This document shows, piece after piece, positions 1 to 36,927 of a stretch of 36,927 nucleotides of DNA; positions within the stretch are counted from its first letter, which is position 1, and every line of letters starts with the position of its first letter. The DNA comes from Verrucomicrobiota bacterium (lineage in GTDB: Bacteria; Verrucomicrobiota; Verrucomicrobiia; Chthoniobacterales; UBA10450). The notes under the pieces were generated by a model. That model worked only from the letters and a program-made list of their open reading frames with translations. It was not told where the DNA came from and made no database searches. The position numbers and the translations under genes are program-made. The stretch covers positions 1 through 36,927 of the forward strand of contig QHOS01000193.1 in assembly GCA_003219415.1 (NCBI GenBank), given 5' to 3'.

Positions 1-615
1 CAAATGGACTACGTGTTTCCAAAGTTCGGCATCCGCGAGCTGGGCAACGGCGCTCCAATCGGTCACCTCTCGAATATCAATTACATTCTCATCATCATTC
101 TGGTGCCAATCATTGGCGCTCTCACGCAGAAATATTCAGCGTACAGAATGGTGATCGTAGGCGGAGCGATTTGCGCCGCATCTGTTTTTGTTATGGCCTT
201 GCCGACTTCGTTGTTTCAAGGATCGGCCGAAGGTTTCATTGGGCAATGGATCGGTCGCGGTTATCTGGGATTACAAGGAAGCATTCACCCCTACTACGTG
301 ATGATCGCGCTATACATATCGATCTTTTCAATCGGCGAAGCGTTCTACTCACCGCGAGTCTATGAGTATGCTGCCGCGATTGCCCCAAGGGGTCAGGAGG
401 CGTCGTATGGCGCGCTATCGTATATTCCGTTTCTCATCGGGAAACTGCTCGTTGGAACTGGGGGATTTTTGCTGGCTGCATTCGTTCCGGAACACGGTCC
501 GCGACGTCCCGAAATAATGTGGCTTATCTTTGCTATGGCGGCATCAGTCGCGCCGATCGGCTTGGTTACGTTCCGTCGCTACATTCGCGTCCCCGAAGCG
601 GGTCGGCCCAATTAA
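1..615 (+). CDS. MFS-type transporter, C-terminal part (5' end outside window)
   Basis: The reading frame is open from base 1 (first codon CAA), so the ATG at 4 is probably internal and the gene begins before the window. About 204 residues are visible. They form several strongly hydrophobic segments (roughly residues 27-44, 50-66, 97-116, 140-165 and 177-197) joined by short basic loops such as QKYSAYR and RRYIR. This is the pattern of the C-terminal half of a 12-helix major facilitator carrier. The stretch SIGEAFYSPRVYEY followed by a GALSYIPF helix recalls peptide/POT-like and related MFS members, but the substrate cannot be read from this part. The gene ends 200 bp before msrB with no obvious terminator. 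Family placement is an inference from hydropathy and a few motifs. Confidence 0.7.
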   Translation, partial: QMDYVFPKFGIRELGNGAPIGHLSNINYILIIILVPIIGALTQKYSAYRMVIVGGAICAASVFVMALPTSLFQGSAEGFIGQWIGRGYLGLQGSIHPYYVMIALYISIFSIGEAFYSPRVYEYAAAIAPRGQEASYGALSYIPFLIGKLLVGTGGFLLAAFVPEHGPRRPEIMWLIFAMAASVAPIGLVTFRRYIRVPEAGRPN

Positions 616-814
616 ACGGAAAAATGGCTTAGGACAAACGTCCAAAGCCCGGCCACTTTCTAGCTTGTTTGCGAATTTAATTAAAGAAGATCGCCGTGCC
701 TGTACGATTTGCCAGCGAACGGGGTGGCGTGTAAATTGCGTGGCACTCTCGAGACAGTCACACTCTCAAAGCAGTCAGTACGGGTAAAGTGGGATCGATA
801 GAATTCAGGAGAGT

Positions 815-1435
815 ATGAAAAGCACACAATTAATACGCCCGCATCATGGATCGCATAAGACGTTGTGGTTTGGTCTGCTTGGAACAGTCGTGGTGATTGT
901 CGGTTCGATTTTGTTGGCTTATGCTCAAACGCAGAAAAAAGAAGCTGAGAAAATGAATCCAACCAAGCCAATGCCAACCGAGGCTGAATTGCGAAGCCAA
1001 TTATCCAAGGACCAGTATCACGTGACGCGTGAATGCGGAACCGAAACTCCGTTTCACAACGCCTACTGGGACAATCACAAGGCAGGAATTTACGTCGATC
1101 TTGTTACCGGCGAACCGTTATTCAGTTCGTTGGACAAATTCGACAGCGGCACCGGCTGGCCCAGTTTCACGAAGCCGATATCGCCTGAGAGCGTGGTGGA
1201 GAAGCGGGATTCCTCTCACGGAATGGAGCGAACTGAGGTTCGAGGAAAAACAAGCGATTCGCACCTCGGTCACGTGTTCAATGATGGTCCCGCACCGACC
1301 GGCGAACGTTACTGCGTAAACTCCGCGGCGATGCGTTTTATTCCTGTGGATAAGCTGAAGGAAGAAGGTTACGGTCAATATCTCTCGCTCTTTCAATCAC
1401 CGCAGGGACAGCAACAGCAAGCACAACGCGATTAG
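815..1435 (+). CDS. msrB: Peptide-methionine (R)-S-oxide reductase, membrane-anchored
   Basis: Reduces the R epimer of methionine sulfoxide in proteins. The 206-residue product has a basic N-terminus and one hydrophobic segment (about 18-36), then a full MsrB domain (about 55-192). Family motifs are present: TGWPSF at 113-118, [12 protein letters not shown] at 148-159 and [11 protein letters not shown] from 165, with catalytic Cys167. Cys74 in the VTRECGTE segment is a candidate resolving cysteine. The two CxxC zinc pairs found in many MsrB are absent, so this is the zinc-free form. AGGAG lies 3-7 bp before the ATG and fixes the start. The N-terminal segment suggests the enzyme works outside the cytoplasm, as a signal anchor or signal peptide ending near AYA; the ORF gives no lipobox. 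No msrA is adjacent. Confidence 0.95.
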
Positions 1436-1639
1436 CCAAGAATGGCGAATAGTGTCGCCACGTTAAATCGTTAAATCGCGCCTGATGCAACGATGTAACG
1501 AAACACGACGGGAACGCAGGTTTCGCTCTTCATTCTTTCATTATTCGTCATTTGGATTTCGTCATTGGATTTGTCCGTGAGTAATCGAGTTCTGTTTTTG
1601 AGAGACGCCGTCTAGCACCTAATTTAGGTTTGTTTCATT

Positions 1640-2161
1640 ATGACGAGGGACGATTTCGATTACGCCATTGAAAACACGCATGTAATTGTTGCCCCCGAGC
1701 AACAGATCGCGACCTTCGGCAGCACCAGCTTTAATTTTTATCTTATCTCGGAGCTGATGGACCGAGTCGATCAGGTCCGGATTCGCAATGGGAAAATTCA
1801 CGCAGAGCGCCCTCAAATCATTACACCGGAACATTATTACCGGCTATTGCTGGAAGGTTTCGGAGAAAAAGCGGAGCGATACGTCGATCAACTGCGCGAA
1901 CACGCCCGGAATATCGCGGTGCTTCGTTACGGTTTTCAATTTCGCAAAACTGATCTAAGCGAGCAAACGCTGCGCGATTCAATCGAGACCGTAATCAATC
2001 GCACCAGGCGCCGCGTCGAGGGCTCAAATGAACCGCTCAGCGCCGTTATTCAGGGTGTCGACGATGCCTGGGAAGTGTGTCTCCTCAAGTTCACGATTGA
2101 TCTCGTCGAACGTTCTTCTGGCGGTAATCTTGGTGATTTTCACAAGCGCGGCTTGATCTGA
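1640..2161 (+). CDS. Conserved hypothetical protein, 173 aa
   Basis: I do not recognise a named family. The product is soluble, without a signal peptide or membrane segment. The N-terminal half has alternating beta-like segments (HVIVAPEQQIATFGSTSF) and the C-terminal half is helical and charged, including a TRRRVEGS turn. Codon use is like the neighbouring core genes and the frame is long, so it is very probably a real gene. The ATG follows an AT-rich leader without a clear Shine-Dalgarno. The last 14 codons (SSGGNLGDFHKRGL) are repeated as DNA 195 bp downstream, on the far side of a palindromic element; see the repeat entry. No function is proposed. Confidence 0.75.
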   Translation: MTRDDFDYAIENTHVIVAPEQQIATFGSTSFNFYLISELMDRVDQVRIRNGKIHAERPQIITPEHYYRLLLEGFGEKAERYVDQLREHARNIAVLRYGFQFRKTDLSEQTLRDSIETVINRTRRRVEGSNEPLSAVIQGVDDAWEVCLLKFTIDLVERSSGGNLGDFHKRGLI

Positions 2162-2350
2162 CATGGGCCATTCCCATAACACGGCCGGCATTGTCATGCT
2201 GAGCGAAGTCGAAGCATCTCTGTATTTCAGGCGCCCCTGAGACTATGAACTGAGATTCTTCGACTCCGCTTCGCTTCGCCCAGAATGACAAGAACAACTT
2301 GGTCGAAGTCTTCTGGCGATAATCTTGGTGATTTTCGCAAGCGCGGCTTG
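2114..2350 (+). repeat. 42-bp direct repeat flanking a palindromic element
   Basis: Bases 2114-2155, the 3' end of the upstream gene, recur at 2309-2350 with two mismatches. The pair is separated by 195 bp (start to start) and encloses the palindromic element at 2192-2290. The right copy is not followed by an equivalent stop and is non-coding. The arrangement suggests a local duplication linked to arrival of the palindrome, or a recombination footprint. Confidence 0.85.
2192..2290. repeat. Long imperfect palindromic intergenic element, copy 1
   Basis: Begins TGTCATGCTGAGCGAAG and ends CGCCCAGAATGACA, so the ends are inverted repeats with the core CTGAGCGAAG / CTTCGC plus GAATGACA. The arms can fold as a long hairpin around a loop of about 40 bases. 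Two other copies with the same ends occur at 3338-3432 and 8692-8799. No coding capacity. It sits between convergent genes. Confidence 0.85.
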
Positions 2351-2383
2351 TTGTAGCTGCGTGGGTCCGACCGTCGCTGCGCC

Positions 2384-3268
2384 TCAAAGATTCTCCCTGA
2401 TAAACGCGCCGGCACTCGCAAGTGCGCGGCGGCCGGGCTCAAGATGAGCGTTCCATAGAGGCCATGCATGAATCATATGCGGCCAGATTTCCAGAGTCAC
2501 GCGGACATCGGCTGCGCCAGCAACAGCCGCAAAACGAGTCGCATCATCAAGCAACGTCTCGGCTGAGCCCACTTGAATTAATGCTGGAGGAAAACCCTTG
2601 AGATCGGCGTAAAGAGGAGAAACACGCGGGTCCTTCCGATCCATTCCCGCTGGCAGATAAGCGTCAGCCAATTCAATCAGATACTGCTTGTGAATGAGCG
2701 GATCGACAGCGTCTTTAGTGAAAACTGTTGAGCCTGATATCGTCAGATCCGTCCATGGCGAAATTAACCAGCCGCAACCCGGAAGCTCCTCGTGCGCATC
2801 GCGTAGCCGAGTGATCAACGCAACTGTGAGGCCGGCACCGGCGCTGTCTCCGCCAATCGCGATGTGCGCAGCAGGAATATTCTGGTTCCGCAGAAAACGC
2901 CACGCCGTCAGTACATCGTCGTACGCTGCGGGGAACGGATACTCTGGAGCCAATCGATAACCAATTGCCAGCGTTCGCACTCCAGCGGCCCGCCCCGCCT
3001 CAGTGACCAGCCGACGGTGACTAACGATTGAACCGGAACAATAACCGCCACCGTGAAAGAACATCAGAACTCGGGAGCGATCGCTGCCTGGAGCGATTGA
3101 CCATTCGCCTGGTACCCCGTTCACGTCGGCGGCGGTGAGCGCCACGTCCTCAGCTCCAGGCCAAACAGAACCGACATCATCGAGGCGCTTTCGTCGCTCA
3201 AGCCATCCAACAGGTCGCGGCTTGGAACTTAACAGCGCGCGGATCCTCTCGATTTCACTTTGAGCCAT
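2384..3268 (-). CDS. Alpha/beta hydrolase, HSL-type (family IV) carboxylesterase
   Basis: Likely hydrolyses short-chain acyl esters in the cytoplasm. The 294-residue protein has the hormone-sensitive-lipase oxyanion motif HGGG at 72-75, the nucleophile elbow GDSAG at 140-144 (Ser142), an acidic segment ETLLDD at 237-242 that supplies the third member of the triad, and His267 in HMIHAW. YRLAPEYPFPAA at 104-115 is also typical of the family. Length matches the usual 290-320. There is no signal peptide. The gene is convergent with the hypothetical gene at 1640-2161, with repeats between them, and its upstream region holds another palindromic repeat. The true substrate is unknown. Confidence 0.93.
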   Translation of the reverse strand: MAQSEIERIRALLSSKPRPVGWLERRKRLDDVGSVWPGAEDVALTAADVNGVPGEWSIAPGSDRSRVLMFFHGGGYCSGSIVSHRRLVTEAGRAAGVRTLAIGYRLAPEYPFPAAYDDVLTAWRFLRNQNIPAAHIAIGGDSAGAGLTVALITRLRDAHEELPGCGWLISPWTDLTISGSTVFTKDAVDPLIHKQYLIELADAYLPAGMDRKDPRVSPLYADLKGFPPALIQVGSAETLLDDATRFAAVAGAADVRVTLEIWPHMIHAWPLWNAHLEPGRRALASAGAFIRENL

Positions 3269-3337
3269 TGTCTTCTGAGTTGGTCGTTAACCTACAAAAT
3301 CGATTTGTAATTCAGATTACTACAAGTCGTCTCGTAA

Positions 3338-3432
3338 TGTCATTCTGAGCGAAGCGAAGAATCTCGGATCAGTTTTGGATCCATCTCCTCAAGAGAAATG
3401 AACAGAGATGTTTCGCTTCGCTCAACATGACA
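3338..3432. repeat. Long imperfect palindromic intergenic element, copy 2
   Basis: Starts TGTCATTCTGAGCGAAGCG and ends TTCGCTCAACATGACA; the two ends are inverted repeats. It lies between the divergent esterase and mlaE genes. A further half-like piece (TGTCATTCTGCGCG) occurs at 3488, right at the first possible mlaE start codon. Confidence 0.85.
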
Positions 3433-3485
3433 ACGCCATTTGGGAGACGAGCGCTAAACTTTCGGCTTTTGTCAGTCCTTAGATC

Positions 3486-4253
3486 TTGTCATTCTGCGCG
3501 CTCGAACGGCAAGTGAAAAACTATCTCCAGCTTAACCTGAACTTGCTTTACTGGATTTTGATTGCGCCGTTTACCGGGCAATTCTTCAAAATCGGTCCGA
3601 TCTTCAGGCAAATGGTGGCCATCGGTGTGCGCGCGACACCGATGGTGGCACTGACGGCGTTCAGCGTTGGCGTAACGCTCGCGATGCAGGCCGCTCATTC
3701 TCTCGAGAGTCTCGGCGCGGAAATGTACATTCCCGATCTGGTCATGCTTACCCTCTTGCGTGAAATGGGACCGGTCTTGATCGCGGTAATCGTAATCGGA
3801 CGCAGCGGCTCTGCCGTGGCCGCGGAACTCGGCACAATGAAAGTGTCAGAAGAAATCGAGGCGCTTGAAGTGATGGCAATCAACCCGGTCCAATATCTGG
3901 TAGTGCCGCGTTTCCTTGCCATGATGGTGATGTTGCCGGCGCTCACCATCTTTGGAAATTACATCGGTATCCTGGGCGGTTGGGCGGTCTGCCGTTTTGC
4001 GCTCGATTTTAATACCGCCGGATATGTGCTCCGCGCGCTCGAGAGCGCCGATACGTGGGATCTGTATTCAGGAATGATCAAAAGCGTTGTTTTCGCATGG
4101 CTCATCATCACAATCTCGTGTAACGCAGGCCTGACTGTCGAAGGCGGCGCAGAGGGTGTTGGTCAGGCAACAACGACTTCGGTGGTCCAGGCACTGCTGG
4201 CAATGTTGGTGATGAACGCGGTGCTGACCGGAATTTTCTTTTTCGCTGCATGA
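3486..4253 (+). CDS. mlaE: MlaE-family lipid ABC transporter permease
   Basis: Inner-membrane permease of an Mla/MCE-type phospholipid transporter. The 255-residue product has the family profile: an N-terminal amphipathic segment, then about five to six hydrophobic helices. It carries the conserved MlaE core LREMGPVLIAVIVIGRSGSA followed by ELGTMKVSEEIEAL, which forms the coupling region for the ATPase. The start is uncertain. The longest frame begins with TTG at 3486, inside a piece of the local repeat family. GTG at 3513 gives a more usual N-terminus (VKNYLQLNLNLLYW). Neither has a convincing Shine-Dalgarno. The stop overlaps the mlaF start by 4 bp (ATGA), so the two are translationally coupled. 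Symbol is by family, not by proof of substrate. Confidence 0.92.
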   Translation: MSFCALERQVKNYLQLNLNLLYWILIAPFTGQFFKIGPIFRQMVAIGVRATPMVALTAFSVGVTLAMQAAHSLESLGAEMYIPDLVMLTLLREMGPVLIAVIVIGRSGSAVAAELGTMKVSEEIEALEVMAINPVQYLVVPRFLAMMVMLPALTIFGNYIGILGGWAVCRFALDFNTAGYVLRALESADTWDLYSGMIKSVVFAWLIITISCNAGLTVEGGAEGVGQATTTSVVQALLAMLVMNAVLTGIFFFAA

Positions 4254-5104
4254 ATGCTAACGCAGAAAACATCATCGAAGTAACCAAGCTCGTCCGAAAA
4301 TTCGGAGACCGCACGGTGCTCGATGAAATTTCTTTTAACGTTCACCGGGGTGAGACAGTTGTTATTATGGGCGGCAGCGGCTGTGGAAAGAGTACTCTCC
4401 TTCGGCACATGATCGGCTCGATGAAACCGACCTCAGGTGTCGTGAAGCTTTTTGGCGAGGAAATCACAATGATGAAGGAGCGCGAGCTCGAACGTGTACG
4501 CCTGCGATTCGGCATGCTGTTCCAATCCGGTGCGCTGCTGGCCTCGCAAACCGTGGGCGAGAACGTGGCGTTGCCGCTTTTGCAACACACTGACAAATCT
4601 CCAGATGAAATCGAAGAGATCGTAAAAAAGAAACTTGAAATGGTTGGCCTGACTGGTTTTGAAGACCTTAAGCCAGACGAGATCAGCGGCGGGATGAAAA
4701 AGCGCGTGGGGCTTGCCCGCGCGCTTGCGCTCGACCCGGAACTGTTATTTAGCGATGAGCCGACCTCGGGGCTGGATCCGATCATGACCGCAGTAGTAGA
4801 TGAACTTACTCTGAAACTGACGCATGGGACTCACATGACCGCAGTGGTAGTCTCCCACGATATGACCAGCTCATTCCGGATCGCGACGCGCATGATCATG
4901 CTCGGACACGGCGGCATTGTGGCGCAGGGTACGCCGGATGAAATTCGGAACAGTCCGAACCCTGAAGTGCAACAATTTATTCACGGCGAGGCTGACGGTC
5001 CGATTCCTTTGAACCTGTCACAAGAAGAACACGAGGACCATCAGCACGTTAAACCTCGCCCCTTCGTTGCAGCACGCCACAGATTTCATCGAAAAACAGG
5101 TTGA
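4250..5104 (+). CDS. mlaF: MlaF-family ABC transporter ATP-binding protein
   Basis: ATPase partner of the MlaE-type permease. The 284-residue protein has Walker A GGSGCGKST at 41-49, a Q-loop at Gln92, the signature ISGGMKKRVGLARA at 145-158 (the SGGMKKR form is typical of Mla/Ttg2A ATPases), Walker B LLFSDEPTSGLDP at 165-177, and the switch His203 in VVSHD. About 35 C-terminal residues after 250 are His/Glu-rich (EEHEDHQHVKPR) and are not needed for the fold. The start codon overlaps the mlaE stop. The gene is followed by 156 bp before the MCE protein. The order E-F-D differs from the enteric FEDCB, and no mlaC or mlaB is adjacent. Confidence 0.95.
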   Translation: MNANAENIIEVTKLVRKFGDRTVLDEISFNVHRGETVVIMGGSGCGKSTLLRHMIGSMKPTSGVVKLFGEEITMMKERELERVRLRFGMLFQSGALLASQTVGENVALPLLQHTDKSPDEIEEIVKKKLEMVGLTGFEDLKPDEISGGMKKRVGLARALALDPELLFSDEPTSGLDPIMTAVVDELTLKLTHGTHMTAVVVSHDMTSSFRIATRMIMLGHGGIVAQGTPDEIRNSPNPEVQQFIHGEADGPIPLNLSQEEHEDHQHVKPRPFVAARHRFHRKTG

Positions 5105-5260
5105 ATGGAATGACGAAGGAATGATGAAATGACGAAGACCATGTATGAATCACAGAGTCGTTACACCGCGACATGGTATTTGCGATTCAACGATTCAACC
5201 TTTTAACGTGGCGAAGCCTTTCGTGATTCGACATTACGCACCAATCTCGGGGAGAAATCT

Positions 5261-6151
5261 GTGAGCTTAATGAAACGCAATCTATCCGACTATTTCGTCG
5301 CCCTGTCCGTGATTGCGTGCAGTGTCATCTTGCTGGCAGCGCTGACTTTCGCGCTTTCTGGTTATCGCTTAAAAAAACCAACGCGAACTTTGCAGATCAA
5401 TTATGAAGACGTTACCGGCATCAAGGTGAATTCCGAAGTGCGTTATGCCGGCGCGCCGGCAGGGCGCGTGATCGCGATGCGTCATCTCACAGCCAAAGAA
5501 CGCGAAGCCAGCGCGAACAAGAAGGACGCCGTGCGAGTCACGGTTAGCCTCAATGACGGAATTCCGCCGCTGCCCACGGACGTTACAGCAACGCTAAGCT
5601 CCGACACGATGCTTTCGCCGAAATTTGTGGCGCTTACCGCAGGGACGCCGGGAGGTCAAACGTTGGCAAACAACGCGGCGATCGAAGGCCATCCGGCGTA
5701 CGGCCTCGAACAAATCACAGCGGCGGCCGGCCCGTTATTCGAGAACGCAAACAAGCTCCTCGATAATCTCAATGTGACTGTCACAGGTTTGAAGAAAGAT
5801 CTTGGTGAATTCACGCCGAAGCTCGGCCCACTGGCTGATTCGTTAAAAATGGATGCGGACCACCTACAAAACATGATCACAAACCTCGAGGGCGTAGCCA
5901 AGGGTGCGGACACGGTGTTCGGCAGTGCTGATAGTTTCATCAAAACGACTGACAAACAGCTTTCTGAAGACTTGAAACAACTGCACGTGACTCTCTTGAA
6001 CCTGAAAGTTGTCACCACCTACGCAAAGGAGCTCGTTGGAACGCTCGCCGCGAAGCCAAACCGCGTCATCTTCAGCGGCAAACCGGCAACGCTCACGCCC
6101 GAATCGGAAATCCTGAAAAGCTCAAAACCTGTGCCGGCACGAAAGCCGTGA
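5261..6151 (+). CDS. mlaD: MlaD-family MCE-domain protein
   Basis: Periplasmic substrate-binding ring component of the lipid transporter. The 296-residue product starts with a basic N-terminus and a single membrane segment (about 12-33). An MCE domain follows (about 42-130; note YEDVTGIKVNSEVRYAGAPA and ATLSSDTMLSPKFVAL), then a long helical tail (about 150-265) like that of needle-forming MCE proteins, and a disordered lysine/proline C-terminus. GGGGAG is 6 bp before the GTG start at 5261, which supports GTG over the ATG at 5270. At nearly 300 residues it is longer than E. coli MlaD (about 180). The 156-bp gap after mlaF holds only short AT-rich repeats, so co-transcription is likely but not shown. 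Confidence 0.92.
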   Translation: MSLMKRNLSDYFVALSVIACSVILLAALTFALSGYRLKKPTRTLQINYEDVTGIKVNSEVRYAGAPAGRVIAMRHLTAKEREASANKKDAVRVTVSLNDGIPPLPTDVTATLSSDTMLSPKFVALTAGTPGGQTLANNAAIEGHPAYGLEQITAAAGPLFENANKLLDNLNVTVTGLKKDLGEFTPKLGPLADSLKMDADHLQNMITNLEGVAKGADTVFGSADSFIKTTDKQLSEDLKQLHVTLLNLKVVTTYAKELVGTLAAKPNRVIFSGKPATLTPESEILKSSKPVPARKP

Positions 6152-6219
6152 TTTAGAATGGAGCCCGCTATTGCAGTGACGTGTGTCAATAGTAAGGACC
6201 GACGCCTATTCCTGTTCTG

Positions 6220-6795
6220 GTGAAGCAAACGTTCCCGGAGGTTATAGAGACACAACGGTTGGTGCTGCGTTGCTATCAAGGCGAGGACGCCTTCGGGATT
6301 CTCGAATTGGTTCAGCAGAATCGAGCGCGACGAGTTCAAGAATTTGCTCAAAGGGCAAGCCTGGTGACTCTTGACGAAGCCAGGCTCTTGGTCTCCGAAA
6401 AAAGAGAACACTGGAGCGTTGGGAAAGCGTTTTGTTATGGCATTTGGCTGAAACACGCGAACGAGCAAATCGGGCAAATCCAGGTAAAGAACGTTGCCTG
6501 GGAAATTCCATCGGCCGAGTTAGGTTATTTCATCAGCACGTCGTCGCAAAGACAGGGATATGCGAGCGAGAGCATTAGAGGAATCTTAAAGCTGGCGTTC
6601 CAAGATTCGAGGTTTCAAAGGATATTTGTGCGCGTTCTGTCGTCGAATCGTGGGAGCTTTTCGACGGCGAAGAGACTCGGATTCCTGGAGGAAGGGTTCC
6701 ACCGGAAGGCATTTCGCTGCGGTCTGGGAGAATTACATGACGTCCACTATCTGGCGTTGACAAGCGATGATTATCGGCGGCAATGCGCACAGTAA
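6220..6795 (+). CDS. GNAT-family N-acetyltransferase (RimJ/RimL type)
   Basis: Probably transfers an acetyl group from acetyl-CoA to an amine. The 191-residue protein begins with TQRLVLRCYQGEDA, the classic N-terminal strand of RimJ/RimL-like enzymes. It has ELGYFISTSSQRQGYASES, the beta4 strand plus the acetyl-CoA loop (canonical Q/RxxGxG/A is seen as QRQGYA), and SSNRGSFSTAKRLGFLEEG, the usual N...S...A..LGF signature. The start is GTG at 6220; no strong Shine-Dalgarno is visible. It lies 68 bp after mlaD on the same strand but has no known link to lipid transport. It faces the glycosyltransferase gene convergently. Substrate unknown. Confidence 0.9.
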   Translation: MKQTFPEVIETQRLVLRCYQGEDAFGILELVQQNRARRVQEFAQRASLVTLDEARLLVSEKREHWSVGKAFCYGIWLKHANEQIGQIQVKNVAWEIPSAELGYFISTSSQRQGYASESIRGILKLAFQDSRFQRIFVRVLSSNRGSFSTAKRLGFLEEGFHRKAFRCGLGELHDVHYLALTSDDYRRQCAQ

Positions 6796-6871
6796 GTCAA
6801 GGGCGTCTCTGATCAGGTCCCCGACCACATCGTGAAAAACTTCAAGTTCCTGACAGCAAAAAAATCTGGTT

Positions 6872-7651
6872 CTAGTTCTCAGCCACAACACGTGAGTGCT
6901 GCCCTTTCCGGTACCGCCACATCAATTTTAAAAAGCGAAGAGCATCTCGCATTGGATGAATCTTGCTCACTTGGTCGGAGTAAACAGTTGTGATTGGGAC
7001 TGATTCGATCCGATACCCTTTACGGCTTGCGATAATGAGTACTTCAGTTTCGTATTCGAACCGGTTTCCGCCGCTGAGTAACTCTGGAGCCAAATGCCGA
7101 TCTACCATGCGAAAACCGCACTGCGTATCGGGGATGTCTTGTCCGCAGAGGCGGCTAATTTGGCTGCTCATATAGCGATTCACAACGCGGCGGATGAATG
7201 GCATTCCGGCGAGATTGTTCATGCGGTTGCCAATTAAAAACGTCTGGTGCGTCGCGCACGTTACCGCTGCCAGGAACCGATCGATCTCTTCCGGAAGATG
7301 TTGACCGTCGGAATCGAGAAGACTCACCCACATGACTTCTCGATCCAATCCAGTCGCCGTGCGGTGGGACGGATTCACCGTGGCGAACCAGTACTCTAGT
7401 CCTGTCTTAATCGCTTCGCCTTTGCCGCGGTTTTGATTGTGAACAATGACTTCTGCGCCGGCTTCGCGTGCGCGTTGCGCGGTCTGATCGGTTGAGCCGT
7501 CATCAACGACAAGGACGTAGTGGAGGCGCTCGCGGGTTCGGCGAACAATGTCTCCTATGTGCTTTTCATCTTGGTAGGCAGGAATGACCGCGGCGGTTTG
7601 CGACCGAATCTGAGCGAGCGGATCGCGCTCCGTCATCGAATTCGCAACCAT
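6872..7651 (-). CDS. Family 2 glycosyltransferase (DPM1/polyprenyl-phosphate type)
   Basis: A GT-A glycosyltransferase, probably using a nucleotide sugar and a lipid-phosphate or similar acceptor. The 259-residue protein shows AAVIPAYQDEKHIGDIV at 20-36, VVDDGSTDQT at 48-57, the NRGKGEA substrate loop at 74-80, and the metal-binding acidic motif DSDGQH at 113-118. Later it has DTQCGFRM, which is typical of dolichyl-phosphate-mannose-synthase-like GT2 proteins. No transmembrane helices follow, so it is the short soluble form. It starts 63 bp after lipA on the same strand and may be co-transcribed, although no functional link is known. Acceptor and sugar are not predictable. Confidence 0.9.
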   Translation of the reverse strand: MVANSMTERDPLAQIRSQTAAVIPAYQDEKHIGDIVRRTRERLHYVLVVDDGSTDQTAQRAREAGAEVIVHNQNRGKGEAIKTGLEYWFATVNPSHRTATGLDREVMWVSLLDSDGQHLPEEIDRFLAAVTCATHQTFLIGNRMNNLAGMPFIRRVVNRYMSSQISRLCGQDIPDTQCGFRMVDRHLAPELLSGGNRFEYETEVLIIASRKGYRIESVPITTVYSDQVSKIHPMRDALRFLKLMWRYRKGQHSRVVAEN

Positions 7652-7714
7652 TCTCGCGCTTTCATTCGGCGCGCCCCCGCCGCAGCGGGCAAACTGTGGT
7701 CGCGCTTACCTCTG

Positions 7715-8605
7715 TCATCGCGGTATGACTGGATGAAAGTCGGCCGCGTGATACGAACTGCGGACCAGCGGGCCAGAGGCGACATGGAGAAAGCCTTTTC
7801 TGCGCGCAATGTCGCCGTAGTAATTGAATTGCTCGGGCGTGATGTACTCGACCACCGGTAAATGCTTCGGAGTCGGACGTAAATACTGGCCCATGGTGAG
7901 TACTTCGCAGCCGGCCTCGCGCAAATCGTCCATGGTCTGAAAAAGTTCCGTCTCCTTCTCGCCAAGGCCAAGCATGACCCCACTCTTAGTCACAACCTCT
8001 GCCGACAACGCTTTTGCGCGCCGTAGCGCTTGCAGCGAGGTGCGATACTTGGCACGCGAACGCACCAGCGGCGTGAGGCGTTCTACCGTTTCCATGTTGT
8101 GGTTGTAAATATCAGGACCGGCATCGAGAACGTTCTGGATGCACCAATCCTGCGCGTGAAAGTCCGGAACCAGCACTTCGACAATCACAGAAGGATCCAT
8201 TTCTCCAATCGCGGTGATTGTGCGGGCAAAATGATCGGCGCCGCCGTCCCTGAGATCGTCGCGCGCGACGGCCGTGATAACGACATGTTTTAATTTCATT
8301 CGGCGCACGGCCTCAGCGACGCGCTGCGGTTCGTCTTCTTCCAGCGCGAACGGCTTAGCGGTTGTCACGGCGCAAAACCCGCACGCGCGCGTGCAACGAT
8401 CACCGGCGATCATGAAAGTCGCCGTGCCCTGGCTCCAGCATTCCCATCGGTTTGGGCATTGCGCGCTTTCGCAAACCGTGTGCAAGCGCAGATCAGAAAT
8501 GAGCGCCTTGGTCGAAAAGAAAACTGGATTGGATGGCAAACGCACTTTGATCCATGGCGGTTTCTGCCCCTGATGCAGGGCTGGATCGATCTTTGCGCAG
8601 GACAT
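7715..8605 (-). CDS. lipA: Lipoyl synthase
   Basis: Radical SAM enzyme that inserts two sulfurs into octanoyl groups on lipoyl-dependent proteins. The auxiliary cluster cysteines are C45, C50 and C56 (CESAQCPNRWECW). The radical SAM triad is C71, C75 and C78 (CTRACGFC). The C-terminus carries GPLVRSSYHA, whose RSSY serine ligates the auxiliary cluster. Length (296) is normal. The ATG at 8605 gives the natural N-terminus. lipB is not next to it. The upstream 230 bp toward recR contains a palindromic repeat and tandem 9-mers, so lipA is probably transcribed separately from recR. Confidence 0.98.
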   Translation of the reverse strand: MSCAKIDPALHQGQKPPWIKVRLPSNPVFFSTKALISDLRLHTVCESAQCPNRWECWSQGTATFMIAGDRCTRACGFCAVTTAKPFALEEDEPQRVAEAVRRMKLKHVVITAVARDDLRDGGADHFARTITAIGEMDPSVIVEVLVPDFHAQDWCIQNVLDAGPDIYNHNMETVERLTPLVRSRAKYRTSLQALRRAKALSAEVVTKSGVMLGLGEKETELFQTMDDLREAGCEVLTMGQYLRPTPKHLPVVEYITPEQFNYYGDIARRKGFLHVASGPLVRSSYHAADFHPVIPR

Positions 8606-8691
8606 GACAACGAAAATTAACCTACCGTTGGAGCCTTGGAAAGTTAAAGCGTTAGAGCGTTGAAGCGTTACGATGCCATCCTGTCATGTTG

Positions 8692-8799
8692 AGCGAAGCG
8701 AAACATCTCTGATTTATTATTTCCATGCACTGCCGAAGAAACAATTAGAGATTCTTCGCGAAGCCTGTCCTGAGCGAAGCCGAAGGGCAGAGAATGACA
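8692..8799. repeat. Long imperfect palindromic intergenic element, copy 3
   Basis: Starts TGTCATGTTGAGCGAAGCG and ends GGCAGAGAATGACA. The right arm holds an extra CTGTCCTGAGCGAAGCCGAA segment compared with copies 1 and 2. It lies between recR and lipA. On both sides are short tandem motifs of the type GCGTTGAA / CTTCAACTCTTCAACG (8648-8670 and 8806-8838). Confidence 0.85.
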
Positions 8800-8837
8800 A
8801 CGCTGCTTAACGCTTCAATCCTTCAACTCTTCAACGA

Positions 8838-9443
8838 TCACAGTTTTGTTCGCCCTGAAAGCGCGGCAGAAAGCGTCAGTTCATCCGCCGATTCCAGGCC
8901 GCCGCCCGCTGGAATGCCGCGGGCAATACGCGTAAGATTGATCGGTTTGTCCTTCAAGAAATCGACAATGAAATTTGTGGTAGATTCGCCTTCTACATCC
9001 GCAGGCAGTGCGAAAATGATTTCGGTAATCTTTTCCTGATCGACGCGTTCCAGTAATTCTTTAATGCGCAAATCGTCGGGACCAATATGATCGAGTGGAG
9101 AAATCTTCCCTCCAAGAGAATGATATCGCCCCCGAAAGACATTGGTTTTTTCCAGCGGAAGAATGTCGGTGGGTTGCTCTACGACGCAGAGCAGCTCTGT
9201 CGAGCGCGACGAATCCGCGCATATCTCGCATATTTCTCCGGCAGAAAAAAATCCGCACAGCTTGCAGGAACGAATCGCCTGGCGGGTCTCCGCGATAGCC
9301 CGTGAGATTTGTTCCGGCTGATCGCTCCGTGCTCCCACCATCCAGAGCGCAATCCGCTCCGCCGAGCGAGGACCCACTCCCGGCATTTGTCGCAGTTGCG
9401 CAATCAAATTCCGGATTGCAACCGGATATTCCGTCCTTCTCAA
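8838..9443 (-). CDS. recR: Recombination mediator protein RecR
   Basis: With RecO/RecF loads RecA at single-stranded gaps. The 201-residue protein has the N-terminal helix-hairpin-helix (LRQMPGVGPRSAERIALWM, 17-35), the four-cysteine zinc finger C60/C63/C72/C75, and a Toprim domain beginning LLCVVEQPTDI. It keeps the C-terminal GIPAGGGLESADELTLSAAL motif (usual form GxPxGxxLEYADExTLxxAL). Length is normal. It begins 7 bp after the stop of the cyclase gene and so is likely the last gene of the ClpX-like/cyclase/recR transcript. The usual dnaX-ybaB-recR order is not present here. Confidence 0.97.
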   Translation of the reverse strand: MRRTEYPVAIRNLIAQLRQMPGVGPRSAERIALWMVGARSDQPEQISRAIAETRQAIRSCKLCGFFSAGEICEICADSSRSTELLCVVEQPTDILPLEKTNVFRGRYHSLGGKISPLDHIGPDDLRIKELLERVDQEKITEIIFALPADVEGESTTNFIVDFLKDKPINLTRIARGIPAGGGLESADELTLSAALSGRTKL

Positions 9444-9450
9444 AGCGCGC

Positions 9451-10698
9451 TCAGCCTTCTTCCAACGGCGATTCCGTTAGCTGCAGGACAAGCGGCTCCA
9501 ACCGCTGCAAATAGAATTGCAGTGCGGGATCGTCTTCTCCCTCGGGACCACGTGCCTTCTGAAATTCAGAATAAGCTTCCGCCCAACGCTTTTCTCGATA
9601 GAGAACTACGCCGCTCCAGAAAGAATCTCTACGCGCGACATGCTCGGGTTTGGCTTCCGTGGCAACGCAGAGTGGCTCGTAGATTTCAAGTCGATCGTGC
9701 GAATTCGTTCCGCTCACGAAATCGATTGGACGCGCGACGACCGTTTCGCTCACGCTATCGAAAGTGGGCGTATCAATCAGGATCTTCGATCCATACCGGT
9801 GATTCAAAGCGCAAAACCTGCGCGCAAACTCAATCGGTTCGCCGCTCGCCAGGAGCGCGGGATGTACGCTGTCCTTTAGCGCGCCGGCAATTATCGCACC
9901 CGAGCTGATGCCGGCGTGCATTTCCCAGTCGCCAAAAATGTCTTCATTGTCCTGCCGTCGCTCGCGAAATTTCTTTGTTAAGTCGAGCACAGCGCGCACT
10001 GCATCCTCGGCATGCTGGCCACCAGTGTTCGGAAAGCCAAAAATGGCAACCACCCCCTCCCCGTCGGCAGCTTGTAGATAGGCTCCTCTTTCGATCAGGC
10101 CATCGGCGGTCTCACGAATAAATTTCGCCATTGTTTCAGCGAAACCGGCGGGGTCGGACGAACTTGTGAATCCATGTCGATTGCCAATGTCGCAGACCAC
10201 GACGCTTGCTTCGTACGCTTGAGCCTGGCCATCGAAGTCCCCGTCGCTGACACGATGAAATTCTTTTTTTGAAAGGCGATTCGCAAAGAGTGTACGTACT
10301 AAATGCGACCGGTCTCTCTGCAAAAAAGCGGTCCATCCCTCCGCGGCAGCCACCGCTAGAGCAACCGCAAAAATGCACGGAACGGGCTGGAAAAAAATCC
10401 GGTAAAGGGAGCAAACCCACGAAAGAACGAGCAACTCGATCAGTAAAAAGCCGAACAACGGGTAGCTTCGCAACCGAGGCAAGTTCCTCAGGCTGAGCCA
10501 GGCGACACCGACAGCTGTCACCAAGACAAAAACGTACTGCCATTTTTCGCCCACGACTCTCGTTGCGCTGGCATAATCGGAAACAAGCTGCGCAACAGCA
10601 GTCTCAAAGCCCGCTATCGCCTTGGTTGCGTGCAAGGCACCCGCAACGATGGTGACGACAACTCCAATTACGAGCGTTGTGATCAACGAGCGCTTCAT
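9451..10698 (-). CDS. Membrane-bound class III adenylate/guanylate cyclase-like protein
   Basis: The 415-residue protein has four hydrophobic segments (about 5-24, 54-70, 79-101 and 106-124), then a class III cyclase domain (about 160-342) and a C-terminal helical, TPR-like piece (about 355-405, WSGVVLYREKRWAEAYSEFQ). Metal-binding Asp170 (VVVCDIGNRHGFT) and Asp212 (AADGEGVVAIFG) are present. In the later motif, usually GDxVNxAARL, the protein reads GEPIEFARRF: the position of the transition-state Asn is Glu290, while Arg294 is kept. Activity, or its nucleotide preference, may therefore be altered. It is packed between the ClpX-like gene (6 bp) and recR (7 bp). It may make cAMP or cGMP, or may be a non-catalytic sensor. 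Confidence 0.85.
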   Translation of the reverse strand: MKRSLITTLVIGVVVTIVAGALHATKAIAGFETAVAQLVSDYASATRVVGEKWQYVFVLVTAVGVAWLSLRNLPRLRSYPLFGFLLIELLVLSWVCSLYRIFFQPVPCIFAVALAVAAAEGWTAFLQRDRSHLVRTLFANRLSKKEFHRVSDGDFDGQAQAYEASVVVCDIGNRHGFTSSSDPAGFAETMAKFIRETADGLIERGAYLQAADGEGVVAIFGFPNTGGQHAEDAVRAVLDLTKKFRERRQDNEDIFGDWEMHAGISSGAIIAGALKDSVHPALLASGEPIEFARRFCALNHRYGSKILIDTPTFDSVSETVVARPIDFVSGTNSHDRLEIYEPLCVATEAKPEHVARRDSFWSGVVLYREKRWAEAYSEFQKARGPEGEDDPALQFYLQRLEPLVLQLTESPLEEG

Positions 10699-10704
10699 GA
10701 ACGA

Positions 10705-12303
10705 TCAGGCCTTTTGGGCAGCTGCAGCTGGGTAATAGGATTGCACCACCAGTTCACTTAAGAATTTGTCGGGCGCATCGACGGCGTCGGCATTGATCGC
10801 AAACCTTGCCTGACCAGTGTTCTTTTTGATCAGATTCAGTCCGAACTGGTAATCCTTAAACAGGTGGCCACAAAGATCGCTCATGGTCATCCGCTCAGTT
10901 TGCGCCCGCTCGACAAGGCGCCGCACCGCGCTTTCATCCAAAACAATTTCCAACCCATGCTGACTGCTAAATTTCTCCGCAAACTGACGCGCGCCGGCTT
11001 CGAGCATTTTCGCCTCCAGCTTGTGTCCCTCTACCATCAGCCGGTCGAGCACATGCTTTGGGTCGCGCACGAGCGTAGCGGTAACACGCAACTGGCTTAG
11101 ACCTGAGCCTGCCAGGTAGTATTTGTAATCGCGGAACAATTTTTCGAATACCGTCAGCAATCCACGTGCCCCGGTTTTTTCCTTGGCGGCAGCTTCAGAC
11201 AGCAGTCGCAGCGCTTCATCCTCGAAACTGATTTCAATCCCGTAGGCGCGGAAAGCGCGCTCGTATTGCCGGAGCAAACTCCCCTCGGAATACTTCATGA
11301 TGTTGAAAAGGTCGTCGGCATCCAGCTCTTCACACACCACGCGCACTGGCAATCGGCCGATGAATTCCGGCTCGAATCCATATTCGATGAAATCCTGAGT
11401 CGTTACATGCCGGAACAATTGGTTGTCCATTACCTGAATCGGTTCAGCGCTGAACCCGATCTGACCTTGCCGAACACGGCGCGCCACTTGTTCTTTCAAC
11501 TTCTCAAATGCACCGCTGACCACGAACAGAATATGCCGCGTATTGATCGTTTCCCGTTTCGCCTTCCCACGCCGTTGAAACTCGAATGCCGCCTGCAATT
11601 GCGCCTGCAAATCGTTCATGCTGCGAATGGGCACTTCTGTTTCCTCCATTAACTTCAGCAGCGTGGTCTGCACACCGCGTCCGCTGACGTCCCGGCCGAT
11701 CAAATTTCCAGCCGCAGCGATCTTGTCGATCTCATCGATGTAAATGATCCCGAATTGCGCCAGGTTCACGTCGCCGTCGGCCTTGTGTACGAGCTCGCGC
11801 ACTAAATCTTCCACATCGCCACCGACGTAACCGGTCTCGCTAAACTTCGTAGCGTCCGCTTTCACAAACGGCACTTTGATCAGATCGGCGATGTGTTTGA
11901 TGAGATAAGTTTTGCCGACCCCAGTCGGCCCCACCAAAATCACGTTTTGCTTGATGTATTCGATCTCCTGCGCACGCGTGGCATCCTCTTTCTCAAGACG
12001 GCGGAGATAATTGGCGTGGTTGTAATGATCGCAAACTGCGATCGCTAACACCTTCTTTGCTTCATCCTGCTTGATCACGAAGCGGTCGAGATGCGCTTTA
12101 ATATCCCGCGGCAGAAGCCTGAATTCGAATTCCTCGTGATCGGTTTTCTCCGGCTTTTCCTCCTCTTCTACTGCTGCGGGCTCCGGCTCAGCAAAAGTCG
12201 CCACTGAGACGCGGTCGCCGAAGTTCTGTTTCATGAACTCCGTGATCTTAGTCTTCAATTCTTCCGGCGAGGGAAACTGCGGTGGTGGTGGGTTTTGCTC
12301 CAT
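10705..12303 (-). CDS. ClpX-like AAA+ ATPase without zinc-binding domain
   Basis: A ClpX-type unfoldase relative of 532 residues from the ATG at 12303; a TTG at 12330 would add nine residues. It has Walker A GPTGVGKT at 125-132, the ClpX pore loop GYVG at 158-161, Walker B IIYIDEID at 186-193, an IGF tripeptide at 282-284 as in the ClpP-docking loop of Clp[10 protein letters not shown] with the arginine finger near 317, and the sensor-2 GAR at 378-380. It lacks the N-terminal four-cysteine ClpX domain; an acidic, proline-rich stretch ([14 protein letters not shown]) is there instead. The C-terminus runs about 130 residues past normal ClpX. No clpP is adjacent. It heads the transcript with the cyclase and recR. 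Confidence 0.88.
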
Positions 12304-12411
12304 ATCGCGATCCAGAAACCGTCGCGTCAAAAACCAATTATGGCAATGATTCGTCTAAAATCTGACTCTTCGAGCCGGGATTCGTTCATCCTCGTGCCGA
12401 TTCCTATCCTA

Positions 12412-12493
12412 CTCTTACTCTTGCTCATGCTCATGCTCTTGCTCGGACATGAATTCAGAAAGGCAAGAGTAGGAGCATGATTATGAGCATGAG
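12412..12493. repeat. Imperfect hexamer repeats arranged as an inverted repeat
   Basis: Left arm 12412-12444 is a run of CTCTTR/CTCATG-type hexamers (for example GCTCATGCTCATGCTCTTGC). The right arm 12462-12493 is the reverse complement style (GCAAGAGTAGGAGCATGATT then ATGAGCATGAG). The unit is close to GAGCAT/GAGCAA. It sits just after the kinase stop codon, in the 200-bp gap before the ClpX-like gene, and could fold into a long imperfect stem. No T-run follows. Confidence 0.8.
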
Positions 12494-12504
12494 AAAGATG
12501 GGCG

Positions 12505-14163
12505 CTAGCGCGCCGGGGCAATACCGGGAAACAGCTGCGAAATCTGTTCCTTGTATTCAGGCTTAGCTTTTGCGGCCGCATCGACCAGCTCCCGAGCCGC
12601 TTCGGTTTGTCCACTTTCACTCGCAAAGACAGCGCAGCGCCATTGTCGATCCGCCGCGTCGCGCGCTACTGGGGCGATGAACGATCTGGAAACCATCAAC
12701 AGCGTCTGTGGCGAAAGTTTCTCCCAGGTGATCCATGCGATGCCATACGGAAGTTTCATCGTGAGACCTTCATCCGTGGCGCTCACTATACCTCTATATT
12801 GCGCGCCAGAGCTATCTGTCAGTAAACCCGAAAAATGCGCCCGATTGAGATCGTCAATCAGACTGTTCTTCCAATCGAACATGAGTCGCGCTCTCTTCTC
12901 TGCGACTTCTTCAGCAGGCTTATAGTATGCGCCGATCAGTTTCACATTCCTGATCCCCTCAGCCGCTTGAGCAAAGCGATACAGCGCGACTTGCTCTCTA
13001 TATTCGGCAAGTGCTTTGTTCCACGGACTGCGATCCAACCAGCCTCTGCTGCGCGCGATAACGAACAGAAATCCAAGCGCCAATACAGCCGGTAAACCCA
13101 CGCGAATGAGGAACGGCAGGCGGCGATCCCAGCGTAAAACCCCGCTTAGCGCTTCAAAGCTGCGCTGAGTGAAGCGAGACCACGCCGAACGCCAGCGTCG
13201 ACGGCGCGTCTCACCGCCACTGGTTGCATCCTCCAATGCCACCGCTTGCCACGCTCGCTCAAGCTCCGCCACCAGGTCGTCATAGGAGGAAAAACGTTGC
13301 GCCGGGTCAGCGGCGATCATTCGCTGCAAAACCTCGGCAGTCTCCGCAGAAACGTCCGGCGCGGTCGCCTGCAAATCGAGTGGTCGTTGTTTTGATTCGA
13401 GCAATGCGGTCGCGGAATTTGTGCTGGCTTCGATTGGCGGTTTGCCGGCAATCGCATGAAAGAGTGTTGCGCCTAAACTGTAAATGTCGCTGCGGAAGTC
13501 CTCGGGGTCGTTATGCAGCCGTTCCGGCGCGACATATTCCGGGGTTCCCCAAACGACACCGCCGATTCCCCAACGTTGCGTTGCGCTGCTAGCAAGACCA
13601 AAGTCGCCGATTTTTGCTGCGTGTTCATCGACAAACAAAATATTAGCCGGCTTCACATCACGGTGAATCAGACCTCTTCGCTGCGCAGCACGCAGGCCTT
13701 TTGCAACCTGAATGCCAATCTCAAGCACGCGCTTTTCCGGTAAGCGCGGTTGCAGCGCCATGAGATCGTCGAGGCTTCCCTGATCGACCAATTCCATTAC
13801 CACATAGAACTGGCCGTGATCCGTTCCCGAATCGAATACCTGTATCACATAAGGATGATTCACGGCGGCGGCAATGCGCGCCTCTTCTTGCAATCGAGCT
13901 TTATGATCCTCTTGACCGCCGAGATCTCTGCGCAACAGCTTCAGCGCCACGAACCGATCCAGCTCCATATCGCGCGCCTTATAAACGGTGCCCATCCCGC
14001 CAACGCCAAGCGTCTCAACCACGACGAAATGATCGAAGGCTCTCTCCACGCGTATTTTCTTGCCACACGTTGGACAGGCGATCCGCGCCAATGGCTCCGC
14101 CTCTGTCGTATCGACAGTCGCCCCGCAACCGGGGCATGTTTGGGCGGTCGGCTCACTCGCCAT
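12505..14163 (-). CDS. Zinc-ribbon Ser/Thr protein kinase, membrane-anchored
   Basis: A Hanks-type (PknB-like) kinase of 552 residues. From the ATG at 14163 it has an N-terminal zinc ribbon (C10, C13, C30, C33). The kinase domain follows: glycine loop LGVGGMG 52-58, Lys75, HRDVKPAN with Asp169, DFGLA 187-191, and GTPEYVAPE ending at 214. Then come a basic juxtamembrane stretch, one membrane helix (about 352-371), and an extracytoplasmic helical C-terminus. All catalytic residues are intact. A longer frame from 14220 adds 19 residues before MASEPT, but the later ATG is the better start because the zinc ribbon then lies at the N-terminus as in relatives. It is upstream of the ClpX-like gene on the same strand, separated by about 200 bp with an inverted hexamer repeat. 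Confidence 0.93.
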   Translation of the reverse strand: MASEPTAQTCPGCGATVDTTEAEPLARIACPTCGKKIRVERAFDHFVVVETLGVGGMGTVYKARDMELDRFVALKLLRRDLGGQEDHKARLQEEARIAAAVNHPYVIQVFDSGTDHGQFYVVMELVDQGSLDDLMALQPRLPEKRVLEIGIQVAKGLRAAQRRGLIHRDVKPANILFVDEHAAKIGDFGLASSATQRWGIGGVVWGTPEYVAPERLHNDPEDFRSDIYSLGATLFHAIAGKPPIEASTNSATALLESKQRPLDLQATAPDVSAETAEVLQRMIAADPAQRFSSYDDLVAELERAWQAVALEDATSGGETRRRRWRSAWSRFTQRSFEALSGVLRWDRRLPFLIRVGLPAVLALGFLFVIARSRGWLDRSPWNKALAEYREQVALYRFAQAAEGIRNVKLIGAYYKPAEEVAEKRARLMFDWKNSLIDDLNRAHFSGLLTDSSGAQYRGIVSATDEGLTMKLPYGIAWITWEKLSPQTLLMVSRSFIAPVARDAADRQWRCAVFASESGQTEAARELVDAAAKAKPEYKEQISQLFPGIAPAR

Positions 14164-14405
14164 TGCGCGCCAAATGTAACATTCGCTGCCCTGGGAGCAA
14201 TGAAATGACAGCAAGCTCATGACTCATGTGTGGAGGCGTTTGTGCCAAACGCGCGATAAATCGCTTCCGGCGCTCGACACGAGCACCGCTACAACTGTTT
14301 CTCTCGCCTCATGTGACAAAGCACGGCCGAGCGTTCGACGTGCGGATCGCACGGTTTAGTGTTCGCCATGCGAGTTGAAAACTCGCGGCATACATTCACC
14401 TGGCT

Positions 14406-15346
14406 ATGAGACAACTTCCCTCCGAAGATTCGACTCCGATCGAGCTTCTCGTATCAGCAAATGAGGCAAAGCTTCGCCTCGATCAATTTATGGCCAAGCG
14501 GCTTCCAGAATTCTCCCGGTCACGACTTCAGCAGTTGATCCGCGACGGGTTCGTTCGACTCAATGACTCAACCAGCCGGCCACGCCAAATTGTTCGAGGC
14601 GGCGACAAGATTGAGCTGACCGAGCCGCCTTTGGAAAAGATCGAGATGCTGCCAGAGGTGATCCCGCTCGAGATACTCTTCGAAGACGACGATCTCATCG
14701 TCATCAATAAGTCGCCGGGGCTTGTCGTTCATCCGGGTGCTGGTCATCGCGAACACACTCTCGTCAATGCGCTCCTCAACCACTGTGCGACGTTGTCGGG
14801 AATCGGCGGCAAAGAGCGTCCCGGCATCGTTCATCGTCTCGACAAAGAGACGAGTGGTTGTCTCGTCGTCGCCAAGAATGATCCTACCCATCGGGATCTA
14901 TCCAAGCAGTTCGCCGCGCGCACCGTTGAAAAGATTTATCTTGCGCTGGTTGCAGGAAAATTGCGCAAGCCAGCCGGCGCAATAGAAGGAAAAATCGGAC
15001 GACACCCGGTCCATCGAAAACAAATGAGCGCGACGACCCTGCGTGGACGCGTGGCCAAAACCGAGTATCGCGTTGTTCGGTCGAGCGATCGGGCCACGTT
15101 GATCGAATGCCGGCTACACAGCGGACGGACTCATCAGATTCGCGTGCATCTTCATCATCTGGGACACGCAGTGCTCGGCGATAAAATCTATGCGCCGCGG
15201 CTCGCAAAGGATTTTCCGCGACAAATGTTGCATGCGTGGAAGCTTGGATTTCGACATCCTCGCACTCAGGAATGGAAAAGCTTTGAGGCGCCGGTGCCTG
15301 ATGATTTCGCGGCCGCGATAAAACTGACAATCGAATCTCAACAAGT

Positions 15347-15350
<4 letters not shown>
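14406..15350 (+). CDS. RluD-type pseudouridine synthase
   Basis: Isomerises uridine to pseudouridine, probably in 23S rRNA. The 314-residue protein has an N-terminal S4 RNA-binding domain (about 20-75, [20 protein letters not shown]) and the RluA/RluD catalytic domain with HRLDKETSG at 143-151, Asp146 being the catalytic aspartate. Later it has [15 protein letters not shown], also diagnostic. The presence of S4 and the length fit RluD rather than RluA, but the exact target is not provable from sequence alone. Its stop overlaps the aldo/keto reductase start by 4 bp (ATGA). The 185 bp upstream, divergent from the kinase, hold short inverted motifs but no clear promoter. Confidence 0.95.
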
Positions 15351-16336
<986 letters not shown>

Positions 16337-16423
16337 AAGAAATTAGAAGATCACCCACAACTGACTGCTTGACCGGCGTGCGGCAGATTCTCTCTGCACC
16401 ATCGGCTGTGAGACGTAACGGTG

Positions 16424-16897
16424 TTATCGAGTATAAAACCTTCGTTGATAGATCTCGATCATCGTAGCCACCGCACCGATTGCGCCGTAGATTAGAGAAA
16501 GAGCCGATTGTGGATCGACTCCCTCCCATCGATCAAGCTCTCGTCTCAGATCGCGCAGCAGGGTCACGCTCTTCGCTTCGCTTGGGTAGCACTCCTGTAA
16601 CATGGCGGTCCACTTTTGCTTCACATCATCGGATAGATCACGCTTTCGCGAAATCGTATCCCCAATCTGTATCAGTCGCCCGATGATCTTGTCGCGTAGG
16701 ATCTCTTGAGCGTCTACGTCACTCGTCTCATCCGCGTCGTATGACGGCTCGTCATTCGCAGGCGCGTGCAAACCATGTAGCGCCGCAAGCGCTTCGCTTC
16801 TTAGTCCATGCTCGATCTTGCGATTCGCGTCCGAAATCCAGCGATCCTGTTTTTCATCCCAGGCTTTGTCGTCGGCTCGCTTCTGAATATCGTCCAT
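16424..16897 (-). CDS. Hypothetical protein, 157 aa
   Basis: No family is recognised. The product is charged and helical (KRADDKAWDEKQDRWISDAN, then DDVKQKWTAMLQECY). Its only hydrophobic segment lies near the C-terminus (ALSLIYGAIGAVATMIEIYQ, about 131-150) and could be a tail anchor. There is no signal peptide. It lies downstream of the frameshifted four-helix-bundle gene on the same strand and may belong to the same transcript as the MaoC gene. It is convergent with the aldo/keto reductase. Clean open frame and ordinary codon use support a real gene. Confidence 0.65.
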   Translation of the reverse strand: MDDIQKRADDKAWDEKQDRWISDANRKIEHGLRSEALAALHGLHAPANDEPSYDADETSDVDAQEILRDKIIGRLIQIGDTISRKRDLSDDVKQKWTAMLQECYPSEAKSVTLLRDLRRELDRWEGVDPQSALSLIYGAIGAVATMIEIYQRRFYTR

Positions 16898-16918
16898 ACG
16901 TTTGCGCCTTCTAAGGGA

Positions 16919-17367
16919 CTACGAGACCACGGACAACTGACCACCCGACCAACGTATCAGGCCGATCACGATCAGGCTTGTGATGCTCGCGACCACTTTG
17001 CCAAGTTTTCCCGTTTCTTTCTCGACCGCCCGAATCAGGCCGTGTAAGCAACCAAATGTCGCCTTGGTTTGTTGATGCAGTGCATCCGCCTCCTCCGGTG
17101 ACAAATAATCGAGTCGCAGTGCGAGGTGGATAAAGTATTGAGTCTCTGATAACGAACCACGCGCAATATAAAGAAAGTGAAGATAATCCTTTTGCTCTCC
17201 CGCGAGGCTCCCTCAACAATGTTAGCCGGAACAGAATAAGAAGCACGGCGTAGTTGGCTTGTTAGCCCGTAAATTTCTTCCCGGGGAAAGGATCGCGTGT
17301 GTTTATACACTGCAACGGTCAAGTCATCCGCAAGTCTCCACGCTTCAATTTTGGTGTAGTCTCTCAT
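16919..17367 (-). pseudogene. Four-helix bundle protein (23S rRNA IVS type), frameshifted
   Basis: The first 60 residues (MRDYTKIEAWRLADDLTV..., then SYSVPANIVEGASRESK) are the hallmark start of the four-helix-bundle family once found in 23S rRNA intervening sequences. The frame then breaks. In another frame the same strand continues exactly as the family should: DYLHFLYIARGSLSETQYF, IHLALRLDYLSPEEADALHQ, then FGCLHGLIRAVEKETGKLGK. One base is missing in the A-run (AAAA on the minus strand, bases 17190-17193), where AAAAA would restore the frame. It is either a real frameshift or a homopolymer sequencing error. The start codon overlaps the MaoC gene stop by 4 bp. Restored length is about 145 residues, slightly longer than the usual 115-130. 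Confidence 0.88.
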
Positions 17368-17870
17368 GATTGTTTGGTCCTGTTCTCTTGTGGTCTGTAG
17401 TCTGTGAGCTGCGTGCGCCTTGGCACCATCGCGCTTGCCAGCATCGTCTGGACAATTTCGCCGCGCTGATTCGTGGTTACGTTGCGCAAGCGAATGATGC
17501 CGTAACCCGGCTTGGAGCGCGATGATCTTAGATCGAGAATCTCCGTTTCAACAGTGAGCACATCACCAGGTCGCACCGCGTTAGGCCACCGTAATTCATC
17601 AACACCAAGCCCGATGGCGCCTTCTGCGAAGTTTAACGTTTGTACAAACAGCCGCATCGTCATGGCAGCCGTGTGCCAGCCGCTCGCGATCAATCCTTTG
17701 AAAAGTGTGCGTTCTGCAGTTTTCCGGTTCAGATGAAACATCTGCGGATCGAACTTGTGGGCGAACTCGATGACCTGCTTCTCGGTGACGTTTAGCGGCT
17801 CGGATTTAAACCGGTCGCCTACTTTCATATCGTCGAAGTAATGCTCTTTCATCCTGGTCTCTTTGTTCAT
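17364..17870 (-). CDS. MaoC-family (hot-dog fold) dehydratase
   Basis: Probably hydrates or dehydrates a CoA thioester. The 168-residue protein has the hydratase-2 motif with Asp41 and His46 (KFDPQMFHLN), followed by LFKGLIASGWHTAAM, the conserved substrate-tunnel helix, and LRWPNAVRPGDVLTVETEIL, the typical second half of MaoC proteins. It is a single-domain form. The start may be ATG 17870 or the internal ATG at 17852 (MKEHYFDDMKVGDRF), which aligns better with relatives. The gene is followed with a 4-bp overlap by the frameshifted four-helix-bundle gene. Substrate unknown. Confidence 0.92.
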   Translation of the reverse strand: MNKETRMKEHYFDDMKVGDRFKSEPLNVTEKQVIEFAHKFDPQMFHLNRKTAERTLFKGLIASGWHTAAMTMRLFVQTLNFAEGAIGLGVDELRWPNAVRPGDVLTVETEILDLRSSRSKPGYGIIRLRNVTTNQRGEIVQTMLASAMVPRRTQLTDYRPQENRTKQS

Positions 17871-18188
17871 TCTAAAATGGCGAGCCCAATTGATGCGTCA
17901 TCCTGCGGGATTGAGCAATGCCTAATATGTGCCATGACTGCAGACCGTTGAGCATTGAGTGTTGACAAACGCGTTGTAGGTCCGCGCTCTCGTCATTTCG
18001 GGTCGGCACTGCGACACAGTTCCGCGGCTATAGGGCTGAGTAGCTATGAGATGGACTCTGGACTCACCGCGAGCGACGTAAAGTGGACTGGGGCAAAGAC
18101 AATAACTGGCTCTTGTTCGACTCAGATCAGCCGCAGAAATTCAGCCAGTAGAACATGCATTAACAATCAACATCAAAGAGGAGGCATT
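17871..18188. other. 318-bp intergenic region between divergent genes
   Basis: No convincing gene. It must hold the promoters of the MaoC gene (minus) and the small secreted protein (plus). A TTGACA at 17962-17967 lacks a good -10 box at the right distance, so no promoter is claimed. A ribosome site GAGGAGG immediately precedes the ATG at 18189. Confidence 0.4.
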
Positions 18189-18545
18189 ATGAAAAACACA
18201 ATTGTTATGCTCGCCTGCTTGCTACTTGCTCCGTTAGCATTTGCGCAGCCGGGCTCGACGAATAAGAAGCAAACAACCACAGAACCAATAACAGTAACGG
18301 GGGGCGTCATCAAAATGACGACCGAGGAAGGAGCGGCTGCCAATTATCAGCCTGTCAGAACACTCGTTATTCGAGAAGACAACTCGAAAAGCACAGCGCG
18401 TTACGCCGTCAATGGGCGCGGCCGCGTTTTGAACAAAGCCGGCCAAGTCGTCCAAACTGCGATCAAACCCGGCGCACGCGTGCTTGTTTATTACGCAAAC
18501 ACCAGCGATCTGCGTACGATTGATCACGTGGTCGTTGTCGACTGA
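18189..18545 (+). CDS. Small secreted protein of unknown function
   Basis: 118 residues with a clear signal peptide (MKNTIVMLACLLLAPLAFAQ, cleavage after AFA). The mature part is a small beta-rich domain (TEPITVTGGVIKMTTEEGAA, then LVIREDNSKSTARYAV and TAIKPGARVLVYY), ending in ...HVVVVD. The frame is open for 78 codons further upstream, but the start at 18189 is certain from the GAGGAGG ribosome site and the signal peptide. A strong terminator follows 26 bp after the stop, so it is a single-gene unit. The pattern RYAVNGRGRVLNKAGQVV followed by PGARVLVYY suggests a small OB- or SH3-like fold, but I do not recognise a family. Confidence 0.85.
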   Translation: MKNTIVMLACLLLAPLAFAQPGSTNKKQTTTEPITVTGGVIKMTTEEGAAANYQPVRTLVIREDNSKSTARYAVNGRGRVLNKAGQVVQTAIKPGARVLVYYANTSDLRTIDHVVVVD

Positions 18546-18571
18546 GTCTGCGTGGAGCTTGGCCAATAAAA

Positions 18572-18605
18572 GCCGCAGGGTTCTAAGCCCTGCGGCGCTT
18601 TTTTT
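18572..18605 (+). terminator. Rho-independent terminator
   Basis: A perfect 9-bp stem GCCGCAGGG / CCCTGCGGC with a 7-base loop (TTCTAAG) is followed two bases later by seven Ts. It lies 26 bp after the stop of the small secreted protein gene, on the same strand. Confidence 0.95.
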
Positions 18606-18815
18606 GATACTGATCGCGCCGTCACATCCAGACTTCGTTCAATTCTCGTGAACGAGAGGATGGCGCTGTTCGTTTTATCGCCCCTCGCCCCGGATTGGCC
18701 AGAGGCATCCGGATGCCGAAATAAATTCGATCCAATTGTGTCTCAAATAGGAGAGGCGCCGAACGATGAGAACGTTGTCGTAGCGTCGCTTATTTGAATG
18801 ATTGGAGGTCAAATG

Positions 18816-19067
18816 ATGAATGGAAAGTTCCGGTTATTCGGTCGGGGTGACATTGAAAACAGCTTTATGCATCTTGTCGATCGTAGCTTGCGCGAACAAC
18901 GCCGGGAGGAACGGCGCCTGGCCGAGCAGCGCGCTACAAAGCATGGATTCCAGGCAAGAAAGTCGTGCGTCGCCGACGCGCGTAGTTATCGCGTTGCTCG
19001 ACGATTGGCGTTGCTAGCTATCGCGCAATTCGATCGTGGAACACGCAATTCCCTTGAAACGGCGTGA
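18816..19067 (+). CDS. Possible small basic protein (alternative overlapping frame)
   Basis: GGAGG at 18804-18808 is well placed for ATG 18813/18816, which opens an 83-codon frame (MNGKFRLFGRGDIENSF, then SLREQRREERRLAEQRATK), very basic and without a known domain. A second ATG at 18820 in another frame opens a 65-codon product (MESSGYSVGVTLKTALCILS, then IVACANNAG) with a hydrophobic N-terminus ending in a lipobox-like IVAC. Only one, if either, is likely real. The ribosome site favours the first, the sequence features the second. The surrounding 18606-18800 and 19068-19144 show nothing else. Confidence 0.35.
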   Translation: MNGKFRLFGRGDIENSFMHLVDRSLREQRREERRLAEQRATKHGFQARKSCVADARSYRVARRLALLAIAQFDRGTRNSLETA

Positions 19068-19144
19068 TAGGCGTTGACGCCTTAACCGACTCAATAAACG
19101 GGTTTAGAATTTTCGGCGACGCGCACAGTGGGCGCTTGTGCTGG

Positions 19145-20416
19145 CTAGTTGTCTGCCTGAGTTCGGAGCGATATTCCCGCGTCGTCGCGGGATTTTTGAT
19201 TCGGCGTAAACTTATAGATCGCCCCTTCTCCATCAGCACCACCATGGACAGTTGCACCGTAAAAGTTCCCCAAACCATCAGCTACCATCCCATTGTAAGC
19301 GAAGGCTGCGTCTGGCGGCCCCTGGAACCGATGGGGCACATTCTCCCTCCACCGCGCGTTTGCTGTAGGAGTTAGTCCGAAGATAACACCAGAACCTAAA
19401 CCGCCTTCACTTGTCGTACCGTAGAGATTACCAGCCACATCGAACACCAGGTTACTAATGGAATTTTGTCCGTCGCTTCCCCCTTGGAAGCTATAGAGCA
19501 CCCGTTCGTTCCACTCGCCAGTCGACTGTGGAAAAAGCTCGTAAACAGCACCAAGATTATAGGCGCCATCATAATAGGTTGTCCCAAAAAGGTGGCCCGA
19601 AGTGTCAAAAAGCAGACCGCCATAAGGAAAGCCTGCGTCCGGTTGACCTCTGAAAGAATAAATGGTTCTAAAGATCCATTCCCCACTCTGAGTCGGCTTC
19701 AGCTCGAAGACCGTGCCTTTACCATAAATGCCGCCAGCCGTCGCCGCTCCGTAAAGAAGGCCACCACGCAGAAGCATCTGACCGGCCGAACCGGATGCAC
19801 CGTCTGACCCGCCAGTGAAAGTATGAAGGACGTTGAGTGTCCAGCTGTTTCCATCTGGATGGATCTGATAGATTGTGCCTAGCCCATTTGCTCCGCCAGT
19901 AGGAGCCATACCATAGAGATTGCCCTGATCATCAATCGCCAGCCGTGCACCAGGACCTGAGCCATCATTCCCGCCCGTGAAGGCATGAATCACAGTCTGC
20001 TGCCCATTTGTCAGCTTGTAAGCTACGCCGCAACCACCTTCGCAACTACCAGAGCCACCCGTAACCGCCGTGCCATACAGATTGCCCTGAGCATCCAGAG
20101 TAACACCTTTGTATGGTTCGCCTCCGTCCGGGCCGCCGGTAAAGCTATAGAGAACAGTATGAACCCAACCGTTACCTGAAGGAGATAGCTGGAATACGGT
20201 GCCACCGCCGAAATCACCTCCCAGAACCGTCGTCCCGTACAAATTGCCGGCTTTATCAATCGCCAAGTCTGTATCGGCATATTCGCCATCTTCGTCGCCG
20301 GCGAAGCTATAGATCACGTTAGTACCGCCGAAAACAGTCGTGGGTAATCCGAGCCCGACACAGGTCAGTACCAGCACGACGAAAAATAGCCGCTTTAGCC
20401 GAATCAGTAAGTTCAT
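19145..20416 (-). CDS. Secreted GloVer-repeat protein
   Basis: An exported protein of 423 residues made of tandem GloVer repeats, a beta-propeller-like family abundant in Verrucomicrobia. Each unit has the pattern VLYSFTGGPDGG...GNLYGTTxxGG...GTVFQLxP. About seven units are visible, for example NLYGTTVLGGDFGGGTVFQL, NVLHTFTGGSDGASG and HLFGTTYYDGAYNLGAVYEL. The N-terminus is a signal peptide (MNLLIRLKRLFFVVLVLTCV). GAGGAA precedes the ATG at 20416 by a proper distance, so this start is preferred to the ATG at 20431. No C-terminal sorting helix is seen. Function is unknown; surface-exposed or extracellular location is likely. A second member is at 27488-28807. Confidence 0.9.
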   Translation of the reverse strand: MNLLIRLKRLFFVVLVLTCVGLGLPTTVFGGTNVIYSFAGDEDGEYADTDLAIDKAGNLYGTTVLGGDFGGGTVFQLSPSGNGWVHTVLYSFTGGPDGGEPYKGVTLDAQGNLYGTAVTGGSGSCEGGCGVAYKLTNGQQTVIHAFTGGNDGSGPGARLAIDDQGNLYGMAPTGGANGLGTIYQIHPDGNSWTLNVLHTFTGGSDGASGSAGQMLLRGGLLYGAATAGGIYGKGTVFELKPTQSGEWIFRTIYSFRGQPDAGFPYGGLLFDTSGHLFGTTYYDGAYNLGAVYELFPQSTGEWNERVLYSFQGGSDGQNSISNLVFDVAGNLYGTTSEGGLGSGVIFGLTPTANARWRENVPHRFQGPPDAAFAYNGMVADGLGNFYGATVHGGADGEGAIYKFTPNQKSRDDAGISLRTQADN

Positions 20417-21060
20417 AGTTCTTCCTCTCATCCCCGCTGGATTCTATTCCAACATTGCGAGGGTCCGGAAGAGGCGAACAACCCAGCGGGAAAAAGATCC
20501 CCCGCCTGATTCAGATCCGCGTAGCGACGGGGAGTTTGGCAAAAATCTGGCGTGCCAGTCAAGCAAAATCGCTAGAACGGAGGGCTTGACTGATCACCGT
20601 TCACTACCACAAGGCTGGCATAGCGCTGGTCGCTTGGGCTGACATCACCCCGGAAATGCAGCACGTTCTCTGGTCAAAAAAGTTAAGGGTCCAAGTGTGT
20701 AACGCCGAAGAGTTTCGTCCGAAAGCGCTGCAAACGTAGGAAGCACGCACATCACGAAAGCGTCAGAAGGAGGGGCCCGCTCCTCTGATAGTCAGGAACA
20801 GGGCAGACGCAGAGGACGGCCAGACGGAGACGCGAAGCGTGGGCAGCGGCGCATTCCTGTATCGAATTTTACTCTCCACGCGGCGATGAAAAAATGTATG
20901 AATCGGCGCAACGGCACACGAGCACATGGGCGATTTCAAAGAGCCGTAAAGTTTTTTGCTCGCGTCACGTCGCACTTCCCGCTAAAATGAATTTCCATGA
21001 TTCCGCTTTTATCGGGCGGTCACGAGAGAAGCCAAGCGGATTAGACGCCTAGCAGCTCTT
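20417..21060. other. Accessory intergenic region with no supported gene
   Basis: About 640 bp without a credible gene. It contains an 8-bp inverted repeat CCCGCTGG/CCAGCGGG (20433-20490) in the leader of the GloVer gene, and a hairpin AGTCAAGC...GCTTGACT (20557-20591). It also has a 23-bp segment (20584-20606) that recurs with two mismatches at 23697-23719. Short frames here look like noise. Confidence 0.5.
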
Positions 21061-21552
21061 ATGCGACAGCTCATTGTTATACTGACCGCACTAACGGTTG
21101 CCGCATTCCAAACGCACGCCGGAAGTCTCGACTGGCTTTTTGATGCTGCTAACAACGATGGTATCGCACGCAGACAAGCCCAATTCTTGGTGTGGGATGG
21201 TGTGTCGCATCCCTTCTCAGCGAGTTTCGAGAAGGTAGACATTGTAGACAAAGATTGGCCTTTTTATCTCTTTCACGTTGTACTCACCAGTCCAGGCGCG
21301 GGAGTAGAGCGCGATCGCAGCTCATACCTAGTCTGCTTCAAGCTGACTGAACGTACAACCGAATTCCGCATAGTTACCGTTATTCAAAACGCTTCAGACC
21401 CGCCGACAGAAAACGAGATTACGATAGATAAGCGTCTTAATAGATGGCCAGTTTCGCCGCCTTGGAAAGCAGGAGATGATCTACCATACAATATCAAGCC
21501 TCCTGGCTTGAGCATCGTGTTAGACAAGTGTCGCGCAGGATCAGACCAGTAA
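21061..21552 (+). CDS. Small exported hypothetical protein, 163 aa
   Basis: Begins with a signal peptide (MRQLIVILTALTVAAFQTHA, cleavage after THA). The mature part is a mixed alpha/beta domain (SASFEKVDIVDKDWPFYLFH, then RSSYLVCFKLTERTTEFRIV), with two cysteines at 102 and 157 that could form a disulfide. No family is recognised. There is no Shine-Dalgarno in front of the ATG. It is flanked by non-coding accessory DNA and a broken FHA gene. Clear codon structure and signal peptide support a real gene; function unknown. Confidence 0.65.
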   Translation: MRQLIVILTALTVAAFQTHAGSLDWLFDAANNDGIARRQAQFLVWDGVSHPFSASFEKVDIVDKDWPFYLFHVVLTSPGAGVERDRSSYLVCFKLTERTTEFRIVTVIQNASDPPTENEITIDKRLNRWPVSPPWKAGDDLPYNIKPPGLSIVLDKCRAGSDQ

Positions 21553-21686
21553 CACGGTTAGCCTTCCCACCGGTAAAGCAGGTCCAATCCACCTCACGTA
21601 GTGGCAACAATGTTCGCTTTCATTTGCAAGCGACCCGATTACGGGATCAATGGCGATTACGAAGTCTCAGTCCTGACGCGACCGAT

Positions 21687-22194
21687 CTAAAATGAAAAAG
21701 AGCGGCTTGGGATCACCGCTTCAAGTTCAACAAACGCGGTCAGCTTTTTATCGGCGTGCACAACGAACCGCTGTCCATCGTCGCGATGTGCGTCAGCAAT
21801 CCAGATCGTTCGCCCGCTTGAATCAATCGCTGAAACGTAGCCCAAACTCCAACCGGCTTTCTTGAGATTGTCGGCAATCCGGCCTTCCAATACTTCACGC
21901 TCGTCGGGTCCTCCCGCAAAACACCCCGACGACCGAACCAAATCGGATTTTGTCGCCATCCTTCAGCTTGGCGTCAGTAATAGAAACGCTATTGACCTGT
22001 GTCCCATTTGTTGAATGCAAATCCGCCAGCCAATAGGAATCGGCGGCTCTCAGGAGCCTAGCGTGGTGCGCTGATACCGTCGGATCATCAATGACTATGT
22101 GGTTCAATGGAGCACGGCCAATCATGACCATGTCGGGAACCAATTCATGCGTTCCGAGATCAACTCCGTCGCGATTCAGAATGAGGCGAGCCAT
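21687..22194 (-). pseudogene. FHA-domain gene with C-terminal module, split by a frameshift
   Basis: The first frame (21895-22194) encodes a 99-residue FHA domain: IGR at 25-27, SAHH at 41-44 and NGTQVN at 63-68, the phosphothreonine-binding signature, with a GGAG ribosome site before the ATG. It ends with a poor tail (VFCGRTRRA). The overlapping second frame (21687-21959) carries DEREVLEGRIADNLKKAGWS then GRTIWIADAHRDDGQRFVVH and KLTAFVELE, a module found in three other places in the window. Removing one base from the run of four Ts on the minus strand (bases 21918-21921) fuses the frames as VGVFAGGPDEREVLEG. It may be a real frameshift, a homopolymer error, or programmed. The joined protein would have about 169 residues. 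The FHA part alone may still be functional. Confidence 0.75.
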
Positions 22195-22596
22195 TTTACT
22201 CCACGAGGTATTCGAAAAAACCTATCATTCTCTCGTGGTTCCTGACGCGCGGGAGAGCTCCAAGCGGCCCGCGCGGGAGGGAAACACGCCTTCCAAACTC
22301 CATCTCGTTTCTACGGAAAAAAAAGAACCAAGTTTCCCGTAAACTGCCCTCAGCCTTTGCTTGCGAAAACGCGTGAGGGTAGACAATACGTAGAGAATAG
22401 GTTCTACACAGGCCCGGAAGCTCGAAAACAACTTGAGGCTAAAAAGCGGTAATGTCTTGCCTTAGCGACGAATAAACGCGCGCGCTTACGAAGTCAGACC
22501 CAGCAAAGATAAACGCGGCGTCGATCTGCAACTCGGACTTAGACGGGAAAATATTCGTGACCTTTTGCTGTACGTGCGCATATTCCTCGTTAGCGT
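22195..22596. other. 402-bp intergenic region
   Basis: Upstream of the FHA gene (minus) and the lipoprotein gene (plus). A 7-bp inverted repeat CCACGAG/CTCGTGG spans 22201-22238 just before the FHA gene. No other gene-like signal is seen; short frames on the minus strand are low-quality. Confidence 0.4.
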
Positions 22597-22854
22597 ATGA
22601 AAATCAGGTTTCCCCTCCGGTTCGTCTCAATCACTTTCTCGGCGATTTTGTTTTTACCGGGATGTCAGAAGAAAACTGCTGCCAGAAATCCCAATTCTCA
22701 AAGCAAAAATGAATTACATGAAAACACCAAAGCACTCCAGGCCGCAGATCTCGTGGGCTACGACGGAACAAAACTCAGGAAGAGCGTAGACAAGATCACA
22801 AAGGACAATGATAAGCACAATAAGGAAATAGAAAATATAACCAAAGACCAATAA
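22597..22854 (+). CDS. Small lipoprotein, 85 aa
   Basis: Basic N-terminus, hydrophobic segment SITFSAILFL, and lipobox LPGC with the acceptor cysteine at residue 23, so export and lipid attachment are likely. The mature part is short and rich in Lys, Asn and Glu (KTAARNPNSQSKNELHENTK...DKITKDNDKHNKEIENITKD), probably helical or disordered. There is no clear Shine-Dalgarno. Its 3' end meets a decayed copy of the recurrent C-terminal module on the opposite strand. Function unknown. Confidence 0.65.
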   Translation: MKIRFPLRFVSITFSAILFLPGCQKKTAARNPNSQSKNELHENTKALQAADLVGYDGTKLRKSVDKITKDNDKHNKEIENITKDQ

Positions 22855-22995
22855 GTGCGGCCCCCGATTCCAAGTTGCACAAAAGCAGTTAGCTTTTCAT
22901 CCGCTCGCACAACGAAACGCTTTCCGTCGCCATCCTGCGCAGCTGCAATCCAGATCGTTCGCCCGTTAGAATCAATCACTGAGCCAATCGGCTTT
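22855..22995 (-). pseudogene. Decayed copy of the recurrent IWIADAHR/KLTAFVELE module
   Basis: On the minus strand this stretch reads IDSNGRTIWIAAAQDGDGKR followed by FVVRADEKLTAFVQLG. The same module is fused to the FHA gene at 21687. The upstream part (NNLSKADWLSD) is in another frame and is followed by a stop, so the copy is broken and has lost its N-terminal partner. No start codon or ribosome site is suitable. Confidence 0.75.
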
Positions 22996-23042
22996 GCTGA
23001 GATTGTTAGCGATGATCGATTTTTGCCCGAGCACTACCCGGT

Positions 23043-23405
23043 TCAGGCGACGCATTGAAATGAAATGCTTTTGCACCGGGGACATCGGCCGGCTGCTTCT
23101 AATGGAACGGGCCGAGTAAAATGTTTAGTATACTTACAATCTTTGCATCTCCACCGCGTGGAACGCTCTTCTTCAGACTGTTGAAGTTGTTTAAGAGCGA
23201 AATCCGCCTGCTCGCGGATTGTCTCCAGGATCGCCTCGAGAGGTTTTAACGGCGTTTCACCCATAAGTTGAGTTCGAGTTGTTGCGCATGCTTGCGTGGT
23301 TTTCGTCGCGGCAGACGTATCCGGGGGCGTCGAAGTTTCAGCAGAAGGCTCTGTGTCAGGCGTCCCATGTTCTAATGAACATATCAGGCGAAATTCACTG
23401 GTCAA
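23043..23405 (-). CDS. Zinc-ribbon hypothetical protein
   Basis: The 120-residue product has a Thr/Pro/Ala-rich, probably disordered N-terminal third, a helical middle (LEAILETIREQADFALKQLQ) and a C-terminal zinc ribbon with two CxxC pairs (WRCKDC ... GRCPRC). The start is uncertain: the longest frame begins with TTG at 23405, and an internal ATG at 23264 would give 73 residues that keep the helix and ribbon. The ribbon with intervening KHFTRPVPLEAAG suggests a nucleic-acid or protein-binding role. Lies between a decayed module and a decayed tail-fibre fragment, in accessory DNA. Confidence 0.6.
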   Translation of the reverse strand: MTSEFRLICSLEHGTPDTEPSAETSTPPDTSAATKTTQACATTRTQLMGETPLKPLEAILETIREQADFALKQLQQSEEERSTRWRCKDCKYTKHFTRPVPLEAAGRCPRCKSISFQCVA

Positions 23406-23448
23406 GGCGTTCTCAAGTAAACTCGCGGGGCTCCGGTAGGCACGGCTC

Positions 23449-23670
23449 TACGGATTGTTGACTACTTGCGGTGCAGGTCCGCCACCGCGGATTGATCCTG
23501 CGGCAAATTTGCCCGCTTCAAGTCCGTCCCGCCGTACTGCGGGACGGACTCGCTGCGCCGAGCTGAGCGCTCACTTTCTGGATTTGCGCTGCCTGTTCGT
23601 CGAGACGCGTAGCAAGCTGCGCCACGGTTGCTTCTCAAAGAGCACCGCAAAGTGGAGCAGCAAGAAGGCG
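23449..23670 (-). pseudogene. Scrambled 3' end of a tail-fibre (S74-type) gene
   Basis: On the minus strand 23449-23482 ends with PAPQVVNNP and a stop, the same ending as the two intact tail-fibre genes in this window. Further upstream the same strand reads TVAQLATRLDEQAAQIQKVS, matching their coiled-coil tail, but in another frame, with a perfect palindrome (23521-23550) between the two. From about 23632 the piece LLLKEHRKVEQQE, which precedes that coil in the intact genes, is found on the plus strand. So the fragment contains an inversion, a frameshift and an inserted palindrome. It is not expressible. Confidence 0.8.
23521..23550. repeat. Perfect 12-bp palindrome inside the tail-fibre remnant
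   Basis: Arms AGTCCGTCCCGC and GCGGGACGGACT with a 6-base spacer (CGTACT). It lies exactly where the reading frame of the decayed tail-fibre fragment is lost, so it is probably an inserted REP-like unit. Confidence 0.9.
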
Positions 23671-23719
23671 GCGATCAGGCAGTTAAGGAAATGCTTTGCT
23701 TGACTGATCACGGTTCATT

Positions 23720-23893
23720 ATGGCCTATTATGACGATCTCGACCGCGCTCACGCATGGCTGATGAAACAATATGAAGAATACCGCACGGCCGAACGCGCT
23801 GCGGTAATCTACAACCAGCAAGAAAATAGAAGGCGAGTCCTTGTCATCGATCCCAACTTTGTACTCGCGGGAAAGATTATCATTGAGGCATAG
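23720..23893 (+). CDS. Very small protein, 57 aa
   Basis: An open frame from ATG 23720 to TAG 23891-23893 encodes MAYYDDLDRAHAWLMKQYEE, then YRTAERAAVIYNQQENRRR and VLVIDPNFVLAGKIIIEA. Composition is protein-like, with a helical first half and a beta-like end, and it is followed 52 bp later by another small gene on the same strand. No family recognised, no clear ribosome site. It may be a phage- or plasmid-derived small protein. Confidence 0.45.
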   Translation: MAYYDDLDRAHAWLMKQYEEYRTAERAAVIYNQQENRRRVLVIDPNFVLAGKIIIEA

Positions 23894-23945
23894 TTGATCG
23901 TGTAAGCCTCAACGTATTTAGAGCTTCTACATTAAAACGCGGAGA

Positions 23946-24158
23946 ATGAACTGGCTAATATGGTCTAGCGATCACGGCGGGTGGTCGAAGCCAAACCGTC
24001 ACGGATACACAAACCGCCTCGCCGATGCCGGGCGATATTCATTCGATGAAGCATTGGAAATTATCCAAGACGCGAACGCCGGAATGTCCGCCCGTAATTT
24101 TCCAAGTGAAACCATGTGCCCCGATTGGACGGAAGAAACGCCGGGCGCGAAGCATTGA
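23946..24158 (+). CDS. Small hypothetical protein, phage-associated type
   Basis: 70 residues: MNWLIWSSDHGGWSKPNRHG followed by YTNRLADAGRYSFDEALEII. The W-S-x-D/E-H-x-x-W-x-x-P-N-x-x-G-Y-T pattern, followed by an E-A-G/D-A-G-R-Y-S helix start, resembles small proteins often encoded in prophages and mobile DNA of many phyla; this comparison is from memory and has no assigned function. A weak purine-rich GGAG lies before the ATG (CGCGGAGAATG). No prophage structural genes are nearby, so it is likely a stray accessory gene. Confidence 0.6.
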   Translation: MNWLIWSSDHGGWSKPNRHGYTNRLADAGRYSFDEALEIIQDANAGMSARNFPSETMCPDWTEETPGAKH

Positions 24159-24549
24159 AGCACAGTCGATTCGGGACCGCCTCAACGCCCTGCGCGCGCG
24201 GGCCTCACCGCGCACCAAAATGAAATCCTAGCTCATCCTCCCACCCCAAAGGCGCATTCGCCAGCTCCGCAGCAAGGAACGCCAAAGTGCAGATAACGCA
24301 CGCAAAAATCAATTCCGAGCAATTCCGAGCGGCGATCCTGTTTTTCATGCGGGCTGACAGCCAGCGACTCTAGTGTGCGCGCAAGATACAGCGCACGCCT
24401 TTTTTTTCCTTTTTTTTTGTGCGTTACGTCGATCCTCAACGCTCGAAAAGCGTCCCAGATTGCTCACAGAATCCCGGCCCACTATCTTGACCGCCCGCGT
24501 ATCAATTACGCGCGGTGTGACGCGTAGCGATTGCCGTTGCTCCCGGTCA
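24159..24549. other. 391-bp intergenic region with low-complexity tracts
   Basis: It contains a tandem duplication of CAATTCCGAG (24311-24331), and T-rich tracts at 24402-24419 (eight Ts, CC, nine Ts). It is downstream of two small plus-strand genes and of the PRC-barrel gene (minus). The T-rich tract could serve as a terminator for plus-strand transcripts but no strong stem precedes it. No gene supported. Confidence 0.45.
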
Positions 24550-25230
24550 TTAGTCGAAATTCCGGGTATCGCCATATGCCTCGCCGAGCGGAGAAACATG
24601 ATATTGCGGTGCTTCCAGGATGGCTTCCTTGGTCACGTTCACGAATACCTTGGATTCCTCGTAACTGATCCGGTCGATATGCTTCGGTGAAATCACGATC
24701 TCCTTGCGGGAATACCAATGGCCGGTCTCCACAACCAGGTGACAAATCGCCCAACTCTTGTCGTCCATGATAAAATCAATGACGTGGCCGATCGCTCCTT
24801 CGCTGGTTTGGATGGGGTAGCCGTTAACAGCCTGTGTGCTTTGCAGATGAAGATCGTCGCTTGCTCCCTTATTCGGCGTAAGTGGCGGCGGCGGCGGAGC
24901 CTCGGGAAAACCGCCCACACCCCACGTTTCGCCCCCATCCCAGTATGCTTGATATTGTAGCGAGACTGGCTTGTGCGACTCAATCGCGGGACTGTTTTCA
25001 ATCTGTTGTCGAGTTAGATTCACGGGGAGGCAGTCGGCGTCTTGGGGCAGGTTTCCGAAAGCATGGGGAGGAATCAGCACCAAGCGGCCCGATAGCCATG
25101 AAGCAGTGACCGCGACAACATAGCGGATAGCCCATTGTTGATCATTAAAATAGAAGTCCTTCAGATGGCCGATGTCGCCGTCAGAGGCGCCGAGCTTTTT
25201 TCCGTAAAGCTGCCTAAGGCTTCGCAACAT
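24550..25230 (-). CDS. Double PRC-barrel domain protein
   Basis: 226 residues with two PRC-barrel domains, each with the pattern G..IG.(L/V).DF.(F/M)DD..W.I...VV. The first is about 3-75 (GASDGDIGHLKDFYFNDQQW, then LSGRLVLIPPHAFG). The second is about 135-205 (TSEGAIGHVIDFIMDDKSWA, then WYSRKEIVISPKHI). A Pro-rich linker (PEAPPPPPLTP) joins them. PRC domains occur in photosynthetic reaction centre H subunits, RimM and many stress-related bacterial proteins. AAGGA is 9 bp upstream of the ATG. It lies just upstream of an accessory region with tail-fibre genes. The role is not predictable from this alone. Confidence 0.88.
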   Translation of the reverse strand: MLRSLRQLYGKKLGASDGDIGHLKDFYFNDQQWAIRYVVAVTASWLSGRLVLIPPHAFGNLPQDADCLPVNLTRQQIENSPAIESHKPVSLQYQAYWDGGETWGVGGFPEAPPPPPLTPNKGASDDLHLQSTQAVNGYPIQTSEGAIGHVIDFIMDDKSWAICHLVVETGHWYSRKEIVISPKHIDRISYEESKVFVNVTKEAILEAPQYHVSPLGEAYGDTRNFD

Positions 25231-25333
25231 AACTTTATCCTTTCTGAAGAAAGGTTTGATCTATCCAGACCGTGCGACCAGATACTTGAATTTGCAAGCG
25301 CCGGGCCGTCGCCGCGATCAACTCCAACCGGCT

Positions 25334-27067
25334 TTAGGGATTGTTGACCACCTGCGGGGCACGTTTGCTCGCTTCAAACTGGGCGCTCACTTTCTGTAGG
25401 CCCGCAGTAAGCGCTTCAATTTGCTTTTGCTGTTTGGCGATTGTCGCTCCTTGTTCCTCCATTCTCTGATGTGCTTTTAGAAACTCGTTGAGCAACATCG
25501 CGTTCACTTGGTCGTAGCGCACGCTGTAGGGTTTTCCTTCTTTATCGCGCACCACCAAGTCAGCGTTCACCTTTTCCACCTCTTCGGCCACAAGTCCGAA
25601 CTGCGATATGCCTGCTGCATCGATTTCCTTCTTGTAACGGAAGGTGACTGGTTTCAGCGCAAAGAGTGCTTCGCTAGCCTCGTCCATTGGCTTAATCTCC
25701 TCTTTAAACCGCTGAGAGGACATAATCGTGCCAAGCTTGCCGGCTGAGTTAATGAACACGGCGGCGCCGCCTGAGGACGTTTCTCCAAAGATACCGCCAA
25801 TATAGCAACTGCTACTTACGTTGGCTCCGGCGACGTTTGCCCCAATGCAGATAACGTTACCGGCCGTGGTTACGTTCTGACCAGCACTATCACCTATCGC
25901 GATATTGTTGCTTCCGCTGGTGTTGTTAGCAAGCGCATCAAAACCGACGGCATTGTTGCGAATCCCCGTAGTGTTGCTACCAAGTGCATCAAAACCGAGG
26001 GCATTGTTTGAATCGCCATCGAGGTTGCTAAAGAGCGCCCCGGCTCCCACGGCGGTGTTGGCACCTGCTTGGCCCAACCCGCTGGAATCATTGTTCGCAA
26101 GCGCGACATCGCCAATGGCCGTGTTGGCAGAGGCGGTGATATTGCTTAACAGCGCGCTCTCGCCAACCGCGTTATTGCTGCCTCCGGTAGTGTTGAAAAA
26201 GAGCGAATTAGCGCCAACGGCGTTATTGAACGCTCCGGTGCCATTGTTGGGATTCCCTTGATTCGAGAACAGAGCGGCCGTTCCAACGGCCGTGTTGTTT
26301 GGGCCTGTGTTGGTTAAAAGCGCTTCAGCGCCAACAGCGGTATTGTTCTCAGCGCTCGTGTTGCTAAAGAGCGACTGGAAGCCGATGGCGGTGTTATATG
26401 CTCCCGTATTGGAAACGAGGGCTTGATCGCCAACAGCAGTATTCTCGGGGTCGGTAATGACTACCCCAAAGGTACTAACGTCGGCACTTCCCAGCTGGCC
26501 GGTCGCAGGATTCACCAACACTGCTTGATTCGGCGCTGCAGGACTCATTGCGGTAATCCCCGCTATAAATACCACTGCGTGAATCGCCGGATCGCCAATG
26601 CGGATCGTGTTCGACTCAGCAGCGAAACCAATATTGCCAATGTCGATGTTGTTACTGCCTGTAGTGAGCGAAAGCCCCGCCTGATACCCTATAGCAATGT
26701 TGCCACTTCCGGTACTGTTGTTAAAGAGCGCGAACGCTCCATTAGCGATGTTACCGGCACCGATCGTATTGTTTAAAAGCGCGCCGGCGCCGGTAGCCGT
26801 ATTGTTGTTGCCGCTGCCGTTGGCCAAAAGCGTTCCAGCGCCTACAGCTGTATTGGCACTCCCAGTGGTGTCACTGAGCAGCGAGAACACGCCAATTGCC
26901 GAATTGTACGTACCACTGCTGAGACTTAGAAGGGCGCTCTGGCCTTCTGCAGTGTTCCCGCCAGGATAGCCGCCGTCTGGCGGCGGATTTACCGCCTGCG
27001 TGTTTTGGGCGAGTGCAAGGCAGACGAGTGCAAATGTCATTAGAACTGGTGGAATGCCTGTTTTCAT
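25334..27067 (-). CDS. Secreted tail-fibre-type protein with S74 chaperone domain
   Basis: 577 residues. A signal peptide (to about residue 25, ALAQNTQA) is followed by PPPDGGYPGGNTAEGQ. Next is a long region of near-identical short repeats of the type NTAVGAGALLNNTTG (about residues 40-330), which resembles trimeric YadA-like head or collar repeats. The C-terminus from about 450 is an intramolecular chaperone of the phage tail-fibre/endosialidase S74 type (SSQRFKEEIKPMD, then RYKKEIDAAGISQFGLVAEE and VNAMLLNEFL). A coiled coil and the ending PQVVNNP follow. Ser450 and Lys455 have the spacing of the S74 Ser-Lys pair. It probably trimerises and cleaves off its chaperone. A paralogue is at 30713-32164. 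Confidence 0.88.
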   Translation of the reverse strand: MKTGIPPVLMTFALVCLALAQNTQAVNPPPDGGYPGGNTAEGQSALLSLSSGTYNSAIGVFSLLSDTTGSANTAVGAGTLLANGSGNNNTATGAGALLNNTIGAGNIANGAFALFNNSTGSGNIAIGYQAGLSLTTGSNNIDIGNIGFAAESNTIRIGDPAIHAVVFIAGITAMSPAAPNQAVLVNPATGQLGSADVSTFGVVITDPENTAVGDQALVSNTGAYNTAIGFQSLFSNTSAENNTAVGAEALLTNTGPNNTAVGTAALFSNQGNPNNGTGAFNNAVGANSLFFNTTGGSNNAVGESALLSNITASANTAIGDVALANNDSSGLGQAGANTAVGAGALFSNLDGDSNNALGFDALGSNTTGIRNNAVGFDALANNTSGSNNIAIGDSAGQNVTTAGNVICIGANVAGANVSSSCYIGGIFGETSSGGAAVFINSAGKLGTIMSSQRFKEEIKPMDEASEALFALKPVTFRYKKEIDAAGISQFGLVAEEVEKVNADLVVRDKEGKPYSVRYDQVNAMLLNEFLKAHQRMEEQGATIAKQQKQIEALTAGLQKVSAQFEASKRAPQVVNNP

Positions 27068-27177
27068 ATCCGGCGAGTTTCAGGAAAATCTCTGCAGCTT
27101 GTCGAGGCAATTCGCCGCAAGCGAGTGCTGCCAGAAATTTGCACGCGACACGCCTGCCGCTACAATCAAACCAGTGC

Positions 27178-27249
27178 GGGCGGTTAGCTCAGTGGTAGAG
27201 CATCTCGTTTACACCGAGAGGGTCGGGGGTTCGAAACCCTCACCGCCCA
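27178..27249 (+). tRNA. tRNA-Val (anticodon TAC)
   Basis: Acceptor stem GGGCGGT pairs with ACCGCCC (27242-27248), with discriminator A. The D-arm is GCTC-AGTGGTA-GAGC. The anticodon stem TCTCG/CGAGA carries loop TTTACAC with anticodon TAC at 27210-27212. The T-arm has a GTTCGAAAC loop region. CCA is not encoded. Seven Ts follow directly. Confidence 0.97.
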
Positions 27250-27487
27250 TTTTTTTCCGTAAGAAGTGATCAGTGAATTGTGATTGGTGATCATTTCAAT
27301 CACGAATCCGCATTCGCTGAGGCTACGGGGCGACGGATGAACACCAATGAACATGAATTTTGCGAACTGGCTGCTTCTTGATGTCGCAACCGCTTTATTC
27401 GTGCTAATTCGTGTCGATTCGTGATTAATGCCTTAAAGAAAATTCCGCCGATTCCAGTAACACGTTTCAAGTGTGCTGCTCCTTATT

Positions 27488-28807
27488 TCAAGGGGGCGGC
27501 GGCGTTGGCCTGGGCGCCGGCGTTGGACTCCTTGACGGGACTGGACTCACCTTGAAAATGGTTCCTTGGTTGTGAGCGCCGCCTTCTGTCGTCATGCCAT
27601 AGAGCCATCCGTTAACGAGAATCACGTTGTCGATCGGTTTAGCGCCATCCCCATTATTTGTTTTCCCGCCAAAGCTGTAAAGGCGTTGGTAATTGTGACC
27701 ATCGGTATTGATCAGGAATACAGTACCCAGATCCTTGTCGCCGCCGTTGGCAGTCGTCCCATAGAGTTGGTCGCCCACCAGGAGAAGAGAGCCATAGGGA
27801 TTCTGGCCATCGTGATGGGTTTCACCAAACTTATGAAGCAACTGGAATGATGAACCGTCAGTCTTGATTCTGAAGAGCACTCCGTCGTCATGATGTCCGC
27901 CGTTAGTTGTCAGACCATAGAGATGGTCACCTGACTGCACAACGTAACCATGATCGCTGGTCGCGCCGTCTGAATCTCCGCCGGCAAAGTCGTGCAGTTC
28001 AGTGTAATTGTTGCCGCTCGTGTCGATGCTGAACACGACGCCGAAGTCGTGCTCGCCGCCCTTGCGCGTCATCCCATACAGGGTGGTCCCATTGGGATCC
28101 AACGTCAGCCGCCCATGCGGCTCCTTGCCCGTTGACGATGCACACGCGAAAGAGAATAGCGTTTGGAAATTCGCCGGGGTGGGTGTAGGCGTCGCTGTAG
28201 GAGTTGGCGTTGGCGCGGACGGATCAAAGGAAAAGACGACACCCTCGCCGTTATCGCCTCCGGACGCCGTCATGCCATAGAGAATGTTGTTCGCGACTAC
28301 GAAACAGCTATGCGACTCGTCGCCGATTGAGTTGTGAAGGCTCAGGAGCACCTGGTAGCCAGTGCCATCCTGACCGATCGAAAAGATGATCCCGTTATTG
28401 TGTGTTCCGCCTTCCAACGTGGTCCCGTACAATAGACCGTTTAACGGGGTCATCGCGTCGTGGCGGGGATTATCGCCGTCATCAGCGTCGTGACCGGCGA
28501 ACATGTGATCGATTGAATAACTCGACGCGACATTGTTAGGATCGAAGTGGAAGATGACACCGTAGCTGCCGATGGGCGTGCCGCTGGGTGTGGGCGTGTT
28601 CAAAGTCGTGGTAGTCGTGCGCCCGAAAAGCAAACCGTTCACATAACTCAGCGACCCCTTTGGCACGCCACCATCGATTGGCTGTGTCGTGCCGAACGAG
28701 TAGATCGTACTAACGGGAGAGGCCACGATGTCGCGAGGAATTGCCGCTATGGCCAGCCCAATAACCAAAACAGACGCAACGACGAACTTCCTCTTTCTGC
28801 TATTCAT
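27488..28807 (-). CDS. Secreted GloVer-repeat protein with PT-rich tail
   Basis: 439 residues with an N-terminal signal peptide (KRKFVVASVLVIGLAIAAIP). The GloVer-type units follow, for example LLYGTTLEGGTHNNGIIFSI, TLYGMTRKGGEHDFGVVFSI, HLYGLTTNGGHHDDGVLFRI and LYGTTANGGDKDLGTVFLIN. A TPTPTATPTPTP linker near residue 200 splits the array, and the C-terminus is Pro/Thr-rich (SPTPAPRPTPPPP), so the end may be a flexible or wall-contacting tail. His/Asp-rich repeat loops (GGTHNNG, GGHHDDG) are unlike the paralogue at 19145-20416 and could bind metal, which is an inference. Function is unknown. Confidence 0.9.
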   Translation of the reverse strand: MNSRKRKFVVASVLVIGLAIAAIPRDIVASPVSTIYSFGTTQPIDGGVPKGSLSYVNGLLFGRTTTTTLNTPTPSGTPIGSYGVIFHFDPNNVASSYSIDHMFAGHDADDGDNPRHDAMTPLNGLLYGTTLEGGTHNNGIIFSIGQDGTGYQVLLSLHNSIGDESHSCFVVANNILYGMTASGGDNGEGVVFSFDPSAPTPTPTATPTPTPANFQTLFSFACASSTGKEPHGRLTLDPNGTTLYGMTRKGGEHDFGVVFSIDTSGNNYTELHDFAGGDSDGATSDHGYVVQSGDHLYGLTTNGGHHDDGVLFRIKTDGSSFQLLHKFGETHHDGQNPYGSLLLVGDQLYGTTANGGDKDLGTVFLINTDGHNYQRLYSFGGKTNNGDGAKPIDNVILVNGWLYGMTTEGGAHNQGTIFKVSPVPSRSPTPAPRPTPPPP

Positions 28808-28898
28808 GGGCGGCAGCGTGTCCGAAGTTCTGGCGCCTTGGCAAGATTAAATTGGCGTGAAATCCGCGCGTCGCAGTTTGTGTCGATTAGTGATTACG

Positions 28899-29013
28899 GC
28901 GGCGCCCAGCGTCTTTAGAAAATCTCCTCGATATAAATCATCGCGAAAAATCTTCTCACGGCGATCACCCCGGCTCATCAAGTGATAGATTGCGCCTTGT
29001 ATTGAATTCTCAG
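28899..29013 (-). pseudogene. N-terminal remnant of a REP-associated (Y1/IS200-like) transposase
   Basis: On the minus strand one frame reads GAIYHLMSRGDRREKIFRDD followed by LYRGDFLKTLGAA, the conserved start of REP-associated tyrosine transposases. The preceding piece LRIQY is in another frame, so one base is lost next to the GGCGC. The catalytic HUH motif and tyrosine are absent. It lies in the gap between the second GloVer gene and the serine hydrolase. Confidence 0.8.
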
Positions 29014-29052
29014 CTGGCCAGTTCCGGCACTGACGCCAAAGCGATGTTGCCG

Positions 29053-30246
29053 CTACGGCAGGCGCCGCAGGATCTCAATTCCTTTCACGGCAGGGTTAGC
29101 TCCGACTTGGTTCATGCCGATGAAGATGGCCGCGTCCTTCGTTGGATTAATCGCGATCACAGTGCCGAATCCTGACGTTCCTCCGTTCTTCACAATCACT
29201 GGATGCAGGTTCGGATTGCCTTCGCCCATATTGTTCACCCATGCCATCGCCTGCTTGTTGGATCCGTTCGGCATCGTGTAGATCGGCTTCTGCGCCAGCT
29301 GCATCGCCGCGATCAATTCAGCGGGAACGGGTTTACCATTCACTTCCTCATGGCCAAGGTTGGCCTCGCCAAAGCCGATCATGTCATGTGCCGTCGAGCG
29401 CAGGCCGCCTGCAGCGTACCAGGCGTAGACCGGCCAGTGCGGCGCATCGTGGCCTGCGCGGTTATGTCCCTGTGCCAGGCGCTTCTGCTGTTCGGGCGTG
29501 GGCCGCAGCGTCGTGTCGGCCATTCCCAGCGGCTGGAGAATCTCGGAATTCATCTGATCTTCCCAGGTTTTGCCGGTCGCGGTCGCGACCAAATAGCTAA
29601 GCAGCCCGATTCCGGCGTTTGAGTACCGATAGGGCGCAGGCAATTGGGTCGTCGGTTCGTACTGCGAAGCCCAGGTGAGAAAGTCTTTCATCGTGTAGTA
29701 CTCGATGCTTCGCTGTTCGAGCCCGCGCGGCAGGTTGGTCGGATCGTCCGGCATTCCCGAGGTAAAGTCCGCCAGCTCCAGAGGTGTCAACTGCTGCGCC
29801 CGGAGCGTGTACCCTTCGGGCATGTATTTCTGAGCGGAAGTGTCAGGGACGATTTGGTTGCGATTGATGGACAGCGCGAACAGCGTGGTGGTGAACGTCT
29901 TGGTGCAGGAGCCGATCTCCAACAAGGTGTCGGGTGTGAACGGAGCGCCCGCGTCGGTAGCCTTTCCATACGGGAAGAAGTAGCGATGGCCATGCAGCGA
30001 AACCGCGACGATCGCTCCCAGATAAGGAGATCGGTTCCATGTGTGACCACGGGCCGCATGTTGTTCCTGGGCCAAGTACGGCTGCATGATGCCGTCGACC
30101 ACTCGCTTGACCGCTGCTGCCTCGCCGCCCGCATTGGGCTCTAAATGCGGACCGGCGGCGGCGGGCGCTTGCTGCGCGGCAACCCTCGCCGCCGCCAAAA
30201 CCGCGACTGTGACAATCAGGCTAAAACGAGTGGCGTTGCGATGCAT
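29053..30246 (-). CDS. Exported serine hydrolase, beta-lactamase class C fold
   Basis: A penicillin-binding-protein-like serine hydrolase of 397 residues. The Ser-x-x-Lys motif is SCTK at 113-116, the second motif YSN at 208-210, and the third K-N-G-G at 353-356 takes the place of KTG. ADFTSGMPDDP and LQPLGMADTTLRP are also typical. It has a signal peptide (HRNATRFSLIVTVAVLAAAR, cleavage near VAA). GGAGAAG lies 7-13 bp before ATG 30246, so this start is chosen over a TTG 18 bp upstream. Possible jobs are D-Ala-D-Ala carboxypeptidase, esterase or beta-lactamase-like hydrolysis. By eye it is more GC-rich than its neighbours, which fits horizontal transfer. Confidence 0.92.
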   Translation of the reverse strand: MHRNATRFSLIVTVAVLAAARVAAQQAPAAAGPHLEPNAGGEAAAVKRVVDGIMQPYLAQEQHAARGHTWNRSPYLGAIVAVSLHGHRYFFPYGKATDAGAPFTPDTLLEIGSCTKTFTTTLFALSINRNQIVPDTSAQKYMPEGYTLRAQQLTPLELADFTSGMPDDPTNLPRGLEQRSIEYYTMKDFLTWASQYEPTTQLPAPYRYSNAGIGLLSYLVATATGKTWEDQMNSEILQPLGMADTTLRPTPEQQKRLAQGHNRAGHDAPHWPVYAWYAAGGLRSTAHDMIGFGEANLGHEEVNGKPVPAELIAAMQLAQKPIYTMPNGSNKQAMAWVNNMGEGNPNLHPVIVKNGGTSGFGTVIAINPTKDAAIFIGMNQVGANPAVKGIEILRRLP

Positions 30247-30404
30247 AATCTCTTCTCCAGGCAATTATCTGTTTCCGAAAAACGACGATTTGTAATTTCG
30301 CCTGGACATCTTGGCAAGACTTTCCACGTCCATAAGCCGGAGAACGGGGGATGTGAGGGGCCCCGGTTTGTTTGAGAACGATGATCGGCCGCGTTTGGGA
30401 CATA

Positions 30405-30446
30405 TTGCCGACTCAAGTTCCAAAAACGCGGTCAGCTTTTTCTCTC
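30405..30446 (-). repeat. Short remnant of the recurrent KLTAFVELE module
   Basis: Just after the stop of the small gene at 30447-30701, the minus strand reads RKKLTAFLELESAIC in one frame. This matches the end of the module fused to the FHA gene and of the copies at 22855 and 35960. Only the last 15 or so codons remain. Confidence 0.7.
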
Positions 30447-30701
30447 TTACGTTTCTTCGGTGAACATTCCCATTGTATCTCTAATCTCGTCCCAATGACC
30501 GAGCATGTTGTTCAGAGTTGAATAGACAAGTCTTTGTTTGGTCCCGTCTTCTTCTGTAGAGAGTTCTTTTAGCCCTATAACAACAATAGGAAATTGATCG
30601 TCCTGGGTTAGTTTTAAACCATACGTTTTGTTCTTTTCGTAACCGTATTCGGTGGTGTCGCCGATATAGACGGCAGTGATAATGTTAACTGTCCTTGTCA
30701 T
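30447..30701 (-). CDS. Small hypothetical protein downstream of the tail-fibre gene
   Basis: 84 residues (MTRTVNIITAVYIGDTTEYG, then YEKNKTYGLKLTQDDQFPIV and VYSTLNNMLGHWDEIRD), a compact mixed alpha/beta protein with no signal peptide. It starts 11 bp after the stop of the S74-type gene on the same strand, so the two are probably co-transcribed. It is more AT-rich than its surroundings by eye, as for phage-derived genes. I do not recognise a family. Confidence 0.65.
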   Translation of the reverse strand: MTRTVNIITAVYIGDTTEYGYEKNKTYGLKLTQDDQFPIVVIGLKELSTEEDGTKQRLVYSTLNNMLGHWDEIRDTMGMFTEET

Positions 30702-30712
30702 TGGCTTTTGCC

Positions 30713-32164
30713 TTAGGGATTATTGACCACTTGTGGTGTCGGTTTATTCGCCGCGAGCTGCGCGCTCACTTTCTCCAAGCCAGCGGTCAAAGCTTCAATT
30801 TGTTTTTGCTGCTCAGCCATTTTTGACTCAAAGTCCTGCTTTAGCTGTTCCACTTTGTGATGTTCCTTGAGGAACTCGTTGAGCAACATCGCGTTCACCG
30901 CATCATAGCGGACGGTGTATGGTTTTCCTTCCGTGTCACGTACCACCAAAGCCGGATTTACGTTTTGTACTTCCTCGGCCACTAACCCGAATTGCCAAGT
31001 GCCTTCGGGGTCAATCTCTTTCTTGTAACGGAAGCTAACTGGTTTCAGGGCGAACAGCGCTTCGCTGGTTTTGTCCATCGGCTTGATCTCGTACTTAAAA
31101 CGCGCCGAGGACGTCGCCACGCCAAGTTGACCGCTAGCGCTTACGACTACTCCCGTGCCTGTCACTGCGGTTCCATTGATTCCAGCGATAAATGTACTTG
31201 TCTGATTCCCACTGCCGATGCGGATCGTAGCCGACTCGCCAGCGACCCCGGGGTTGGCAATATCGATGTTGCTATCGCCTATGGTGAGATTTTCGCCGGC
31301 CCCGGCTCCGATAGCCGTATTGTTCGACCCAGTGGTATTATTGAGGAGTGCGCTGTCGCCCACGGCGATGTTTGAATTAGCAGTCGTGTTAGCGAGGAGC
31401 GCGCCGCTGCCGATCGCCGTATTGAATGCGCCTGTCGTGTTATCAGTGAGTGCTCCGAAGCCCATGCCGGTGTTGCTGTCACCCGTCGTGTTGCTACCAA
31501 GTGCAAAAACCCCGGTGGCCGTGTTACTGATACCAACGTTTTCTTGGAGCGCGAGCGCACCTACTGCAGTGTTGCTCATCCCTATCGTATTATTAAGAAG
31601 AGCATTGAATCCAATAGCTGTGTTCCCGGCGCCGGTGGTGTTCAAAGCGAGTGCGGCAACCCCTTCTGCCGTGTTGCCGCTACCACTGGTATTACTAGAG
31701 AGAGCACTACGCCCGACAGCTGTGTTGTCATCGGCGGTATTAGCAAGCAGAGCGCCATCACCGATTGCAGTGTTGTCGGTGCCTTCGGTGTTGCTGAAGA
31801 GGGCGAACGCCCCGTTCGCAGTATTGTGGCCCCCAGTCGAATTATTTAAAAGTGCTCCTGCACCGACGGCTGTATTGTTGTCCCCGATGTTGGCAAACAG
31901 CGTGCCAGCACCGAGGCCTGTATTGAATTGGCTGTTAGCATTGCTCTTAAGAGAAAACCAGCCAATTGCAGTATTGTATGTACCGCTGGTGAGGTTCAAA
32001 AGCGCATTCTGGCCCTCTGCGGTATTTGCGCCGGGGTAGCCGCCGTCGGGTGGTGGGCTAACTGCCTGCGCTCGCTGCAAGAATGCGACATAAGCAAACA
32101 GGAACGAAACAAGGAATAGACCGCAACGATTGATCGAATTTTGGACTGGAGTCATCGTTTTCAT
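30713..32164 (-). CDS. Secreted tail-fibre-type protein with S74 chaperone domain, paralogue 2
   Basis: 483 residues, a shorter paralogue of 25334-27067. It has a signal peptide (LFLVSFLFAYVAFLQRAQA), PPPDGGYPGANTAEGQ, then a run of the same NTAVGAGALLNNTTG-type repeats (about 60-300), and a sharp change to the S74 intramolecular chaperone (SSARFKYEIKPMD from 352, RYKKEIDPEGTWQFGLVAEE, VNAMLLNEFLKEHHKVEQL). The ending KPTPQVVNNP with a stop is identical in type. Ser352 and Lys357 have the S74 spacing. The DNA repeats are near-identical over about 45-bp units, so unequal crossing-over between the paralogues is plausible. It is likely a trimeric exported fibre. Confidence 0.88.
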   Translation of the reverse strand: MKTMTPVQNSINRCGLFLVSFLFAYVAFLQRAQAVSPPPDGGYPGANTAEGQNALLNLTSGTYNTAIGWFSLKSNANSQFNTGLGAGTLFANIGDNNTAVGAGALLNNSTGGHNTANGAFALFSNTEGTDNTAIGDGALLANTADDNTAVGRSALSSNTSGSGNTAEGVAALALNTTGAGNTAIGFNALLNNTIGMSNTAVGALALQENVGISNTATGVFALGSNTTGDSNTGMGFGALTDNTTGAFNTAIGSGALLANTTANSNIAVGDSALLNNTTGSNNTAIGAGAGENLTIGDSNIDIANPGVAGESATIRIGSGNQTSTFIAGINGTAVTGTGVVVSASGQLGVATSSARFKYEIKPMDKTSEALFALKPVSFRYKKEIDPEGTWQFGLVAEEVQNVNPALVVRDTEGKPYTVRYDAVNAMLLNEFLKEHHKVEQLKQDFESKMAEQQKQIEALTAGLEKVSAQLAANKPTPQVVNNP

Positions 32165-32316
32165 GAAATGAGTCGTAAGAAATCCTGTGGGATTTCGCGA
32201 GCCAAAAACTCATAGCGGCGCAGGTTGGGCCATTTCCGTTGCCTGGCCAATATCAATTATTTGAATCTGAACCCTTTGACGTCTCTTGCGAGTAATCGTC
32301 ACGGCGACTTGACAAA

Positions 32317-33486
32317 ATGCCTGTTGAGCACCTTAAGTCATACTGGATGAAGCTTACTCAGATTCGAAGATTTGGGCACGTCTTTGTGGCCCTTATCTGC
32401 TGCTGCATTCCGGTCGCATTTGCGTCGAGTGCAGCGGCCGCTCATTTCAGTCTTCCGGATTGGAGTGAGCTTTCGCCAAACAATCCTCCTCCGGCGCGTT
32501 CGTACCTTGCAATGACCTACGATCCGGTCAGCGGGAAGATCATTGGGTTTGGCGGATTCGACAGCACAGGCTATTTAAATGACACATGGAGTTTCGACGG
32601 CACGGGCTGGGCGCAGATCTCCACACAATCTGCGCCTCCAGCCCGCGCTGCGGCCCAAATGACCTACGATTCTGTCACTCAAAAGATAGTGCTCTTCGGC
32701 GGGTACGACGGAACCAATTACCTGGGCGACACATGGCTTTGGGATGGGTCGACGTTACAGTGGACGCAGGCGACGCCCCAGCATCACCCCCCGGCTGTTA
32801 CCGGTCCGATGTTGTTTCCCGACCCGAATGGCAGGGCCGATGTTTTTGGCGGGTTCGACGGAGAATTTTATCAGCTTACCATGTGGCAGTGGAACGGCTC
32901 CGATTGGACGCAGTTATCGCCACCGACTGTTCCGTTTGCTCGGGCTTCAGCGGCCGTCGCAACGAATACCTCCACGGGACAGGTTGTTATGTTTGGCGGT
33001 CTCGCTGATGTTAACCCGAATAACACCTGGACCTATGATGGCACGACATGGACTCTGCAATCTCCGGCTGTGCAACCTCTCTTAGTGTATGCCGCTTCTG
33101 CCGCTTTCGATCCGAGCCTGGAAGGAGTGGTTCTCTTTGGAGGTGGAAGCGGCGGTGTAGACCAGAACACGACGTGGTTATGGGATCAGGTTGGCGCCAC
33201 GTGGACACAGCTATCCATAGCACACTCGCCGCCCGCGCGCGAAGGCGCTGGCATGAGCTACGACGCAGCCTTACACCGTGTGATTCTCTTCGGCGGTCAG
33301 GATAACAACGGATATTTCAACGATACCTGGGAACTCGTTCCAGCACCTACTCCTACTCCGACACCCACACCTACTCCAAGCCCCACAGCTACACTTACAC
33401 CAACACCCACTCCATCCGTTACTCCCGCGCCCAGAGCGACTCCCAGGCCTCGTCCCACGCCACATCCTCGCCCGACACCACAATGA
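32317..33486 (+). CDS. Secreted Kelch-repeat protein with PT-rich tail
   Basis: 389 residues. After a signal peptide ([20 protein letters not shown]) come about five Kelch-type blades of about 55 residues. Each has the pattern [20 protein letters not shown]...DTWLWDG..WTQ, as in [40 protein letters not shown] and [21 protein letters not shown] Pro/Thr-rich tail ([20 protein letters not shown]) ends the protein. The start is ATG 32317, or ATG 32347 ([10 protein letters not shown]), which gives a more usual signal peptide; neither has a clear ribosome site. It is a beta-propeller for binding or display, without a catalytic motif. The tail resembles that of the second GloVer protein. Confidence 0.88.
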
Positions 33487-33560
33487 TTCCGCATTTGCCG
33501 GACTCCTCCCCAACAAGCGGGCGGAGATTAGACGGAATAATTCCGGTAAATTCGATCCAT

Positions 33561-33595
33561 AGTCTGTCACGATTTGTTGACTGACCCCTATTTTA
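33561..33595 (+). pseudogene. Transposase C-terminal remnant (35 bp)
   Basis: The plus strand reads SLSRFVD and a TGA stop (33561-33584), followed by CCCCTATTTTA. The same codons and the same flank (reverse complement TAGGGGTCAGTCAACAAA) close the transposase remnants at 36104 and 36807, here in the opposite orientation. Confidence 0.65.
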
Positions 33596-33627
33596 CCTCC
33601 TACGGCCTTAAGCAAACGTGTCGGGGC

Positions 33628-34776
33628 TTACGGGTTCCGCAGGAAGCCGTGAATGACATCATTCGCGTCAGTATAGTATCCCGTGATCGCCCCTGCTGGG
33701 TTATTGCTGTTGGCAACGGTACCCTGGAAAGCGCCAGTGCCCGCGCCTGGAGCGTCGAACGTCGTAAAAGTGCCGTTGTGAGCGCGCACGAAGCCGTGGT
33801 TCACATTGCTTTCGTCGAGGTAGTATCCCGTGATCGCGCCCGCTGGGTTGTTCGCGAAGGCGACGGTACCCTGGAAAGCACCAGTGCCCGCGCCCGGTGC
33901 GTCGAACGTGGTGAGCGTGCCGTCGGGAGCGCGCACGAAGCTATGAAACACGTTGCTGTCGTCAATGTAGGCTCCGCAGATCGCTCCCGCCTGGTTGATG
34001 CTTGAGGGGTACGTCCCTTGGAAGGAGTCGGTGGTACTGCCCGCGCCCGGAGCATCGAACGTGGTGAGCGTGCCGTCAGGAGCGCGCACGAAGCCATGAC
34101 TCACATTGCTCGCGTCAATGTAGTTTCCCGTGATCGTCCCCTGCGGGTTGATGTTGAAGCCGAAGATAGGGGCAAAGGTACCCTGGCCGTCGCCTGTGCC
34201 CGCGCCAGGAGCGTCGAACGTGGTGAACGCGCCATCAGGAGCCCGCAGGAAGCCATGACTCACATTGCTGTCGTCAGTGTAGTATCCCGCGATGGCGCCT
34301 GCCGGGTTAATGCCACCGTAGCTGAAGGTGCCTTGAGGAAACGGTCCTGTGCCTGCACCCGGAGCATCAAACACAGTGAAACTGCCGTTAGCAGCGCGCA
34401 CGTAGGCGTGAACCACATCGGTTGCCTCACTATACCATCCCGTGATCGCCCCAGCCGGGTTCTGGCTGTAGGCGCGGGTGCCCTGGCCAGCGCCAGTGCC
34501 CGCGCCCGGAGCGTCGAAAACAGCGATGGCGCCGTTCCGGGCCCGTACGAAACCGTGTCGCGCGAAGGCCGCGTCACGGGTAAATCCCGTGATTTCCCCC
34601 GCTGGCGTGATATCGAAGGGGATGGTGCCCTGGTCGGCGCCTGTGCCCGCGCCAGGAGCATCGAATGTGGTGAAGGTGGGCTGGCGAGCAGTTGCGGAAA
34701 GGCCCAGCCCGAGCGTGGCCAGGCAAACCACGAGAGCTAAGAGGCCGATTGATTTTCTTAAGTATAGAGTTGTCAT
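33628..34776 (-). CDS. Secreted DAPGAG-repeat (HAF-like) protein
   Basis: 382 residues: a signal peptide (RKSIGLLALVVCLATLGLGL), then seven tandem repeats of about 48 residues. Each contains TTFDAPGAGTGxxQGTxxxxNxxGAITGYYxDxxNVxHGFVRAxNG, for example GFVRAPDGTLTTFDAPGAG. The pattern resembles the HAF extracellular repeat (GF..xxG.xxxxDxPxA). No enzyme motif is present. The DNA repeats are also close. The start ATG (34776) lies inside a 157-bp duplicated leader (34771-34927). An upstream ATGAATAC with a seven-A run is out of frame with it. A paralogous leader precedes the gene at 34925-35623. Confidence 0.85.
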   Translation of the reverse strand: MTTLYLRKSIGLLALVVCLATLGLGLSATARQPTFTTFDAPGAGTGADQGTIPFDITPAGEITGFTRDAAFARHGFVRARNGAIAVFDAPGAGTGAGQGTRAYSQNPAGAITGWYSEATDVVHAYVRAANGSFTVFDAPGAGTGPFPQGTFSYGGINPAGAIAGYYTDDSNVSHGFLRAPDGAFTTFDAPGAGTGDGQGTFAPIFGFNINPQGTITGNYIDASNVSHGFVRAPDGTLTTFDAPGAGSTTDSFQGTYPSSINQAGAICGAYIDDSNVFHSFVRAPDGTLTTFDAPGAGTGAFQGTVAFANNPAGAITGYYLDESNVNHGFVRAHNGTFTTFDAPGAGTGAFQGTVANSNNPAGAITGYYTDANDVIHGFLRNP

Positions 34777-34927
34777 TTTTTTGTATTCATTTTTTTGGTT
34801 GAGGTTGGATTGTTTAACTGAAAACCAGTTCCATGAGGAACCAGGAACAAACCTTTACAAGGCGCTTTGAACAGCGGCCTCACTTTCGGCTGACTCAGGA
34901 CTCCACGTGGATCATGGGATTGCGCTA
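34771..34927. repeat. 157-bp duplicated leader, copy A
   Basis: Closely matches 35669-35826: from the TGTCAT at the downstream gene's start to GCGCTA, which is exactly the TAG stop codon of the gene at 34925-35623. Identity is high (roughly 85-90% by eye). Contains a T-run of seven (A-run of seven on the minus strand) next to the start codon. Confidence 0.9.
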
Positions 34928-35623
34928 CTCCACGGTGATGTTAAATGTGGTGTCGATGGTGAAGTTGAACTCGTCGAATGTGCCGCCAACATGGATCGTA
35001 TGGCTTCCGGGCCTGAGCGGTGCCAGCATCAGATAGACCCCGGCATCGACGGCGAGTGACGTCGTGCCGGCGGGCGCGCCGAGTACATTGTCCGCCGGCA
35101 GGGGGCCGAACTCAAACAGTGGCGACTCGACGCGATAGGCGGCCAAGTCTTGCACGGGCACGCCGTCAATCACGGCAATCAGCCCTGACGTGTGATCGAT
35201 GTGACCATTCGCACAGGCTCGCATTTCGGCTTCGTTATCCCCGTGGAACGGGTCCGGCTCGAGGACCGAGCACTCCAAGTTGATAACCGGGAAGAAGAGT
35301 GACGTCCCGGCGGGAATCGTCACATCGATGGTAACTCCGCCTGCCGCGGCCGCGAGGAAGACTACTCTTCTTTCTTCTCCAAAGGCTCCTCCGCTAAATA
35401 ACGGGTGATAGCCATTCACGACTGGAATGGAGAAGATGGTTTTCCACCACTGTGCTCCCCACTCGCCATAACTTTGGCCGCGATACATGCTGCCGGGTGG
35501 AATGATGCCCGGGTTAGGATTACGCCCTTGAGCGGGCGACGCTGCCACGAGCAGGGCCAGGACGGTTGCTGTCAGTGCCGACTTCAATGCGAGCGCGCTG
35601 AGGGTTGTATTTAAACTCTTCAT
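34925..35623 (-). CDS. Exported protein of unknown function
   Basis: 232 residues from ATG 35623, preceded by GGAAG. A signal peptide (ALKSALTATVLALLVAASPA) leads to a mature part beginning NPNPGIIPPGSMYRGQSYGE then WGAQWWKTIFSIPVVNGYHP. The rest is rich in beta segments (FLAAAAGGVTIDVTIPAGTS, LFFPVINLECSVLEP) and ends in DTTFNITVE. Cys147 and Cys161 may form a disulfide. I have seen Y/GE-W-x-A-x-W-W openings in uncharacterised exported proteins, but assign no function. The reading frame extends 22 codons upstream through the duplicated leader (an eight-A run makes it in frame), so a longer start at 35689 is possible. Confidence 0.75.
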   Translation of the reverse strand: MKSLNTTLSALALKSALTATVLALLVAASPAQGRNPNPGIIPPGSMYRGQSYGEWGAQWWKTIFSIPVVNGYHPLFSGGAFGEERRVVFLAAAAGGVTIDVTIPAGTSLFFPVINLECSVLEPDPFHGDNEAEMRACANGHIDHTSGLIAVIDGVPVQDLAAYRVESPLFEFGPLPADNVLGAPAGTTSLAVDAGVYLMLAPLRPGSHTIHVGGTFDEFNFTIDTTFNITVE

Positions 35624-35668
35624 GTTTCTTCCATTGGTTTGAAGGCCGTGGTGGCCCTGTGGTTTCAT

Positions 35669-35826
35669 TGTCATTTTTTTTGTATTCATTTTTTGGTTGA
35701 GGTTGGATTGTTTAACTGCAATCCAGTTCTGCGCGGAACCAAGAACAAACCTTTACAAGGCGCTTTGAACAGCGGCCTCACTTTCGGCTGACTCAAGGCT
35801 CCACTCGGATCCTGGAGATTGCGCTA
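35669..35826. repeat. 157-bp duplicated leader, copy B
   Basis: Second copy of the leader at 34771-34927. Its left end overlaps the 5' end of the longer reading frame of the gene at 34925. Its right end is GCGCTA, where a TAG would close an earlier, now lost gene. It has an eight-T run where copy A has seven. Confidence 0.9.
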
Positions 35827-35959
35827 AGCGGCGGTCCCAGCGAAGGTCCAGCCCCACGAGCTTCTTCAGCCCGGCCGAAGATACGTTGAAATGTCGGATG
35901 ACGTAACCGAGGAGATTTTTAGGCAGTCCGCGACAGTTTGTCGAACTTTATTTCACGCC

Positions 35960-36086
35960 CTCCGCAATCCTCTGCGCGTTCTGCCGCACGAATCGCTGAT
36001 TCGAGTTCCACAAACGCCGTTAGCTTTTCATCCGCTCGCGCAACGAAACGCTTCCCATCGCCGCGATGCGCGTCAGCAATCCAGAT
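35960..36086 (-). pseudogene. Truncated copy of the recurrent IWIADAHR/KLTAFVELE module
   Basis: The minus strand reads IWIADAHRGDGKRFVARADE followed by KLTAFVELESAIRAAERAE. It is cut just before IWI, at the position where the transposase remnant begins (about 36087-36095), so an insertion seems to have split it. No start codon is available. Confidence 0.8.
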
Positions 36087-36103
36087 GAATAAAAAAATAG
36101 GGG

Positions 36104-36250
36104 TCAGTCAACAAATTTTGACAGACTCGCAGACTCAAGATACTTCCTGAACGTGGCTGCCACTCTCGGTCTCTGTGTGCGGTATCGGCGAACCTGTTGA
36201 CTCACATTCGCAGCGTTGCGCATCGCCAGTTTGTCGGCAATCCAGCTCTG
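36104..36250 (-). pseudogene. C-terminal remnant of a REP-associated transposase
   Basis: In one frame the minus strand reads WIADKLAMRNAANVSQQVRR, YRTQRPRVAATFRKYLESAS and LSKFVD, then TGA. This is the C-terminal style of REP-associated (Y1) transposases (a [W/x]IA...L.M.[S/N]AANVSQQ helix and a terminal LS[K/R]FVD). Upstream the frame meets stops, so only the 3' 150 bp remain. The flank beyond the stop is CCCCTATTTTTTT. It is in the same orientation as the copy at 36807. Confidence 0.75.
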
Positions 36251-36303
36251 CCCTCGCTACCGTTCGTTCTAAGAGCAAATTTGCCAAAGCCACCCTTCAC
36301 ACG

Positions 36304-36801
36304 TCAGAGCCTCAGCACTGCCATCCACAGGGCTATACCCAGGCCGAAGATGATGTGATTGAACAGGCTTACGCGAGCCAGATGAGCATCACCCGGCGCA
36401 TCCAGTCCCAGCCAGCCCATCCCCTGTGATGGGAACATCAGAAACCAGGGGAAGACCGTGGTGGCCGTTCCGTAGAGGATGGCGCCGAGGGCGGTCGGCG
36501 TCGCATGCACCACAAGCAATAGGCCAAGGTACACAAGGGTCAGCACGATGCCGATCAAATAGTGCGCCGCTAATCCCAAGACTAGTTCTCCTAGCAAGGG
36601 CGGCGTCTGCAGAATGTCCGTGTGCCTGAACTTGCCCCGCAAGAGGTAGCCGATCCAGCGTCCGATCAAATCAGGGCCGGTCCGGCGCGGCCCCCGGCCC
36701 GCGATGCCGAGCCGGAGAGCGATCACGGCCACGACGTCCATGGTAACGGTGGCAAGGGTACCCACAATCAGGCCAACAATGAACGCACGAGGCAGAAGCA
36801 T
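36304..36801 (-). CDS. DUF2938-type membrane protein
   Basis: 165 residues with four to five hydrophobic segments (about 5-32, 67-100, 100-122, 142-163). The N-terminal FIVGLIVGTLATVTMDVVAV and RTGPDLIGRWIGYLLRGKF, and the late FLMFPSQGMGWLG then SLFNHIIFGLGIALWM, are what I know of the DUF2938 family. No enzymatic role is known. The ATG at 36801 is only 5 bp from the TGA of the transposase copy at 36807, and the gene is bracketed by two transposase 3' ends in direct orientation, so it looks like a passenger. Confidence 0.8.
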   Translation of the reverse strand: MLLPRAFIVGLIVGTLATVTMDVVAVIALRLGIAGRGPRRTGPDLIGRWIGYLLRGKFRHTDILQTPPLLGELVLGLAAHYLIGIVLTLVYLGLLLVVHATPTALGAILYGTATTVFPWFLMFPSQGMGWLGLDAPGDAHLARVSLFNHIIFGLGIALWMAVLRL

Positions 36802-36806
36802 AGGGG

Positions 36807-36927
36807 TCAGTCAACAAATCTTGACAGACTCGCAGACTCAAGATACTTCCTGAACGCCGCCGACAGCCTCGGTCTCTGTTGACTCACATTCGCAGCGCTG
36901 CACATCGCCAGTTTGTCGGCGATCGAG
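36807..36927 (-). CDS. REP-associated transposase, C-terminal end (continues beyond window)
   Basis: The minus strand from the window edge reads SIADKLAMCSAANVSQQRPR, then LSAAFRKYLESASLSRFVD and TGA (36807-36809). It is a close copy of the remnant at 36104 but lacks seven codons, removed between two CTGT repeats. The open frame runs to the window edge, so an intact transposase may lie beyond it; only the C-terminus is visible here. Confidence 0.6.
   Translation of the reverse strand, partial: SIADKLAMCSAANVSQQRPRLSAAFRKYLESASLSRFVD

Follow-up and report, generated by a model that had tools for sequence, protein, structure and literature searches.

A DUF2938 gene joined on both sides to transposase 3' ends in a Verrucomicrobiota contig, with orthologues in attC-like arrays

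The window analysed here, a stretch of 36,927 nt that makes up the whole of contig C60 (from a genome of 3.6 Mb in 253 contigs), carries at its right end an intact DUF2938 gene both flanks of which are sharp joins to transposon sequence. In the reading direction of the minus strand, the order is the 3' end of a right transposase copy (36927–36807), 5 bp, the DUF2938 gene (36801–36304) and the remnant of a left transposase copy (36303–36104). We favour serial insertion and truncation of separate element copies as the origin of this arrangement, at a probability of roughly 0.6, with transposition of DUF2938 as a passenger as the main rival.

The initial annotation had described two transposase 3' ends in the same orientation around DUF2938, and this was borne out, as both stop codons (at 36104 and 36807) lie on the minus strand. 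The right copy (36807–36927, minus strand) consists of 39 codons and a stop codon (36807–36809), and its translation ends in ...RKYLESASLSRFVD*. Its reading frame is open through all 39 visible codons as far as 36927, where the contig ends inside the copy, in agreement with the description of it as open to the window edge. The left copy (36104–36303, minus strand) ends in ...RKYLESASLSKFVD* with its stop codon at 36104–36106; blastn aligned it from 36290 to a complete relative described below (L045), and tblastn covered 36311–36111. This copy, of approximately 200 bp, contains a stop codon and a frame change, has lost its 5' part and is dead. The two copies matched at 79% over query positions 8–156 (E 4.4e-34), so their likeness is not due to chance. 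They differ by a 21-nt gap and by 8–9% elsewhere, and therefore do not represent one recent tandem duplication of the element end. The description of the pieces as transposase ends was thus confirmed with one correction, namely that both are C-terminal and no catalytic domain lies beside DUF2938 within the window. A terminal-repeat search between 36128 and 36799 found no 5' element end for the left copy, and one outer element end is seen around the block (36097), the other end of the right element lying off the contig.

Could the block be an artefact of assembly at the contig end? The contig does stop inside a repeat, in an assembly of 253 contigs, but many differences and the 21-nt gap distinguish the copies, which are thus two rather than one collapsed repeat, and DUF2938 stands at the identity level of the same genus; we consider an artefact very unlikely. 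The assembled genome contains seven Y1_Tnp matches. A complete copy of the element was rejected for this assembly, since the C-terminus matched only the two places in the window (E≤0.001), and contig C171 was rejected as the continuation of the right element, since the sequence on the inner side of its end is like that of another short element, seen in L067 and L071. Elsewhere in the window, the minus strand at 28895–28996 carries a relic of a transposase N-terminus with 62% identity to L045 over 34 aa. Two related minus-strand genes (25334–27067 and 30713–32164) contain many NTAxGxxAL repeats, the latter with a Peptidase_S74 chaperone domain at its end.

The joins themselves are tight. The initial annotation placed the gene 5 bp after a transposase stop codon, and indeed CCCCT lies between the TGA of the right copy and the ATG of DUF2938. 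The terminal repeat of the right copy (36800–36830, plus strand) supplies two letters of that start codon, the ATG being the AT of the element's outer end plus the next G. The part of DUF2938 shared by all three genomes that carry it at close identity starts at CGTGCGTTC, and each context gives its own start codon. Homology to the orthologues spans 36309–36789, with element sequence starting within approximately 10 bp on each side. The stop codon of DUF2938 sits at the join to the left remnant, which abuts it, and the terminal repeat of the left copy follows at 36097–36127 (plus strand).

The terminal repeat GGGGTCAG occurs at 36100, 36803 and 33588, and fits GGGGWSAS, the motif given for TIRYT terminal repeats in PMC3733652. 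Among 147 relatives, the terminal-repeat pattern matched in 13 (≤3 mismatches), and the left C-terminus, used as a protein query, in 11, the source genome included. One of these relatives (L045) is complete: it is 1108 bp long, encodes one 345-aa Y1_Tnp protein and has inverted ends GGGGTCAGTCAACAAATCTTGACAG with one mismatch at the 3' end. Two others (L047 and L053) resemble it in being full-length with PF01797 matches, and in all three, inverted repeats flank the transposase on both sides. The L045 protein contains the motifs NHYH and YIHLNP, which fit subclass 2.1 of the Y1 transposases as set out in PMC6006769; that paper equates this subclass with RAYT group 1 and states that it 'probably' corresponds to TIRYT. 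With the NCBIfam RAYT model NF047646, L045 scored 63.2 bits and L047 59.3 bits, both under the curated cut-off of 80, and a Pfam search of the three proteins for a C-terminal HTH domain (E≤0.001) returned Y1_Tnp alone. Placed through its full-length relatives with inverted GGGGTCAG ends, the element appears to belong with the TIRYT or "TIRtron" type (IS200/IS605 superfamily, Y1/HUH transposase). The exact terminal-end pattern had no match in viral contigs.

Four terminal repeats were assembled in the source genome, three of them within 3.3 kb at the right end of the contig, including a solo repeat in the opposite orientation (33561–33594, minus strand). Were four repeats placed at random, three would fall within 3.27 kb about once in 100,000, a figure to be read with the poor assembly of such repeats in mind. 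A case from another genome (G057, L103:4060–5787) comprises a 200-bp mini-element that is complete and another copy that lacks the 5' end and matches it at 98% over 162 bp. This truncated copy abuts an open-frame fragment that has no Pfam match and looks RHS-like by eye, and a large gene upstream of the fragment matches RHS_repeat. The case shows that truncated 3' ends occur elsewhere, and says nothing on gene carriage.

The DUF2938 gene (36304–36801, minus strand) encodes 165 aa and was identified by its reading frame, by the homology to its orthologues and by PF11158 (E 1.8e-27, 96.2 bits compared with a cut-off of 31.4). From its hydrophobic helices the product is probably a membrane protein; an AlphaFold model built from four sequences had a mean pLDDT of 52.5, too low for a structure search. 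A scan of the contig collection returned four loci with relatives. The closest, at 90–91% amino acid identity, are in the Verrucomicrobia MAGs AV71 (L021) and AV38 (L022), soil bacteria of the same genus whose genes are 92.5–92.7% identical to the window gene at the DNA level; two distant loci reached 58% and 42%, and the attC patterns described below had no match there. Within the order, DUF2938 was found in three of 213 genomes, namely the source genome and those of the two orthologue holders (G030 and G027). The protein had no match in viral contigs, and the 23 plasmid records that matched were all below 60% identity. Over 158 codons, dN/dS was 0.36 and 0.24 for the window gene against the two orthologues and 0.14 between the orthologues, which indicates that DUF2938 is under constraint. 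By branch, 10.75 replacement and 7.25 silent changes fell to the window compared with 9 and 22 (Fisher p 0.038, from rounded counts), a hint, in small numbers, that constraint may be relaxed on the window branch.

Both orthologues lie in arrays of attC-like sites. The AV71 contig has six complete sites plus a lone 5' half and a lone 3' half, each of them on the plus strand, and DUF2938 lies between two sites with R''/R' and L''/L' (3828–3946 and 4589–4680). In AV38 the gene directly follows a site at 3839–3959, and downstream of it no attC match was found before the next 5' half at 5805. No transposase sequence touches DUF2938 in either contig. Eight neighbouring genes were scanned, and six have a Pfam family (Imm27, SnoaL_2 twice, two kinds of cupin and one NmrA-like). 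As a control, the attC pattern gave one 5'-half match and no 3'-half match in 400 shuffled sequences; the folding energies of the sites, on four strands, were no better than those of shuffles (z −0.18 to −0.76). In AV71 (L021:5258), beside the cassette array and approximately 0.8 kb downstream of DUF2938, stands a solo terminal repeat like those of the window; such repeats are few among the relatives, yet one adjoins this array. The source genome has 16 attC 5' halves at ≤2 mismatches (0 with a reversed control) and an integron integrase match of 465.5 bits compared with a cut-off of 265 (L082, C191:252–1193). One TAA lies inside this match, which could mean an inactive integrase or an assembly error. 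Within the window, neither attC half was matched at up to 4 mismatches.

DUF2938 thus exists independently of the element, since its orthologues sit in arrays with no touching transposase; as these are untouched by the element, we rejected a native origin of DUF2938 within the transposon. The initial annotation had raised the possibility that two elements captured DUF2938 as a passenger or that it recombined between them, and had named beforehand as the refuting case an outgroup with the gene and no transposase sequence. AV71 and AV38 supply this case, in that no transposase sequence touches the gene, and AV71 has the solo element end approximately 0.8 kb downstream. The proposal consequently stands in part: both flanks are sharp joins to element sequence, and the relatives show that the gene is not native to the element, but a later capture of DUF2938 by the element is possible and would be compatible with these orthologues. 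A genome with an empty site was not found among 82 other family genomes, of which two matched the neighbouring gene, at 36–38% identity, at loci with no other nearby sequence in common with the window. No second block of terminal repeat, DUF2938 and remnant was found in the source genome, in the 147 relatives or in the 213 genomes of the order.

To the left of 36097 lies a dispersed coding module (...IWIADAHRDDGKRFVVHADEKLTAFVELE...) matched at 12 places in the source genome with variable ends; those in the window are at 21722–21833, 22871–22982, 30408–30444 and, shortened beside the left terminal repeat, 36000–36086 (minus strand). Homology in this last copy begins at query position 35 (window 36086), the part absent being that upstream of IWIADAHRGDGKRF. 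The earlier claim that the module is cut at the element boundary is likely as regards the shortening, because eight of the 11 other copies start further upstream (the query counted), but the shortening is not unique to the site, because one copy starts at the same point (C235:6095) and two start later.

These data bear on a composite origin, in which the working ends would be the right copy's 5' end, beyond the assembled sequence, and the left copy's terminal repeat, transposase and DUF2938 would move as one single-stranded unit, and the cut in the module near 36086 would mark the target. Such a unit would account for the tight joins, the common orientation, the shortened module at the left end and a right copy whose frame stays open up to the contig end. 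However, neither copy shows a 5' end, only a single such block was found, and the C235 copy of the module begins at the same point with no element beside it. We regard this origin as unlikely, if the strongest of the alternatives.

A gene brought in by homologous recombination, between an element copy beside DUF2938 elsewhere in the genome and a copy already here, seems distinctly improbable. The two copies do have approximately 150 bp in common, in direct orientation and at 79% with gaps, but this homology is short and diverged, and the second join falls in the interior of the left remnant, which end-to-end recombination alone does not give.

Under serial insertion and truncation, DUF2938 would be a rare and probably laterally acquired gene, found in arrays in two genomes of one genus and outside any array seen here. 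TIRYT-type copies would have accumulated separately in the 3.3-kb stretch; one would have ended directly upstream of DUF2938, with the AT of the start codon coming from its terminal repeat, and a second, now the remnant of approximately 200 bp, would have been truncated so that its interior meets the stop codon. This history supposes that the two copies arrived by separate events and were then truncated, that DUF2938 was once part of an array in this genome and moved out, instead of having always stood outside one, and that its expression may continue, perhaps coupled to the transposase reading frame. We favour it because the orthologues lie in attC-like arrays with no element touching the gene; because the source genome has both the integrase match (465.5 bits) and the 16 attC half-sites; because the element copies differ (21-nt gap, 8–9%); because three of four repeats lie within 3.3 kb, and clusters of TIRYT-type terminal repeats are described in PMC3733652; because unrelated sequence adjoins a truncated 3' end in G057 as well; and because DUF2938 is under constraint (dN/dS 0.24–0.36). 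Against it, two independent accidents that fit DUF2938 tightly on both sides would be a coincidence, the clustering of repeats also fits a composite unit, and the solo end 0.8 kb from DUF2938 in AV71 goes beyond what separate accidents predict. Because of the tight two-sided fit and that solo end, capture keeps a modest probability. A single genome does not reveal in which order the events took place.

The strongest form of capture is that a single-strand transposon of the TIRYT kind picked up a gene of an integron array and is able to move it, enclosed by the transposon's 5' end on one side and a second copy's 3' end on the other, the start codon being supplied by the terminal repeat. Cassette genes would thereby have a way to leave integrons without attC; we think this improbable. 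If the block does move, integron cassettes and Y1/HUH transposons, both of which act on single-stranded DNA, would become linked, and cassette genes would gain a route to settle elsewhere in the chromosome. As seen, one gene of integron arrays stands outside an array and beside element remnants, and integron arrays are recorded in a genus of Verrucomicrobia. The locus is mostly an ordinary relic, with movement of DUF2938 as a passenger of the element a possibility.

Compared with TIRYT elements or TIRtrons, the element is alike in that GGGGTCAG fits GGGGWSAS, in the NHYH and YIHLNP motifs and inverted ends of L045, in a 3' end that overlaps the transposase gene and in the clustering of its ends, whereas the window copies differ in being 3' pieces with a foreign gene between two of them. 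Composite transposons and passenger-carrying insertion sequences likewise have a gene between two element ends, but here one outer end was read and neither a target site nor movement was seen. With chromosomal integron gene cassettes, the locus shares orthologues that lie in one-direction arrays with attC-like sites in AV71 and AV38, whereas the DUF2938 gene of the window has no attC match and stands outside an array.
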